In this document: piece after piece, positions 1 to 64,000 of the stretch
Layout of the letters: every line of letters starts with the position of its first letter
Position numbering within the stretch: the stretch's first letter is position 1
NCBI RefSeq assembly: GCF_000517265.1
Contig: NZ_AYSJ01000013.1
Span: 227,859-291,858, forward strand
DNA: 64,000 nt
Direction: 5' to 3'
DNA from: Photorhabdus khanii NC19
GTDB taxonomy: Bacteria > Pseudomonadota > Gammaproteobacteria > Enterobacterales > Enterobacteriaceae
Program-made: the position numbers and the translations under genes
The notes under the pieces: generated by a model
Databases searched by the model: none
What the model saw: the letters and a program-made list of their open reading frames with translations, nothing else
Told to the model about the DNA's origin: nothing

Positions 1-1
1 A

Positions 2-322
2 GGCTATTTAGGCATTGAGTTTAAACAGGCAATGAAGAAACAGGGCATTGAAATGATTACGCCGATGCGTACCAATATGGATGATCCCGTCCCCAGAGAA
101 ACGAGAAAGCGCATTAATACCAAACGCCGTTTAATTGAAACGGTGATTGGTCAACTCGCCGGACAATTTGCTATCGAGAAGTGCTGGACAAGGGATTTGT
201 GGCGTTTGAGCAATCGAATAGCGAGAAAGCTTCTTTCTCACACGTTGGGTATTTTTGCCAATTTTAAACAAGGTAAAAGTCAACGCGGCTGGTTTCAACA
301 AGCCAACGTCATAGGATGTTAA
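2..322 (+). mobile_element. IS982-family transposase, C-terminal fragment running off the window edge
   Basis: The frame is open from the first bases of the window and ends at 322. The C-terminal part reads KRRLIETVIGQLAGQF then TRDLWRLSNRIARKLLSHT, which I recognise as the end of IS982-type DDE transposases (cut-and-paste transposition in the cytoplasm). Only about 106 residues are visible, so the catalytic core lies outside the window and intactness upstream cannot be judged. Downstream it runs directly into an IS110-type fragment on the other strand, so the right end of this element lies near 320. Assignment is by remembered motif, moderately sure. Confidence 0.7.
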
Positions 323-596
323 AGTCGAGCATCGCGTTACTTTTAACAAAAGGCCGGACAAACTGCGGTGAAATTAATTTAGCTTCATGGCCTAAATCAT
401 TTATTCGTCTTGCCATAAAATGCGCGCCGGCACAAGCCTCCATCACCACGGTTGCAGAAGGGCATCCGGCTAAAAACTCCATTAACTTGGTTCGGGTAAA
501 TTTTTTACGGAGAAGGGCGTTACCTGATTTATCCTGGCAGTGGATATGAAAGGTATGTTTGCCGAGATCGATACCGATAAGTGTCATGTTATTCAT
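309..596 (-). mobile_element. IS110-family transposase, N-terminal fragment (truncated)
   Basis: This minus-strand frame of 95 residues begins MNNMTLIGIDLGKHTFHIHC, the first acidic motif of the RuvC-like DEDD domain of IS110 transposases, and continues with VVMEACAGAHFMARRI and ISPQFVRPFVKSN. In intact members the KSN stretch is followed by a K/N-D segment with the next acidic residue and some 200 more residues. Here it turns into unrelated sequence (AMLDFNIL, stop) at the border with the IS982-like fragment. The element is therefore broken at about 320. IS110 elements carry a noncoding left end upstream of the gene, which would correspond to about 597-645 here. Confidence 0.75.
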
Positions 597-645
597 GGCG
601 ATGGCCTCATGTAAAAGAAATCACCTTGTCAAAATACGCCTACAG

Positions 646-705
646 GGGGTCCAGGGTGAGTAGACCTATCTGGGTGACCGGATAGGTCTACTCACCCTGG
701 ACCCC
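646..705. repeat. 25-bp perfect inverted repeat with 10-nt loop
   Basis: Bases 646-670 are the exact reverse complement of 681-705, separated by ten bases. The arms start with GGGGTCCAGGGTGAG. The structure lies just upstream of the IS110 fragment start and just in front of the shortened AraC gene. It could be a repetitive extragenic palindrome, an IS110 target site or a remnant of an element end. No U-run strong enough for a plain terminator follows in either direction. Confidence 0.85.
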
Positions 706-728
706 TTTTAGATATAAATTCAGGAACA

Positions 729-1436
729 ATGCTGTTTTTCTATTCTCCTAAGATAACGCGTGGCATGAATTCCTTTGGCTGTGGAGAATGGCATATTCTC
801 GATATTCGTTTTTCATTGAGCGAAATTGCAGCTCAGGAGTTACCGTCTTTCACTCAATTAGCTGCTGGTTTTGAGAAAAACGGTAGTTACAGTGATGTAT
901 TGATGATGGCATGCCCTATCTACCCACCATTTATGCAGATAGTCAATCAAATAGAAAAGTGTCAATTAAAGGGTAGTATAAGGAAGATTTATTTAAAGGC
1001 GAAAGCATTAGAGATACTCGCTTGTGTAGCGGCTCAAATTTATGATTGTCAATATGATGTGATCAACAGCTTGCAGCGCCGCGCCGTTTACAATGCAATA
1101 AAAATAATTAACAGTGATTATCATTATCCCTGGACGATAAAATCGCTATCAAAAGCGGTTGGTTTAAATGAGCGGAAATTAAAAGAGGGATTTCGTGCTG
1201 TTGTTTTTTGTACTTTTCATCAATATCTGGAAAATGTCCGTATGACGACCGCAGAAGATTTATTAAAAAAAGGGATGAGTGTCACTGATGTTTCTACCGC
1301 CGTGGGTTATGCCAGCCCAAGTCATTTTTCTAAACGCTTCCGGCAACATTACTTGATCAACCCTAAAGCATGGCAGGTGAAATATGCGGTGGTTCACACA
1401 CCATTTACCGAACATATGGCAGCGGAAATTAAGTAA
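729..1436 (+). CDS. AraC/PchR-type transcriptional regulator, probably 5'-truncated
   Basis: The last 100 or so residues form a two-helix-turn-helix AraC DNA-binding domain: FHQYLENVRMTTAEDLLKKG, then VTDVSTAVGYASPSHFSKRFRQHY and NPKAWQ. The C-terminal half resembles siderophore-linked regulators of the PchR/YbtA kind. The first ATG at 729 gives 235 residues, short for that group (usually about 290-320). The reading frame stays open upstream of the ATG (DINSGT precedes it) up to the palindrome at 705, and no good ribosome-binding site precedes 729. I infer that the 5' end was removed by the mobile-element rearrangement. It may be non-functional; its target genes are unknown. Confidence 0.75.
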   Translation: MLFFYSPKITRGMNSFGCGEWHILDIRFSLSEIAAQELPSFTQLAAGFEKNGSYSDVLMMACPIYPPFMQIVNQIEKCQLKGSIRKIYLKAKALEILACVAAQIYDCQYDVINSLQRRAVYNAIKIINSDYHYPWTIKSLSKAVGLNERKLKEGFRAVVFCTFHQYLENVRMTTAEDLLKKGMSVTDVSTAVGYASPSHFSKRFRQHYLINPKAWQVKYAVVHTPFTEHMAAEIK

Positions 1437-1510
1437 AAACGCCTGTTTTGCCAAAAGGTGGCCATTCTTCATGGCCACATTATGGATAGGGATATCGCAC
1501 GATTTTTGTG

Positions 1511-3364
1511 TTATGCCAATATTATATTGTCTGCGAACAGGCTATCCATACTTACTCCAACCAAAGTGACTGAGTTTTGTCCAAAGGTAAACACCACATT
1601 ATTGTCCACCATCTTAGCGTGATCCAGATAACTATTTTTTTCGTCACTGCTGCCTTCTGTGCCCAGAAATACCAGTTTGTCGGTTTTATTGTAGCCGTAA
1701 ACAATATCTTGTCCAAAATCGCCGTTGAACAGGAAGGTATTGTTATTACCCTGACTTTTTAGCACATCGTTACCTTCACCGCCGACAAAGACATTGTTGT
1801 TGCCGAAGCCAATCAGAGTATCGTCACCATCCAGACCGAACAGCCAGGAGCCGGAGGTTTTGGAAGTGAGGGTATCATTCCCATCATTACCGGTTACTGA
1901 ATTGGCGTACTGCTTCACCCCTTGGTTGGAGTGCAAACCGTCGGCTCTGACCTGCGAATTCACTTCTTTGGTCAGAAACAACCAGGTACTTTCCTTGCTT
2001 CTTATCGTGGCGATATCTGTGGCGATAGTGATATCACCGTGTGCATCGCGCAGATACAATGTTCCCGCCTTGTCATAGGCTATTTCCGCACCTTTTAACG
2101 ACTTCTGTAAGTCAATAGTATTGTGGCCTTTCCCTCCAGCAATCATGTTAAATCCACCGTCATCGCGGAATATATCATTACCGTCGAGACCTTCCAGATA
2201 ATCGTTTCCTTTGCCACCTTTAATCAGATCATTGCTGTTAGTACCGATAATAAAAGTACTGCCAGTATGTTTCTCTGCGTTCCGGTTTAAATCCTCTACC
2301 CAGGTATTGCCACGGGTGACGTTGGAAAGATTGCTAACGACAATCGTAGAGTCTTTATGGGTCAGGTCGTAGAACGTTGAATCCATAACCCGTTGCATAC
2401 CACTCTGATAGAAAGGTGTGACATGAGAAACCCAGGTTGACAGGTTGGCAATAGAGAAGGGAAGCAGATTCCACGCGGTTGATGCGTAGTGATCGTTAAA
2501 GTTGACAATATTATTTGTCGCCGAATCCTTTGGAGCATCGTGCACGCCCACTGACGCCGCAGTAGTACTGGTACCAGTCAGTACACGGAATACCGGGTCA
2601 TTCTCATATCCCACGTTCAGCACCTTGTTACCTTTCTCATACTGCGATGGTGAAGCGAAGGTTATATAGTTCGATTGAGAATAAAACCCACCCCATTTCG
2701 TCTCACTGGATCCCGCCATGCTATTCGCCGCTAACCCACCCAAACTATGGCCGCTGACCAGAACATCGCTCCCAGCCAGACCATGAGCTTTGGCGTAGTT
2801 AGCCACGTGATCTAACAGTCGGCCAAAAGCGTTTGGTGTATAGTTATTCGAATATTCTGTTTTCCCTAAACCTACCAACACATTATTAATAATATCGCCG
2901 AATGTATCGGTGATTATTGATTCCCGGGGGCCACTAGTGCCACGAAATGCAATACCAATTGATGTTAGGTTACCGTCAGCGTCATATTTTCCCATCACTT
3001 CAGCCTGGGCAGTGGAATGACTTGATTTTTCGCCATAAAAGGTACCACGAGCATCCGTTTTACCCTTATAGCCCAACTCATCAGCGCTGATAGTAAACCA
3101 TCCCGCTTCGTTCAGTTTATCCCGTGCTTGTTTTTCTGCATCTGGGTTCCAGGGCAATTTAGTCGAGACGCCCTGTGAGGTCGTACTACCGATAAGTGCA
3201 GTCACCAGCGTTAATGGCATTCCCAAACCATAACCATAGTTGTAATACCCTTCGGCAAATCCACTGCCTAGATTATGGTAAGCATACCCGGAAATAGCTT
3301 TAGCGTCAGAAAATAACTCTTTAGAAGTCGTGTCATCAAAATCTTTATACTGAAAAACACCCAT
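1511..3364 (-). CDS. Secreted family I.3 lipase / polyurethanase-type esterase with RTX repeats
   Basis: At 617 residues the length fits the Serratia marcescens LipA / Pseudomonas PueA-B family. An alpha/beta hydrolase domain carries VSGHSLGG with nucleophile S207; D256 (YEND) and H314 (VSHVT) sit at exactly the positions known for the Serratia lipase triad. RTX calcium-binding nonapeptides (GGKGNDYLEG, GLDGDDTL, GGEGNDVL) fill roughly residues 375-570, followed by a C-terminal type I secretion signal region. There is no N-terminal signal peptide, as expected for type I export. No ABC exporter lies next to it, so export must use one encoded elsewhere. A possible ribosome-binding site (AAGGA) precedes the start. 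It would hydrolyse triacylglycerols or esters outside the cell. Confidence 0.92.
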   Translation of the reverse strand: MGVFQYKDFDDTTSKELFSDAKAISGYAYHNLGSGFAEGYYNYGYGLGMPLTLVTALIGSTTSQGVSTKLPWNPDAEKQARDKLNEAGWFTISADELGYKGKTDARGTFYGEKSSHSTAQAEVMGKYDADGNLTSIGIAFRGTSGPRESIITDTFGDIINNVLVGLGKTEYSNNYTPNAFGRLLDHVANYAKAHGLAGSDVLVSGHSLGGLAANSMAGSSETKWGGFYSQSNYITFASPSQYEKGNKVLNVGYENDPVFRVLTGTSTTAASVGVHDAPKDSATNNIVNFNDHYASTAWNLLPFSIANLSTWVSHVTPFYQSGMQRVMDSTFYDLTHKDSTIVVSNLSNVTRGNTWVEDLNRNAEKHTGSTFIIGTNSNDLIKGGKGNDYLEGLDGNDIFRDDGGFNMIAGGKGHNTIDLQKSLKGAEIAYDKAGTLYLRDAHGDITIATDIATIRSKESTWLFLTKEVNSQVRADGLHSNQGVKQYANSVTGNDGNDTLTSKTSGSWLFGLDGDDTLIGFGNNNVFVGGEGNDVLKSQGNNNTFLFNGDFGQDIVYGYNKTDKLVFLGTEGSSDEKNSYLDHAKMVDNNVVFTFGQNSVTLVGVSMDSLFADNIILA

Positions 3365-4110
3365 GATGCATATCCTTGTGAGGTTAAAATAAGGTTAAAA
3401 GAGTGTTCTAAAAATATTAACGAACTAGGTAAGTATAGATCTATGTGAGGATTTTAAAGAGTAACCATCTGTTAATTTATAAATTAGTGAGCCATCATGA
3501 AAATTTGATATTTTTACAAATTATATATTGCAAAAATATTGTTTATATGCTAAAAGGTTGCACGAATGAGAATAAACCTTCTGACATTTTTATCATCAGT
3601 GACTAAAAGATAGATAGTGAATAGTCCACGCCATTATAAATAGAGATCTATTAATTCCATTTAATACTTATAATAAAAGTGTGGATATGTGAATTCTGGT
3701 GGAGAAATTCTATCGCTGATTCACTAAATTGGTTTACGTAAAGTAAACTTCTATTTGTTAGAATAATGAGATTATAGCGTAAATATTATTAATTTAATAA
3801 ATGTTTTCTTAAAAATAGGTTTATTTAATAGATTTAAATCTGGTTTTAAAACTGTTTTTATTTATTTTTTATCTGGGTTTTTATGGATAAACATAATAAT
3901 AAGATTATTATTATGTTTTTGTTTTAATTAAAATTAAATTGTAAAAACAAATAATAAACTTTCGTTTTGATATTTGTTGTGCGAATTTTTATACAGTCTT
4001 ACAGACGAATCTATCATGGATAAGTTGTTGCTGTTAGTGCAATAGATTCTTTTTCTCTCTATAATGTATTTTTCCCACGTAGTTCCACCATTTATCTACG
4101 AGATCTAAAC
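3365..4110. other. AT-rich intergenic region between divergent lipase and beta-lactamase genes
   Basis: About 745 bases contain no convincing gene. They must hold the divergent promoters of the lipase and the beta-lactamase. A TATAAT hexamer lies at 4060-4065, about 45 bases before the beta-lactamase start, but I see no well-spaced -35 hexamer for it. No ampR-type regulator gene is present. I see no repeat or RNA gene. Confidence 0.6.
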
Positions 4111-4998
4111 ATGAAACACTCCCCATTGCGACGTTCGCTGTTATTAGCAGGTATTACTCTTCCTTTGGTCAACTTCACTTTTCCAGCATGGGCTGGTGCG
4201 ATTCCTTCATCACTGCATCAACAACTTGCTGAGTTGGAAAACAGAACAAAAGGTCGTCTGGGGGTGACATTGATTAATACTGCGAATGGTCAGGAGATCC
4301 AATACCGGGGGAATGAACGTTTCCCTTTCTGTAGTACTTTCAAGCTGATGCTGGTGGCAGCGGTGTTGCATAAAAGCATGTCCCAATCAGAACTGTTAGC
4401 AAAACATATCAATTATAGTGAGTCCGACTTACAGTCTTATGCTCCAATTGCCCGCAAGAACCTGAATCAAGGTATGAATATCACACAATTATGTGCCGCA
4501 ACATTGCAATACAGCGACAACACTGCGGCGAACTTGTTAATTAAAGAATTAGGTGGGTTAGCAGCGGTGAACCACTTTGCTCAAGGCCTTGGTGATAGAG
4601 CGTTCCGGCTCGATCGCTGGGAGCCTGATTTGAACAGCGCTATTCCCGATGATCCCAGAGATACCACAACACCAGCGGCAATGGCGACCAGTGTGAAGAA
4701 AATCGTGCTTGGAGAGACTCTGGCTGCACCACAACGTGAACAATTGGTTGGCTGGCTCAAAGGGAATACCACTGGAGATGCCAGTATTCGAGCCGGAACA
4801 CCGGACGGTTGGGTCGTTGGCGATAAAACGGGTGGCGGTGATTACGGCACCAGTAATGATGTCGCCATACTTTGGCCACCAGAAGGGGGATCACCTGTAG
4901 TTCTCGCGGTTTATTTTACCCAACATCAGAAAGACGCTGAGTCACGCCGTGATGTACTGGCTTCAACTACGCGATTGGTGATGAAGCATTTGGCGTGA
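4111..4998 (+). CDS. Class A beta-lactamase with twin-arginine signal peptide
   Basis: This 295-residue serine beta-lactamase hydrolyses beta-lactam rings in the periplasm. The precursor has the nucleophile motif STFK (S75, K78; Ambler S70/K73), the SDN loop at 135-137, the omega-loop glutamate E171 (Ambler E166) in RWEPDLN, and KTG at 239-241. Cys74 (Ambler 69) precedes the nucleophile, but the KTG-adjacent stretch is [10 protein letters not shown] with no Cys at Ambler 238. That pattern is like CTX-M-type chromosomal enzymes and unlike KPC/SME carbapenemases, which have the 69-238 disulphide. The signal sequence contains RRSLLLAG before a hydrophobic stretch ending AWA-GA, pointing to Tat export. 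It stands alone without an ampR gene. The spectrum cannot be read from sequence. Confidence 0.95.
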
Positions 4999-5064
4999 TT
5001 TTTTCTGGAATACAGGTAATTGTGCTAAGAGTGTCAGTAACACCAAAGTTGCCTCCTTGATAAT

Positions 5065-5078
5065 TACGTAGTAACGTA
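5065..5078. promoter_or_regulatory. Candidate operator (TACGT/ACGTA inverted repeat) before the Phd/VapC pair
   Basis: TACGT and ACGTA arms are separated by four bases, about 35 bases before the antitoxin start. Antitoxins of this type usually repress their own promoter through such short palindromes. The site is small and could be chance. Confidence 0.3.
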
Positions 5079-5112
5079 CCTACATAAATTGATTGTTATA
5101 TTAGGAGGTACT

Positions 5113-5367
5113 ATGTCAATCACAACCTTATCAAGCCGAGAACTCAACCAGGATGTTAGTAGGGCAAAGAAGGCTGCCAAAAGTGGTCCTGTGTTTATCA
5201 CAGATCGCGGCAAGCCAGCGCATGTCCTGCTGACTATTGAGGAATATCAACGGATCACGAAGCAACGCAGAAACATCGCTGATGCTTTGGCAATGCCCGG
5301 TGTTGAAGATATTGAATTCAATCCGGCGCGAGCTACCATTAATAGCCGTCCGGCTAATTTCTCATGA
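5113..5367 (+). CDS. Phd/YefM-family antitoxin
   Basis: The 84-residue protein starts MSITTLSSRELNQDVSRAKKAA and continues GPVFITDRGKPAHVLLTIEEY, the hallmark of Phd/YefM antitoxins: an N-terminal DNA-binding fold that represses the operon and a C-terminal tail that neutralises the toxin. I place the start at the ATG at 5113 because AGGAGG lies at 5103-5108, four bases upstream; a TTG at 5089 would add eight unlikely residues. Its stop overlaps the start of the PIN-domain toxin at 5364 (ATGA), so the two are translationally coupled. The pair looks intact. Confidence 0.9.
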   Translation: MSITTLSSRELNQDVSRAKKAAKSGPVFITDRGKPAHVLLTIEEYQRITKQRRNIADALAMPGVEDIEFNPARATINSRPANFS

Positions 5368-5783
5368 TGTTTGTTCTTGATACCAATGTCGTGTCCGAGC
5401 TTCGGAAAGTTCAGGCGGGTAAGGCTAATACTGGGGTTACCTCATGGGCTGAAAGTGTTGATGCAGCGGAGCTTTTCCTATCGGCCATTACCATTATGGA
5501 GCTGGAAACCGGCATCTTACAGATTGAACGGCGAGACATAATCCAAGGGGCATTATTGCGTTCATGGTTTAACCACCATGTCATACCGGAATTTACTGGG
5601 CGGATCTTACCGGTAGATACGGCTGTAGCGTTGCGGTGCGCCCGGCTGCATGTACCTGATCCATGCTCAGAGCGTGATGCACTTATCGCGGCAACCGCAC
5701 TCGTTCATGGTATGACCGTCGTCACACGGAACGTGGCCGATTTTGAGTTGACTGGAGTGCCAATATTGAACCCTTGGATTTAG
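5364..5783 (+). CDS. PIN-domain ribonuclease toxin (VapC/FitB-like)
   Basis: The 139-residue protein opens MMFVLDTNVVSELRK, with the first PIN-domain aspartate (D6) in the LDTNVVSE motif. Later come an ITIMELETGI segment with the conserved glutamate, SERDALIAATALVHG with the third acidic residue, and VVTRNVADFELTGV near the end. These acidic residues bind the metal that cleaves RNA in VapC-type toxins. The gene overlaps the antitoxin by four bases. The family usually cuts tRNA or rRNA; the actual target here is unknown. A probable terminator lies about 150 bases downstream. Confidence 0.9.
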   Translation: MMFVLDTNVVSELRKVQAGKANTGVTSWAESVDAAELFLSAITIMELETGILQIERRDIIQGALLRSWFNHHVIPEFTGRILPVDTAVALRCARLHVPDPCSERDALIAATALVHGMTVVTRNVADFELTGVPILNPWI

Positions 5784-5936
5784 TTAGTTTTTGTATGTGG
5801 ACGTTATCTTTCGGGAAAGTAGCCTCTGCCACATAGAAGAAATTTAACATTCCCACCCTAAAATACATTAAAATTATTTATAAATATTATCTGGTATCTT
5901 ATAATGCCGAGTATGAAATATTTACCAATATAGAAG

Positions 5937-5966
5937 AAAGTGTCTCAGTTCAGAGATACTTTTTTG
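5937..5966 (+). terminator. Probable intrinsic terminator downstream of the Phd/VapC operon
   Basis: AAGTGTCTC pairs with GAGATACTT (one G-U pair) around a six-base loop, followed directly by a run of T. It lies about 155 bases after the toxin stop. The rest of 5784-6297 (about 500 bases) is AT-rich; I see no other gene there, only the upstream region of the small peptide at 6298. Confidence 0.6.
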
Positions 5967-6297
5967 CTAAATTAAGATTATTACCCGTGATGAGTTTTGC
6001 ACTTTTATCGAATTTCTCAAATTGCCAAAAAAAGCCATTAACACTACAAAATATCTGGCCTTTTAGGTGGATAAGGCTCTCTATGAATCTGACAAATTAC
6101 TCAGTATTTCAAGGCTATTGAAATCATGAAAGCGAGAGTGAGGATAGTCATCGATGAACTCGATTTTCAATATATGATTTACATCACAATGTCAATAAAA
6201 AAACAATTAATTTAATTGTAACATTAAAGTAAATTTGTTATTTTATTGTTGCGCAAAAGTTATGGGCGCAAGGTGAGTTTGTTCGGTGGAGGTTATC

Positions 6298-6438
6298 ATG
6301 TGCGAAGATAGAAAGACGGTAATGGAAAGCAATGGTGATCAGGCAGGGGCTAACGTCGAAGATCTCGGCTTAGAAGTTGTAGAAGACATCCCCCAGATTT
6401 CAGGGGCGTGTCCTGTTCGTCAAATTTGTCATGCTTAA
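6298..6438 (+). CDS. 46-residue putative precursor peptide (candidate RiPP precursor)
   Basis: A clear ribosome-binding site (GGTGGAGG, 6285-6292) sits five bases before ATG 6298. The peptide has an acidic first part (MCEDRKTVMESNGDQ, then VEDLGLEVVEDIPQIS) and a contrasting short tail GACPVRQICHA with two Cys, one Arg and one His. The stop is 13 bases before the start of the JmjC-like oxygenase gene, so the two are almost certainly one operon. An acidic amphipathic leader, a Gly-Ala junction and a small Cys-containing C-terminus beside an oxygenase is the layout of a ribosomally made, modified peptide. No exporter or protease lies beside it. The real function is unknown and I do not recognise the family. 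Confidence 0.65.
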   Translation: MCEDRKTVMESNGDQAGANVEDLGLEVVEDIPQISGACPVRQICHA

Positions 6439-6451
6439 TTAGGCTAATCTG

Positions 6452-7732
6452 ATGACTGACATGCTTCAATACAATGCCTTGATTTCAGCATTGTCTATGC
6501 AACGATTGGAACCGCTTTATCAACACATCTGTGCTCATGAATCCTCCAGTGCTGCATATGAATATAATCCCGTCGAGACGCCGTGCAAAATGGCTCCTCT
6601 TTTATTGAAGAGGGTTTTCGAACCGGTAATTTTCGATGATGCTCTATTCTTTGATTTGTTTGCCAGCATGTCTACAGAAGCTGAACGGGCTATCAGTGGT
6701 TTGTTTCGAGTGTATATTGACGGCATGTTGAGCCCTCAGTACGAGAACGAGGTTTTATTTAATCATCCTCGGGTGGGAGAGGCTTTCAAGGACTATGTAT
6801 CCAGAGCTACTGCTGGAAACAAGTTCGGCATTATTGTGAATGGTGCTGAACAATGGTCTGATCCATTGGCTCGGATGGGGGCTCGCATTTTCGCGCCGGT
6901 TGTCGAAGCTCAAGGCGCTTGGCGGAGTACGGTTGAGGTGACGTTATTTATCGGCAACTACGGCTACACGCCTTTTGGCATTCACATTGATGATCCCTAC
7001 ACCTCAATTGTCCATTTCCATACTGGCCCCACGACCAAGGAGATGACCCTTTTCAGCCGAGAAGAGTTTCATCGACTGAATGGTGAACGAAAGAACTGCT
7101 TCCAGCCGGAACGCTTGGTACCTCATGGTAAAACCTTTGTCATCGAAGCGGGTGATGTCTTTTTGCTGCCACCGCATTGGTACCATATTGGTAATACAGA
7201 GGGTTTCTCAATTGGTATTGCATTTGCGATATCAAAGTATTCAGCTACCAAGGTAACTGCGAATACTCTTCAACATGCCATTACCGAAGAAGGCCTGCGA
7301 GGTTCTATTGATGAAGTCGTGGAACAGGCCGAAAAGGGTGCGTATTCTCAGGCGGGGTGGTTGAGACGAATATATGCTGAAAATATGGCAAGAGCCTCAA
7401 GCCGCCGGCATCTGCGCTATTCTTACGTTCGTTTCCAGGATGACATGATTACGCCGGATACACGCTGGATCCGCGACCCTGACTTTCCGATAACCACTAT
7501 TGAGGTGGACGAGGATTTACTGGTCTTTGTCCACGGGAACCACATTCGCCTCGTTCGAAATGAAGTGAGTATCAGATTATTGAAGACCATTCCTGAGATA
7601 CCATTCAGTGCGCGCGATCTGCATGCAGAGCTTGAAGGACGTGTGTCGCTGGATGCACTGCTTGTTACGGTGAAACAGTTGCGCAGGCTGGGAGGATTAC
7701 TGCCGGCTGGGTTATGTTTAATCAACGTCTGA
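6452..7732 (+). CDS. JmjC/cupin-fold Fe(II)/2-oxoglutarate oxygenase-like protein with C-terminal winged-helix-like domain
   Basis: The 426-residue protein carries HIDDPYTS (H178, D180) and [12 protein letters not shown] (H245), spaced like the HxD...H iron ligands of JmjC and ribosomal-oxygenase (YcfD/MINA53-type) enzymes; FLLPPHWYH parallels the LYIPPGFPH strand of YcfD. The N-terminal 160 residues ([10 protein letters not shown]..., FRVYIDG...) look like a substrate-binding extension. Residues about 340-426 resemble a small winged-helix or PqqD-like fold ([35 protein letters not shown]). Members of this fold hydroxylate Arg or His side chains. The gene lies directly behind the 46-residue peptide, whose tail contains Arg, His and two Cys, so I infer the peptide is the substrate. 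A plain metabolic or regulatory cupin cannot be excluded. Confidence 0.7.
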
Positions 7733-7829
7733 ATTGTAAAGGTTGGGGCGGTATTGTTTTGTTGTTGCTCGGGATGGTGATGATTAAATTGGCGTAGATT
7801 TTAAGTGGTTAATTATAATAAAATGATAA

Positions 7830-7872
7830 CTTCAGGTAACATTTGATTCTTTCGGGTTAACTGAAGCTTTTT
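7830..7872. terminator. Stem-loop between convergent oxygenase and hipA genes
   Basis: CTTCAGGTAAC (7830-7840) pairs with GTTAACTGAAG (7856-7866) with one mismatch and a 15-base loop, followed by CTTTTTAA on the plus strand. It lies between converging genes and could end transcription of the peptide-oxygenase operon. Confidence 0.45.
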
Positions 7873-7899
7873 AATATCTTGGTAACTCTTTAAATGCTC

Positions 7900-9156
7900 T
7901 CAAAACTCTATAGAAAATGGATTTAAAAACTGTCTATGCCAGAGCAATTTTTTATCTATTTCACTTAATTCGGCTTCTTCACAGATATTATCCCAATTAT
8001 CTTGGATTATTGATATTTGTCTATTGAAGATTTCTTTTGCTTTCTCCTCTGATATATTAAAATTATGTGCAGTTTCTAAACAAGTTCGTAATTGACTTAG
8101 ATTTTTATTATCAATTATTAGCATCGCTTGAGATGCTTCATTACCAGCTCGACCCTGAGGACAGATGTCATAAGCAGGGGTTAAACTTAAATTTTTGCCA
8201 TCCCAAAATGCGGAGTGATTCCGAGCGTGATCATCCGTATTACCACACAATATATTAAAAACTAATCGTGAAAATAGCTCCTCTAATGTCTTTTGGGGAT
8301 TAGTGAAACTATATCGTATAATCTCGGCTAATTTTTCATAACTAGCATATCTAGCCATCATATCATCTAATCCAAATAGAGTTAGAGCAGAGACCATTGA
8401 TTTTCGTAACCAACCGTTTTGAGTATGTTCTCGGTCAAATCGTTTAATGAGTAGTACATCTTTATTTGCAGATGTTGTTAATTTTACTGAGGCAACATTA
8501 ATGCCGGATAGTTCAGCGAGTCTCATAGCAATAAACTCTGTTTTAACCACACTGTAAAGATCATTGCTTGAGGAAAATTTAGCAACATATTTGCTGTTTT
8601 TATCCTCAATGAGTGCTTTGGGACGTGCTCCACCAATTGAACTGCCATGAAAAAGTGCTTGGTCTAATTCTGGTGTTAGTAGTAGACCATTTTCAACTCG
8701 TTCTGCTGATTGAATAAGTTCTTCCAGACTGGCATTCTTTATAGATCGGGGAGTATATTCGGATGGGGACAATTGAAAATCTAAAGCGCCTATACGGTCA
8801 GATCCAGATTCAAGAAGGTACGTTATTTCATTTAATGTAGCAGTTTCTGTATCCGCTCCTTTTAACCCTAATATTTTGTTTATGATAACTCTACGACCCC
8901 ACGCATCAGGAGATGCGTCGCGGATACAGCCAGGCATTGTTAGGTCACTCAATGGGGCTATGATACCTGATTTTAATGGTAATTCCGGTTCATAAATTGA
9001 GATAGGTAGCGGCTGGCTATTTAATCTTTCAAGGTAACTTTTACCATAGTTAAATAAAATGCGGCCATTAAATTCTTCTAGGCGGCCAGCTACTACTGGC
9101 TCAGTTTGCTCTGGTAACCATATCCAAACATAAACTTCTTTGTTGTTAGAAGTCAT
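7900..9156 (-). CDS. hipA: HipA-family serine/threonine kinase toxin
   Basis: The 418-residue protein has the HipA layout: an N-terminal domain ending around PDAWGRR, the flexible P-loop SSIGGARPKA (with the autophosphorylation serine of the family), the catalytic loop GNTDDHARNHSAF and the metal-binding PAYDICP. HipA kinases stop growth, in E. coli by phosphorylating glutamyl-tRNA synthetase, and are linked to persistence. Its start overlaps the hipB stop by 11 bases, the usual order antitoxin then toxin. All key residues are visible, so it appears active. Some HipA relatives phosphorylate other synthetases; the target here is not determined. Confidence 0.92.
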   Translation of the reverse strand: MTSNNKEVYVWIWLPEQTEPVVAGRLEEFNGRILFNYGKSYLERLNSQPLPISIYEPELPLKSGIIAPLSDLTMPGCIRDASPDAWGRRVIINKILGLKGADTETATLNEITYLLESGSDRIGALDFQLSPSEYTPRSIKNASLEELIQSAERVENGLLLTPELDQALFHGSSIGGARPKALIEDKNSKYVAKFSSSNDLYSVVKTEFIAMRLAELSGINVASVKLTTSANKDVLLIKRFDREHTQNGWLRKSMVSALTLFGLDDMMARYASYEKLAEIIRYSFTNPQKTLEELFSRLVFNILCGNTDDHARNHSAFWDGKNLSLTPAYDICPQGRAGNEASQAMLIIDNKNLSQLRTCLETAHNFNISEEKAKEIFNRQISIIQDNWDNICEEAELSEIDKKLLWHRQFLNPFSIEF

Positions 9157-9478
9157 CGTATACCACTCTCTTTTCTTCTTGAATGCGTTGTGGTAGCAAA
9201 GCCAGCTTATCTCTTGTTTGTTCTATACGTGCTGAGATAGGAAATTTATCCCTTTCAAACAAGTTGATGCCTACAAGATTAGCTAGCTCAAATGCTAGTC
9301 CTATAGAACAGCCCATATCTCCTTTTTCAATTTTTTGCAGTGTAGTTCTGGATATACCCGCACGTTCTGCCAAATTCTTTTCTGACCACCGACGTTGTTT
9401 TCTGCCTAGCTTGATTTGTTCTCCGAGTAGCATGGCTGCTTCTTGGGAGAATTTAGAATAGGCTCTATGTTTTGACAT
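9146..9478 (-). CDS. hipB: HipB-family helix-turn-helix antitoxin and autorepressor
   Basis: The 110-residue protein contains an HTH_3 (Cro/cI) domain at about residues 18-75: LGEQIKLGRKQRRWSEKNLAERAGISRTTLQKIEKGD. It would bind HipA and repress the hipBA promoter. An AGGAG-like ribosome-binding site precedes the ATG on the minus strand. Two related palindromic sites upstream (9534-9549 and 9573-9600) are candidate operators. The C-terminal tail (EEKRVVYDDF) is longer than in E. coli HipB (88 residues). Confidence 0.9.
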   Translation of the reverse strand: MSKHRAYSKFSQEAAMLLGEQIKLGRKQRRWSEKNLAERAGISRTTLQKIEKGDMGCSIGLAFELANLVGINLFERDKFPISARIEQTRDKLALLPQRIQEEKRVVYDDF

Positions 9479-9533
9479 ACTCCCTCCTTTTGACTTTTAT
9501 TTTGGTCTTTATAGGCTTTAATGAACAGTATAG

Positions 9534-9600
9534 TGGTCATTATAATGGTTTGTTGAAATGAGGATGTCAATATCACATGACCATTATAATGACCATGTGA
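9534..9600. promoter_or_regulatory. Two HipB operator-like sites upstream of hipBA
   Basis: TGGTCATTATAATGGT at 9534-9549 reappears in reverse complement at 9580-9595. Both are centred on the perfect palindrome CATTATAATG, and the centres are 46 bases apart. The distal copy sits within a 28-base near-palindrome (9573-9600) whose outer arms are TCACATG and CATGTGA. HipB is known to bind several spaced palindromic operators before its own operon, which fits this layout. Confidence 0.65.
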
Positions 9601-9642
9601 GGTACAAGGTATGGGAGTAAAACTCAAAGGATTATTCTTATA

Positions 9643-9762
9643 GGGGTCGTTTGGCGAAAGGGAAATTAAAGTACGCTAAGCAAAGAGTGTCAGGTTAAAC
9701 TATGCTTCAAACTGGCACTCATGGCTTAGTGTACTATTTTTTCCGAATTCTGTAGTTACCCG
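9643..9762. repeat. Tn3-family-type 38-bp terminal inverted repeat with a degenerate inward-facing partner
   Basis: Bases 9643-9680 are exactly 38 long, begin GGGGTCGT and end AGTACGCTAAG. This matches the GGGG...TAAG layout of Tn3-family ends, and by memory about 29 of 38 positions agree with the Tn21-type end. A decayed inverted partner runs from CTTAGTGTACT at 9725 to about 9762 and matches best in the inner half. The pair would delimit a unit of only about 120 bases, as in miniature Tn3-derived elements. No convincing 5-bp target duplication is seen. It could also be one solo end plus a chance hairpin. No gene lies between 9601 and 10000. Confidence 0.5.
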
Positions 9763-10000
9763 TAACTGAATACCCATAATTCAATCAAATGAAATGCCAA
9801 TTTTTTAAGTACGCCTAATAAACTTCCCTCCATTGCGACTCGTTAGAAACACATTATCTTAATTACATGTATATATATACATGTAATTAACATTATTTTA
9901 AAATGATAAGTGCAATGCAATAACAACCTGTTACATGATTGAGTCATACAACAGCTTGTTTTTACTTTCTTATATTAAATCTAACTTACATGAGAATGAC

Positions 10001-10375
10001 ATGATGACAGTATCTCCCAAACCCAATCTTCAGCTTGTCTACGTATCTGATATCGAACGTTCGACAGCTTTCTACCAGACACTTTTCAATTCTGAACCCG
10101 TGTTTTCTAGCCCCCGCTATGTGGCATTTGCTGCCGACAGCGAAGCACTGTTTGCTATTTGGTCTGGCGGAACCAAGCCAGATGCTGCTGTCCCGCGGTT
10201 CTCTGAGATCGGCATTATGTTGCCATCCCACGAAGATGTAGATCGCCTCTTTGAGGAATGGCGGAAGAACCCCGGCATCAAAATCGTGCAAGAACCTTAT
10301 ACTGAAGTTTTTGGTCGTACTTTCCTCGTTGAAGATCCTGACGGTCATATTATTCGAGTATGCCCCCTGGATTAG
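10001..10375 (+). CDS. ehpR: VOC-family phenazine-antibiotic resistance protein (EhpR-like)
   Basis: The protein of about 125 residues runs PKPNLQLVYVSDIERSTAFYQ, SPRYVAFAADSEALFAIWSGG, RFSEIGIMLPS, EPYTEVFGRTFLVEDPDGHIIRVCPLD. This closely matches what I remember of EhpR from Pantoea agglomerans, a glyoxalase-fold protein that binds the phenazine D-alanylgriseoluteic acid and confers self-resistance by sequestration. I take the ATG at 10001; an upstream ATG at 9935 adds 22 residues with no family similarity. A strong terminator follows. There is no phenazine synthesis operon here, so the gene probably protects against competitors' phenazines or a product made elsewhere. Confidence 0.82.
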   Translation: MMTVSPKPNLQLVYVSDIERSTAFYQTLFNSEPVFSSPRYVAFAADSEALFAIWSGGTKPDAAVPRFSEIGIMLPSHEDVDRLFEEWRKNPGIKIVQEPYTEVFGRTFLVEDPDGHIIRVCPLD

Positions 10376-10420
10376 AAGCTAGATTAACTTCCCTGGCACG
10401 ACTGCGGTGAAAATTTTCTT

Positions 10421-10455
10421 AAAGGAGTTTAATCAGGAGGATTAAATTCCTTTTT
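10421..10455 (+). terminator. Intrinsic terminator after ehpR
   Basis: Bases 10421-10434 pair with 10440-10453 (one G-U pair) around AGGAG, and the stem ends in a T run. It lies 46 bases after the ehpR stop. Its position isolates ehpR from the T6SS cluster. Confidence 0.75.
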
Positions 10456-11059
10456 CTGAGACACCCTTTATATTCATGAAATTATTAAAAATAAAGCTAA
10501 GATAATTGATTGCTTTTCAGAATTGAAAAATCACATTTACCCACTTATTTCTTACCTCCTATTTTTCTCTTTATTCTTTAATAAAAAACTTTAAAATCTA
10601 ACAAATCGATAATCAATATGACCATTTCAGGTTAATTATGATGAAAACCATAATTAACCCTTTAATTACATCTATATTTTAATTTTTCTGACTAATCAGA
10701 ATTTCACTTCTAAAAATAGTAGGTAAAAAATAGGACAAGTATGAAAATACATTTTAACCACAATGCTGTGTTTTTAATTTTATCTTTAAATACAAACAAT
10801 TAAATTAATTTACAAGGTTTACAATATTATATTTAACCCCGTAAGTATTGCATTAAATTAATATACATGAGAACTTATTTACCAGCCGACACACGGTGGG
10901 TTTTAAATATCATTAAATGTGTCACAGCATATTAGATTGCTATAAATAGACGTTAATTGATTTCTTCGTCTATCTCATCTTGTTCGGTTATTCAATCAGG
11001 TTTGGTGCGGTTTAACGTAAGTTTGCACTTCCTGTCATATATAAAGGTATAAAGGTGCC
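10456..11059. other. AT-rich 600-base leader region of the T6SS cluster
   Basis: No gene is visible. The region must contain the promoter for tssB. A TATAAA at about 10941 is a possible -10, but I cannot find a matching -35, nor a sigma-54 site with the required GG/GC spacing. The long AT-rich leader suggests regulation by nucleoid proteins such as H-NS, which is inference only. Confidence 0.5.
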
Positions 11060-11593
11060 ATGAATACTCAACGTAAGCTTGATAAAGTGAGACCGCCCCG
11101 AGTTCAGATTACTTATGATGTTGAATTAGGTGGTGCGGTCGAGAAAAAAGAATTGCCCTTGGTCATTGGTGTCATTGGTCAATTTGCTGAACAATCAATT
11201 CCTATGCGTGAACGTCGTTTCATGCATATTGATAAAGATAATTTTAATGCGGTGATGGAAGGTCTGACGCCTTCATTGGAATTACAGGTTGAAAGTGCGC
11301 TGCCTGGGCAAAGCGGATTTATTAATGTCGATTTGCAATTTAAATCAATGGCGGACTTTACCCCAGAGAATTTGGCGAAACAGATTGAACCGCTACGTAA
11401 TTTGCTGGAGGTTCGCAGCAAATTAAGCGATCTGAAAGGCCGTGCATTGAGCAATGAAAAATTGCGCGACCGTCTGGCGGAAATTCTTGCTGAACATGCG
11501 GACAAATTACCACAGGTAAATGAAGAGACGGAAACGCCAGCCACAGAAAATACGGCGGATGACGTCACTCCGGAAAATAACAATGCACAGTGA
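11060..11593 (+). CDS. tssB: T6SS contractile sheath small subunit TssB (VipA)
   Basis: At 177 residues with PRVQITYDVELGGAVEKKELPLVIGVIG and FVxAxMEGLTPSLEL-type segments, this is TssB. It pairs with TssC to form the cytoplasmic sheath whose contraction fires the Hcp tube. It is the first gene of the cluster. The next gene, tssC, starts eight bases after its stop. The C-terminal tail rich in Glu, Thr and Asn is typical. Confidence 0.95.
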   Translation: MNTQRKLDKVRPPRVQITYDVELGGAVEKKELPLVIGVIGQFAEQSIPMRERRFMHIDKDNFNAVMEGLTPSLELQVESALPGQSGFINVDLQFKSMADFTPENLAKQIEPLRNLLEVRSKLSDLKGRALSNEKLRDRLAEILAEHADKLPQVNEETETPATENTADDVTPENNNAQ

Positions 11594-11600
11594 GGAAAAC

Positions 11601-13082
11601 ATGGAACAGAGCGTTGTTGAACAGCAAGAATTGAAAACGACGGAAACCAGTGGTGATTTTCTTGATCAGATTATTGATAACACCCAAGCCATTCGCCGGG
11701 AAGCCGATCGTGATCGGGTCAAAAGCCAGCTTGACCAGTTTCTGGCCGAAGTAACGTCAGGTTCGCTGGTGGTTTCTGGTGATTTAGTAAACAGCATTGA
11801 AGAGCGTATCGCCGCGATTGACGCACTGATGTCCGCTCAGCTGAGCAAGGTGTTGCATCACCCAGAATTACAGCGTCTGGAATCGTCTTGGGTAGGGCTT
11901 AAGGGATTACTTGACCAGAGTGAAACTAATAATACCCAGATCCGAATGTTGAATGCGACAAAAACCGATTTGATTAAGGACTTTAAATCGGCGTCTGATT
12001 TCGATCAGTCAATGTTGTTTAAGAATGTTTACGAGTATGAATACGGTACCTTTGGTGGTGAACCTTATTCAGCGTTTGTCGGTGATTTTGACTTTGATAA
12101 CAGTCCGGAAGATCTTTATTTACTGGAGCAGATTTCCCATGTGGCAGCGGCAGCCCATGCCCCGTTTATCAGTTCAGCCAACGCAGGTATGTTAGGGCTG
12201 AATGATTTTGGTGAACTGCCACGTCCACGTGATTTGTCCAAATTGTTTGAAACATCCGATTATCTGCGCTGGAAGCGTTTTCGGGAATCCGATGACTCCC
12301 GCTATGTCGGTTTGACTTTGCCGAGGGTGATTGGCCGTTTACCTTATGGGGCAAAAACCATCCCGGTTGAACAATTCTGTTTCGAGGAGCAGGTAAAAGA
12401 AGGGGACAGCAGCAGTTATCTGTGGATTAACGCCGCTTATGCACTGGCGGGCCGTATGGTGGCTGCGTTTGAACAATATGGTTGGTGCGCGGCAATTCGC
12501 GGTGTGGAAGGCGGGGGATTGGTAGAGGCATTGCCGACCCATCATTATTCCTCTGTGTCCGGTGAAAAGATGCTGCAATGCCCGACTGAGGTGGCCATTT
12601 CTGATCGCCGTGAAAGAGAGTTAGCGGAATTAGGGTTTATTCCTCTGGTTTATTATAAAGGTACTGACTATGCCGCCTTCTTCTCGGTACAGTCGCCTAA
12701 CAAACCGAGGAAATATAATTCTGACCTGGCAAATGCCAACGCAAAATTATCGACACAATTGCAATACATTATGACGACTTCTCGTTTCGCCCATTATTTG
12801 AAAATGATCGTGCGTGACAAAGTGGGTAGTTTTATGTCCCGCGGAGAATGTCAGTCTTATCTGCAAAGTTGGATCAACCAATATATTGTTGGTTCTGATA
12901 CCGTCGGCGCAGAAATTAAAGCAAGCCACCCATTGCGTGAGGCAAGAGTTGATGTTGTTGAAGTTCCAGGAGCACCTGGAACATATCGAGCGGTAGCTTA
13001 TTTAAGGCCGCATTTCCAATTGGAAGGATTAAGTATGTCTTTACGGCTGGTTGCTGATTTACCGCCGTCATCGGCAGCTTGA
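11601..13082 (+). CDS. tssC: T6SS contractile sheath large subunit TssC (VipB)
   Basis: About 493 residues, the usual TssC length. Landmarks are LESSWVGLKGLL, the GGEPYSAFVGDF stretch, FxLPRVIGRLPYG, and the C-terminal PLREARVDVVEVPGAPGTYRAVAYLRPHFQLEGL. The start is the ATG at 11601 (MEQSVVEQQE), preceded by GAGGAA; the longer frame upstream merely overlaps tssB. It forms the sheath with TssB and is recycled by ClpV (TssH), encoded at the cluster end. Confidence 0.95.
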   Translation: MEQSVVEQQELKTTETSGDFLDQIIDNTQAIRREADRDRVKSQLDQFLAEVTSGSLVVSGDLVNSIEERIAAIDALMSAQLSKVLHHPELQRLESSWVGLKGLLDQSETNNTQIRMLNATKTDLIKDFKSASDFDQSMLFKNVYEYEYGTFGGEPYSAFVGDFDFDNSPEDLYLLEQISHVAAAAHAPFISSANAGMLGLNDFGELPRPRDLSKLFETSDYLRWKRFRESDDSRYVGLTLPRVIGRLPYGAKTIPVEQFCFEEQVKEGDSSSYLWINAAYALAGRMVAAFEQYGWCAAIRGVEGGGLVEALPTHHYSSVSGEKMLQCPTEVAISDRRERELAELGFIPLVYYKGTDYAAFFSVQSPNKPRKYNSDLANANAKLSTQLQYIMTTSRFAHYLKMIVRDKVGSFMSRGECQSYLQSWINQYIVGSDTVGAEIKASHPLREARVDVVEVPGAPGTYRAVAYLRPHFQLEGLSMSLRLVADLPPSSAA

Positions 13083-13133
13083 TTATTCTATTTATTAAAA
13101 TTTATCCTATTTATTATAACGGAGCAGTTAATT

Positions 13134-13628
13134 ATGAGTTCTTCAATTTTTTTACAAATCGATGGTATTAAAGGTGAGAGTACCGACAGCAAGCATAAAG
13201 ACTGGATTGAGCTGGAGCATGTCAACTTTGGTGCGTTCAACCACGCACGTATCGCAGACAGTGGTAAACGTAAGATTACCGTTGGTGCAGCGGGTTTCCG
13301 TACCATTGACTGTGTGAAGGTGATGGACATCAGTTCTATCAAATTGTTGTCCGCAGTGGCGCAGGGTACGGCGATTAAGAAAGTGAAACTGGAAATCTGT
13401 ACGATTTTCAAAGGGGAAATGCATCCTTACGCGGAAGTTGAAATGGACGAATGTATTATCTCCGACGTCCATGAAACCTGTTCACGTGGTGGTGAATTCC
13501 CACAAGAGCAGTTTTCTATCACCTATTCCAAAATTAAATGGACATTCACCCCACTCAGCCCAGACGGAACCAAAGGCAACAAAGCAGGTCCAGAAGGTTG
13601 GGATCTTATCGAGAACAAGAAACAGTAA
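13134..13628 (+). CDS. hcp: T6SS inner-tube protein Hcp (TssD)
   Basis: The 164-residue protein begins MSSSIFLQIDGIKGESTDSKHKDWIEL, the classical Hcp opening, and ends with the YSKIKWTF beta strand. Hexameric rings of Hcp stack into the tube pushed out of the cell. It is about 50 bases after tssC. A GC-rich hairpin after its stop may set its expression above that of the downstream genes. Confidence 0.96.
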   Translation: MSSSIFLQIDGIKGESTDSKHKDWIELEHVNFGAFNHARIADSGKRKITVGAAGFRTIDCVKVMDISSIKLLSAVAQGTAIKKVKLEICTIFKGEMHPYAEVEMDECIISDVHETCSRGGEFPQEQFSITYSKIKWTFTPLSPDGTKGNKAGPEGWDLIENKKQ

Positions 13629-13643
13629 TTTTTACTGTTTACT

Positions 13644-13660
13644 GCCGGCCTTTGGCCGGC
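13644..13660 (+). terminator. GC-rich hairpin (attenuator) between hcp and tssE
   Basis: GCCGGCC and GGCCGGC form a seven-base-pair stem with a three-base loop, 15 bases after the hcp stop and 23 before tssE. Only a short T stretch follows, so it more likely attenuates or stabilises the upstream mRNA than fully terminates. Confidence 0.55.
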
Positions 13661-13682
13661 GGTTTCTGCCCGGAAAGATATT

Positions 13683-14129
13683 ATGATTCAGCCCTCATTT
13701 CTCCATCGTCTGAAAGACGATTATCCACAAGATGAAAAACGTGGTGTAACGCTGAACTGGTCACGTCAGGAAGTCGTACAAAGCCTGATTTCCGATTTGA
13801 GCATGCTGTTTTCATCAAGACCGATCTCTGCAATTTCACCATTATTTGGGGAGTTGCCGAAATCAGTTTTAAATTATGGTGTTTACGATGTCATTAATGT
13901 GGATATTTCCGATGATGAACGTATTGATGCACTGAGCAATAATATTTACCAAGCTATTTCCTGGTTCGAACCACGCTTGAAAAATGTCGTTATTACATTA
14001 CAGAAAAATACGCCGGAGAATATTACTTTCTGGGTGAATGGAAATTTTTTCAATGAACAGGTGGTGTTTTCTATTTCATGGAGTAGTACCGCTTATACCT
14101 ATTCAATTTCATGGGATAAATTACAATAA
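13683..14129 (+). CDS. tssE: T6SS baseplate protein TssE (gp25-like)
   Basis: The 148-residue protein has SFLHRLKDDYP near the start, LLSSRP-like LFSSRPIS and SVLNYGVYDV in the middle, and an acidic-to-hydrophobic gp25 lysozyme-fold domain (ISWFEPRLKNVVITL). TssE joins TssF and TssG in the baseplate wedge. It is separated from tssF by only five bases. Confidence 0.92.
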   Translation: MIQPSFLHRLKDDYPQDEKRGVTLNWSRQEVVQSLISDLSMLFSSRPISAISPLFGELPKSVLNYGVYDVINVDISDDERIDALSNNIYQAISWFEPRLKNVVITLQKNTPENITFWVNGNFFNEQVVFSISWSSTAYTYSISWDKLQ

Positions 14130-14134
14130 ACAAC

Positions 14135-15946
14135 ATGATGCTATTACCACAGAAAATACTGACTTATTACAACCGGGAATTAAATTATTTAAGACAATAT
14201 GGCGCTGCGTTTTCTCAGCGTTTTCCTAAAATAGCCAAACGTCTTGGGTTCGCGGAGGGCGTTTCGGAAGATCCGCATGTAGAACGTCTGGTGGAGTCTT
14301 TTGCTTTTCTGACGGCAAAAATCCACCAACGTATTGATGAAGATATGCCGGAGCTAAGTAACGCCATGTTGGAAGTACTGGCACCGCAGTTTTTGCGTCA
14401 GGTACCGTCGGTATCGCTAGTGCAGTTTCAACAGGATCCGCAAACATCCGGCGTTACCGGGATGATGACGGTAGCACGGCATACCTCATTGATTTCTCAG
14501 CCGGTAGGTGATGTAGCATGCCGTTTCCGTACAGTATATCCACTGGAAATGTTGCCGTTGGATTTAACGCACGCGGAGCTGACGCCGGACCCTTACGACC
14601 GGGATTTTATTTTAACGTTGAATTTTACGTTGTGGCCAGGTGCCAGTTTTCAGGCTCGCCATATTCGTTTGTACTTACATGGTGCACCAGTGCTGACTCA
14701 CAGCTTGTATGAATTACTGTCGGCACAAGTTAAGCAACTGGAATGCCGGTTGGGTGAGCGCATATTCAGCATGAATAGTCGGGATATTCAAGTGGTGGGT
14801 TTTGATCCACAAGACAACTTGTGTGCCGATGATTTATTGATAAATCCAGCTCACCACCTGTTCCGCGATTATTTCAGTTTTCCGGAAAGATTTTTATTTC
14901 TGGATATTCCGCTGCCTGATGCCGGCTTGATCACTAGTTTATCAGGCGAGTTGCAATATCGTTTCCGGCTTAAGGATTGCGTAGCGTTGCGTCGTATTGA
15001 ACGTATGAGTGATAAAGTCAGCAACGAAACCTTCCGGTTGAATTGTGTACCCATCGTCAATCTGTTTCTTCATCAGGCGGAGCCGATTATTCCGCTGGAA
15101 ACTGAGCATGAATACTTGGTTCAACCGGATGCGCGTCGTCCACAAAGCATGGAAGTCTATACCATCGATCAGGTTGAGGTTGTCAGCCGTCAGCAGGAGC
15201 AATTGAGTTCCAGACGGGTGCCGCCGTTATTCGGTATTGAACATACACAATTTGATGAGCAAATCCCGTTATTCTGGCAGGCGTCACCGCACCCCTCACT
15301 AAGACATAACGACACAGGGATAAATATGTTCATCGGTTTTTCTGATAGTCGCGGCGAACAGCTAAAACCAGAAAGCGATGTGGTGATACTGAGTCTGACC
15401 TGTACTAACCGTGATGTACCACAGCAGTTGAGTAACGGTCATCCTGACGGGGATTTCGAATCGGAAAGTGCTTTGCCTGGTGTAAAAATTCTGGGATTGA
15501 TCCGCCCCCGGTTGCCGGTACGTCCACAACCAAGTTGTGCGTTGAACTGGCAGTTGGTGTCGCAACTTAATTTGAACCAAATGTTACTGAGTGGTCCGCA
15601 AGGAGTTCAGTGCTTAAAAGAAACGCTGGAACTCTACAACCTGCTCAGTGATCCGGCCATATCGAGGTTGATTGCACAATTACAGCAGATTGCCATTGCG
15701 CCGGTAAGTGCGCGCTTAAACCCCGCCGATCCTTATTCTCTGGCGCGAGGGTTGGAGATAACGCTGACCTTTCAAGCACAGGCGAGCGAATTTGTCGATT
15801 TTTATCTGTATTGCAGTTTGTTAGAACGTTTTATCGCTATGTATGCGCCAATTAACAGCTTCACGCAAACCGTAACACAGCTGGAGACGGTTAATAATAG
15901 TACGCGCCGTTGGCCACGTCGCAGCGGGAAACTGACATGGCTTTAG
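14135..15946 (+). CDS. tssF: T6SS baseplate protein TssF
   Basis: The 603-residue protein has the diagnostic start LLPQKILTYYNRELNYLRQYGAAFSQRFPKIA and then DPHVERLVESFAFLTAKIHQRID. TssF is the largest wedge component of the baseplate and contacts the membrane complex through TssK. Its end overlaps the start of tssG by ten bases. Confidence 0.95.
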   Translation: MMLLPQKILTYYNRELNYLRQYGAAFSQRFPKIAKRLGFAEGVSEDPHVERLVESFAFLTAKIHQRIDEDMPELSNAMLEVLAPQFLRQVPSVSLVQFQQDPQTSGVTGMMTVARHTSLISQPVGDVACRFRTVYPLEMLPLDLTHAELTPDPYDRDFILTLNFTLWPGASFQARHIRLYLHGAPVLTHSLYELLSAQVKQLECRLGERIFSMNSRDIQVVGFDPQDNLCADDLLINPAHHLFRDYFSFPERFLFLDIPLPDAGLITSLSGELQYRFRLKDCVALRRIERMSDKVSNETFRLNCVPIVNLFLHQAEPIIPLETEHEYLVQPDARRPQSMEVYTIDQVEVVSRQQEQLSSRRVPPLFGIEHTQFDEQIPLFWQASPHPSLRHNDTGINMFIGFSDSRGEQLKPESDVVILSLTCTNRDVPQQLSNGHPDGDFESESALPGVKILGLIRPRLPVRPQPSCALNWQLVSQLNLNQMLLSGPQGVQCLKETLELYNLLSDPAISRLIAQLQQIAIAPVSARLNPADPYSLARGLEITLTFQAQASEFVDFYLYCSLLERFIAMYAPINSFTQTVTQLETVNNSTRRWPRRSGKLTWL

Positions 15947-16914
15947 CAAGCAATAATGTAGAAAACAGAGTGCGTTTGGCGGGTGGTCGTTTTTATCAGA
16001 ATGTACGCCGGTTGCTTAAACGCTGTCGTCATCGTCAGCGTGAAGAAGCGGTGATTACCCCTGACGATGTAGTGCAGTTCAGCTCCGTATTGACACTGGA
16101 GGCACCGGAAAGGGAAGTGGAATCCCTGATGCCTGCGCAAAAGGAGCACGAACAGTATCGTATGGCGGTGCATCACTTTGGCCTATTAGGAACTTTTGGT
16201 GCATTACCGTTGAGTTATACCGAATGGCTGATTGATAGGCGTTATCGCTACGGCGACGAATCAGCCCAGGCGTTTATTGATATTTTTACCCATCGGCTGC
16301 TTAGCTTGCGTTTTCAGGCATGGCAGAAATACCGGTTATATGTCAACGCAGAACTGCAAAGCTATCAGGCACTGCCGGCAGTCATTGCGGCGGTAGCCGG
16401 ACAATTAACCGAAAGTAAAACACAGTGCATTCATCCCGCCTGTGTTGGGTTGCTGGCGACACCGATTCGCACAATGGTGAACTTGCAGCATCTGTTGCAG
16501 CGGGAATTTAACATGCCGGTCAGTATTCATCCCTTTAAAGGGCGCTGGCAATATGCTGAACAGGCACATTGTTGTTGCCTGGGTCGCAGCCTGTTGGGCG
16601 ATAGCCCGATGTTGGGTCATGCTTATTGGGATATTCAGTCAGGGTTTCATATTCAGCTGGGGCCGTTTGCCGCCTGGCAGCACGCCGCTTTTATGCCGGG
16701 AAATGAAAAACATCGCAGATTGACGCAGTGGGTGTGGCAATTTGCCGGGCCGCTGCTCTCCTTTTCGCTGGAATTACTGGTGCAGCATAGTGGGCAGGGC
16801 AATATGTTAAATGGCAGCCGCCGATTGGGGTGGGATGGTTGTTTAGGGGATACTGGAGATAGCCATATTCAGCGTGTGTATTTGGCTGAATGTGCGAGTC
16901 CTTACGCAGTTTAA
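15937..16914 (+). CDS. tssG: T6SS baseplate protein TssG
   Basis: About 325 residues, with FGLLGTFGALPLSYTEW, RLLSLRFQAWQKYR and PFAAWQHAAFMPGNEKHRRL, typical of TssG. I start at the ATG at 15937, which overlaps the tssF stop; a TTG at 15910 adds nine residues and is less likely. It forms the TssF2-TssG wedge core of the baseplate. Confidence 0.94.
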   Translation: MALASNNVENRVRLAGGRFYQNVRRLLKRCRHRQREEAVITPDDVVQFSSVLTLEAPEREVESLMPAQKEHEQYRMAVHHFGLLGTFGALPLSYTEWLIDRRYRYGDESAQAFIDIFTHRLLSLRFQAWQKYRLYVNAELQSYQALPAVIAAVAGQLTESKTQCIHPACVGLLATPIRTMVNLQHLLQREFNMPVSIHPFKGRWQYAEQAHCCCLGRSLLGDSPMLGHAYWDIQSGFHIQLGPFAAWQHAAFMPGNEKHRRLTQWVWQFAGPLLSFSLELLVQHSGQGNMLNGSRRLGWDGCLGDTGDSHIQRVYLAECASPYAV

Positions 16915-16935
16915 ATAAAAAATGCAGGTAAAAAT

Positions 16936-18942
16936 ATGCTGTTAGGGCAAAAAAATCGTTTTTTACAGGTTATCGGTAGCCTGTCAGATATTGTGGCGCT
17001 GAGTAAAATCGAAGGTGAAGAACATTTGTCTCAGCCTTATTCATTTTCTGTTCAGCTCTATTCCAGCGCAGACTGGGACAAGCTGGAGCCTTATATCGGT
17101 AAGCCACTGGCATTTCGTATTGGTGAAGCGCCAAATTACCGTATTGTGCATGGCATATTGACTGAATTACAGCAACAAGGTTTTACCGACGGCCAGTTTT
17201 GTTATCAGGCACGCATTGAACCGTGGCTGAAAATGCTGACGTTAACCCGTAATCTGCGCGTTTATCAGCGCATCAGTGTGCCGGATATGGTATGCGATAT
17301 TTTCCATAAACGTGGGTTTAACGACGTTGAACTGGCGTTAAAAAGCCGTTATCCGAAGCTTGAATATTGTATGCAATACAAGGAATCAGATTTTGACTTT
17401 GTGGCGCGCCAGCTGGAACAGGCGGGTATTTTCTATTTCTTCCGCCATGAAGAGGGGCGTCATGTATTGGTGTTGGCTGATCACCCTTCGACGTTTACTA
17501 ATGCGCCTTTAGCTGTATTGCCGTATCAATCGAAGATCGGCGATCAGCAAGGATATGGGCTACGTGCCTGGCATATTCATCGCATGATTATCCCAGGTTC
17601 AGCGGAAATGAATGGTTATAACGTTAAAAACGCCACGGCAGTAAGCGCAAGTGCCAAAGCGAACAGCGGCTATTCCGTCAATCCGAAGCTTTCTATCTAT
17701 GACGACCGACGTCAGGAGGAGCGTAATCAACTGGAGGCACAGGCAGCGCTGTGCATGGAACAGTGGGAATCACAGTCACATTACGCGCGCGCCGTTAACA
17801 GTTATCCCGGTTTACAGGTTGGACATCAGTTTACGCTGAAAGGACACGGCAGTGCCGATGGTCGGTATGCGGTGGGCCACCAGCAATTAAAAGCGGAAAG
17901 TAACCTGGAAGAAGGCGGATTACTGTTTTCGTCGCAAGTCGCTTTATTTTCGGCGAATAAAGTCTTCCGCCCGCGCCCTTCTGTTATTCGGCCCTATATT
18001 TCCGGTGTGTTGTCTGCGCTGGTTGTCGGTCCGTCGTCAGAAGAGATCCATACCGATGCGCAAGGGCGGATTAAAATCCAGTTTCACTGGGATAAAGAAC
18101 ACAAAAAAGATGATGACAGTTCCTGCTGGGTACGAGTGAGCCAATTCTGGAATGGCGCAAAATTTGGGGCGCAATTTGTGCCACGTGTGGGTAGTGAAGT
18201 ATTGGTGAGTTTTGTTGACGGTGATCCAGATAGTCCGTTGGTAACCGGAACGGTTTATAACGGAGTGAAGACGCCCCCGTTTGCGCTGCCAGGGCAGAAA
18301 ACACAAAGCGGCATTGCCACGCGCAGTAGCGCAAAAGGTACGGTGCAGCAAGGGCATCAGCTTTGTTTCGAAGATAAAAAAGGTGAAGAATTTGTTTTGC
18401 TTCATTCACAAAAAGATATGCGTCTGAAAGTAAAGAATGATTTTTCAGCGCAGATCGATCGCAACGCGCAATGGGAAATCGAAGAAAAACGTGATACCCA
18501 AATTAAAAAGGGCAATGACACGTTAATTCTGAGTGAAGGCAGCGCGTTAACCGAGGTGAAAAAAGGCGATAAAAAACAAACGCTGGATCGCGGCAATTTC
18601 ACCACTACCGTTAGCGCAGGTAATTACGCGCTGGAAGTATCCAGAGGCAACGCTAAAATTAATGTTGGTCAGCAATGCACTATTACCGCAAGTCAGGGAA
18701 TTGAGCTGACAGTTGGTGCCAGCAAAATATCGATTACCCCGGCGGGGATTACCATCAAAGCGCCGACGGTCACAGTAGAAGGCTCAGGGAAACTGGCGTT
18801 GAAGAGCAGCGGTATGGCGGAACTCACCGGAACCACGGTAAAAGTCGAAGGCAGTGCGATGGCACAGTTAAAAGGCGGCATTGTTCAGGTGGATGCTACC
18901 GGCATTGCCATGGTGAAAGGGATTTTAACCAAGATTGGTTAA
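16936..18942 (+). CDS. vgrG: T6SS spike protein VgrG (TssI), non-evolved
   Basis: The 668-residue protein has the gp27-like N-terminal domain, then a gp5-type OB fold (IQFHWDKEHKKDDDSSCWVRVSQFWNGAKFGAQFVPRVGSEVLVSFVDGDP written here in part) and a C-terminal beta-helix of short valine/glycine-rich repeats ending GILTKIG. There is no extra C-terminal effector domain. It caps the Hcp tube as a trimer and carries the PAAR tip encoded two genes downstream. Confidence 0.96.
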   Translation: MLLGQKNRFLQVIGSLSDIVALSKIEGEEHLSQPYSFSVQLYSSADWDKLEPYIGKPLAFRIGEAPNYRIVHGILTELQQQGFTDGQFCYQARIEPWLKMLTLTRNLRVYQRISVPDMVCDIFHKRGFNDVELALKSRYPKLEYCMQYKESDFDFVARQLEQAGIFYFFRHEEGRHVLVLADHPSTFTNAPLAVLPYQSKIGDQQGYGLRAWHIHRMIIPGSAEMNGYNVKNATAVSASAKANSGYSVNPKLSIYDDRRQEERNQLEAQAALCMEQWESQSHYARAVNSYPGLQVGHQFTLKGHGSADGRYAVGHQQLKAESNLEEGGLLFSSQVALFSANKVFRPRPSVIRPYISGVLSALVVGPSSEEIHTDAQGRIKIQFHWDKEHKKDDDSSCWVRVSQFWNGAKFGAQFVPRVGSEVLVSFVDGDPDSPLVTGTVYNGVKTPPFALPGQKTQSGIATRSSAKGTVQQGHQLCFEDKKGEEFVLLHSQKDMRLKVKNDFSAQIDRNAQWEIEEKRDTQIKKGNDTLILSEGSALTEVKKGDKKQTLDRGNFTTTVSAGNYALEVSRGNAKINVGQQCTITASQGIELTVGASKISITPAGITIKAPTVTVEGSGKLALKSSGMAELTGTTVKVEGSAMAQLKGGIVQVDATGIAMVKGILTKIG

Positions 18943-18975
18943 TGCAAGATCAACGAATAACAAGAGTTTAGAACA

Positions 18976-19560
18976 ATGGCTAAATTACGACACGGCCGGC
19001 TTTCTCCCCAGGCGGAATTGGTATTACGGCAACATGCAGTACATGAACAGAATCTATCGGCGCTTAGTCAGGAAATGTTGTGGCAAGACGCGGTGTTCTA
19101 CACCGTTTTCATGTTGCCATATGCTCAGGCTTTGGAACTGGCATTGACATTTATCTCCTGCGTTTACGAACGAGATCTGATGCAAGAGCAGCGTTCATTG
19201 CTGCAACAAGTACGGCGCTGGCGAGCTAATGGCGGTGATCCGCTGCGTCATGAATTGTTCGAACAGGCACAGATTGTGGGGTTTGATAACCCAATTTCCT
19301 GTCTGGTGCTTTCAGTTTTCTGGAGTGAAGGCAGCATGACAACGCCCGATCTGGAAGCAGTCTATCCGCAACCGTGGCAGTCACTTGCCACACTGGCAGA
19401 TACGTTGTGTCTGATCCTGCATGTATATGGCGAACAACCGGAACAGCAAGCGCTGTACATTGATCAATTTTTTCAACTGGCACACAGTCAACTGAAACAA
19501 TTGCCGCCGTCACAGGATCAGGGACGCAAAAACTATCTGTACCACGAAGCCACGTTATAA
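18976..19560 (+). CDS. T6SS-associated accessory protein (DUF6931-like)
   Basis: The 194-residue protein (MAKLRHGRLSPQAELVLRQHAV; central WQDAVFYTVFMLPYAQALELAL) lies between vgrG and PAAR. I believe it belongs to the T6SS-linked DUF6931 family, but this is from memory. It has no signal peptide or clear membrane segment and is mostly helical. Its place between spike and tip genes suggests a chaperone or adaptor for spike loading. A toxin role is less likely because no catalytic motif is visible. Confidence 0.6.
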   Translation: MAKLRHGRLSPQAELVLRQHAVHEQNLSALSQEMLWQDAVFYTVFMLPYAQALELALTFISCVYERDLMQEQRSLLQQVRRWRANGGDPLRHELFEQAQIVGFDNPISCLVLSVFWSEGSMTTPDLEAVYPQPWQSLATLADTLCLILHVYGEQPEQQALYIDQFFQLAHSQLKQLPPSQDQGRKNYLYHEATL

Positions 19561-19568
19561 GGAGAACA

Positions 19569-19871
19569 ATGATGCCAATGCCAGCAGCTCGTGTGGGTGA
19601 TATGCATATTTGTCCAATGATGTCGCCGGCGGTACCCCCCATACCCCATGTGGGCGGACCAATTATGCCGCCAGGCGTACCGACGGTACTGATTGGTGGT
19701 CTGCCAGCAGCAACAATGGGATCACTGTTGGTATGCGTCGGTCCGCCGGATACGGTGGTGATGGGCAGCCCGACAGTGTTGATTGGTGGGAGGCCGGCGG
19801 CCAGACTCGGTGATCTGTGCGCGCATGGCGGCACAATTACCACCGGTTACCCGTTGGTGATTATTGCCTGA
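19569..19871 (+). CDS. T6SS PAAR-repeat spike tip protein
   Basis: At 100 residues it has the PAAR motifs MPAARVGDMHICP and GGRPAARLGDLCAHGG, with Gly/Pro-rich loops between. PAAR proteins sharpen the VgrG spike and bind zinc through Cys and His. No C-terminal toxin extension is present. A strong AAGGAGAA ribosome-binding site precedes the start. The stop is one base from the tssA start codon. Confidence 0.93.
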   Translation: MMPMPAARVGDMHICPMMSPAVPPIPHVGGPIMPPGVPTVLIGGLPAATMGSLLVCVGPPDTVVMGSPTVLIGGRPAARLGDLCAHGGTITTGYPLVIIA

Positions 19872-19872
19872 A

Positions 19873-20982
19873 ATGGAAATCACGGTGAATTTAGCACAAA
19901 CAGATATCGCCCGTTTTTTACATCCAATTTCTGCTGATGAACCGGCAGGATGTGATATCGAATACGAGCCTATTTTTGAACAGATAAATGCGGCACGCGA
20001 AACCGATGAAGAGTTTCTCCAGGACGATACATGGGGATGTGAAACCCGTCAGGCTGATTGGATGCAGGTTTCAACGTTGTGTCAGGCAGTACTGGAAAAA
20101 CACAGTAAAGACTTGCAGATAGCGTGTTGGTTAACTCAAGCACAAGGGGAGCTGTATGGTTTGGAAGGTATCGCCGGTGGTATCACGTTACTGACCCGCT
20201 TGCTGGAAACGTTTTGGCCGGTGCTTTATCCGCCTCTGGATGATGATGGAGAAAACAGTGCGGATGCTCGTCTTGGCCGCCTGAGTTGGCTGGATAAACA
20301 GCTGGTGAAACAGTTGGACAATCTGACACTGACTGATGATGACAAATTGAGCCTGAATGTCTGGCAACGAGTGCAATATTTTGAACAACGTATCGCTGTT
20401 AATAGTGAATTACGTGCTCCTCTGATCAGTGATGGCTATTTTGGTATCGCTGAATGTGACGACAGTATTCGCACTACACCAGCCGGACAGTTTAACCGTT
20501 TACTGGAACAGGCTGAACAGGTCCGTAACGCACTGGGAGCATTGCAACAGATCATGCTTGGTTTATTGCCAACATCCGGCAACAGTATGAGCGCCAGTAC
20601 GCAACATCTGCAAAGTTTGGTGGCATTAATCGAACGTTTCCGTGAAATTGTTGCTCCGGGATCAGCTCAGAAATACAGCAATGAAGAAACCGTGCCAGGA
20701 GGAAAAGAGTCAAACGGCATTAATACGACTTTTTTGGCGGAAGGTCGGACGCATCATGAAATGCGCGCTATTGCCATTGAGCAAATGATCAACATCGCCA
20801 ATTATTTTCGACAGAATGAACCTACCAGCCCAGTGCCATATTTAATGGAGCGGGCAGCACGTTGGGCGAATATGGGAATGGCCGAATGGCTGGAGGAAAT
20901 GATGGAGGATAATACCTCCGCGCTACAAGAAATTATGCGCGTGATAAAAGGGCCGGATAAAAACAGAGGGCAAGATGAATAA
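19873..20982 (+). CDS. tssA: T6SS assembly protein TssA
   Basis: The protein of about 369 residues begins MEITVNLAQTDIARFLHPISADEPAGCDIEYEPIFE, the ImpA_N domain of TssA, which primes and coordinates tail assembly. I choose the ATG at 19873 rather than a TTG at 19864. The C-terminal part (about residues 280-369) fits the shorter TssA class with helical repeats. It overlaps tssJ by eight bases. Confidence 0.92.
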   Translation: MEITVNLAQTDIARFLHPISADEPAGCDIEYEPIFEQINAARETDEEFLQDDTWGCETRQADWMQVSTLCQAVLEKHSKDLQIACWLTQAQGELYGLEGIAGGITLLTRLLETFWPVLYPPLDDDGENSADARLGRLSWLDKQLVKQLDNLTLTDDDKLSLNVWQRVQYFEQRIAVNSELRAPLISDGYFGIAECDDSIRTTPAGQFNRLLEQAEQVRNALGALQQIMLGLLPTSGNSMSASTQHLQSLVALIERFREIVAPGSAQKYSNEETVPGGKESNGINTTFLAEGRTHHEMRAIAIEQMINIANYFRQNEPTSPVPYLMERAARWANMGMAEWLEEMMEDNTSALQEIMRVIKGPDKNRGQDE

Positions 20983-21634
20983 TATAAATTTTTATAATGT
21001 CATTAAACGCAGTTTTTTAATATTAACAGTAATTTTTCTAATCAGTGGTTGCAGTGATTCTATTTCCAATAATGAAAAACGCTTGCAGGCGATTGAACAG
21101 GCCAAACCAATTTATGCCAGTAATGCCATTCGTTTAAAAATGACTGCCGATGCGCAACTGAATGTTTTTAATAATATACCGAATAGTTGCACGATATTAA
21201 TTGCTCAGGCAGAAAAACGCGAACAACTGGATAAATTACTGGCTAATCCGGTGTTGTTACGTAATTTATTTGCCGGCACCGGTGCAACAGAACAGATATT
21301 ACAGCTTGATAATTATGTGATGATGCCGGGGCAATCTGTCTCTTTACATATTGATAGAGCAGAACAGGCACGTTATATCGCATTGATTGCCGGTTATTAC
21401 CCTGCACCAAATAGCACTCATGTACGTGTGTTATCGCTACCGTTGCGTCTTGAGCCGCGCGGTTGGTGGAATAAATCCTGGAATGCTGAATTTATTCCCA
21501 TGAATGTTGAGCTGATGTTGGGGCGTTATGCCATTACCCGCAGTGATTTCTCCGCAGGCAACGCTGGGGATGAGGTGATTTTCCCCGGACAAACAGTCGG
21601 ATCCGGCAATGACAAAAACCCATTGAGGAAATAA
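20975..21634 (+). CDS. tssJ: T6SS outer-membrane lipoprotein TssJ
   Basis: The 219-residue protein has a lipoprotein signal: hydrophobic stretch then ISGC lipobox at about residue 26. The mature part (AIRLKMTADAQLNVF..., MPGQSVSLHID, ARYIALIAGYYP) is the TssJ transthyretin-like fold. It anchors the TssLM membrane complex to the outer membrane. Confidence 0.92.
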   Translation: MNNINFYNVIKRSFLILTVIFLISGCSDSISNNEKRLQAIEQAKPIYASNAIRLKMTADAQLNVFNNIPNSCTILIAQAEKREQLDKLLANPVLLRNLFAGTGATEQILQLDNYVMMPGQSVSLHIDRAEQARYIALIAGYYPAPNSTHVRVLSLPLRLEPRGWWNKSWNAEFIPMNVELMLGRYAITRSDFSAGNAGDEVIFPGQTVGSGNDKNPLRK

Positions 21635-21638
21635 CGTC

Positions 21639-23036
21639 ATGTTTGAATATAAACCGATGTATTGGTATTCAGGATTGTATTTACAACCGCAACACTTTCA
21701 GGCGCATGAGCTGCAACATGAATACTGGCAAGGGCGTTATCAGTTACTGACTCAACCTTATGCATTTGGTGTGGTGAAGTTGGCGTTCAATCTAGCTGCG
21801 CTAAGTGATGAAGAGCTTAGTGTCCATGATGCCGCGTTTATTTTTCCCGAGGGTTGTTATGTGGATTGTGGTGTCAATGGGGTACTCAGTGCCCGATCAT
21901 TACGTGATTGCTGGCTGGTGCGCGAAAAACCGCAGCGCATTTATGTTGGCTTGCGTATGTTCAGCCACAATCAAAGTAACGTTACCGGCATCACGGATAG
22001 CGGAAGTGTCGGTAATATTACCAGCCGTTGGGTAACATGGCCGCAAGAACAGCGTATGCGGGATGCTTTTGGTGAAGGACCGGAAGCAGAAGTACAACAA
22101 CTTACCTATAACTTACGTTTTTTCCTGCACGATGAGATTGCACAAGCAACGGGTTATACCCTGTTGCCGGTGGGTCAACTGCACTGTACCGGTGACGGCA
22201 TTGAATTGGATAACCGCTATCTGCCACCATGTTTGACGCTATATGCTGCGCCACAACTGGGGCAACGCATTGAGCAACTGTGCCAGGAGCTGACTGGACG
22301 TGTCCATCAATTGGAAGAATTGAAACGTCCACAAACGCTGGAAGGGGAAGTTTATACCCAGGAAAAAAGCACATTATTGCTGACGTTGCGTACTCTGGCG
22401 CGTTATGTCGTGCAGTTACATCATTTCCAGGAGGCGCGGGATGTTCATCCCTTACAGATTTTTGGGCTATTGCGCCAACTGATCAGTGAGCTTTCCTGTT
22501 TTACTGATCGTTGCTCTTTTTTAGGGGAGTGGAACGGGCAAGAAGAAGTACTGGAAAAATATCAGCATTTGAATCTAGCCCTGACTCTCAATAGTTGTGA
22601 ACGGACAATTACCGATCTACTCAATGCATTGGTGCTGGAACCGAATACGGTCATCCCTCTGCAACAGGAAAGTCGCGGTTATTATCATGCCATGTTCAAT
22701 GTCGCGGGAGTGAGTGAACAGCAACGGGTTTATCTGGTGCTGCGTTCTGACAGCTTTACCCATAGCGAACGTGAAATTCCTGATGATCGTTTGATTAAAC
22801 TGGCCGCGGCGGAACAAATCGACGGCATTATTAATCGCGCTTTGCCTGGTGTGCGTCTGTATTACCAGGAAATTGCCCCGCATGGTTTACCTAACCGGAC
22901 AAATACGCATTATTTCCGGGTAGAAAATCGTGGTGCGCTGTGGCGGCAGGTAGAAGAGAGTGAGCGTGTGGCGGTGCACTGGGCTGATGTGCCAGACGAT
23001 TTGCAGATAGAGATCGTTATAGTGAGAGCATCATGA
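21639..23036 (+). CDS. tssK: T6SS baseplate-membrane linker TssK
   Basis: The 465-residue protein starts with MYWYSGLYLQPQHFQAHELQHEYW, diagnostic for TssK. It contains VYLVLRSD and a C-terminal YFRVE...LWRQVEES segment. TssK trimers connect the baseplate to TssL and TssM. The stop overlaps the tssL start (ATGA). Confidence 0.95.
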   Translation: MFEYKPMYWYSGLYLQPQHFQAHELQHEYWQGRYQLLTQPYAFGVVKLAFNLAALSDEELSVHDAAFIFPEGCYVDCGVNGVLSARSLRDCWLVREKPQRIYVGLRMFSHNQSNVTGITDSGSVGNITSRWVTWPQEQRMRDAFGEGPEAEVQQLTYNLRFFLHDEIAQATGYTLLPVGQLHCTGDGIELDNRYLPPCLTLYAAPQLGQRIEQLCQELTGRVHQLEELKRPQTLEGEVYTQEKSTLLLTLRTLARYVVQLHHFQEARDVHPLQIFGLLRQLISELSCFTDRCSFLGEWNGQEEVLEKYQHLNLALTLNSCERTITDLLNALVLEPNTVIPLQQESRGYYHAMFNVAGVSEQQRVYLVLRSDSFTHSEREIPDDRLIKLAAAEQIDGIINRALPGVRLYYQEIAPHGLPNRTNTHYFRVENRGALWRQVEESERVAVHWADVPDDLQIEIVIVRAS

Positions 23037-23656
23037 TGCATTTGTTAGATTGTTATATCCCGGTATTCACTTGTGTGCTGCGCATGATTCAACAACAGGT
23101 GAATCATGCCGAAGAGTTGCGGCAAACACTGTTAGCCGCACTGACGCAGGCACAAAATAAAGCGCGTCTGCATGGTTATGGATTGCAGGATATTGAAGAG
23201 GCAAACTTCGCGGTGGTGGTTTGGGCAGATGAAGCCATTTTGTGCGCAGGTCAAAAAGAATTGAATATTTGGCGACAATCATCATTGCAGGCAGAGCTTT
23301 ATGATGCCGAGCTTGGTGGAAATACGTTTTTTGATCGTCTTGCCGCGTTGGTGCCGGATAATTACCCGGTTCGGCTAGTCTATGTTTTTTGTCTGCTTTC
23401 TGGGTTTTATGGTCGTTATGGCAAACGTGATAATCTGGAATTGCATAATATTATCCAGCAGGAATTAGAGAATCTTCCTGATACTTTGCGTCGTTATATT
23501 TCTTTAGAAAATCATCGGTTAATGAATACGTGCGATAATCTTATGGAAAATAGACGATCCAATAATAAATGGCGCGTTAAATTAATATTATTAATGTTAT
23601 CTCTTGCATCAATTTATATTTTCATCAACGTCTATTTATTGAATATTGGCCGATAA
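23033..23656 (+). CDS. tssL: T6SS inner-membrane protein TssL (DotU/IcmH-like)
   Basis: The 207-residue protein has a cytoplasmic helical DotU domain (VVWADEAILC, ELGGNTFFDRL, FYGRYGKRDNLE) and a single C-terminal membrane helix (about 178-202). There is no fused OmpA-type peptidoglycan-binding domain, so this is the short form. It pairs with TssM. Confidence 0.93.
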   Translation: MMHLLDCYIPVFTCVLRMIQQQVNHAEELRQTLLAALTQAQNKARLHGYGLQDIEEANFAVVVWADEAILCAGQKELNIWRQSSLQAELYDAELGGNTFFDRLAALVPDNYPVRLVYVFCLLSGFYGRYGKRDNLELHNIIQQELENLPDTLRRYISLENHRLMNTCDNLMENRRSNNKWRVKLILLMLSLASIYIFINVYLLNIGR

Positions 23657-23671
23657 ATTCGGAAATTAAAC

Positions 23672-26600
23672 ATGAAAAAGTTATTTTATGCCATTGGCTG
23701 GTTCAGCGTGATGGCTGTCTTTCTGCTACTCAGTTTAGCTATTGCAGTGGCACTTTCATGGCCGACAATAAGTGGCCTGTTATTGTTTCTTTTCCTATTA
23801 CTGTTGTTATTACTGCTGCGTGGAGCAATGGCATTCTTACCTCAGATAACCAATAAACTGCGCGGGGTAAATAAATTCTGGCGGAAAGGAAGTAATCGCC
23901 TGGAATATTTACTGTATCAGCACTGGTGGTGGGGAGGACGTTTACAAAGCTGGCGCCGGTTTCGTTCGCTGTTACACCGTAACAGATCCATGCCGCCGTG
24001 GTTTCTGGTGGTGGGAGAGCGTGGTAATGGTAAACAGGGACTATTAGCTCACTGTAATGTGGCGCCAATGACAGGGAAGAATCTGCCGTCGCTTACAGAG
24101 AATACCTTTACTTGTCGCTGGTGGTTTTTCCGCCGTGCTATGTACATGGTGGTTTCTGGTCGTTATACCGAAGGACAATCTTTGTACCGGCAAGCATGGA
24201 TGCGTCTGATACGCTGGATCGCGCAAGTCCGTAAGCCCGCCGGTGTATTGGTTTGCCTGTCAGTGGAGCAGTTGCTAAAAAGCGACAACAGAGCGCTGTA
24301 TATTGCAGCACGCAATGTGCGGGCGCAGTTGGAGCCATTACAGATACGTCTGGAACGCCGCCTGCCGGTTTGGTTGATCCTCACACATAGTGAAACATTG
24401 CCGGGTTTTAACCACTGGTGCGCACAACTATCGGTAGAACAACGTGCTGAATTGCTGGGCAATTTTATTGAGCATCATACGGAGAGTAATGTCACCGATG
24501 TGCTGGACAAGAGTATGAGCACTATTGTCAACGCCTTGAAAGCTATGCGCCTTAAACTGCTCAATCAACAACGGCAACAACCGGAAGCTGAAGTGTTGGC
24601 GTTGCCGGAAACTGTTGCTCAACTGCAACCGGCACTGGGCTACTACCTGAGCGCATTATTTGATCATGATCATTATCTGGAACATGGTCTGTTGCGTGGC
24701 ATGTTTTTTACTGCGGAACATCAGGCGGAACCACAGCAAATTGAAGGCGTTTTCAGCCACCGTTTGTTGGGTGAATCTCTGCCCGGGCAGGTTCACCGTA
24801 ATGATGCCGTCTTACTGACAGGTTGGCGAACACTGATCAAACGCACGTTGGTTATCATATTCAGTTTGATGCTGGTGTATGGAGCAGGTAATGCATTAAC
24901 CACTACCTGGCGTGGTGTCATGCAGATTGAAAATATCCATGAGGTAAACCCGCTTGAGCGCAGTTACTTGCGTTATCGGCAGGTTGAGTATTGGTTGCAG
25001 GAAACCCTGTCACATCTGATTTTTTATCCGGTTACCCATACGATGGAACAACGTATGGCGAGGGACTATCAGCAACAAGCACCGGTTGAGGCATTCAACC
25101 CGGAGTCGGTGGTTACACACTTGCTTGCGCGCTTTCATCACGCTGAAGCACCGCAAAAACGACTGCTGGCTTTACATTGGGCGCGTTTTATCAATATTGA
25201 ACAAGCAATGGCGCATGGCGCTACGCTGGAAACTTTACAGCGTATGCCAGTTTATTCAGCTTCACTGTTAAGCGGTGAAAATGATCCTTTATCGGCAGAA
25301 CAGCGCGTGGCTCTGCGTCTGGCACAGTATCAGCAGGACAACGCACAGCAGGAATTTGAACAATGGCGGAATGTATTGCAATCCTTACTGGAGGATACCG
25401 GTAATTGGCAATGGCTTTTAGCCGATGAACAACCCGTAGGAACACGTTCGCTGACGCTGGTTGATTTCTGGCCGTTGGTCAGCGATGATGCCACCAAAAT
25501 TAATGCCCGTATTCGCGGTATTTATACCCAGGCAGGTGAGCGTGATATTCAGGCGATTCTGGATGAATTGGCACAAGCGCTTCACAAACCCGCAGTTTTT
25601 GTTCCTTTGCAGCGCTCGTTTTATCAACAGTATCAGAATCAGCGCCAGTCAGAATGGTTAGCATTCGCCCAGGTTATGCCACAAGCGGAAGAGTGGGTAC
25701 GCGGCAAGAGAAACTGGAGAGCGCTGATATTGGCAACAGGTCAATATGATAGCCCCTATATCTCCTTCTTAAAGAAGTTGGAGAGTGATTTATCTACGGT
25801 GGCGCAGGAAGATCAGCAGCCTTGGTTGCAGACGCAACAGCGTTTATGGCAACTGCATGGTTATGTGCAAAAAAGCAACGTGATGCAACGCATCTCGCTG
25901 GGGAACATCTCCTTGCGCCAGCGCATCATGTCATGGCTTGGCATTTCACCGCAGATCTCTGTGCAGCTGGATGACAACGCGCTGACACGTTATCGCGCCT
26001 ACCGGCAGGCTGTGCAGTTAAATAGCCAGCGTGAATTGCTTAGTGATATAGAAACCGGATTGTTGGTCAAAAATGCGCTGAGTAACGAGAAAGGGGAGCT
26101 GAATGATAACGGTTTACGTACCTTATTTAATCTTTTCACTCTGTGGCGTCATGAAACCGAAAATAAACAGAATGAAGTTGTCAATGAAACCTTGTGGCGA
26201 CTCTATCAGGGTGATGCACATTTGGTATTGCGTTATGCATTCTTAAGTGCTGCTAGTCAATTGCAGACACAGTGGGAAAGCAAAGTGATCTGGCCGATGG
26301 AAAAATTAAGCAGACAGGAACTGTTTGATGGCCGGGAATTAAACTCGCGGCTGTATGAGTACAGCAATGCGTTCGTGCGGGATACCGCAGAGTATGCGCT
26401 GGATATTCGTCCTGAAGGCATTCAGCGCCAGGCAATAGAAGATGTGGTCTTTCCGTTTAACGATGATTTCATTTTCTATATCAATAACCTGATCCAGCCG
26501 AACGACATGCTTTCATCGACATCTGATATTCGTCGGCGCCTGCAAGAGAAACTCAACTTGCTGGAAAGTGAGCGTGAACTGGCGACTGAACAGCAGGAAC

Positions 26601-27175
26601 CGGAACAAGATCAATCGGCGGAGGTGATGATTACTAGTCAGCCCGCAACGGCCAACCGAGGAGCTCGGGTATTGCCAGTTGGCAGTTCAGTGACGCTGAG
26701 TTGTGATGATGGCGTACAACAACTCAAAAGCATGAATTTCAATGACAGCAGGACCTTGCACTGGAGCCCGGGATCATGCAGTAAGGTACAGATTGAAGTG
26801 TATTTCCCCGACCTTACGCTAAGTAAAAGCTACGTTGGTACTGATGGTTTACTGAAATTTATCCATGCCTTTTCCAGTGGTGAATTGACGCTAGCGGCAC
26901 AGGCATTCCCGCAGCAACATGATGAATTAAGTGCGCTGGGTATCAATAACATCACCGTGCGCTATCAGATCAGCGGAGGGAAGGAAGTTTCAGCATTGTA
27001 TCGGCAATGGCAGCAACATCAGCAGCAACAAACGGCGTTGTTGGAACAACGCAGCCGACTGGACAGCCAGTTGTTAAATTTAAGTGAACCGGTAGTGGCG
27101 AAAGGAACCCTTTCTACGTTGCCGTTACAGATCACCACATATTGGAATGAATTAAGGAAACCTAAAAGTGAGTAG
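23672..27175 (+). CDS. tssM: T6SS inner-membrane protein TssM (IcmF-like)
   Basis: At 1167 residues it has two N-terminal membrane helices (about 5-25 and 30-50), a cytoplasmic domain, a third helix near 390-410, and a large periplasmic part with a C-terminal beta domain that meets TssJ. The nucleotide-binding loop reads GERGNGKQ (G115-Q122): the last position is Gln instead of Ser/Thr, so it is degenerate. Such loss is known in the family and does not by itself abolish secretion. Its end overlaps the GTG start of tssH. Confidence 0.95.
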   Translation: MKKLFYAIGWFSVMAVFLLLSLAIAVALSWPTISGLLLFLFLLLLLLLLRGAMAFLPQITNKLRGVNKFWRKGSNRLEYLLYQHWWWGGRLQSWRRFRSLLHRNRSMPPWFLVVGERGNGKQGLLAHCNVAPMTGKNLPSLTENTFTCRWWFFRRAMYMVVSGRYTEGQSLYRQAWMRLIRWIAQVRKPAGVLVCLSVEQLLKSDNRALYIAARNVRAQLEPLQIRLERRLPVWLILTHSETLPGFNHWCAQLSVEQRAELLGNFIEHHTESNVTDVLDKSMSTIVNALKAMRLKLLNQQRQQPEAEVLALPETVAQLQPALGYYLSALFDHDHYLEHGLLRGMFFTAEHQAEPQQIEGVFSHRLLGESLPGQVHRNDAVLLTGWRTLIKRTLVIIFSLMLVYGAGNALTTTWRGVMQIENIHEVNPLERSYLRYRQVEYWLQETLSHLIFYPVTHTMEQRMARDYQQQAPVEAFNPESVVTHLLARFHHAEAPQKRLLALHWARFINIEQAMAHGATLETLQRMPVYSASLLSGENDPLSAEQRVALRLAQYQQDNAQQEFEQWRNVLQSLLEDTGNWQWLLADEQPVGTRSLTLVDFWPLVSDDATKINARIRGIYTQAGERDIQAILDELAQALHKPAVFVPLQRSFYQQYQNQRQSEWLAFAQVMPQAEEWVRGKRNWRALILATGQYDSPYISFLKKLESDLSTVAQEDQQPWLQTQQRLWQLHGYVQKSNVMQRISLGNISLRQRIMSWLGISPQISVQLDDNALTRYRAYRQAVQLNSQRELLSDIETGLLVKNALSNEKGELNDNGLRTLFNLFTLWRHETENKQNEVVNETLWRLYQGDAHLVLRYAFLSAASQLQTQWESKVIWPMEKLSRQELFDGRELNSRLYEYSNAFVRDTAEYALDIRPEGIQRQAIEDVVFPFNDDFIFYINNLIQPNDMLSSTSDIRRRLQEKLNLLESERELATEQQEPEQDQSAEVMITSQPATANRGARVLPVGSSVTLSCDDGVQQLKSMNFNDSRTLHWSPGSCSKVQIEVYFPDLTLSKSYVGTDGLLKFIHAFSSGELTLAAQAFPQQHDELSALGINNITVRYQISGGKEVSALYRQWQQHQQQQTALLEQRSRLDSQLLNLSEPVVAKGTLSTLPLQITTYWNELRKPKSE

Positions 27176-29711
27176 TTATCTTAAACAGATCGTCAGTAAA
27201 TTAACGGTGGAAGCGCGTCAATGTCTGGATGAGGCCGCTAATCTGGCAGTACGGCGTACCCATCATGAAGTGGAAATTGAGCATCTGTTGCTGGCTTTGT
27301 TTGAAAAACAGATGCCGATGATGGAACAGGTGTGTCACCACGGTGGTATTGATGCTATCGCGTTGCTGAATGCCTGCCAGCGGTCACTGACGTTATTACG
27401 CAGCGGTAATCATCGTCCTCCGGTACTGGCGACTAACTTGACAAAATGGATGGAACAGAGCTGGATGTACGCCAGTACCCACTGGGGAGCGTTGCAGATT
27501 ACCTCGCAGGCGCTGATTGCGGCACTGATAATGAATCCGTCACTGCATCATTCACTCACATTGGAGCTACAGCAAGCGTTACAGTGTAACACCGATGCTA
27601 TAGAACAGTGGCTGCGTACACAGGTACATACAGAACCGCAGCACATTACCGCTCCCGTTGGAGATAATACCCAATCCGCGCTGGCGCAATACACTCATCA
27701 CCTGACACAGGCGGCGCGTGATAACAAACTGGATCCGGTTCTGGGCCGTGAACGGGAGATTCGTCAGTTAATTGACGTGTTGCTGCGTCGCCGCCAAAAC
27801 AACCCGTTATTAACGGGTGAAGCAGGTGTCGGTAAAACAGCACTGATCGAGGGGCTTGCTCAACGTATCGTCGATGGCCGTGTGCCGGAAGTGCTGGCTC
27901 AGGCCGAATTGTTTACGCTGGATATGGGGCTGTTACAAGCGGGCGCCAGCGTAAAAGGTGAGTTTGAAAGTCGCTTGCAGAAATTATTGGATGAGGTGAA
28001 AGGATATCCCACACCCGTGATTTTGTTTATTGATGAAGCCCATACTCTGATTGGCGCGGGTGGTCAGGCCGGACAAAACGATGCGGCCAATCTGTTGAAA
28101 CCGGCGTTAGCGCGTGGTGAATTGCGTGCTATCGCTGCAACCACGTGGGCAGAATATAAGAAGTACTTTGAGAAAGACGCAGCGTTAGCGCGTCGTTTCC
28201 AGGTGATCAAAGTTGAAGAGCCTTCGATCGAGCTGGCGACAGCCATGTTGCGCGCCATGACGCCGGCGATGGAAAAACATCATGGCGTCAACGTGCTTGC
28301 CGAGGCGGTGACAGAAGCCGTTGTATTATCCAGCCGTTATATCAACGGACGTCAGTTGCCGGATAAATCAGTTAGTCTGTTGGATAGCGCTTGTGCCCGT
28401 GTTGCCGTTTCACAGACTGACGAACCTGCGCCGATTGAAGATCTGCGTGCCATGCTGGCAAACATTGCCACCGAACAGGAAGCATTATTGCGTGAAGGTG
28501 GTCATGAAACCCAATTACAAAAGTTGGCACAGCGTCAAACCGAATTGCAGGTATCACTAGAGAAAATTTTGCCGGAATATCACGCGCAACGTCAGTTAGT
28601 GAACGATATCCTTACCTGTGAGGAACACAACGAACGGTTAGCTGTGCTGCGTGCGGAACTGCGTCAGCGCCACCATCAGCATGCCTATGTATTTGACTGC
28701 GTTGATGCTGCCTGTGTTGCAGATATTGTTGCCGGCTGGACGGGGATACCTCTTGGGCGGATGGTGGAAAATGAACGCGATGTGCTACGCCAGTTGGAAA
28801 CGCGCCTGAGTCAACGGGTAATGGGGCAAGATCATGCGCTTAGTCAGATAGCTCGTCAGATTCGGATTGCTAAAGCACAACTGGCTGATCCGGTAAAGCC
28901 GACCGGCGTATTTATGCTTGCCGGTCCTTCTGGTGTGGGGAAAACCGAGACTGCTCTGGCATTGGCTCATGAGTTGTATGGCGGTGAACATCATCTGATC
29001 ACCATCAACATGTCGGAATATCAGGAAGCACATTCTGTTTCCGGCCTGAAAGGTTCTCCTCCAGGATATGTCGGTTATGGGCAAGGGGGCGTGCTGACTG
29101 AGGCGGTTCGCCATCAGCCCTACAGCGTGGTGCTACTTGATGAGGTTGAGAAAGCACACCCTGATGTACTGGAACTCTTCTTCCAAGTGTTCGATAAAGG
29201 CATGATGGAAGATGCCGAAGGACAGCAGATTAATTTCCGCAATACGTTGATTATCCTGACCACTAATGCCGCATCGGATTTGGTGATGCGTGCAGCGATG
29301 CAAGGCGTGAAAATACAGGGGGAAATTCATCCGGCAACACTTGAAGATATTCAGGAAATTATCCGGCCGGAACTGCAACGTATCTTTACGCCAGCATTTT
29401 TAGGTCGTTTGCAGGTCATTCCTTATTTGCCGGTACATGGCGAAGTGCTGCATGCCATTGTGCACCATAAACTGAATAAAGTTGTGATGCGTTATCGTCA
29501 AGTAACCCAATGCGAGTTGCACTATAGCAATGCGCTGGTGGATTTTATTGCTGAAGGATGCCAGATCGCAGAAAGTGGTGCCCGTGAAATTGATAACCTG
29601 TTAACCCGGTTCGTCTTGCCTCTGTTATCAGATCAGTTGCTGTTAGGAGATGCACCGGTGAATGAAGATGTATGGCTGGATGTTATAGAAGGCCAAATAC
29701 AGTTATCGTAA
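27168..29711 (+). CDS. tssH: T6SS AAA+ ATPase ClpV (TssH)
   Basis: The 847-residue ClpB-like protein has an N-terminal domain (about 1-150), AAA1 with Walker A GEAGVGKT near 217 and [11 protein letters not shown], a coiled middle domain, and AAA2 with GPSGVGKTE near 585, followed by the C-terminal small domain. It extracts TssC from contracted sheaths for re-use. The start is a GTG at 27168 that overlaps the tssM stop, with AAGGA upstream. It is the last gene of the T6SS cluster. Confidence 0.95.
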
Positions 29712-29821
29712 TAACAAGAGAAACTATCACGATCTAGCATTATCAATTTACGGTAAGAAGCTGCTTTCTCTGCTATTATTATCTTATGATGTAACATCCA
29801 ATGTTACGGAATGAGATCCTG

Positions 29822-31060
29822 ATGAAAATGAAAAAGATAGTGGTCTTTTGGTTTATTTTTACGCTAGTTAATTTTGCGCTGGCACTGCTAAGTTTGCAAG
29901 TGCGTGATGTCTGGAGTCTGTCGTCATTGGTGTGGTTTCCGGCTGGCCTGTTACAAGGCATTTTTTGCGCCAGGGCACCACGGTACTGGCCTGTTTGGTT
30001 AATAACGGGTGCTCTGATTTCGCTAACAGCCAGCCAGTGGTATGGCAGACCGGTAAATGTCTCACTGATATTTTCGTGTATCAATGTGGCAATGTTGGTC
30101 GTGACAGGGTTGGTTTGGCAATTTTTCTACGGTGCAATGTGGGCTCCGAAGCGGACAAGTGACATCTTAAATCTGACCGTACTCTGCTCGTTAAGCGGAA
30201 TTACTGAGCGACTTATGGCAAAGTGGGTACTTCATTTATTGGGTTACCCCACCGATATATCCATTTCATTATCGATTGTTGTCGGCTCTGTGTTGAGTTA
30301 TCTGCCGTTTACGTTTTTTGTTATTTCTTGCATTACCTACAAGAAAAGCCGGGCTGAAGACAGGAAAGCTTATAGTTTATGGTTAGTAGCCGTATTTGCC
30401 ATGACAGCATTGTTTACCAGCCCGCCACCTGAAACCGGGAAAATACATTGGCAAGGAGTAGGGCTCCTTTTTTCCTTCAGCCTGCCGATGCTACTGGCGT
30501 TAAGAGGTGATTTGCTAGTATTAAGCGGCTTTTTATCCTTATGTACGGTAGGGATCGTGAGTGCAACCATCTTTGGTTTTGGGCCATTCGCATCCCCACT
30601 AACGAGCCTCCAACAGAACGTGCAAATTGCGGCATGGTACAGTACCGCATTTACCCTACCTGCATTGTTATTCTGTAGTTGTTTGTATAACACAATCAAT
30701 GCATTACATCGCCGTAAAGCGCATTTTTTGTTAATGAGTGCTATGCTGGAGCAAGAACAGGTTAATTGTTTTCGGTTAAGTGCCGACGGGCACCTGTATT
30801 GGCATCATGACGCGGCCTGGATGCGGTGTGGAAAAGCGCCCGTCTGCTGGTCGCAGTTAATGGCCTGGGTGCATACAGAAGATCGGCAGAAAATCGAACA
30901 GCTTAAGTGTTCCGTCTCGCGGATACCGCAGACGTTAAAAATTCGGATTGCTGATGGTAAAGGCGAATTTAACCCTGTGATTATCGCCTTGATCGTTCAT
31001 GTAGGCGAAAATGCCGGTTTTATTGAAGGAACTATGCGTGAAATAGCGGATAGAAAATAA
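29822..31060 (+). CDS. MASE1-domain membrane sensor-like protein without an output domain
   Basis: The protein of about 413 residues has seven to eight hydrophobic helices in the first 290 residues, including LSSLVWFPAGLLQGIFCARAPRYWP, which fits the MASE1 sensory domain usually found in front of GGDEF or kinase modules. The last 110 residues (LSADGHLYWHHDAAWM, LMAWVHTEDRQKIEQL) look like a PAS-type domain. No histidine kinase, GGDEF or EAL motif follows. It stands 16 bases before a response regulator and a hybrid kinase, so I infer an accessory sensor feeding that phosphorelay. Confidence 0.7.
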   Translation: MKMKKIVVFWFIFTLVNFALALLSLQVRDVWSLSSLVWFPAGLLQGIFCARAPRYWPVWLITGALISLTASQWYGRPVNVSLIFSCINVAMLVVTGLVWQFFYGAMWAPKRTSDILNLTVLCSLSGITERLMAKWVLHLLGYPTDISISLSIVVGSVLSYLPFTFFVISCITYKKSRAEDRKAYSLWLVAVFAMTALFTSPPPETGKIHWQGVGLLFSFSLPMLLALRGDLLVLSGFLSLCTVGIVSATIFGFGPFASPLTSLQQNVQIAAWYSTAFTLPALLFCSCLYNTINALHRRKAHFLLMSAMLEQEQVNCFRLSADGHLYWHHDAAWMRCGKAPVCWSQLMAWVHTEDRQKIEQLKCSVSRIPQTLKIRIADGKGEFNPVIIALIVHVGENAGFIEGTMREIADRK

Positions 31061-31076
31061 TATGGAGAAATAACCA

Positions 31077-31703
31077 ATGCCAAGACAAGTCATTATTGCT
31101 GACGATCATCCAGTCTTCTTATTAGGGCTACGCACCATATTGGCAACATTACCCGAGAATTATCAGATTGCGGGGGAAGCGCATGATGTTACGACACTTT
31201 TTTCCCTGCTAGAGGAAAAAGAGGCGGATATGCTGATTACGGATTTCAATATGCCAGGTGATAACCAAATCGACGGTTTACGGATGATTAGCCGAATTCG
31301 TGAGCAATATCCGAATTTGCCTGTTGTGGTGATCACGATGATCAGTGACCGGAAGATAATAGCGTCATTGATTGATTATAAAGTGAAAGCGATTTTGAAC
31401 AAAAACAGTCTGTCTCACGAGTTAGTGAAAGGATTGTACAGTACAACGGGGCACGATGAGCCTTATTTGAGTAAGCAGTTTATTGAATCCCCGGACGAGG
31501 AAGTTGTAAAGGCGTTAACCGGCAAAGAGCTGGAAGTGATTAAATTATTGGGGCAAGGATTGAGTGTGAATGATATCGCTGCACGTTTATACCGTACTAA
31601 GCAGACAATCAGTGCACAAAAAATTAGCGCGATGAAAAAATTGGGGTTAGATAATGAAGCAGCGCTCTATAATTATTTGCATCAGGTTGGATTGGGATTG
31701 TAA
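31077..31703 (+). CDS. NarL/FixJ-family response regulator (EvgA/BvgA-like)
   Basis: At 208 residues it has a receiver domain with acidic pocket IIADDHP and phospho-acceptor D56 in LITDFNMPG, then a LuxR-type helix-turn-helix (about 143-200: LTGKELEVIKLLGQGLSVNDIAARLYRTKQTISAQ in part). The downstream neighbour, three bases away, is a BvgS/EvgS-type hybrid kinase, its likely phosphate donor. The T6SS cluster upstream is one possible target. Confidence 0.92.
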   Translation: MPRQVIIADDHPVFLLGLRTILATLPENYQIAGEAHDVTTLFSLLEEKEADMLITDFNMPGDNQIDGLRMISRIREQYPNLPVVVITMISDRKIIASLIDYKVKAILNKNSLSHELVKGLYSTTGHDEPYLSKQFIESPDEEVVKALTGKELEVIKLLGQGLSVNDIAARLYRTKQTISAQKISAMKKLGLDNEAALYNYLHQVGLGL

Positions 31704-31706
31704 TAG

Positions 31707-34700
31707 ATGAAAGGCGGCCGTAAAGGATCACGATGGTTAGCTGTATTGATACTCCTGTTGCCATTACCTGGCCGGAGTCTCAATCTGTTTGAATACCGTA
31801 ATGCGCAAGAGCTGCCTTCAGACGGGCTACCGGTGGCGTTTTATTCGAATGTCATCACTCAGGAATTTGTGCCATTACCCGTCAAATTACCTATCAAAGA
31901 GCAAGGGATGCTGATCCCACGATTTCCCACCCTGAAAGTCGGCATTCTCTGCTGTATCGGTGCGCCATTGGTGATCCATCGTTGGGATGGCAAATTGGAA
32001 GGGATTTATGCTGACTATCTGCGCTTGATTGAAACTGTATTGAAAAGGCCGGTGGAGATCCGGTTGTTTGGTAACTGGGAATCAGCCTATGCCGCATTAC
32101 AACGTGGAGATATTCAGCTGTTATCACATTCTGCTTCATCCCAGTCGGAAAACAGGAGGGATGACACTTACCCGGTTCTGGTACAGCCGCTTGCCCTGAT
32201 TGTGCGCAAAGAACAAGCAAATATGCCGTTTGCAGAAATGAATATTATGGCAGCACCAGGCAGTAACCCGAATACCATTGAGCAATTGCGTAAACATTAC
32301 CGCAGCGTTTTGGTGGCGAAAAACCAACAGGAGGGAATACAAGCGGTGGTGGATGGTGAAGTCGATGCTTATCTGGACGGACAAAGCCAGATTGCCTACT
32401 TGCTGGCTTTTCGCCCGTTTACAAAGCTGACTTACCGTCGGGATATTTCTCAGGGAGAGCGGTATGATTTTCTTGCCCACAACGGCGATGGTATCGTTGA
32501 AACAATAGATCTCATCCTGACTGCCATTCCTCACGAAATCAGAAATAAGGTTTATCAACGTTGGGTTTCCGGGCTGGCTCTGAGCGGCAATAGCGATACC
32601 TCAATCTTTTCGCCGCAAGAAAAAACCTGGATTAAAAAAAATCCTGTAGTCAACGTTGCGATTAGCCGTACTGCGCCGCCTTACTCATTTCTGGATAAAG
32701 ATGGGCAACTCGCCGGCCTGGATGTGGATATTTTACGTCTGCTGGGAGAAAAAAGTGGCATTACCTTTAATTTTATCCCGGCGGATGGCGCAGTGGGGGT
32801 TAAAAAACTGCTTAAAGATGGCGAAGCCCAAATGACTTCTTTGATCAGTACGCCGGAACGTCGTCGTTGGCTCACTTTTAGTCATCCTTACGGTACGGTG
32901 GAATGGGTGATGATCACGCGCAATGAGCGTAATGCGCCCTATGAGTTTGAACAACTTAAACACCATCGGGTAGCGATTCAGCGCGGCCATGCTCTCCTGT
33001 CAGTATTAAAGCAATATCCGGAGATCTTCATCATGGAAGTTGATAACGTGGCGCAAGGTATTGATATGGTGCTAGCCGGGGCGGCAGATGCAACCTTTGA
33101 TAGCTTAATAAGTGCTGATTATCTGCAAGCAAGCCGCTATGGCACCAATATTTCTATTCAGTTTTTTGAAGGCTCATTGCAACCGGAACAATACGCCATC
33201 ATCCCCGATTATCCCCAATTGGTTAACATATTAAATAAAAGCATTGATGCATTGCCGCCAAATGAGCTGCGGGTGTTGCGTCTGAAATGGTTATCTATGG
33301 GAAATGTGACCCCCTATGCTGACAGTAAAATTTCTCCCTGGGCGAAATTGTGGGGAGGGGCGTTATTTGTCATTGCATTGAGTTCGGCCTTTTGGGGGAG
33401 TTATCTTGCTCATCAGATCAGACGACGTAAAAGAGCGGAAAACAACTTACAGGATTTGCTGACGTATTGGGAAACCCTATTTAATAACATGCCTACGCCA
33501 ATGTTTGTCTGCGATCCGACCATGTGCGTTACGGCAGCTAACCTCTATTTCCGCCGCGAGATGGATACGCTCGGGTCTGATGTGATTGGCCGTAGTCTCT
33601 TTTCTTTGTGCTTTTTAAAGCCTGCCGATGAGCAAGATATCAGTATGATTTTTCTGCGCTGTCTGGAAGGTGCCCCTGCGCATTTTTCCGACCGTAGCAT
33701 TGCCATCCAAGGGCAGGACAGAGATGTTTATTTGTGGCTTGAGAGTTACAGCAATACCGAAGGCGTTGTTCAGGGAATAATTGGTGGCTGGTTTGATGTG
33801 ACCGAGCGTAAATTGTTGGCGCAAGAACTGCGCCAGGAGCGCGATAAGGCTGAACTTGCCAGTTTGGAGAAATCAGATTTTCTGGCGCACATGAGCCATG
33901 AGATCCGAACGCCCTTGCAAGCAATTATCGGTATTCTCGATCTGGAGGTAAAACAGCAACCTTTGCCACCTACGCCATTACATATCGCATGGCACGCGGC
34001 AATGTCTTTACAGGGAATAATCGGCGATGTGCTGGATTTCTCCAAGATAGAATCTGGACGTATGGTGCTGAATTTAAAACCAGAATCATTGCAGGAAGTT
34101 CTGGGAAGTTGTGTGGCAGCTTTTAGTCATCGCGCTAAGGAAAAAGGGTTGTTTTTTGCCCGGCAATTCGATTTACCGTCTGAATATTACCACCTGCTGG
34201 ATGCAACACGTGTAACTCAGGTAGTCAATAACTTACTGGGTAACGCTATTAAATTTACTGAACAGGGTGGTGTGCAGATCAGCGCTGGCTATCGGCATAT
34301 TCCAAAGAGTAACCAAGATGAAATCACGCTGGTGGTTGCAGATACCGGTTGCGGCATCCCGGAAACCATGTATGAAGCTGTTTTGCTACCCTATGTACAG
34401 GTGACGCAAAACAATGGTGGTAAAACCGGCACAGGGTTAGGGTTACCCATCTCAGTACAGTTAGTTGAATTAATGGGCGGCAGCCTGAAAATCACCGGTG
34501 TACCCAGTGGCGGCGCACAGGTTACGGTGATGTTACCCCTTATGCGCAGTGTTGTTGAAAAGGAAGCGGTAAGCGAAAAAACTGAAAATATTGAAGGAGA
34601 AATCAATGAATCGCTGAATATCTTGGTTGTTGATGACTTACCCGCCAATTTACAAGTGTTGTCGTTACAGTTAGCCCCATCGGGTCATCGTGTTGTATTG

Positions 34701-35339
34701 GCTGAAAGTGGTGAACAGGCGATGAATCTGATGGAAGAGGGATATTTTGACCTTGTGCTGACGGATTGCCAGATGCCGGTGATGAATGGTTACGAACTGG
34801 CTCAGTTATTGAGAAAACATGAGCGACTACGGCAATTACCGTCGTTTATTATTCTGGGATGTACCGCGAACGCGTTTTCTACGGAGCAAGCCCGTTGTCT
34901 GGACGCGGGAATGGATGGTGTATTGACCAAGCCGCTGGTACAAAGCAAATTGCTGGCAGAAATCAGCCGTTATTACCGACAGGTGAATGACGAAGTCACG
35001 TTACAGTTTGATGAGATTCTGGCGCTAGCCCAGCAAGATGTTGTTGTAGAGTACCAATTACTCAGTGCGGTGTGGAAAGGGATGTCGGAAGATATTGCAG
35101 AACTGAGACAACCGGAAAATCAACAAGTGCATGAAAAAATTACGCACCACGCACACCGTATGAAAGGCGCTTTTGCTCTGATGCAATATCAGCAAGGAAT
35201 ACGTATATGTCTGCGTATTGAAAAGGGTGAACGTTATGATGAAAAGACGATTGAAGCGTTGTTGACTCGTGCGGAATATTTCCAACAGCAGATTAAGCAG
35301 CAATTGGAAAAATTGCAAGATGTGAATCAAAGCGAATGA
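31707..35339 (+). CDS. BvgS/EvgS-type hybrid sensor histidine kinase with two Venus-flytrap domains
   Basis: The 1210-residue protein has a signal region, two periplasmic solute-binding (SBP_bac_3) domains at about 75-290 and 312-535, a membrane helix at 548-572, a PAS domain at about 588-708, HisKA with H731 in HMSHEIRTP, an ATPase domain (VNNLLGNAIKFTEQGG, GTGLGLPIS), a receiver with D1020 (LTDCQMPVMNG) and an HPt domain with H1150 (HRMKG). This is the complete four-step phosphorelay of the BvgS class, which controls virulence or acid resistance in other bacteria. The ligand is unknown. It forms an operon with the preceding response regulator. Confidence 0.93.
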   Translation: MKGGRKGSRWLAVLILLLPLPGRSLNLFEYRNAQELPSDGLPVAFYSNVITQEFVPLPVKLPIKEQGMLIPRFPTLKVGILCCIGAPLVIHRWDGKLEGIYADYLRLIETVLKRPVEIRLFGNWESAYAALQRGDIQLLSHSASSQSENRRDDTYPVLVQPLALIVRKEQANMPFAEMNIMAAPGSNPNTIEQLRKHYRSVLVAKNQQEGIQAVVDGEVDAYLDGQSQIAYLLAFRPFTKLTYRRDISQGERYDFLAHNGDGIVETIDLILTAIPHEIRNKVYQRWVSGLALSGNSDTSIFSPQEKTWIKKNPVVNVAISRTAPPYSFLDKDGQLAGLDVDILRLLGEKSGITFNFIPADGAVGVKKLLKDGEAQMTSLISTPERRRWLTFSHPYGTVEWVMITRNERNAPYEFEQLKHHRVAIQRGHALLSVLKQYPEIFIMEVDNVAQGIDMVLAGAADATFDSLISADYLQASRYGTNISIQFFEGSLQPEQYAIIPDYPQLVNILNKSIDALPPNELRVLRLKWLSMGNVTPYADSKISPWAKLWGGALFVIALSSAFWGSYLAHQIRRRKRAENNLQDLLTYWETLFNNMPTPMFVCDPTMCVTAANLYFRREMDTLGSDVIGRSLFSLCFLKPADEQDISMIFLRCLEGAPAHFSDRSIAIQGQDRDVYLWLESYSNTEGVVQGIIGGWFDVTERKLLAQELRQERDKAELASLEKSDFLAHMSHEIRTPLQAIIGILDLEVKQQPLPPTPLHIAWHAAMSLQGIIGDVLDFSKIESGRMVLNLKPESLQEVLGSCVAAFSHRAKEKGLFFARQFDLPSEYYHLLDATRVTQVVNNLLGNAIKFTEQGGVQISAGYRHIPKSNQDEITLVVADTGCGIPETMYEAVLLPYVQVTQNNGGKTGTGLGLPISVQLVELMGGSLKITGVPSGGAQVTVMLPLMRSVVEKEAVSEKTENIEGEINESLNILVVDDLPANLQVLSLQLAPSGHRVVLAESGEQAMNLMEEGYFDLVLTDCQMPVMNGYELAQLLRKHERLRQLPSFIILGCTANAFSTEQARCLDAGMDGVLTKPLVQSKLLAEISRYYRQVNDEVTLQFDEILALAQQDVVVEYQLLSAVWKGMSEDIAELRQPENQQVHEKITHHAHRMKGAFALMQYQQGIRICLRIEKGERYDEKTIEALLTRAEYFQQQIKQQLEKLQDVNQSE

Positions 35340-35413
35340 CATAGCTTTTGGCGAAGGGAGTAAGGGTTGTAAGCCGGAACCGTCACCCTAAATCCCGTCC
35401 CGCCACAACTTCA

Positions 35414-35530
35414 TCAAGGTCGATAACGCCACCAGGCATAACAAAGCAGGTAGAGTCTAGTCTGATCGGCTTTCAGATTGCGCAGATCATAAGCGGTGTA
35501 AAAGTTCACCAGACTTGCGTAATACAGCAC
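35414..35530 (-). pseudogene. Tn3-family transposase (TnpA) internal fragment
   Basis: Reading the minus strand gives VLYYASLVNFYTAYDLRNLK then ADQTRLYLLCYAWWRYRP and a stop. This matches the internal YTxYxLRxxxxxQTxLYLLCYxWQRYR segment of Tn3-family TnpA proteins, which are about 1000 residues. Only about 38 residues remain, so the transposon is long dead. The surrounding 35340-35610 contains nothing else I can name. Confidence 0.7.
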
Positions 35531-35617
35531 AACGCACAAGTAGCGTATCGACAAAATTAATACTTAAAATGATAACTGATAGGGTATCTTCATTGTTGAT
35601 ACTTTGAGGGTTTAAAC

Positions 35618-35815
35618 ATGGCACAAGTCGTCGTGAAAAAATGGGGTAATAGGTAAGGAATTGATCTGATGGTTTCTCGTTTTGTGCCTGATTCCGGCGA
35701 TATTATTTGGATTGACTTTGATCCTGTGACTGGACACGAGCAGGGAGGCCATCGCCCCGCAGTAATGCTGAGTCCATTTGCCTATAACAATAAAGTGGGG
35801 TTACTGCTCTTGTGA
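35618..35815 (+). pseudogene. Broken MazE/MazF (PemI/PemK-type) toxin-antitoxin pair
   Basis: At 35618 a start codon gives MAQVVVKKWGNR then a stop, the beginning of a MazE/ChpS-type antitoxin (about 80 residues when whole). Just downstream, 35669-35815 encodes 48 residues (MVSRFVPDSGDIIWIDFDPV, TGHEQGGHRPAVMLSPFAYN) that are the N-terminal part of a MazF/PemK endoribonuclease, which should be near 115 residues. Both frames are cut short, so neither product should work. The bases 35816-36170 are very AT-rich and I see nothing in them. Confidence 0.8.
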
Positions 35816-36179
35816 AATTCCATTTATTACAAACCCTCATATCTTGAATTAAGTCATTTTTATGACTATCAATTATTTTATAATAAATTACAATCTGTAA
35901 TAAAATATTTTCCAATTATTTCTTAATTGTCAGAATTTATATGTAAGACATACAAATTTATTCTATTGCTATCATATATAGTAAAAACATTGATTAATAT
36001 TTTTGACAATTTCAATGACTGAATATAAAGTTTACATATCAATTGAGAATTTAATATAATATACATTTTATTTCGATAGAATTAAATGATGTTGTTGATG
36101 GTAGACATTATTCAATTTTTAATTTTCACTCTATCCCAATAGAAGGTTAATACAGTTACAACTAAGAAAAGGATTAATC

Positions 36180-36466
36180 ATGAATAAAACCAGAAGAAAA
36201 TTATTGGCAACGCTTGATGTTACAAGCGGGAGAGAAAAAAACACAGATCATTAATAACATATTATCAAAACAGGAAATTACCGAACATGAAAAATATATG
36301 CGGGAGGCAATAAAAGAGGCCATAAAGAACCCAAAATATCCTTTTGGCGCTGTAATAGTCAACAGAAATAATGGGGAAACTCAGGCAATAAATCATTATA
36401 TTACTCAATATGGTAACCAGGGATGGGAGAATGATCCAAGACGACCAAATCGATATTCTCACACTG
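36180..36466 (+). pseudogene. Remnant of a secreted nucleoside/cytidine deaminase-like gene
   Basis: An ATG at 36180 opens MNKTRRKLLATLDVTSG, resembling a twin-arginine signal start, and stops at 36254. A second frame continues with EITEHEKYMREAIKEAIKNP and YPFGAVIVNRNNGE, the N-terminal block of the deaminase fold, followed by HYITQYGNQGWEN. The zinc-binding H(A/G)E and PCxxC motifs are missing. I infer a frameshift plus internal deletion. The frame then runs into recombinase sequence. Confidence 0.6.
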
Positions 36467-36595
36467 AAAGCGGCTGGCGATTTACGATTAAAAGGAATAA
36501 GATTTGGCCGTAAGCAGATAATAGACAGGGAAAAAGTGTTGTCGCTACATGGGCAAAACATAGGTGCGACACAAATGATATGTAATTTAATATAG
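36467..36595 (+). pseudogene. C-terminal fragment of a serine recombinase (resolvase/invertase)
   Basis: The frame reads LRLKGIRFGRKQIIDREKVL then SLHGQNIGATQMICNLI and stop. This is the linker and helix-turn-helix start of Tn3-type resolvases and DNA invertases (FGRKxxIDxExVxxLHxxGxGATxIA). The catalytic N-terminal domain is absent. With the TnpA fragment 1 kb upstream, it suggests remains of one or more Tn3-like elements. Confidence 0.6.
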
Positions 36596-36608
36596 TAAGG
36601 AAGGGGTG

Positions 36609-37721
36609 ATGAGACGAAAAACGGGATTTTTCTTTGATGAACATTGTTTTTGGCATAGTACTGGCATGCATATAACAACTCTGCCTGTTGGTGGTTGGGT
36701 TCAGCCTGCTTCTGGAACTGCACATGCTGAATCGCCGGAAACAAAAAGGCGGTTGAAAAATTTGATGGATGTATCAGGCTTGAGCCACTCTTTGCATCTT
36801 TCTTCGGCATCGCCTATTGATGAGCAAATATTACGTAAAATTCATCCGGAAGAGTACCTGAAGCGGTTTAAGCAAGTCAGTGATAATGGTGGAGGAATGC
36901 TTGGTATAGAAGCCCCTCTAGGACCGGGAAGCTATGAAATTGCTAAGCTCTCAGCCAGCCTTGCTTGTGCTGCGGTGGAAGCCGTGCTTAACGGTGAGCT
37001 TGATAATGCTTACAGCCTTTCTCGACCACCAGGTCATCACTGTTTGCCTGATAAGTCCATGGGATTTTGTTTTCTAGCAAATATCCCATTAGCAATTGAA
37101 CAGGCAAAAGCACGTTTTGATTTAAAACGAGTTGCGGTCATTGATTGGGATGTTCATCACGGTAATGGTACTCAGCATATTTATTGGGATCGTTCTGATG
37201 TTTTGACCATCTCGATACATCAGGATGGTTGTTTCCCTCCAGGGTACAGCGGTGAAGATGATATCGGGGAAGGTGAAGGGGCAGGTTATAACCTAAATAT
37301 CCCATTACTTGCTGGAGCTGGACATAATAGCTATATCTATGCAATGACACAGATAGTACTTCCTGCGCTTGAACGTTTTAAACCGGAACTGATTATTGTT
37401 GCCTGTGGCTATGATGCGAATGCGGTGGATCCTTTGGCAAGGATGCAGCTCCATAGTGAAAGTTTTCGAGAGATGACCCAGCTAGTGCAACAGACAGCAG
37501 AAAGTTTATGCGACGGAAAACTAGTCGTTGTTCATGAAGGCGGGTATGCGGAGTCTTATGTACCATTCTGTGGATTGGCTGTACTTGAACAGATGAGCGG
37601 CATTCGTACTGAAGTCAAAGATCCAATGTTAGATTTTATACGCTTGCAGCAGCCAAGAGCTGAGTTTGAGCTATTTCAACAACGGCAGCTTGATAAACTG
37701 AAAGAAAAATTCGGTCTTTAA
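36609..37721 (+). CDS. Histone-deacetylase-superfamily (class II / acetylpolyamine amidohydrolase-like) deacetylase
   Basis: About 370 residues with the full catalytic set: RPPGHH (H143, H144), DWDVHHGNGTQ (D179, zinc ligands D181 and H183), and VACGYDAN with the third zinc ligand. These zinc enzymes remove acetyl groups from lysine, acetylpolyamines or related amides in the cytoplasm. The start is the ATG at 36609, behind AAGGAAGGGG; a GTG at 36606 is possible. It stands alone, so the substrate is unknown. It directly follows the mobile-element graveyard. Confidence 0.88.
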   Translation: MRRKTGFFFDEHCFWHSTGMHITTLPVGGWVQPASGTAHAESPETKRRLKNLMDVSGLSHSLHLSSASPIDEQILRKIHPEEYLKRFKQVSDNGGGMLGIEAPLGPGSYEIAKLSASLACAAVEAVLNGELDNAYSLSRPPGHHCLPDKSMGFCFLANIPLAIEQAKARFDLKRVAVIDWDVHHGNGTQHIYWDRSDVLTISIHQDGCFPPGYSGEDDIGEGEGAGYNLNIPLLAGAGHNSYIYAMTQIVLPALERFKPELIIVACGYDANAVDPLARMQLHSESFREMTQLVQQTAESLCDGKLVVVHEGGYAESYVPFCGLAVLEQMSGIRTEVKDPMLDFIRLQQPRAEFELFQQRQLDKLKEKFGL

Positions 37722-37732
37722 GCTTTGTTGCG

Positions 37733-37766
37733 TAGGTTTGCTCCACATAGCTTGGGAGCAAACCTA
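37733..37766. terminator. 12-bp perfect stem-loop after the deacetylase gene
   Basis: TAGGTTTGCTCC (37733-37744) pairs exactly with GGAGCAAACCTA (37755-37766) around ten bases, 11 bases after the stop codon. It may terminate transcription although no T run follows. The preceding GCTTTGTTGCGTA also resembles an IS5-type end, so an IS scar is possible. Confidence 0.5.
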
Positions 37767-37834
37767 TAAGGCTATCAAGTCACCGGATGCATTCGTGGCA
37801 CACGTATACCGGAACCGTCCAAAATTTTGTTGTA

Positions 37835-38146
37835 TTAATTTAAGTCTGTTTTTTTAAGCATTAACCCAAATAAAGGGTTATCAACGACAGGGATAACTGC
37901 AATATCGAATTTGTCTGGCTCCGGCAAAAAATCAATCTCCATTAATGCAGCAAATCGTGACGTCGTCAAATAGGCTTCTTCAATATCATCGGTGTAAATC
38001 ACCATCCCAAATTCATTTTTATCCCGCGTCGCAAATCGGCGATTACGCGTGTTAAACAGCACATAACCGGCCACATCAGGATTTTTTTCAACTAGCCCCA
38101 ATGTATCAAGTTCTTTCTGCAGTTTTTTTAGTTGCTTCTTTTTCAT
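37835..38146 (-). CDS. Small hypothetical protein (103 residues)
   Basis: I do not recognise the family. The protein has a very basic start (MKKKQLKKLQKEL), a mixed alpha/beta body (GYVLFNTRNRRFATRD, FGMVIYTDDIEEAYLTTSRF) and no signal peptide or membrane segment. It reads away from the toxin gene at 38401, so the two share an AT-rich divergent region (38147-38400). Codon use is AT-rich like the host and unlike the toxin. Confidence 0.6.
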   Translation of the reverse strand: MKKKQLKKLQKELDTLGLVEKNPDVAGYVLFNTRNRRFATRDKNEFGMVIYTDDIEEAYLTTSRFAALMEIDFLPEPDKFDIAVIPVVDNPLFGLMLKKTDLN

Positions 38147-38400
38147 TGTAAATTTCCGTTAGTTAGCGTGAGTCATTCTGCCGTGTGTCAAAATCCGATT
38201 TATATGAGACAACTTTATTTACTCAATGTCTTATAAAAAACACAACAATATGATTGAAGAGTATGATTACATTAAAATAATTATATTAATAAATAATTCA
38301 GATTACTAATAATTAATATATAAATATAACTATAGTTGACTATAATCCATTGTTATCATTGATGTAATGAAATATAAGCGACAAATATAAGGAAATAGTA

Positions 38401-41400
38401 ATGGCTTTTATACCCAACAAAGACTTCACGAGTCTACTCAATATCCTGATCGATAGACAGATCAAGGAGGCAGGTCGTCAGACCGAATGGTTCAACATGA
38501 GTCCTGACGAGCGTACCGACTACATCACGCAGGTAAGTGAGCGGTTGCAAGACATGCAGCAGAGTACCCTGAGTGTGCTGGCTGCCCAGCATTTTCAAAT
38601 GAAGGACAACCCCGTTTCTGTCAGCGATCAGTTGCAAACGTTGCAGCAAAGACGGCAACAGATGAACAATGTACCCAGCACGCCGGCGATCAACGCCTAC
38701 AAGCAGCAACTGGAGCGCGACATCCGGTTATACCGCCGCCAACAGACGGCCATGACGCACTTTGACAGCACTTGGGGCAAGGTTTTGGTCATGCTCAATT
38801 CCGGCGACCCCAAAACCAAAACCCTGAATGCGACGACCTTGAGGGAGGATGCGGCGGGCAAGCAGGCCAAGCTGGATACTAAGATCAGACATCTGGAACA
38901 GCAATTGATCACACAGGTGTCCGACTCCACGTTTAGTCAAAAATACGTGACGCTGTTTTCCGAGCTACAGGCCTACAAGGAGGTCAATGCCCGCTACAAC
39001 ACTTTGCTCAATGCACCTTCTACGGAAGAGGCCACAGCCCTCAGTGCGTTGACCAAGGTGCCAAGGGCTTCCGATGATCTACCGGTAAATATTTCACTGT
39101 TGATGATGGAGGAGCGTCCCGGCTACATCCGCATGAACGTCGCGCTGGTCAATGCCAGCACCGATGGCCGCTTCAAGGACTTCTTTCTGGAGAACGGTAG
39201 GTTGGTTGTGCCGACGGACGGGGTACTCAACTTCTCCTTCGGTACCGCAGCCCGCTCCTTGGCTTGGCAACAACAATACCGGCTCAAGAGTGAGCCGCCA
39301 TCCTTTCGCTCACCGACCTATGCGCCAATTCGCTCAGTGCTGGTCAAAACCGAATTCGTCGAGAAGTATTTTGCCAACTACTTGGTTTCGGAAAGCACCT
39401 TGCGAGAAGGTTTCAAGGCGCAGTTGCTGGGTAACGGTCGCAAGATGCTGCTGACCAGCGTTGACCGCAAGGTGCCGAACCAGGTTGGGATTCAGGTGTC
39501 CGGCCAGGCGCTGAATACCACCATCACCCGAGAGGTGCCATTGGCAAGCGCCTTGAGCGACCTGATCAATCAGAATGCTGATATCACCAGTTTCAAGACT
39601 ATCGGCCTGGAGGGGTTTCGTCAGAGCAGTTACCACCCGGACCGTGACGGGCTTTTCGTCAATATCCGTGAGCTGGAACGTTCGGTCGGTTTTACCAACC
39701 GCCAATACTTGCTGGAAATGCTCCAGGGCAAAGACTACCTGTCCGCGACGCCCTTTGGGGTGATGAGCGTTGACGGCGACAAGGTCAGCAGCAATCACTT
39801 GAGTAAGGAGCAGACTGGTAAACTGTATAAATACAACGCCACATTTTTCGAGAAGCTGGAACAACTGCGTGACAGCGGTACGGAGGGCAGTCGCCTGTTC
39901 AAAAACAGCAGCGAGCGCATGGCATTCGAGCAGCAGTTGGTGCGTTTGCTTGAACGCAACCACATCACCCCCGCAGGGATGTTGGCGCCGGAGTACCCCC
40001 GTGACAGCATGCGCGATATCAAGGGCAATAACCTGAACAAGGTGCTGTGGGAACAGGCGTTCGCCGCTTCAGTCTGGCAGAGCACCGATAATGACCGGCT
40101 GCTGTTCGGGCTGGCGACGAAACTGGTGAAAAATCCGGCTGTGGACAAGGTCCTACAAAGTGGCTATGTGCAAAGTGACATCGCCCAGGCCAAGGGGCTG
40201 CTGGCACCGCTGTACGAACAGTGGCGCACTCGAGCCGTTGAAGAGGAAACCCAGCGGGTCGCCAACGCCAATGCGACACAGCATCCAAACAACCCGAAAG
40301 TACAGATCTTCGATAAGGCCGCGGTTGAGCGCTCACTGGATGACAAGCTGTTCACCCTGTTGTTGACGGGTTACCAGGGCCTTGAGAACGCCGATGCGCA
40401 ACTGCGTCCGGTGGTTAAGGAAGCACTGTTGAGCAATGAGGGCAGGAGCCTGCGCAAACAGGTCTTGTTTCATGTCTTGAGCCCGATAGCTGATAGCCTT
40501 TCCAAGGCTGCAGTCCCGGTCAATCCTCACGCCGTGCTGGGTGCCGACAAGGTCATAATCAATAACCGGCTGAATCAACCCGACCCGTATCTGATCCTTA
40601 ATACCAGCTCTGAGGAGCAGGCGTATCACGATGGTTCATACCTGATCAAGGACGATAAGTATCGCAGCTACAACCAGTTCCGTCCGGACCCCAAGAATGA
40701 CGCTACACGCTACATGAATGATCTGGATATCCCGTTCGTGGGGGGGATTTCCGGGGCCACCCAGACCGTCAGCAATGCCTTGCCGGAATTGTTCGATGGC
40801 GCGTTGAGCATCAAGCAGTACTGGCAGTTCCAGATGGCCAATGCGGCCTTCATGATCCGTAACGGCTATCACTCGTTTTTCGAAACCCTCTACGTCGCTG
40901 CGCGTTACGAACCGGAGAGTGCGGACAGTATCGGCAAGGACCTGTTGCAGATGTTCGACAAGTACCGCGTTGAAGGCAGCAAGAGGGCGTTGCAGGGTGA
41001 ACTGTATGACGGAGTGATGGCACGAGTCTTGCCGATCATCAATCAGGGATTGCCAGCGGCTGACGAGTTCCATCCACCGCGTTTTACCCGATTTGGTCCA
41101 AGATCGGCGCTGCTGGGGCAGGCGGTGAAGGATCTCGAACTCAAGTCTGGGCTGGCGTCTGTAGGTGATGGACTTAAGCCCCGTCAAGGCAGCACCGACA
41201 TCCATCAGTTTGCTGCCGATCCTGTACTGTTCGCCAAAACCCATACCATCAGTGCCGAGGTGCTGGTCGAATCGGGCCGCCTGCCGGCAGAGGGTCATGC
41301 TCAGTTAGTGAAGGTCGCGCCTAACCTGTATGAGTTGGAATACACCGGGCAAAATGCCAATGATATATCCGCAAAAGTGCCAGCGTATTTCCTCGGTAAC

Positions 41401-44400
41401 AACGGCCCGAACCAAGCCAATCCGGTGCCTGCCTATGTGGACATACCCAAGCAGGCAGCAGAACCGGGCAACTTCCTCTTCACTGGTACATTGTCGGGTA
41501 GCTCACTGGTAGTGACCCGTCTTGACGCCAATACCTACCGGGTTTACCACGACGGCCGGATCAATAGCTCGCTGCTATACGACAATGTAGTGATGGCGGT
41601 CGACTACAAGGATTACCAGGTATCCGGTACCGCTGAGAGTCTTGCTGCGGCGTACATGCAGTTCGTCAATGACGAATGGCAACTGGTGTTCCAGCGCCAG
41701 GAATATCAACGAGACGGACAGATGGTTTGGTTGAAACTGCGCGATGGTGCGGAGTCACTCTCGATCCAGGTCGCCGGCAGTCAGGTGGTGGAGCGCAAAC
41801 AGGCCGAATTCACCACTTACCGTGAGCAGGTTCATCAACAACTGAAGAAGGTGGCGACGCAGTTTGGGGTATCGGTCGAAGGGGTTGCCGACGGTGTCTA
41901 CACAGAGGGAGCATTTTCTCCTGAGCATCCGGCAATTGCTGCATGGACCCGATTGCGCGAAGCGGTTCAAGCTAAGGTCAAAGCCGACATCGACCAGGTG
42001 GCGGACAAGCGCTACCAGCTCCTGGAAGCACGATACACCTCAAGCGATACGGCCTTGGTCGATCAACAAATCAAGCAACTCAATCTTACACAGGATTACT
42101 ACAGGGCGCAGTACGATCCGGTATTGCGTGAAGCTGGCTCTGTCGAAAATACCTGGCTCTGGCAGCAGATCAAGGCCAAAGACAAAGAAGGCAGCGCTGC
42201 GGTGGTAAGGATTGACGATTCGTCCATTCAGGGCGAGGAGCACACCAGCAGTGTGGGCGAAAGTTATGCAACCTCCGAGGCCTATCAACGCGGGGGACAG
42301 GGCACCGAGTTCAGAGATGGCTTGCTCCACTTCCGTGAGATTAAGATCACTGGGGTAGATGACAAAATGTCTGCCCTGGAGATGAAGCGCCTGTTTCTCG
42401 ATGGAAAACTCACCCACAAGCAACGGGGTGCCTTGAGCGGTCGCATCACCGAAACCAGCCAGGCCGAGTACATCGACAAGGTACTGCGGCAGACCGCAGT
42501 GTTCAGCGAGAACTTCCATGACGCAGGCAGTGTCTTCGAGCGTCTGGTTCCACAGGACTTTTATCTGTCTCTGGTTGGTGACCGATCCGGTGGCCGTTGC
42601 TACCCCTTGGTCAGGGCCATGGCCGTGGCATTGGCTAGTGGTGGTGAAGTGGGCATCGATAGCTTGGTGCAAAAGCTGTTCTTCGCCTCTGCCGACCCGC
42701 AAGCGGGCAGTTCCACGCTGCTTAAGAACAGTTTGCTCAGGCTGCACGCCAATGTCGAAGCCGTTCAAGCCTCCACGGAGCTGGGCCAGTTCAATTTGCC
42801 CGAAGTGGTGTCGCGACTGGCCACAACGACCGGCACCTCGATATTCGCACTCAATACCCAGAATCATTCGATGATGGTAGGGAGCGCTGTCACAGCCGAA
42901 GGCCGTCGCTACTATTTCTATGACCCGAACGTCGGGATCTTTGCCTTCGACAACACCAAGAGTCTGTCAAAGGCCATGGATCAGCACTTAGTGGGGAGTA
43001 ATCTGGCCGCACATTACGGCTTGTTCGGCAGTAACTCGGCACCGGCCTTCAACCTGATTGAGATCGATACCGGCAAGATGGCTGAAGTACCCGTGAGCAA
43101 TGGCTTGAATGTGGCCGATCTGGCCCGGTTCGAGGAGCTGGCCAGTGTCATCGGGCAACGGCGTCAGGTCGAGCAGGCGGTGAGTACACAAGAGCAGATC
43201 ACGAAAGACTTGCAACTCGGCACTGTGCTGAAGACCTTTGATGCCGAACAATGGGGCGCACGGTTCGAAGCCGCCAGTACCCAGCTGGCGCAAAAATACC
43301 AACTGGATAACCGCTGGCTACCAATCATCGCTACAACCGAAGACCTGGGGGAAGGCCGCTACCGGGTCCAATTCATCAACCGTGATCAACCCGAACAGAC
43401 CCGCAGGCTGGTTACCAACGATAACACCTTTATCGAATTCCGGCGCTTCGTCGATGAGCACATCAGTGTGCTGAATGAGCACTTTACCCTGGAGCACGGC
43501 CGGATGCGGCCTCGCGGTGGGGTTGGCGAGGCTGCGCCGGTGGACGGGTTGAACGCAGGGTTTGCAGTCCAGACATTGATCCAGTGGTTTTCTGACAAGA
43601 ACCGTCACGATGCGGCAAGCGGAGTGGCTTCGCCTGATCTAGCCACCGCGCTCAAGGTCCACAGCTACCTCAATTTTGTCCAGATGGCTCACGGTGGCGT
43701 GCAGGATGTGGTCAAGGTCACCGCGCTGGTACGTACGGCGCTGCGTGGCGAAGTGGTGGCCGCCGAAACCTCGCTCAAAGGCTTTGCCTTGAACTTGGGC
43801 CACACCGTCAACGAAGGCGCCGGTTTATTGTTTGGCGGAGCCATGGTCGGTCTGGATGCCTATGAGCTGGCCCACGCCGAGAACGATGTTCAGAAAGCAG
43901 TGTTCGGTACCCAGCTGGCGTTCGATTCGGCTAGCTTCGTTACCGGCGTAGCAGGAGTGGGAGCCGGGTTGGTCGGTGCTTCGACGGCCGGGGCAGTACT
44001 CGGTGGGGCCGGGGTGATCCTTGGCGGGCTTGCGGTGGGCTTTACAGCACTGGCGCAGGCCTTTGGTGCGGTCGCCGAGGATGCTAAGGCGGTGGGTCGT
44101 TACTTCGACACAGTCGACAATGCGTACAAAAACAACGGCTATCGTTATGACGACAAGAACAAGGTACTGGTGCCCCTTGCCGGGGCGGTAGTCAAAAGCC
44201 TTGACTTGAGCAAGAACCAGATTAGTTTCGACAGCCAGTACATCTACCGAACCCATTCCGGCTCTACCGGTTCGGGGAAAATTAATTACTTCTTCTGGGT
44301 CGGTGACTTTCCGCGAATGGTCCACGACCGTGGTCAGGCGATTGAGGTACGAAGTGGCATTGGTTACAAGGACATTTCCCAGCCCCTCAAGCACAGCGAC

Positions 44401-47178
44401 AGCAATGTGGTGATCTTGCCTGGCACGCCTAAGTCCTACATCAGCTACGAATACATGCTGCTACCCGGTGCTACCACACGCCACGACGCAGGTTTCGACG
44501 TGATCCGCAGGCTTGAGAAAGACAAACGATTTGACTACGACTTCTACATCTTTCCGGGTGAGGAGACGATCCGTAGAATTCGTCATGAGTATGTCGACAC
44601 CTCGGTCGAAGTAGTGCTCGATCAGCGCAACCGGCAACTGGTGGTGCCCGAGCTGCCCAAGGAGCTGCACGGCTTTCTGCGCTACGAGATTAAGGGGGCG
44701 GGCGGCAAGTACCTGATCGGCCTCAACAAAGGCACCCAAGTTAAGCTCACGAACGATGTCACCAGTGAGTGGATTATCGACAGTAGCCAACTCGCCAGTG
44801 ACAGCATCCACGTGTCGGAGAACCAATTGGTGGTAGGCGGGGTTGTGGTAGAGCTCAACCCGGCTCAGAACGGGCAGATATTGGTGGTCAACGGTAAGGG
44901 TGAGGTGCACAAAGTCGATCTCACCAGCCTGACAGCTCAGGTGGTAAGCGAAGATGCAAGCAAGTGGCAGATGCCCGGCCAGCAAATCGAGCAGCACCTG
45001 AGTGATTTAGCTAAGGCGCATCAGTTGCACGGACAGTACGTGGTGGTGGAGAACTACCGCCACAACGGACATGATGTTGGTCGAGCTTTCTACGATGTGG
45101 CCAAGGACCGCATGCTATTCACCGACACCAGTCAGGAACAGGCCAGACATGCCCAACTGGGTGCGGTGATGGGTGACCATGCCTATTTCTACGATGCCGA
45201 CAACGCGGTGGCGTGGCGGGTAGACATCGCCACCGGGCAGGTCGACGCACAGTTTGAGCCGTGGTTCAACCAGAATGCAGGCAAGATCAGTCGGCTATGG
45301 CAGGAGGGGGATGCGGTCTACCTAGCACGCCATTATCAGCTAAAGGAGAGGGAGGCTGAGCTGAGCTATCGGATCCTCGGTGACCAAATGGAGTTGGTTA
45401 GTGCGGTGGGTGATGATGCGCTGCTCCAACTTTCGGCCCGCACCGGTCGGCATGGTGATGAGATTAAGGTCATACTTCAGGGCTACAGGAGCAATAGTAC
45501 CCAGCGTGAGACTCTGATGTATACGCTGGGAGCACGGCTGATCAAGCCGACCAGTGCGGCGCTGGTCACGGTGTTCGGCGTGGATGCGGCTGGCGTGCCG
45601 CACCGTTACTGGATACGCACCAGTGACGGGATGCTAATCAAGCCGAATCTGGCACCACCGTCGGATCAGACCCAGCGCTTCGAAGAGTATGAGCAGACCC
45701 GCAGTGCCTGGCAGATCCCGGCCGACCTGGTGTTAGCAGGGAGCATATCGCAGCCCGGTGGCGAGGAAGTGTTTTTCTTCTACAGCAAGGAACAAAAGGC
45801 CCTGTTCCGCCAGGAAGGAGCAGGTCAGGTGGTACTCGACGCTAACCAACCGAGCGCATTGCGGGTCACCACTCCGGCCTTGGTCAACGTGATTAACTTG
45901 AACAGTCACCTGGTCGCAATAACCGAGGACGGGCGTGTGGCCCAGCTTGATGCACTGGGGCATTTTAACTACGCAGCCGTCAACGAGCATTGGCTCAAGG
46001 GACGTACCCACTGGTGGCAGGACCTGCACAGCGTCACCGGCAGCAGTGCCATCCTGGCCGTGTTTGGAGTCAAGGGTGCCGACGGCAAGAGCGTGCTGCC
46101 GGTGTGGTACCACAACGGTCAAGTGGTTGTGGCTTCCCTGCAAGACAAGCATTTGCAGTTCCTGGGTTTTGAAGCGGATGGCTCTAGTGCGCGACTGTTC
46201 GAACCCGCCAGTGGCAAGTTGTATCGTCAGCGGCCTATGACTGCCGATGCGCTGGCTGCCGCGTTCGGTATCGACGCAATGCTTGAAGCCTCAGCGCAGC
46301 TTCCCGCTGCCAGTGAGCTGATGCCTGAACTGCACCTCAAGACGGCGGAGCAAGTCGATGCCGGGCTGCGTCTGACCACCGTAAAAGGCGAGATCCTACT
46401 GCGAACCAATGACGGCAAATTACAGTTAGTTGCCGTCGACAAAGGTTGGAAACAGGACAACCTCGCTCGTCTGCCACAGGCACTTGCTGAGATAGCTAAT
46501 CAGTGGCGAGCCAAAGGTGTGCTGACCTTGCAAGGCGATGACATGCAAGGCTGGTTCGATGTCGACAGTGGTCAGGTATTCTCCAGCGATGGCATCCCTG
46601 CCGCAGACAACCTGCGTTTTATCGGAATCGCTGCCGGGAAGAAGGGCGCTTACGTGTACAGCCCGATGGACCAGACGCTGTACTGGGTCAAGGCCGGCAA
46701 TGCGCAGAAGCTGAACCATTACACTGGTGTCGAGCGCATTGGTTCGTCGCTGTTGCTTCAGGGCGGGGACTATCTGCTCCCACCGCTGATCGCCGGTGTT
46801 GACAGCGTGGTGCTGCATGGCGGTACCAGTAACGATACCTACCGCCTTAGCCAAGAGATATGGTCGCATTACCGCGTGGTCGTCATTGACAACGATGACC
46901 CGGATCAGGGTCTGGATCGCTTGATCATGCCAGTGGCCGATGCGGAAAAAATCCTCGTCAGCCGCCACGAGGATGACCTGATGCTAACCGACTCGACCAA
47001 TGGCACGGCCCTGGTGATGCGCAAGGTGTTCGGTAGCCAAGCGGAGACGCACCGGCACCTGCAAATTGAGCTGGAAGGTTCCTCGTCGGTGATCAACGTT
47101 GATTACTTGGTCAAGGGTTTTACTTGGGAAGGAGTGGCCAAAGATGGTTTGTTCGAACTGTCCTGGGCCACCCAGTAG
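38401..47178 (+). CDS. mcf: Mcf/FitD-like giant insecticidal toxin with MCF cysteine-protease and TcdA/TcdB-type translocation domains
   Basis: At 2925 residues it nearly equals Photorhabdus Mcf1 (2929), the 'makes caterpillars floppy' toxin that kills insect haemocytes and gut cells. Around 1400 the protein has GGRCYPL with C1400 inside an Arg-Cys-Tyr triplet, then H1489 (QNHSMM) and D1508 (YFYDPN), matching the RC(D/Y) cysteine-protease effector of MCF and some MARTX toxins that depends on host ARF proteins. Residues about 1784-1905 are hydrophobic, glycine/alanine-rich helices like the TcdA/TcdB pore-forming segment. The C-terminus (about 2805 on) has GGTSNDTYRL, an RTX-like calcium turn, fitting type I export; no exporter gene is adjacent. 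Base content is striking: two hand-counted 60-base lines gave 55% and 60% G+C against 37% just upstream, with AAG, CTG and GTC codons preferred. Origin by transfer from a high-GC donor such as a pseudomonad is inferred. Confidence 0.9.
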   Translation: MAFIPNKDFTSLLNILIDRQIKEAGRQTEWFNMSPDERTDYITQVSERLQDMQQSTLSVLAAQHFQMKDNPVSVSDQLQTLQQRRQQMNNVPSTPAINAYKQQLERDIRLYRRQQTAMTHFDSTWGKVLVMLNSGDPKTKTLNATTLREDAAGKQAKLDTKIRHLEQQLITQVSDSTFSQKYVTLFSELQAYKEVNARYNTLLNAPSTEEATALSALTKVPRASDDLPVNISLLMMEERPGYIRMNVALVNASTDGRFKDFFLENGRLVVPTDGVLNFSFGTAARSLAWQQQYRLKSEPPSFRSPTYAPIRSVLVKTEFVEKYFANYLVSESTLREGFKAQLLGNGRKMLLTSVDRKVPNQVGIQVSGQALNTTITREVPLASALSDLINQNADITSFKTIGLEGFRQSSYHPDRDGLFVNIRELERSVGFTNRQYLLEMLQGKDYLSATPFGVMSVDGDKVSSNHLSKEQTGKLYKYNATFFEKLEQLRDSGTEGSRLFKNSSERMAFEQQLVRLLERNHITPAGMLAPEYPRDSMRDIKGNNLNKVLWEQAFAASVWQSTDNDRLLFGLATKLVKNPAVDKVLQSGYVQSDIAQAKGLLAPLYEQWRTRAVEEETQRVANANATQHPNNPKVQIFDKAAVERSLDDKLFTLLLTGYQGLENADAQLRPVVKEALLSNEGRSLRKQVLFHVLSPIADSLSKAAVPVNPHAVLGADKVIINNRLNQPDPYLILNTSSEEQAYHDGSYLIKDDKYRSYNQFRPDPKNDATRYMNDLDIPFVGGISGATQTVSNALPELFDGALSIKQYWQFQMANAAFMIRNGYHSFFETLYVAARYEPESADSIGKDLLQMFDKYRVEGSKRALQGELYDGVMARVLPIINQGLPAADEFHPPRFTRFGPRSALLGQAVKDLELKSGLASVGDGLKPRQGSTDIHQFAADPVLFAKTHTISAEVLVESGRLPAEGHAQLVKVAPNLYELEYTGQNANDISAKVPAYFLGNNGPNQANPVPAYVDIPKQAAEPGNFLFTGTLSGSSLVVTRLDANTYRVYHDGRINSSLLYDNVVMAVDYKDYQVSGTAESLAAAYMQFVNDEWQLVFQRQEYQRDGQMVWLKLRDGAESLSIQVAGSQVVERKQAEFTTYREQVHQQLKKVATQFGVSVEGVADGVYTEGAFSPEHPAIAAWTRLREAVQAKVKADIDQVADKRYQLLEARYTSSDTALVDQQIKQLNLTQDYYRAQYDPVLREAGSVENTWLWQQIKAKDKEGSAAVVRIDDSSIQGEEHTSSVGESYATSEAYQRGGQGTEFRDGLLHFREIKITGVDDKMSALEMKRLFLDGKLTHKQRGALSGRITETSQAEYIDKVLRQTAVFSENFHDAGSVFERLVPQDFYLSLVGDRSGGRCYPLVRAMAVALASGGEVGIDSLVQKLFFASADPQAGSSTLLKNSLLRLHANVEAVQASTELGQFNLPEVVSRLATTTGTSIFALNTQNHSMMVGSAVTAEGRRYYFYDPNVGIFAFDNTKSLSKAMDQHLVGSNLAAHYGLFGSNSAPAFNLIEIDTGKMAEVPVSNGLNVADLARFEELASVIGQRRQVEQAVSTQEQITKDLQLGTVLKTFDAEQWGARFEAASTQLAQKYQLDNRWLPIIATTEDLGEGRYRVQFINRDQPEQTRRLVTNDNTFIEFRRFVDEHISVLNEHFTLEHGRMRPRGGVGEAAPVDGLNAGFAVQTLIQWFSDKNRHDAASGVASPDLATALKVHSYLNFVQMAHGGVQDVVKVTALVRTALRGEVVAAETSLKGFALNLGHTVNEGAGLLFGGAMVGLDAYELAHAENDVQKAVFGTQLAFDSASFVTGVAGVGAGLVGASTAGAVLGGAGVILGGLAVGFTALAQAFGAVAEDAKAVGRYFDTVDNAYKNNGYRYDDKNKVLVPLAGAVVKSLDLSKNQISFDSQYIYRTHSGSTGSGKINYFFWVGDFPRMVHDRGQAIEVRSGIGYKDISQPLKHSDSNVVILPGTPKSYISYEYMLLPGATTRHDAGFDVIRRLEKDKRFDYDFYIFPGEETIRRIRHEYVDTSVEVVLDQRNRQLVVPELPKELHGFLRYEIKGAGGKYLIGLNKGTQVKLTNDVTSEWIIDSSQLASDSIHVSENQLVVGGVVVELNPAQNGQILVVNGKGEVHKVDLTSLTAQVVSEDASKWQMPGQQIEQHLSDLAKAHQLHGQYVVVENYRHNGHDVGRAFYDVAKDRMLFTDTSQEQARHAQLGAVMGDHAYFYDADNAVAWRVDIATGQVDAQFEPWFNQNAGKISRLWQEGDAVYLARHYQLKEREAELSYRILGDQMELVSAVGDDALLQLSARTGRHGDEIKVILQGYRSNSTQRETLMYTLGARLIKPTSAALVTVFGVDAAGVPHRYWIRTSDGMLIKPNLAPPSDQTQRFEEYEQTRSAWQIPADLVLAGSISQPGGEEVFFFYSKEQKALFRQEGAGQVVLDANQPSALRVTTPALVNVINLNSHLVAITEDGRVAQLDALGHFNYAAVNEHWLKGRTHWWQDLHSVTGSSAILAVFGVKGADGKSVLPVWYHNGQVVVASLQDKHLQFLGFEADGSSARLFEPASGKLYRQRPMTADALAAAFGIDAMLEASAQLPAASELMPELHLKTAEQVDAGLRLTTVKGEILLRTNDGKLQLVAVDKGWKQDNLARLPQALAEIANQWRAKGVLTLQGDDMQGWFDVDSGQVFSSDGIPAADNLRFIGIAAGKKGAYVYSPMDQTLYWVKAGNAQKLNHYTGVERIGSSLLLQGGDYLLPPLIAGVDSVVLHGGTSNDTYRLSQEIWSHYRVVVIDNDDPDQGLDRLIMPVADAEKILVSRHEDDLMLTDSTNGTALVMRKVFGSQAETHRHLQIELEGSSSVINVDYLVKGFTWEGVAKDGLFELSWATQ

Positions 47179-47207
47179 CTTCATTGTTTTGAGCTAGCAG
47201 GAGAAAT

Positions 47208-47236
47208 GACAGGAGGGGCGTAAAGCTCTTCCTGTC
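47208..47236 (+). terminator. Stem-loop after the Mcf-like toxin gene
   Basis: GACAGGAGGGGC pairs with GCTCTTCCTGTC (two G-U pairs) around GTAAA, 30 bases after the toxin stop and just before the convergent bicupin gene. Only a short pyrimidine tract follows. Confidence 0.55.
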
Positions 47237-47254
47237 TCTTCGATAAGGGATATA

Positions 47255-48421
47255 TCAAGTCCTGCGGCGCGATATAACCAGCTTATCCTTGGGACGGTCT
47301 ACCCAATCGGCAATCTGATTGTTGAAATTATCCGCCAGCAGATAAGATGGTGTTTTAGCTAACCAATCGGATAGTGAGATATCTTGGTAAATACCGTTAT
47401 CCAGCACAACAAGCACTTTAAGATCCACATTCCCAATATTCTCGATATAGTGACCAAATCCTTGCGGCACATAGCCGACATCGGTCGGTTCATATTTCTC
47501 GGTTTGTGCGTGTCCGTGGGAACCAAATACCGTCATACGCCCTTTGCCTGAAATGTAGTATTGCCATTCATTGGCATTAGGATGCCAATGTAACTCACGT
47601 ACTGCGCCAGGTTTGATGATCTCTATAATGCCGGTAATAGTTGTAGAAATGGGAAACTCCAGTGATGACACCTTATGAATACTCCCTGCGTCGTTTTCGA
47701 AGAATGGTTTTTTCTTCATGAGCTCATACCGGTGAGTGAGTGGTGCATTGTTCAACCCTCCATCGTTAACCGGCAGGGGTAGTTTTGGCGGTATAGCACC
47801 ACCGACTATATAAGCTTCTCCCTGTTTGATTTTAGAAAAAACCTCTATCGGCATATTGACACTTTTTTCCAGCACTTCTTTCGGTATATGTGTCACCCAA
47901 TCAGTGATACTGAAAGTTCCAAATTCTGAGAAGTGCCCGTCATCGAAAGTCAGCACAAAATGTGCTCCATCCTCAAGTGCCTGAATAGAATGGCCGTGTC
48001 CTTTAGGAAAATACCACACATCACCGGGGCCAAAATCCGCTACTTCACATTTGCCTTCCGGATCGATAATAGTAATACGTGCGTGGCCTTCAAGCATAAA
48101 TGCCCATTCGGCAGCAATAGCATGCCAATGGAGTTCACGTACACCACCAGGTTCAAGCTTCATATCAACACCGGCAATACCTTTGGATATCGGGAATTGC
48201 TCCACTGTGGCTTCGCGTGCCCATCCATATTCCAATACACGTTTTTTACTGTTTGTGAATTTATATTTATATAAGCTTTTGGCATTTCCTGGCGGTTTAT
48301 TGTCAGGTAAGACAAGATTACGTTGGTCATCAGCCACAGCGGATTTAATCATACTTCCCATAACGCTGGCTGCTGCCGCGCTAACTGCGGATGCCTTCAA
48401 GATATCACGACGTGAGAACAT
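47255..48421 (-). CDS. Tat-exported bicupin, oxalate decarboxylase family
   Basis: The 388-residue protein begins MFSRRDILKASAVSAAAASV, a twin-arginine signal. Two cupin domains follow. The first has H98, H100 and E105 in HWHAIAAEW and H144 in GHGHS; the second has HWHPNANEW and GFGHYIEN: both complete manganese sites. Oxalate decarboxylase needs a lid glutamate in an SENST-type loop; here the loop is SEFGT with E166 kept, favouring decarboxylation of oxalate to formate and CO2 over oxidation. It would act in the periplasm. It is convergent to the toxin gene and stands alone. Confidence 0.88.
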   Translation of the reverse strand: MFSRRDILKASAVSAAAASVMGSMIKSAVADDQRNLVLPDNKPPGNAKSLYKYKFTNSKKRVLEYGWAREATVEQFPISKGIAGVDMKLEPGGVRELHWHAIAAEWAFMLEGHARITIIDPEGKCEVADFGPGDVWYFPKGHGHSIQALEDGAHFVLTFDDGHFSEFGTFSITDWVTHIPKEVLEKSVNMPIEVFSKIKQGEAYIVGGAIPPKLPLPVNDGGLNNAPLTHRYELMKKKPFFENDAGSIHKVSSLEFPISTTITGIIEIIKPGAVRELHWHPNANEWQYYISGKGRMTVFGSHGHAQTEKYEPTDVGYVPQGFGHYIENIGNVDLKVLVVLDNGIYQDISLSDWLAKTPSYLLADNFNNQIADWVDRPKDKLVISRRRT

Positions 48422-49026
48422 ATTGCTTTCTCCAAAGGATAGATACCTGCAAGAATGGTTGCAAGCTGATGTATATCAATCTGATTTTTTTAAATTAACC
48501 GTTGTCACGAGAGGGAAAAATTAAAGGTGACTTATTAATCATAGTAAAAAAATGAATCTTAGAATGAGGAAAAAAAGCTTATTCCTGTAAAAAAATTCAC
48601 TTGCCGAAAATGTTGACGGAATTCATTATCAAATTTCCATATTAAATTTGTTTAACATTATAATATTACATTTATGAAGTTTATCATTGGGAATGAAATC
48701 CATCTCAAATTTTTCACCACAACGCTACCTGATATAGCGGACTCGCTGATGTCTAGAATTAACGACCATTTTCAGGTGCTAAAAGCTGCATCTTGAAGTT
48801 TCTTGGGTATAAAACCATTTTTTTGACTCATATATCCCCTAAATTAAATAATGTTTTATTATAATCACTACATTAAATTATTAAAAAACTCACCTTAATT
48901 TATACCCATTATTCATAACACAGTGATAAGCTCGTTTTTAGACGAGCTTTTATTAAGTTAAAATTCTGATTAACAAAACCAGCCTTTTATCAATATCTAA
49001 AGACAGTAAAAACGTTAACGCTATTA
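48422..49026. other. AT-rich intergenic region
   Basis: About 600 bases contain no convincing gene. A stem-loop at 48928-48949 (AAGCTCGT and ACGAGCTT around six bases) lies downstream of the tail-fibre-assembly fragment on the minus strand and upstream of a TTATT stretch on the plus strand, so it may be a leftover terminator. Confidence 0.55.
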
Positions 49027-49205
49027 TTATTGCGGTTTTTCAGGCCAATTAATATCTGGTGCCAATGAAATATCAATCCGACTCAATAATACCAGATACT
49101 TTTTCCAATCGAGTAATAACACCTTTTCAGCTTCCGATGCCATTTCAGTTTCAACCGCATATTGCAATACAGTTATGGCCTCATTGGCTTGTTGGCGAAA
49201 AATAG
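49027..49205 (-). pseudogene. Phage tail-fibre assembly protein (Tfa-type) C-terminal fragment
   Basis: The minus-strand frame ending at 49027 reads RQQANEAITVLQYAVETEMA, then EKVLLLDWKKYLVLLSRIDI and APDINWPEKPQ. This is the typical end of tail-fibre assembly chaperones (LQ.AVDLxMAT...W+KYxVLLxRxDxxxAPDINWPxKP). Only about 55 residues are present, and the frame merges upstream into AraC sequence in another frame. It shows that a prophage or tail-like gene cluster once stood here. Confidence 0.72.
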
Positions 49206-49392
49206 CACATTTCCACTTGCATACCGCAATAATTGGCAAATTGACGGTGAAAGTGATAACGCGAAAAATTCACCACTTCACTCAGTTGCTCAAGTGTAAG
49301 CTGATCATCCAGATGGTGCTCAATATAATCAAATATCTTATTGAACCGTTTTGCATAACCATTATTTTTATCATCGTGCATTGCATCCTCCA
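49206..49392 (-). pseudogene. AraC-family regulator N-terminal fragment
   Basis: The minus-strand frame reads MHDDKNNGYAKRFNKIFDYI, EHHLDDQLTLEQLSEVVNFS and RYHFHRQFANYCGMQV, the first helix-turn-helix of an AraC protein with N-terminal DNA-binding domain. It ends abruptly in MCYFSPTSQ and a stop where the tail-fibre-assembly sequence begins. The second helix-turn-helix and the effector domain are missing. Confidence 0.75.
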
Positions 49393-49562
49393 TGGCGATC
49401 ACTATGCCTGAGCACAAGAAGCATTGCCTGACCGATATTGCTGTAATAATGATGGATTGTTTGACATCAAACTACCATTTTGTCATATTTTCAGTTCTTA
49501 ACATCATTCCCTGACACACTTACAAATTACTTTTCGCTTTTGGCACTATATAAGGAAATTTT

Positions 49563-50459
49563 ATGTCCTTCGTACCATTTAAACAGGTTGATGTATTCAC
49601 TCACCAGCCTTTCAAGGGAAATCCTGTTGCCGTTGTCATGGATGCCAGGGAACTCTCACCGATACAGATGCGGGATATTGCCAACTGGACCAATCTTTCT
49701 GAGACTACGTTTGTCCTCCCCGCAGAAAACCCATTAGCAGATTACCGTGTACGGATTTTTACACCTGGCAGTGAACTCCCTTTTGCCGGTCATCCTACGA
49801 TAGGTACCGCATATGCTCTTCTTGAAGCCGGCTTAATTCAGGTGAGCAGGGGACAACTGATTCAAGAATGTGGGGCGGGATTAATTACACTGAACGTGAC
49901 AGAAACACAAGAAGGTCATACAACAATCACCTTTGAACTACCAGAACCAACCATCACACCGCTCAGCACCGGGCAAACAGATCGCCTCGAAAGTATTCTC
50001 AGTTGTCAGCTAGATCGCATGTTGACACCTGCACTTATTGACGTTGGAGCTCGCTGGATTGTCGCCCATACCACAGGAGCAGAAGCCGTTCTGGCAGCGG
50101 AACCTGATTATACCAAGCTGCGTGAGCACGACATTCAAATGAACATCACTGGGATTTGTCTCTATGGTGCCTATTGCGAAGGGGCAGATGCCGATATTGA
50201 AGTACGCTCTTTTGCGCCTTCATGTGGTGTGAATGAAGATCCTGTATGCGGCAGTGGAAACGGCAGTGTTGCTGCATTCATGCGTTACCACAAAATTGCT
50301 ATGATTGACGATAAAATTGTTCATTCATCACAGGGCAAAAGACTTGGCCGTCAGGGAAGTCTACAGCTTAGTCATTCTGACGGTAAGATTTTTGTCGGTG
50401 GCAGCGCGGTGACCTGCATTAATGGTACTATCATGATCCAAAGAGTCCCTCATCTTTAG
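49563..50459 (+). CDS. PhzF-family isomerase-like protein
   Basis: The 298-residue protein has the two-lobed diaminopimelate-epimerase fold of PhzF: FKQVDVFTHQPFKGNPVAVV, NLSETTFV with the catalytic glutamate E47, RIFTPGSELPFAGHPTIGTA and DPVCGSGNGSVAAFM. PhzF itself isomerises DHHA in phenazine synthesis, but most family members outside a phz operon have unknown substrates. No phenazine genes surround it. An AAGGAA ribosome-binding site precedes the start. Confidence 0.88.
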   Translation: MSFVPFKQVDVFTHQPFKGNPVAVVMDARELSPIQMRDIANWTNLSETTFVLPAENPLADYRVRIFTPGSELPFAGHPTIGTAYALLEAGLIQVSRGQLIQECGAGLITLNVTETQEGHTTITFELPEPTITPLSTGQTDRLESILSCQLDRMLTPALIDVGARWIVAHTTGAEAVLAAEPDYTKLREHDIQMNITGICLYGAYCEGADADIEVRSFAPSCGVNEDPVCGSGNGSVAAFMRYHKIAMIDDKIVHSSQGKRLGRQGSLQLSHSDGKIFVGGSAVTCINGTIMIQRVPHL

Positions 50460-50518
50460 GAAGCGCGCAAAAATGGGCGAACAACACGCCATGCGCGCTA
50501 AATATCATTGTGGCATTA

Positions 50519-50764
50519 GCTTGACTCAGATTCAAAAATTCGATTTTACGGTTTTAAAAATCAACGGATTTTCGCTGGAAATAGTGCAAGCTGATCCTGG
50601 ACCTTAAAGATGCAATTGAATATTTTCAGCAGCTTGGTGCCAGGCTGTATCGAGGTCCAATGGTTATTGAAAACGGTCTGGGAATGTGTCAAGTAGAAGA
50701 CCCATTTGGTAACTTAATTGGCTTACGGGGTAACTACATGCTAGACCATGATATATCTACATAA
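50519..50764 (+). pseudogene. Glyoxalase/VOC-family protein remnant
   Basis: One frame carries KINGFSLEIVQADPG and then stops; a second frame from 50597 reads LDLKDAIEYFQQLGARLYRG, MVIENGLGMCQVEDPFGNLI and GLRGN to a stop at 50764. Together they resemble the C-terminal half of a VOC enzyme with a frameshift or deletion between. The N-terminal half is absent. It is non-functional. Confidence 0.65.
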
Positions 50765-50842
50765 CAAATCGGACAATTATTGTTGGCAAAAATAGGAGGT
50801 TGAACTAAACTCAAATTCTACTTTTGTGAGAGGAAGTTAACT

Positions 50843-52174
50843 ATGTCTGAGACCCGTTTTTCTGAATCGTTAAACCTGAAATCTCACTGGATGCCATTCA
50901 GTGCTAACCGAAATTTTCACCGCGATCCGCGTCTTATCGTTGCTGCCGAAGGACAGTGGCTGAAGGACGATAAAGGGCGCCAGATTTATGACAGCCTGTC
51001 TGGTCTTTGGACCTGTGGAGCTGGTCATACCCGGACAGAAATTCAGAAAGCAGTCGCTACTCAATTGAGTACACTTGATTACTCACCAGGCTTTCAGTTC
51101 GGTCATCCCTTATCGTTCCAACTAGCAGAAAAAATTGCCAATTTGACACCTGGTGATCTTAATCACGTCTTTTTCACCAGTTCAGGTTCTGAGTCTACAG
51201 ACACCGCCGTCAAAATGGCGCGCGCCTACTGGCGGGTGAAAGGCCTGCCTGCGAAAACCAAACTGATTGGCCGTGTACTTGGCTATCATGGTGTCAATAT
51301 TGCTGGTACCAGTTTGGGGGGGATTGGTAGCAACCGCAAAATGTTCGGACAATTGATGGATGTAGATCACTTACCCCATACGCTACAAGCCGATATATCG
51401 TTTACACCAGGTATGGCGGAAACCGGCGGTGTGGAGTTGGCCAATGAGATGCTCAAGTTGATCGAACTGCATGATGCTTCAAACATCGCGGCGGTTATTA
51501 TCGAACCACTGTGTGGTTCCGCCGGTGCGATTATTCCGCCTAAAGGGTATCTACAGCGTCTGCGTGAAATTTGCGATCAGCATAATATTTTGTTGATTTT
51601 TGACGAGGTTATTACTGGCTTTGGTCGCATGGGGCGCTGGACCGGTGCTGAATATTTTGGTGTGACACCAGATATTCTTAACTTTGCCAAACAAATTACC
51701 AATGGTGCCATTCCTCTGGGAGGCGTAGTGGCAAGCAGTGAAATTTATGAAACCTTTATGTCTCAGCCACTGCCGGAACATTTAGTGGAATTTAGTCATG
51801 GTCATACCTATTCGGCACACCCTGTAGCCTGTGCCGCCGGGCTAGCAACCTTGGATCTGCTGGATAAAGACCATCTCATCCTGCGTTCCGCTGAGCTTGC
51901 CCCTCATTTTGAAACGGCCCTTCATGCTCTCAAAAACTGTCCAAACGTGACTGACATCCGCAGCTGTGGCTTGGTAGGAGCAATTGAGTTGGCTGCCCGT
52001 GACGGTGATACTGCCGTACGTCCCTTTGATGCCAGTATAGCACTTTGGAAAGCGGGTTTTTACGTACGCTTTAGCGGAGATACGCTGCAATTCGGGCCTA
52101 TGTTCAACGCGGAAAGGGCAGATTTGGATCGTCTCTTTGACGCTGTCGGTGAAACATTACATCACATTAAATGA
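50843..52174 (+). CDS. Class III aminotransferase (omega-amino acid/beta-alanine:pyruvate type)
   Basis: The 443-residue PLP enzyme has MPFSANRNFHRDPRLIVAAEG at the start, FFTSSGSESTDTAVKMAR for the cofactor phosphate, LLIFDEVITGFGRMG with the PLP-binding aspartate and NFAKQITNGAIPLGGV with the Schiff-base lysine K283. The wording matches omega-amino acid:pyruvate transaminases, which move amino groups from beta-alanine or similar donors to pyruvate. It acts in the cytoplasm. It stands alone, with AGAGGAAG before the start. Confidence 0.9.
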   Translation: MSETRFSESLNLKSHWMPFSANRNFHRDPRLIVAAEGQWLKDDKGRQIYDSLSGLWTCGAGHTRTEIQKAVATQLSTLDYSPGFQFGHPLSFQLAEKIANLTPGDLNHVFFTSSGSESTDTAVKMARAYWRVKGLPAKTKLIGRVLGYHGVNIAGTSLGGIGSNRKMFGQLMDVDHLPHTLQADISFTPGMAETGGVELANEMLKLIELHDASNIAAVIIEPLCGSAGAIIPPKGYLQRLREICDQHNILLIFDEVITGFGRMGRWTGAEYFGVTPDILNFAKQITNGAIPLGGVVASSEIYETFMSQPLPEHLVEFSHGHTYSAHPVACAAGLATLDLLDKDHLILRSAELAPHFETALHALKNCPNVTDIRSCGLVGAIELAARDGDTAVRPFDASIALWKAGFYVRFSGDTLQFGPMFNAERADLDRLFDAVGETLHHIK

Positions 52175-52240
52175 TGATAGAACGTGCGTGAATACGGCAG
52201 CCAGGTCATAGAAGAAATAGCTATCTAAATCTAAATGAAG

Positions 52241-52276
52241 AAACTCATGATCGTACTTATCAACGATCATGAGTTT
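52241..52276. terminator. 14-bp perfect stem-loop downstream of the aminotransferase gene
   Basis: AAACTCATGATCGT (52241-52254) pairs exactly with ACGATCATGAGTTT (52263-52276) around eight bases, 67 bases after the stop. The A-rich start and T-rich end allow it to work in both directions. Confidence 0.6.
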
Positions 52277-52433
52277 GACAGCGAATGTGCAGCCGATTTT
52301 CAGCGGTGATAAGCCCCAGACGGTCGGAGACAAAAGAACGTTTCAGTGTTGGGATTAACATAGTCTGTTGGCGATCATTATTATGCCTTGCTATAATTGT
52401 ATTACTCAGTAATACATGAAGAGAGACAGATTT

Positions 52434-52645
52434 ATGGCACGAGTAACTAGTGTTACCCTTGGTGAGCATTTCAACGGGTTCGTTGGTGATGCGCCTGATG
52501 GAGGCTCGCGAGCAGCGTATTCAGAATGTTCGTGAAATGGTGCTGGCTGGCCTGAATTCTCCTGTCAGCAAAAACAGCCTGGATGATATTTTTGTAATGG
52601 CAGCGAAGGACTTAAATGTATAAGTTTTCCGACTTTCCAGAATAA
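52434..52645 (+). pseudogene. Broken ParD-type antitoxin and start of its toxin
   Basis: The frame from 52434 reads MARVTSVTLGEHFNGFV, the ParD opening, then shifts. The ParD C-terminus continues in another frame (LMEAREQRIQNVREMVLAGL, SPVSKNSLDDIFVMAAKDLN) to a stop at 52623. A deletion of roughly 20 residues plus a frameshift separates the halves. Overlapping ATG 52616 gives MYKFSDFPE and a stop, the first residues of a ParE-like toxin. Neither gene should be functional. Confidence 0.75.
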
Positions 52646-52826
52646 GTCTACGGTTGATTGTTTTCAGATTGCTCAGATCAGAACTGGATTCAATCATAGT
52701 GCGCCTAATGTATATTATGTTAAATAACATACATCAACTGGTTAGTATGGAGCATAAGAGTTACCTTCACTGTCAGATCTAATCGCGACTAATACATTTA
52801 ATGGTTATTTAATCGTTAACTGAACA

Positions 52827-53100
52827 AAGTGCCCCACACTTTTTTATGCCCTCTTCAGGCACTTAATTCCTTTTTTCTTTCCTTCCTTGAACCAGAGTTC
52901 AGGTTTTTAAAAAAAATGTAACTTTGCCACTATCCAGTCTGCCTTCCCATCGTAGTTTCACACATCAATGAATTCTGGCCCAACATATTTATATGTTATA
53001 TGTTCCCGCGAGTCCGAAATGTCTGATTGCTATATCAACCTCATATTCCCCAGAACATGAGGACGCAAAACTGGAGAGCATAAAAATGTGTGGGGCACTT
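52827..53100. repeat. 274-bp MITE-like element with 27-bp terminal inverted repeats
   Basis: Bases 52827-52853 (starting AAGTGCCCCACAC) match the reverse complement of 53074-53100 at 25 of 27 positions. The interior has no open frame of note. The size, the long terminal repeats and the lack of coding capacity fit a miniature inverted-repeat element moved by a transposase elsewhere. No clear target duplication flanks it. It lies between the dead parDE and the 3' end of the P1 peptidase gene. Confidence 0.65.
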
Positions 53101-53161
53101 ATGCTGCAATCTCCCTGTGCTACCCTATATTTATCAGAATCAATAGCCTTTTATTAAAATT

Positions 53162-54334
53162 TTAGGTATTGAGTACATTATATTTCTTTAATATTTCTTT
53201 AACTCTATCTTTAGGGATAGAATACGAAGTGTTACCATTTCTCCCAACCATTTTTTTGGCGGCGATCATAGCATTAATTATTGCTTCTTCTGTTGCATTG
53301 ATTGTTGCCTCAAACAAAGGATCTAGTTTGTCGTTTGGGAGTATTTTTATTGTTCTTACATCCTTTCTGGAGAATGCATCATTATTTGCGGTTGAAAATG
53401 CGATAAATATCTCACCGCTGGTATTCCTGGCTACACCACCTACTCTTGCAAGCCCAAGAGATACTCTTTTAGCTATTTTTTCTAATTGGTGAGGAGTTAA
53501 TGGCGCATCTGTGGCTACCACTGCTATTATAGAACCAGCATCCTTTATTTTTTTCTTGTTTCCATGATATATCGGCTTGAGATCTTTTATTTCTTTACCA
53601 ACCGGAACCCCCGAAATAATCAAGTCATCCCTATCACCAAAGTTGCCTTGAACAAGAACACCAATAGTATATCCTCCATCTTTTTTATCTAGAATTCTTG
53701 ATGAAGTACCAGTGCCTCCCTTAAACTTAAAAAGGTTCATTCCCGTTCCACCACCAACATTACCTTCTTCTATCGCTCCTGATTCAGCACTATTCAACGC
53801 ATGATAGACATGTTCTTTTTTTACATGCATACCGTTTATATCATTTAATATTCCATCCCACGTTTCTGCAACCACAGGTAATAACCAAAATAAATCATCT
53901 TTTAGTGGTGATGTTAGATTATTATCAATCATCCAGCTAATTGTTGAGTCTCTAACAACACCAACACTATGAGTGTTGGTTATCAATATTGGCGTTTCCA
54001 AGAAACCACTTTCTTTGACCCATTGATTGCCTGTCATATCTCCATTTCCATTTAAAGAGAATGTACTCGAAAATACAGGGCTAAATTTCTTTCCTCTTGG
54101 CAATATAGCTGTCACGCCTGTTCTTATTGGACCTTTCCCAACCTCTAACTTTCCATCGCCTTCTATTATGGTTGAATAGCCAACTTCTACACCACTAACA
54201 TCTGTAATCGCATTATATTTCCCCGTGACTCCAGAGAAAGGAATGCCTAAATCCCTTGCTCTAGTCTCATTGGCTAAAACATTAGAGGATATCATTGTCG
54301 ATATAGATAAAATTATAATATTCAATATTTTCAT
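53162..54334 (-). CDS. P1-family (DmpA-type) aminopeptidase, secreted
   Basis: The 390-residue protein has a Sec signal peptide (residues 1-21, ending NVLA) and the DmpA/BapA fold: RARDLGIPFSGVTGKYNAITDVSGVEVG at the start (given here in part), GGGTGMNLFKFKGGTGTSSR in the middle, and DAGSIIAVVATDAPL with the presumed self-cleavage site G267-S268. Cleavage exposes Ser268 as the N-terminal nucleophile. Such enzymes release N-terminal residues, including D-amino acids or beta-amino acids in some members. It acts in the periplasm or outside. It lies downstream of two GH18 genes on the same strand but with a 190-base gap. Confidence 0.88.
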   Translation of the reverse strand: MKILNIIILSISTMISSNVLANETRARDLGIPFSGVTGKYNAITDVSGVEVGYSTIIEGDGKLEVGKGPIRTGVTAILPRGKKFSPVFSSTFSLNGNGDMTGNQWVKESGFLETPILITNTHSVGVVRDSTISWMIDNNLTSPLKDDLFWLLPVVAETWDGILNDINGMHVKKEHVYHALNSAESGAIEEGNVGGGTGMNLFKFKGGTGTSSRILDKKDGGYTIGVLVQGNFGDRDDLIISGVPVGKEIKDLKPIYHGNKKKIKDAGSIIAVVATDAPLTPHQLEKIAKRVSLGLARVGGVARNTSGEIFIAFSTANNDAFSRKDVRTIKILPNDKLDPLFEATINATEEAIINAMIAAKKMVGRNGNTSYSIPKDRVKEILKKYNVLNT

Positions 54335-54390
54335 AAATACTCCTTGTTATAAAAAATTAACTTGATGATTACCGTACTGTCCGTTTCGCT

Positions 54391-54496
54391 GACCGGCTTT
54401 ATGCCGGTCATTCCCTGTGGTACATCCTAAATAGAGAAAAATATTTCCTGATGCCACAAGTTCACGTATAGAAAATTTTTGAATCTTCTATACGTG
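54391..54496. other. Two stem-loops between the endoglycosidase and peptidase genes
   Basis: GACCGGC/GCCGGTC with a five-base loop lies at 54391-54409, and CACGTATAGAA/TTCTATACGTG with a 12-base loop at 54463-54496. Both follow the GH18 stop at 54527 on the minus strand and may terminate that transcript before the peptidase gene. Neither has a strong T run on the minus strand. Confidence 0.5.
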
Positions 54497-54526
54497 GTTT
54501 TACATATTAACTAATGTATATCAATA

Positions 54527-55429
54527 CTACTCTTTTGCATTGTCTTTTCTGGTATCCGGGACGTATACAACTTCTTCATTTACCCCCTCTTCTGCCTTGA
54601 TGATCGCGGTGTAATATTGAGATGCTTGGCTATTTGTAAAGAATGTATTAGGTGACCAAACCATCATCCCATCGTACCCTTTATTAATGACCGATCTGGT
54701 AATCTTCTGCACTGAGGATACCGAATTTTTTTCAGGAGAAACACCCAGTAACAAATTTTCTTTTCTCATCCCGAAATTGACGTACCGAGCCAGGCTATTA
54801 ACATTGCCGGCATAAGTCATCTCGTAACCTGCATCCAATAAATTTGCTATGTTTGTTGGTTCCTTAAAGTAGATCGAATCTGACCACAGGGCCTTGGTTA
54901 ATACTTTTTTTGCAAAATTTGGATGGCTTTTGATTGCATCCGCTACCCAATAGAAAGATTGAGGATTACCGGAACATCTTGAATATTCATCATCAATGTT
55001 GACTCCATCCAACCCGTATTTAACGACATCGTCTACCATTTCGTTGGCAAGCGCCGTTGCTGTTTCCTTGCTCATATTACATGACCAACCTGCATTTTGA
55101 TGATTGCCTAGATAAGACAGTTGAACTCTGATACCTTTTTTCTGCAAATTATGCACAAGGGAAATATTTCCTTTAAGTATAGAACTTATTTCATCGTTGT
55201 AAAATAGCACAGGATTCTTTGAAGCGTTGCTGTTAATGTTGGCTGCGAATAATATAACATCAGAAAAAAATGGTTTTTCAGTCCGTTTCACAACAAAATT
55301 ACCGATATCTTCGACATGTTGTGGTGAAGGATTGTTCAGAAATACAACATTACTTGCTGCAAAAGACTGATTTGTTACAAAGGAAACGATAAATGCAACC
55401 TTCAACAGATTGATCTTTTTTAATCTCAT
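54527..55429 (-). CDS. GH18 endo-beta-N-acetylglucosaminidase-like protein (EndoF/EndoH type)
   Basis: The 300-residue protein has a Sec signal peptide (about 1-24, ending SFA). The GH18 catalytic motif is DGVNIDDEYS with D141, D146 and the acid E148; the DDEYS ending is typical of EndoH/EndoF rather than of true chitinases. Such enzymes cut between the two GlcNAc residues of N-linked glycans and release oligosaccharides from glycoproteins. It would be secreted and could strip insect or nematode glycoproteins. A distinct ribosome-binding site precedes the start on the minus strand. Confidence 0.85.
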   Translation of the reverse strand: MRLKKINLLKVAFIVSFVTNQSFAASNVVFLNNPSPQHVEDIGNFVVKRTEKPFFSDVILFAANINSNASKNPVLFYNDEISSILKGNISLVHNLQKKGIRVQLSYLGNHQNAGWSCNMSKETATALANEMVDDVVKYGLDGVNIDDEYSRCSGNPQSFYWVADAIKSHPNFAKKVLTKALWSDSIYFKEPTNIANLLDAGYEMTYAGNVNSLARYVNFGMRKENLLLGVSPEKNSVSSVQKITRSVINKGYDGMMVWSPNTFFTNSQASQYYTAIIKAEEGVNEEVVYVPDTRKDNAKE

Positions 55430-55712
55430 GAATAAACCTTTTATTTTATCTTCGGAACGAGTTCACCCTGCCCCTTCCTCCCGAAGAAGTTTTTTATGGT
55501 AATTATTTTATCGACAATATAAAAACCGTCTAAAATATATATAGTGCCAGTTATAGAACACAGGAACTAATGACAATAAAATAGCAGATTAAACTTAGTT
55601 TGTTTTTTAAAAAATATAGTTGCAATACCTTAACCTAAGCTATCTTCACGTAAGGACACATTTATTTTCATTTACAAGATATAAGTAAAGAAGAAATGAA
55701 GGTAAATAATCA

Positions 55713-55743
55713 GCCACCAGTACACACATATCATACTGGTGGC
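55713..55743. terminator. 10-bp stem-loop just after the chitinase stop
   Basis: GCCACCAGTA pairs perfectly with TACTGGTGGC around 11 bases, 14 bases downstream of the chitinase stop on the minus strand. It is a plausible transcript end. The rest of 55430-55712 is AT-rich and holds the promoter region of the endoglycosidase. Confidence 0.6.
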
Positions 55744-55756
55744 TTCATTTAACTAA

Positions 55757-57453
55757 TTATGAAATTTTAATCCAAGGGTAAGCATCAGATGTTTCAGCGC
55801 CATCTGGTGCGGTGCCCCTATTCCACCATTTAGCTTCCCAGTTTTGGTCCTTCCAACTGACTCTATCACCAGCCTGATATTCCTTATTTGCATCCCATGT
55901 CGGGTAATCACCGCCCTTACCTTGATCACCCGGATCAACATCAATGCCTTTAAAATAGAATGGTGTCATATCTATTTTTTTCGTGACTAACTCACAACTA
56001 AGACCTTCCCTGGCGGCATTAACTAATAAGCCTCGGTCCTGATCCGCAGTCCATGTAAATATTCCTCCCAGATTCTTTTCCAGTGCATATTGAGCTTTGG
56101 CTTTAACAGAACGAGGGGTATCAATAGAAATGAACAACTTGCTCTCCTTATTATAGAGATAATCAGCATCTGCTATATCATCAGTACAAAAATAAAAATT
56201 ATTTCTCCCCTTTTTACCTTCCAAATCCAGATAATTATATATAGTGTCGTACCATTCTGTTGTTCCTGATTCAAATGAACCGGTTGTCGTAATTTTCGGT
56301 TCCTTTTTCGGAATATAGCCCGGATCATAACTGCCGGATAATGGCGAGTAACTATCAATAACCGCATTTCTGGCATTACGTGAGTATGCAGCATAACCAA
56401 TATTAATTACAGATGCAGGAACACCGATACTCAGTAAATATTCAACCGCTTTTTCTACACTATTTTCACCTCCAGGATAATCACGAAGATTCGTGTGATG
56501 CATCAATTTTTCGGCCCACGGAGTACCAAAGAAATCATAGGTCATAACATTAATACCATATAGTCCAACCTCTAATAATTCTGGTATTTTTGATTTCTCC
56601 ATTTTTTCTGGCACTGCGGAACAGGCTATACTTATTTTTACATCCGATCGCCCCGCTTCTTTAAAAGCAGCGGTTAAGTCTCGAATTAAACTAACATAAT
56701 AATCGCCATCGTCTGGAGCATAAATATTACCGTCATTCCCGGCAACACCTGGGTATTCCCAGTCAATATCAATTTCGGTGAACATAGGGAAACGTCGGAA
56801 TATATCAACCAGACTCGAACAGAAATAGGATTTCAGTGTTTCGTCTCTGACCATATTATAAAAGCCATTACTCATGGTCCAACCACCGACACTGAATGAC
56901 ATAATAAGGTCATGGCCCTGGGCTTTTGCAGCCTGTTGAATCTTAGCCAATCCACCTAATACGCCCATACTTTTAGATTGATCGAAATCCCTTGGCATTT
57001 GGATATCCTGCCAACCAGAATAAGTGCAATTCTGATAAGACTGGCAATCCCCCCAGGCATCTGTAAATGTGACTTCACCGTTATTGGTGCGGGCAAATAG
57101 TGGTGCTTGCTCTTTAATTTGCTGCTTCTTTTCACCCTCATCACCTAATATTCCACAGAAACCAATAACTAATTTATCATACGCAAAAGGATTATCTAAA
57201 AGGTGCTGTAAATCTATTCCTCTACCACGACTGGCGGGATCTTGATTTCCTTGTAATCTGCCATCATATTGCGACCAATCTGTATAATAGCCAAAAACTT
57301 TAGGCTTATTTTGTGTATCATATTTATTATAAACCGGTAATAAAACCCTCCCCGATGTGTAACTGAAATTTATTGTTTCAGTTGATGGATTGAAATTGTC
57401 TATTTTATAAGATTGTTCACTAAGAGAATCTGTCTTGATTATTTTTGACATAA
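55757..57453 (-). CDS. GH18 chitinase with C-terminal chitin-binding domain
   Basis: About 565 residues from ATG 57453, which has AGGTGA upstream; the longer frame adds eight residues. The GH18 barrel includes MSFSVGGWTMSNGF and the catalytic EIDIDWEYPG (D228, D230, acid E232), plus GVMTYDFFG-like NVMTYDFFGTPW. The last 50 residues (YPTWDANKEYQAGDRVSWKD, WEAKWWNRGTAPD) form a CBM5/12 chitin-binding domain. There is no Sec signal. I recall that non-classically exported chitinases of this kind occur in Photorhabdus and in the Yersinia entomophaga Tc complex, but no Tc gene is nearby here. It hydrolyses chitin. Confidence 0.92.
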
Positions 57454-57861
57454 AATCACCTCGACTAGATATCAATTTATTTTTCGATGAACATTCAAAT
57501 TATTTTACTTCGTGTGGTAACACAATTATATTCTAGCTTGTATTCTTAGGAAAACAAATAATTGCTATTTGTTTGATTGTCAATGATCAACCTAATTTTA
57601 TGTCAACACATTGAACATTATCATCTCTTTATTATAATGTGGTAAAACCAAAAACAATAATATCAAATCGAAAATATATTACATCTTTATTGTTACAATC
57701 ACCAATATTAATGAATATTTGTAAATTAATTTTTACGATTAATTTATTTTGATTTTATTCTCAAGTGACTATTTTTTTATTTTATATCTATACTAACTTG
57801 TATCATTAAGGGTATTTGTTTCTTTAATTTATTATTATCACTCTTATATATGGAGATTAAA
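57454..57861. other. AT-rich divergent promoter region between chitinase and stlA
   Basis: About 400 bases without a gene serve the two divergent genes. It contains the TyrR-box-like site described separately and several A/T tracts. No other repeat or RNA is seen. Confidence 0.6.
57720..57737. promoter_or_regulatory. TyrR-box-like site upstream of stlA
   Basis: TGTAAA, six bases, TTTACG fits the TyrR consensus TGTAAA-N6-TTTACA with one mismatch; the invariant G (57721) and C (57736) are both present. It lies about 125 bases before the stlA start. TyrR is reported to activate stlA in Photorhabdus, so the site is biologically expected. Direct binding here is inferred. Confidence 0.55.
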
Positions 57862-59460
57862 ATGAAATCTAAAGATGTTCAGCCAACCATTATTATTAAT
57901 AATAATAACGTTATTGCTCTGGAAGACATCTATAATATTGCTATAAAACAAAAAAAAGTAGAAATATCAAAGGATATCATTGAGCTTTTGAGCCGTGGTC
58001 GTGAAAAATTAGAGGAAAAATTAAATTCTGGCGAGGTCATATACGGGATTAATACAGGATTTGGCGGGAATGCTAACTTAGTTGTGCCATTTGATAAGAT
58101 CTCAGAACATCAAAAAAATCTGCTGACTTTTCTCTCTGCCGGCACCGGGGACTTTATGTCCAAAACTTGTATTAAAGCGTCACAATTCACTATGTTACTT
58201 TCCGTTTGCAAAGGTTGGTCTGCAACCAGACCCATTGTTGCTCAAACGATAGCCGATCATATTAATCATGATATTGTTCCTCTGGTTCCTCGTTATGGTT
58301 CCGTCGGCGCAAGCGGTGATTTGATTCCATTATCTTATATTGCACGCGCATTATGTGGTATTGGTAAAGTGTATTATATGGGAGAAGAAATTAGTGCGGC
58401 TGAAGCAATTAAACATGCCGGGTTGACGCCATTATCATTACAAGCCAAAGAAGGCCTTGCCCTCATTAATGGCACCCGGGTAATGTCAGGCATCAGCGCA
58501 GTTGCTGTTATTAAACTGGAAAAACTATTTAAAGCATCAATTTCTGCTATTGCCCTGGCTGTTGAAGCATTACTTGCATCTCATGAACATTATGATGCCC
58601 GAATTCAGCAAGTAAAAAATCATCCCGGTCAGAAAGCCGTAGCGAGTACATTGCGTAATTTATTGGCAGGCTCGACTCAGGTTGATTTATTATCAGGGAT
58701 TAAAGAACAAGCAAATAAAGTTTGTCGTCACCAGGAAGTCACCCAACTAAATGATACCTTACAGGAGGTTTATTCAATTCGTTGTGCACCACAAATATTA
58801 GGTGTAGTACCAGAATCTTTAGCCACAGCCCGAAAAATATTAGAGCGGGAAGTCATCTCTGCGAATGATAACCCACTGATCGATCCAGAAAATGGCGATG
58901 TTCTGCATGGCGGGAACTTTATGGGGCAATATGTCGCCCGGACAATGGATGCGTTAAAACTGGATATCGCTTTAGTCGCCAATCACCTCCATGCAATTGT
59001 GGCACTTATGATGGATAACCGTTTTTCCCGTGGGTTACCCAATTCACTTAGCCCAACTCCCGGCATGTATCAAGGTTTTAAAGGCGTCCAGCTTTCTCAA
59101 ACTGCTTTAGTTGCTGCAATCCGTCATGATTGTGCTGCATCTGGTATTCATACTCTCGCTACAGAGCAATATAACCAGGATATTGTCAGTTTGGGATTAC
59201 ATGCGGCACAAGATGTTTTAGAAATGGAGCAGAAATTACGCAATATTGTATCAATGACAATTTTGATCGTTTGTCAGGCAATTTATCTCCGTGGCAATAT
59301 TAGTCAAATTGCGCCTGAAACAGCGAAATTTTACCATGCGGTACGTGAAATCAGCCCTCCCCTGGTCACTGATCGTGCATTAGATGAGGATATAATTCGC
59401 ATTGCAGATGCAATTATTAATGATCAACTCCCACTGCCAGAGATTATTCTGGAAGAGTAA
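57862..59460 (+). CDS. stlA: Phenylalanine ammonia-lyase StlA
   Basis: At 532 residues this matches the Photorhabdus StlA sequence as I remember it almost throughout (VQPTIIIN, LNSGEVIYGINTGFGGNANL). The MIO prosthetic group forms from A150-S151-G152 in GSVGASGDLIPL. It converts L-phenylalanine to trans-cinnamate, the first step toward isopropylstilbene, an antibiotic and nematode signal. The start is the ATG at 57862 because GGAGA lies five bases upstream; an ATG at 57850 would add four residues. It is monocistronic and divergent from the chitinase gene. Confidence 0.95.
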   Translation: MKSKDVQPTIIINNNNVIALEDIYNIAIKQKKVEISKDIIELLSRGREKLEEKLNSGEVIYGINTGFGGNANLVVPFDKISEHQKNLLTFLSAGTGDFMSKTCIKASQFTMLLSVCKGWSATRPIVAQTIADHINHDIVPLVPRYGSVGASGDLIPLSYIARALCGIGKVYYMGEEISAAEAIKHAGLTPLSLQAKEGLALINGTRVMSGISAVAVIKLEKLFKASISAIALAVEALLASHEHYDARIQQVKNHPGQKAVASTLRNLLAGSTQVDLLSGIKEQANKVCRHQEVTQLNDTLQEVYSIRCAPQILGVVPESLATARKILEREVISANDNPLIDPENGDVLHGGNFMGQYVARTMDALKLDIALVANHLHAIVALMMDNRFSRGLPNSLSPTPGMYQGFKGVQLSQTALVAAIRHDCAASGIHTLATEQYNQDIVSLGLHAAQDVLEMEQKLRNIVSMTILIVCQAIYLRGNISQIAPETAKFYHAVREISPPLVTDRALDEDIIRIADAIINDQLPLPEIILEE

Positions 59461-59557
59461 AAAGAAAATGACTGAAAATTTTCAGTGATCTCTTGACTAA
59501 AAATGCAGAACCCCATTTACTGCAATAAAAATAGTATTAGTACACAAGGGGTTTTGT

Positions 59558-60307
59558 ATGATTATCTTTGTAACAGGAGCAACATCAGGTTTTGGTGAAG
59601 CGATCACCCGAAAATTCATTCAAAATGGCGCTAAAGTTATTGGGGCTGGCCGCCGTAAGGCACGGTTAGAAAACTTAAAAGTTGAACTGGGTGATGATTT
59701 TTACGCGGTTCAACTTGATGTGACTGATCAGGCTGCTATCAGCCAGGTTATACAACAATTGCCAGAATCACTTCGTAATATTGATGTTTTAGTTAATAAC
59801 GCAGGTTTGGCGCTTGGATTAGAACCCGCGTATCTGGCTAACCAAAGTGACTGGGAAATAATGATTGATACCAACGCTAAAGGCGTTGTGAATATGACCC
59901 GTGCCCTGCTGCCTGAAATGGTGGAAAAAAATCATGGGCATATTATTAATATCGGTTCTACTGCTGCGAATTGGCCATATTCAGGTGGGAATGTTTATGG
60001 CGCAACTAAAGCCTTCGTCAAACAGTTTAGTCTGGGCTTACGGGCAGATTTACAAGGGAAAAATATCCGTGTCACTGATATAGAACCCGGTTTAGTTGGC
60101 GGTACCGAGTTTTCTTTAGTCCGCTTTAAAGGTGACAATAATAAAGTGAATAAAACCTACGATGGAACTCAGGCATTAACAGCTGAAGATGTCGCAGAAG
60201 CCGTTTTTTGGGTTGCCAACTTACCTGTACATGTCAACATTAATACATTGGAAATGATGCCGGTTTGTCAGTCATTTGCCGGACTTAGTGTGCATAGAAA
60301 TATATAA
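59558..60307 (+). CDS. ydfG: Short-chain dehydrogenase, YdfG-like (NADP-dependent 3-hydroxy acid dehydrogenase)
   Basis: The 249-residue SDR has GATSGFGEA (cofactor loop), NNAGLALG, the catalytic Ser in INIGSTAANWPYSG and YGATK with the Tyr-Lys pair. GRRKARL after the second strand suggests NADP preference. The sequence matches E. coli YdfG, which oxidises 3-hydroxy acids and serine and reduces malonic semialdehyde. It is 97 bases behind stlA; a 16-base palindrome (59471-59486) lies between them. Confidence 0.9.
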   Translation: MIIFVTGATSGFGEAITRKFIQNGAKVIGAGRRKARLENLKVELGDDFYAVQLDVTDQAAISQVIQQLPESLRNIDVLVNNAGLALGLEPAYLANQSDWEIMIDTNAKGVVNMTRALLPEMVEKNHGHIINIGSTAANWPYSGGNVYGATKAFVKQFSLGLRADLQGKNIRVTDIEPGLVGGTEFSLVRFKGDNNKVNKTYDGTQALTAEDVAEAVFWVANLPVHVNINTLEMMPVCQSFAGLSVHRNI

Positions 60308-60423
60308 TCACATTCTTCTTGATAATTTGTTGAATATCTTCATGCTATCTTATAATTTATCTATCTGATAATTTCCTATTGTGCCATCGAGTTTGGCTCC
60401 ACTCTCTTTCAAGAGGATAAAAG

Positions 60424-60786
60424 ATGAATTTTTGTAATTCTTTGATATTAAAAGCTATGCCCGCTATCGCGCTGGTCATTCCTTTGCTATGGCAAGCGCC
60501 GGCACTGGCGGCAACCTGCTCTTCCGGGGGAACCTGCGTCACAGTAAATGGCAACGGAGATACTGCGCTAAGTAAAGAAGCGGCCCGTCAAAGTAAAGAA
60601 CAATGGGATGAAACCAAGAATCTTCGTACCAAAGTTAATAAACGTGCCGAGAAGGAATTTGATAAGTTCGATAAAGCGATTGACGCTCGCGATGCATGTA
60701 TGAAAAGCACCAATATCAATGCTTATTGGGAACCCAATACCGAACGTTGCTTAGACAGCAATACTGGTATGCCTATCAGACCGTAA
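60424..60786 (+). CDS. ynfB: YnfB-like periplasmic protein (UPF0482/DUF1283)
   Basis: The 120-residue protein has a Sec signal peptide (about 1-29, ending ALA) and mature sequence [40 protein letters not shown], with two cysteine pairs. It matches enterobacterial YnfB, of unknown function. ydfG-ynfB-ynfD adjacency is also a known enterobacterial pattern. It is followed 15 bases on by the ynfD-like gene. Confidence 0.85.
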
Positions 60787-60801
60787 TATAAGGTGATGAT
60801 A

Positions 60802-61080
60802 ATGAAGATGAAAAAAGCACTTTTATTCAGTGCGTTGCTCGTTACTGTATCTCCATTTGCGCTTGCTGCACAAGCTTCATGCGAAAGCGTGAAAGAGCAG
60901 ATTACTCAGAAAATTATCCATAATGGTGTGCCGGAATCTGGCTTTAAATTGGAAATTATTCCTAATGACCAAACCGAACAAGCCGGTGGTAAGATCGTTG
61001 GTCATTGTGAAAATAATACCAAAAAGATTGTGTATACCCGGCAAGGGAGCCAATCAACAAACCCGTCAGTCACAGAATAA
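60802..61080 (+). CDS. ynfD: YnfD-like periplasmic protein (DUF1161)
   Basis: About 92 residues with a Sec signal peptide (MKMKKALLFSALLVTV... ending LAA). The mature part SCESVKEQITQKIIHNGVPE and IIPNDQTEQAGGKIVGHCEN is the DUF1161 pattern with two cysteines. Function is unknown. Several start codons are possible; the ATG at 60802 leaves suitable spacing behind AAGG. Confidence 0.85.
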   Translation: MKMKKALLFSALLVTVSPFALAAQASCESVKEQITQKIIHNGVPESGFKLEIIPNDQTEQAGGKIVGHCENNTKKIVYTRQGSQSTNPSVTE

Positions 61081-61435
61081 ACTTTTATTGTTTTTCTGGG
61101 GGATACGCGGAATTCAGAGAAAATATTACGCAAATATTTTCCAATCTAAATAAATAGAGGTCGAGGCTATACGCCTTCGACCTCTATTGTTAAATATTTT
61201 ATTTTATAAAAATCAAGTTGGTAGTTTAAAATAGTAAATATTATAAGTGATTTTATCACTAGAAAAATTATATATGTCAAAAAAATGACAAACAGGACAG
61301 CTTTCTTTTTTGATTGACGTAAAAAACATCTATTTTTAATAAAGTTTCAACTTACATCACACAAATATAATAATTTTCGTTCTAATATCTCCCTAACCAA
61401 TTGATATCGATAACATTATAATGCGAGAGTGTATC
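61081..61435. other. Intergenic region with a terminator-like stem-loop
   Basis: A stem-loop at 61153-61188 (AATAGAGGTCG... pairing with TCGACCTCTATT, one bulge) likely ends the ynfB-ynfD transcript. The remainder is AT-rich and should hold the promoter of the dehydrogenase at 61436. I see no other gene. Confidence 0.6.
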
Positions 61436-62464
61436 ATGAAGGCATTAGTATTAGAAAAAGCGGGTCAGATTTCAATTCAAGACTGGGAAACCACCGAAAT
61501 ATTGGGTGAAAATGATGTTGAGATAAAAATTCATTCTGTGGGGATTTGCGGCAGCGATGTGCATTATTACCAATACGGGCGTATTGGGCCATTTGTTGTC
61601 GAAAAGCCGATGATCCTCGGGCACGAAGCATCAGGTGTAATCACAGCGGTAGGTAAAAAGGTGACTCACTTAAAAATGGGTGATCGTGTCTGTATGGAGC
61701 CTGGCATTCCTAATCTGCAATCACCACAATCACGGGCAGGTATTTATAACTTAGATCCAGAAGTCCGTTTTTGGGCGACTCCCCCTATTGATGGCTGCTT
61801 ACGTGAAAGCGTTATTCACCCAGCAGCATTTACGTTCAAATTACCTGACAATGTCAGTTTTGCCGAAGGTGCAATGGTTGAGCCATTAGCTATCGGTATG
61901 CAAGCCGCCACAAAAGCAGAAATTAAACCAGGAGATATCGCATTAGTTGTTGGTGCCGGCACTATCGGAATTGTGACTGCACTGGCTGCATTAGCCGGTG
62001 GTTGTTCTGATGTCATTATTTGTGATGTATTTGATGAAAAACTAGAAATTGCAAAACAGTATCCAGGTCTTCACCCTGTTAATAGCAAAGTACTTGCTGA
62101 GAAAGTTAACGCATTAACCGATGGTAATGGCGTCAATATTCTATTTGAATGTAGTGGTGCAAAACCCGTCGTTGCGACTATTTCAGATCACATTGCACCA
62201 GGTGGAACCGCTGTTCTGGTTGGTATGCCTATCGATCCGGTACCACTTGATATTGTCTCTGCTCAAGCTAAAGAGATCACATTTAAAACCATTTTCCGCT
62301 ACGCAAATATGTATCCTCGTACTATCCGTTTACTTAGCTCTGGCAAGCTCAATGTAACCCCCCTATTGTCCGCAACCTATAAATTTAAAAACAGCGTTCA
62401 GGCTTACGAGCGAGCCGCTGAGGGCCGTCCGACAGATATCAAAATTATGTTGGAAATGGAGTAA
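61436..62464 (+). CDS. Zinc-dependent sorbitol/xylitol dehydrogenase
   Basis: About 342 residues from ATG 61436. Medium-chain dehydrogenase with catalytic zinc ligands in [13 protein letters not shown] and GHEASGV, a Rossmann fold at [16 protein letters not shown], and [11 protein letters not shown] as in sorbitol and xylitol dehydrogenases. The four cysteines of the structural zinc lobe are missing ([15 protein letters not shown] in their place), as in several polyol dehydrogenases. It oxidises a polyol to a ketose with NAD. A truncated xylulokinase follows three bases on, so the ancestral pathway was probably xylitol to xylulose 5-phosphate. Confidence 0.88.
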
Positions 62465-62467
62465 CAC

Positions 62468-62671
62468 ATGGCGCTCTACGCTAGTATTGATTGCGGTACA
62501 CAAAGTACTAAGGTCATTATTGTCGATAGCCAAAAAGCGCATATTTTGGGTGAAGGCGGTTCACCTCACCCAATAATTAGCGATTCAAACGGCCGTCATG
62601 AACAGCTGACTCACTGGTGGACAGAAGCATTGGAAAGTGCCTTTTCCCAAGCGATTGAGCAAGCAGGATGA
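62468..62671 (+). pseudogene. xylB: Truncated xylulokinase-like FGGY kinase
   Basis: Only 67 residues: MALYASIDCGTQSTKVIIVD, the ATP-binding start of FGGY kinases, then HPIISDSNGRHEQLTHWWTE and a stop. Family members are about 480-500 residues. No continuation is found in other frames downstream before the PI-PLC gene, so most of the gene has been deleted. It sits as the second gene of the dehydrogenase operon. Confidence 0.8.
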
Positions 62672-62760
62672 AAAGTGCTCATTAACTATATTTGCGAGGA
62701 GTATAATCTTGATGTTCTTACCGGATCATAACATGCTCTCAACTCTTTTCGGTCAGGCTT

Positions 62761-63702
62761 TTACACAATGTCACCTGTAATATTATTGCAGGAAATTATG
62801 GTCTTCATATCATTTTCGTTGAATATATCAATATGATCGGTCGCCAATATACCGTAGTATTGAGTACTCGTTGATTTTAAATAATCTAATAATTTTTTTC
62901 TCATCTCTTTGGCAATATGTTCAATTGACTCATTAGCATCATCTCTATTATGTGCATTGAGCCCATTGAAATAAAAACCAGAATAGTTAGCGGCATAAGC
63001 ACTAGATGCACTATCTAATTGGTCCTTAACTAATTTCCATTTTTTAGAGACATTATTTTCACTATCAAAATCTTGCTTCCGTATATCATCCCACTGAATT
63101 CCAGCTAGCGTTTTCACATTCGAAATGATAGTGATTTTATTTCTCACCGCCCCCAAGCTAACATTAGCTCCGCTGGGATTAAAATACATTGAACTACGAT
63201 ATTCACCATATTTACCATCGAATATATTCATGAACTCCTGATTAGAAGCGGTAGAATGTTCTTGTTTTATCCTCATTAAAATTGTCTCTGACGGATTATC
63301 CCTCAAAAATGCAAGACACTGGTTCATAACGTCATCGAAATTAATTTTTTCATCTATTGGGCCATGATACATTTGGAAAGAGCCTTTCTTAACACAACAT
63401 CGTATATCAAGATAACGAGCTCCCATTCTAAGTTGAGCGGCTAGATTGTATGTCTGACATTTTCCAAAGACAAAGTCCGATCTTCTAGCACATGAGTTGT
63501 GCGTCCCAAATATTGTCATATTAGCCAATGGCTGGGAATTTGGAACGGCTTTCATCCAATTATGGAACGAGAAAGTCGGTAACACTTTGATTTTTATATA
63601 TCCAGGATCACCGAAGGTAGCGTGGGGACTTGTGGTGCATGAAATTGTATATTCACCAGGCACCACGAAATTTTCGGATTCGGTTTCTTTTTTGTTTGGC
63701 AT
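62761..63702 (-). CDS. Phosphatidylinositol-specific phospholipase C-like (PI-PLC X domain) protein
   Basis: The 313-residue protein has FGTHNSCARR (H68), GARYLDIRCC (D99, R101) and FQMYHGPID (H113), matching the two catalytic histidines and active-site Asp/Arg of bacterial PI-PLC. The N-terminal 45 residues (VPGEYTISCTTSPHATFGDP) form a small beta-rich extension and no Sec signal is present. It would cleave phosphatidylinositol or release GPI-anchored proteins of eukaryotic hosts. The export route is unknown. Confidence 0.85.
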   Translation of the reverse strand: MPNKKETESENFVVPGEYTISCTTSPHATFGDPGYIKIKVLPTFSFHNWMKAVPNSQPLANMTIFGTHNSCARRSDFVFGKCQTYNLAAQLRMGARYLDIRCCVKKGSFQMYHGPIDEKINFDDVMNQCLAFLRDNPSETILMRIKQEHSTASNQEFMNIFDGKYGEYRSSMYFNPSGANVSLGAVRNKITIISNVKTLAGIQWDDIRKQDFDSENNVSKKWKLVKDQLDSASSAYAANYSGFYFNGLNAHNRDDANESIEHIAKEMRKKLLDYLKSTSTQYYGILATDHIDIFNENDMKTIISCNNITGDIV

Positions 63703-63932
63703 ATATATCCTTTGTCATATTTGCTGACGCTGGATTTCTCCAGCCTTGTACTGTTCTATATGAAATACCCAATATATCACGCGCTATATTCTTGCTACCA
63801 GTAATCAGGCTTAATTTCTGCCGAGGGTGTCGCAAAAGCTAAAAATACGCTTTCTATACCTGAACCCTACAGGACGGCAAAGTGGAATTTGAAATGTATG
63901 ATTAATAATATCGTATGGCAATGGATTGATGG
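63703..63932. other. Upstream region of the PI-PLC gene
   Basis: About 230 bases without a gene I can support. A 60-codon minus-strand frame overlapping 63653-63835 (NIARDILGISYRTVQGWRNP) hints at a helix-turn-helix but has no family I can name. Confidence 0.4.
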
Positions 63933-63967
63933 AAAACCTCACTTTTTTTAAAAGTGAGGTTTTCTTA
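63933..63967 (+). terminator. Strong intrinsic terminator near the window end
   Basis: AAAACCTCACTTTT (63933-63946) pairs exactly with AAAAGTGAGGTTTT (63950-63963) around three T bases, followed by CTTATTA. No plus-strand gene ends just before it, so it may belong to a decayed gene or act in both directions for a gene beyond the window. Confidence 0.75.
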
Positions 63968-64000
63968 TTAAATTTTCAAACATCACAGTCAAAATATTTG

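Follow-up and report, generated by a model that had tools for sequence, protein, structure and literature searches.

The window analysed here is a stretch of 64,000 nucleotides from Photorhabdus khanii NC19 (contig NZ_AYSJ01000013.1, positions 227,859 to 291,858). It contains a small gene for a putative precursor peptide followed by a gene for a putative JmjC-type oxygenase, designated JmjC1. The features of this pair were as follows.

6288 to 6292, plus strand: ribosome-binding site GGAGG, read from the sequence, 5 bases 5' of the ATG
6298 to 6438, plus strand: precursor peptide gene of 46 codons; a homologous small ORF lies 5' of JmjC1 in 10/10 proteobacterial loci
6358 to 6387, plus strand: conserved leader stretch EDLGLEVVED, residues 21-30 (nine precursors aligned, the tenth compared separately)
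6409 to 6429, plus strand: core stretch CPVRQIC, residues 38-44, which differs from the RP[VI]RHIR of complete clusters (precursor comparison)
6452 to 7732, plus strand: putative JmjC1 oxygenase of 426 aa (ORF, weak Pfam matches, ligand alignment, dN/dS)
6983 to 6985, 6989 to 6991, and 7184 to 7186, plus strand: putative iron ligands H178, D180, and H245 of JmjC1 (alignment)

The precursor consists of 46 residues, MCEDRKTVMESNGDQAGANVEDLGLEVVEDIPQISGACPVRQICHA, with its ATG at 6298-6300 and its stop codon ending at 6438, and 13 bases (6439-6451) lie between this stop codon and the ATG of JmjC1. The preliminary description had proposed a 46-residue precursor gene with a good ribosome-binding site, 13 bases 5' of the gene for a 426-residue protein, and this was confirmed by the ORFs and the GGAGG motif. 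The GGAGG was also found 5' of the precursor in the related loci L004-L008. R41 is the sole Arg left in the core stretch of the window. A class A beta-lactamase-like gene (4111-4998; PF13354, 4.3e-45) is also present in the window, and genes for a Phd-type antitoxin and a PIN-domain toxin (5089-5783) are located 5' of the pair.

The JmjC assignment of the window JmjC1 by sequence is weak. When the protein was searched alone, Pfam JmjC matched at 1.2e-4 (22.9 bits versus a cut-off of 24) and JmjC_2 at 8.4e-4 (19.3 bits versus a cut-off of 22). In the genome search, in which the frame included neighbours, JmjC_2 scored 22.6 bits (4e-4), just above the cut-off of 22. The PDB search by sequence with JmjC1 alone returned just two chance matches (E 0.44 and 0.54), the JmjC1 profile had no PDB match at E <= 0.1, and the NCBIfam search with the window pair gave nothing useful. 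The HxD...H ligands named in the preliminary description (H178, D180, and H245) were invariant in 7/7 aligned JmjC1 proteins. The winged-helix-like C-terminus proposed there was not borne out, as that part of the window protein had no Pfam match up to E 10. The C-terminal domain of JmjC1 and that of a second oxygenase of the related loci, JmjC2, matched each other (hhalign, 97.7%). Against four PqqD-like sequences these C-terminal domains gave 0.3-0.8%, with 1.0% for a control pair, and Pfam on the isolated terminal domains found nothing relevant (one chance match at E 0.23). By analogy with known systems, recognition-element domains in the cluster enzymes are plausible.

Relatives of the pair were collected from several sources. 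Scanning the species-genome collection by pattern yielded eight loci, i.e., five in Photorhabdus (78-89% identity) and one each in Neisseriaceae TC5R-5 (56%), Sodalis dw_96 (52%), and Rossellomorea arthrocnemi (25%), the last match falling on a JmjC2-like gene. The set compared below comprises 11 loci: ten from proteobacteria, including the window (at least 49% identity; six are from Photorhabdus), and L011 from Bacillota. A locus present in two collections was recognised by short identical stretches and counted once (L004/G010, L005/G011, L006/G001, L007/G007, L008/G004, L009/G1442, and L010/G312). Outside this count are the distant JmjC1-like loci L039 (G380), L040, L041, L042, L045 (G654), and L046 (G527), the dead copy-A relic of L005 with its truncated precursor, and the Klebsiella/Pantoea plasmid loci. 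A small ORF lay 5' of JmjC1 in 11/11 loci (Photorhabdus, Sodalis, the Neisseriaceae bacterium, G915, G1128, and Rossellomorea), and it carried the leader motif L[GE]LE[VI] in all ten proteobacterial loci. The small ORF of L011 had a different leader and a related tail, and was present in three identical copies. The pairing of the small ORF with JmjC1 exceeds chance.

Homologues of the oxygenase lacking the small ORF, which the preliminary description had regarded as evidence against the pair, were absent from the 11 close or cluster-bearing loci. However, scanning of the 700 bases 5' of the gene in the six distant loci (L039, L040, L041, L042, L045, and L046) revealed no ORF with RP[VI] or L[GE]LE[VI]. 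In L039, L045, and L046, the other cluster proteins were also absent beside the JmjC-like gene, except for a generic ABC ATPase in L046.

The distribution of the gene is sporadic in the sampled genomes. Eight of the 12 Photorhabdus genomes matched JmjC1 at the search thresholds; six carried it in full length (one with a stop), and the other two had just a 38% relative inside a longer frame. The JmjC1 profile matched 6 of 392 genomes in the family, three of them strongly (G000, G004, and G312), and 3 of 369 in the class, where one match was that of the window itself and the other two were distant. With the JmjC2 profile, matches were obtained in 2 of 398 genomes of the phylum (one of them to JmjC1 of the window), in 2 of 245 and 2 of 399 genomes of the family and order of G915, respectively, and in 1 of 6 genomes of the G312 genus. 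When plasmids were searched by tblastn, JmjC1 of L005, JmjC2 of L011, and JmjC2 of L005 matched 27, 31, and 30 records, respectively, all at less than 60% identity.

Seven proteobacterial loci were complete, i.e., L005, L006, L008, L009, L010, L052 (G915), and L066 (G1128). The gene order in all seven was precursor, JmjC1, JmjC2, ABC exporter, and arginase, and a third oxygenase, JmjC3, was located between the exporter and the arginase in six of them, being missing from L010. JmjC2 (383-394 aa) and the ABC exporter (616-622 aa) had these sizes where unfused; JmjC3 had 235-241 aa and the arginase 417-450 aa. L052 has two natural fusions, JmjC1-JmjC2 and exporter-JmjC3, which tie the cluster parts together. 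An additional 2-oxoglutarate oxygenase is carried by L009, L052, and L066. Pfam was run for the cluster proteins of two loci, L005 and L009; similarity to these proteins was used to assign their counterparts elsewhere. In both, the exporter matched ABC_tran/ABC_membrane, the third enzyme Cupin_8/JmjC, and the arginase PF00491 (for L005, ABC_tran 1.4e-26, Cupin_8 of JmjC3 6.4e-19, and Arginase 3.7e-37), and JmjC2 of L005 and L009 and JmjC1 of L009 fell under every Pfam cut-off. The HxD...H triad was present in 6/6 JmjC2 proteins, and the JmjC2 profile matched TYW5 (3al5) in the PDB at E 0.0086, beside a meaningless lysozyme match. The best NCBIfam kin of the ABC exporter were glucan and MsbA-type exporters, none of the best 25 listed reaching its cut-off; among the NCBIfam matches listed for the L005 exporter, none started before residue 49. 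No protease was recognised among the cluster genes.

The arginase profile matched PDB agmatinases across positions 172-402. Since the match is confined to this part, the enzyme has an N-terminal extra region outside any family matched. The Mn ligand motifs GGDH, DAHxD, and FDxD were invariant in 6/6 aligned cluster arginases and also present in L052 and L066. In a motif scan of six arginases, GGDH and DAHxD were found in all and FDxD in four, the two without it being those of plasmid loci L053 and L054. The Bacillota locus of Rossellomorea, L011, has three identical 38-codon precursors, a JmjC1-like gene, an arginase, two JmjC2-like genes, a JmjC3-like gene, and an MFS gene; two of its four oxygenase-like proteins were recognised by Pfam and the other two had no match. 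As a separate observation, the spacers between the precursor and JmjC1 in L009, L052, and L066 were hairpin-rich (-28.8, -31.2, and -43.8 kcal/mol for hand-chosen, unshuffled stretches of 86-121 bases) and could set a precursor excess; the Photorhabdus loci that were folded have short spacers, in which no such hairpins appeared.

The tail RP[VI]RHIR was present in 7/7 complete proteobacterial loci. The tails lacking it were those of the window (ACPVRQICHA), L004 (ARPVRQICNA), and L007 (SRSVQPIR). L004 retains all downstream genes, but a TAG interrupts its JmjC1 at codon 42; at the L007 locus, the other cluster genes were not found. The contrast between the complete (7/7) and the incomplete or broken loci (0/3) gave a Fisher value of 0.008, for a grouping that is post hoc and loci that are related; the RQIC change is common to the window and L004, so the tail contrast is not independent. 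In Rossellomorea the tail is ARPVTHVGH, with a single Arg, and Arg-Pro-Val/Ile and His are common to this tail and the complete proteobacterial ones. The window tail has lost the Arg and the His that complete clusters share with Rossellomorea, and its two Cys sit at positions occupied by Arg in the complete loci. Therefore, the Cys pair of the window is probably derived, and the idea that the Cys pair is the point of the tail was rejected. A conserved leader with a variable tail had been expected among homologues in the preliminary description; the leader was indeed conserved in the proteobacterial loci, whereas the tail turned out to be invariant in the complete ones.

The region 3' of JmjC1 in the window contained the following features.

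7699 to 9848: segment without blastn homology (E <= 1e-5) to L004/L005, in place of JmjC2-ABC-JmjC3-arginase
7900 to 9156, minus strand: HipA-like protein, within the replacement segment (PF07804, E 1.4e-50)
9146 to 9478, minus strand: HipB-like HTH protein (PF01381, E 2.2e-9)
9935 to 10375, plus strand: glyoxalase-family gene, the anchor 3' of the arginase gene in L004 and L005 (PF00903, E 1e-11, and synteny)

The blastn homology of the window stopped at 7698 and restarted at 9849 (L005) or 9856 (L004), before the glyoxalase gene, and 2.1 kb with hipBA replaces the JmjC2-to-arginase block of approximately 5.1 kb. In the window's own genome, no JmjC2 was found at E <= 1e-20. The genome has two arginase-family genes, which matched the catalytic part only, and no arginase of the cluster type with the extra N-terminal region was found in it. 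A distant cupin gene (E 2e-4) and, on another contig, a 60-residue JmjC3 relic with a stop (L077 9828-10010) were also present. 5' of its complete cluster, P. thracensis (L005) carries a relic from which most of the sequence has been deleted; the rest matches JmjC1 and the precursor region of the window at 90-95% identity. The JmjC1 of L004 is window-like at its 5' end and L005-like past approximately codon 80, where its identity to L005 was 88-98% per 40-codon bin (at least 95% in seven of nine bins). Considering the L005 relic and the L004 mosaic, a tandem pair most likely existed formerly, of which the window retains 'copy A'.

The dN/dS of JmjC1 was 0.146 between the window and L004, 0.08-0.17 in the six pairs including the window, and 0.08-0.25 in all pairs. 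With its full ORF and a dN/dS of approximately 0.15, the window JmjC1 may still be active. The precursors of the window and L004 had nine nonsynonymous and two synonymous differences (pN/pS 1.23), and the other 14 Photorhabdus pairs had a pN/pS of 0.26-0.45; the contrast between the window-L004 precursor and JmjC1 codons 1-80 was not significant (Fisher 0.06). Since the downstream genes are gone and core residues have been lost, the window locus probably no longer makes the product of the complete clusters.

Observed gene content, conservation, metal-ligand motifs, and synteny loss make it likely that the window pair is the surviving front end (precursor and first oxygenase) of a larger RiPP cluster, whose complete versions would produce Orn from Arg and add hydroxyl groups to the core. 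Leader binding, all the chemistry, export, and the loss of function in the window are predictions. In the complete clusters, the enzymes would bind the leader, and within RP[VI]RHIR the arginase would turn Arg into ornithine by hydrolysis. As the Rossellomorea tail has just one Arg, which is in ARP, we infer that this residue, at the least, is most likely a target. Two to four JmjC/cupin Fe(II)/2-oxoglutarate oxygenases would then hydroxylate Orn, His, or adjacent residues. The leader would be removed by a protease encoded outside the cluster, and the product would be exported by the ABC exporter, or by the MFS protein in Rossellomorea. For the window itself, JmjC1 might hydroxylate the precursor tail, as the preliminary description had supposed. 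The preliminary description had seen here a precursor with an Arg/His tail and a JmjC-type oxygenase that form a two-gene system without a transporter. The pairing was upheld by the small ORF in 11/11 loci, the conserved leader, and the invariant HxD...H ligands, but a self-contained two-gene system was rejected because complete clusters with exporter, oxygenases, and arginase exist in relatives. A decayed locus read alone is misleading: loss most likely accounts for both the Cys and the absence of a transporter.

The conversion of Arg to Orn and the hydroxylation of the core were proposed by analogy with biphenomycins and enteropeptins. The biphenomycin pathway (bip/pbs) is likewise a RiPP pathway with an arginase and a JmjC/cupin-like hydroxylase; as described in the available parts of PMC12707348 and PMC12257519, Orn is produced by the arginase and gamma-hydroxylated by the JmjC enzyme BipG, which is inactive on Arg. 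According to the same sources, biphenomycins have an FRF core, MNIO, B12 radical SAM, a TldD protease, an MFS transporter, and an arginase of the UPF0489/PF12640 kind. In contrast, the present clusters in Pseudomonadota have an RP[VI]RHIR core rather than an FRF-type one, a PF00491 arginase, and an ABC exporter. MNIO and radical SAM are absent among the cluster genes identified; from JmjC1/JmjC2 to the arginase, the L005 and L009 genes matched Pfam families other than MNIO/B12 radical SAM, or none. A PF00491 arginase is also found in the enteropeptin RiPP pathway (KgrD), but KgrD, as characterised in the accessible portion of PMC12703449, requires thiomorpholine made from Cys, and the seven complete cores here are without Cys. 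OspR-type peptide arginases, as in landornamide, convert Arg to Orn in RiPP cores (PMC12703449 and PMC10028609, in the sections available). They belong to PF12640 (PMC12703449, same section), whereas the two Pfam-scanned cluster arginases (L005 and L009) had PF00491 only, with PF12640 absent, and the enzyme here has the extra N-terminal region. Fusions of JmjC proteins with RRE-like domains, with bacterial homologues in RiPP-like contexts, have been reported (PMC12710340); in the accessible text of that paper, the word arginase has 0 occurrences and no cluster of the present kind was found. An arginase in a different kind of cluster appears in the available part of PMC13060819. Among the matches listed in the open-access literature, no paper was recognised as describing this cluster. 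The precursor type and the gene combination are new here, and RiPPs with arginase and JmjC tailoring are known already. As a gene set, the clusters can be tested for the production of ribosomal peptides through Arg-to-Orn conversion and multiple oxygenase reactions, in which MNIO and radical SAM enzymes seem to play no part.

YcfD is a ribosomal oxygenase of the JmjC type. The similarity of JmjC1 to YcfD and to the ribosomal oxygenases MINA53/NO66 is weak, and we infer its substrate to be the linked precursor. It is highly improbable that JmjC1 is an ordinary ribosomal oxygenase with an incidental small ORF. The weak JmjC_2 match and the common fold family are in line with such an enzyme; however, a separate gene in the same genome matched JmjC_2 far better (E 3.2e-40), on which indirect ground this candidate was rejected, and the conserved small ORF, the cluster context, the JmjC1 profile without a PDB match, and the sporadic occurrence even within Photorhabdus all speak against it. 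MINA53/NO66 share with JmjC1 the HxD...H oxygenase type and are known for His C3-hydroxylation (PMC9994133, in the part available).

The low dN/dS and full ORF of JmjC1 would also suit a specialised second copy ('copy A'), in which a new Cys-bearing core, PVRQIC, is still modified by JmjC1 alone. The RQIC core recurs in L004, whose downstream genes are complete, and the copy-A relic of P. thracensis accompanies a complete copy B, indicating that A was formerly a duplicate. We nevertheless consider this unlikely: the window has lost the Arg and His common to all complete clusters and the Bacillota one, its precursor has a high pN/pS against L004 (though the Fisher value versus JmjC1 codons 1-80 is just 0.06), little of copy A is left in P. 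thracensis, and the L004 JmjC1 has a stop. Two to four oxygenases for a core of about seven residues might instead point to an oxidative cross-link, e.g., between Arg/Orn and His positions, giving a macrocycle, and a published study cited in PMC12710340, by its title, concerns 2-oxoglutarate-dioxygenase macrocyclization in RiPPs. Such a product is quite unlikely, as the JmjC enzyme of the biphenomycin pathway, in the portion of PMC12707348 available, hydroxylates Orn, and the present data fit hydroxylation equally. The surviving front end of a larger cluster is the preferred reading. We tentatively propose a new RiPP family with sporadic occurrence in Pseudomonadota and Bacillota. Guided by the leader, its PF00491 arginase would act together with two to four JmjC oxygenases to turn a short Arg-Pro tail (RP[VI]RHIR or ARPVTHVGH) into a (hydroxy)ornithine/hydroxyhistidine-rich, possibly cross-linked peptide. 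The family would be part of a wider world of JmjC enzymes and Arg-Pro peptides, including Nostoc GVRPDAL repeats, with Photorhabdus losing former tandem copies, one of which has a diverged, Cys-bearing core.

Small ORFs with repeats were seen 5' of more distant JmjC-like genes. In L039, from a genome of the same family, a peptide of repeats near KTGVRPDAL lies 84 bases 5' of the JmjC-like gene (upstream of 8454, minus strand), and two Nostoc plasmids have KTGVRPDGL repeats (L057 7711-7884) and KVGVRPDAL repeats (L078 2656-2790) 5' of JmjC-like genes, the three ORFs being approximately 65-84 bases from these genes. The L039 repeats differ at synonymous positions, which favours a translated repeat. 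The L039 and Nostoc ORFs are possible multi-core Arg-Pro precursors, a lead that lies outside the proof given here.

Other gene arrangements were observed at the side loci. L040 (7393-12108) and its relatives L041 and L042 in Photorhabdus encode a protein of approximately 605-641 aa with an N-terminal JmjC1-like domain (38-41%), together with 307 aa and 334 aa genes and a short-chain dehydrogenase gene; L040 has an intervening 60-aa ORF ending GFGCRSCTESSKNE, and a same-start ORF was not found in L041 and L042. Klebsiella michiganensis/Pantoea plasmids (L053 6237-12187, L054, L059, and L060) carry arginase, cupin, and cupin genes in this order, followed by a GNAT or hypothetical gene (none in L054) and then an MFS gene in three of the four (a hypothetical gene in L054). 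A divergent small ORF ending RDRRDTGH or RDRSDTGH is present on the same plasmids, and these loci are possible distant kin. On a Streptomyces zaomyceticus plasmid (L056 7798-7902), a small ORF ending FGPRQDVGH is followed by a JmjC2-like gene, a second cupin, an MFS gene, and a 2OG oxygenase gene.
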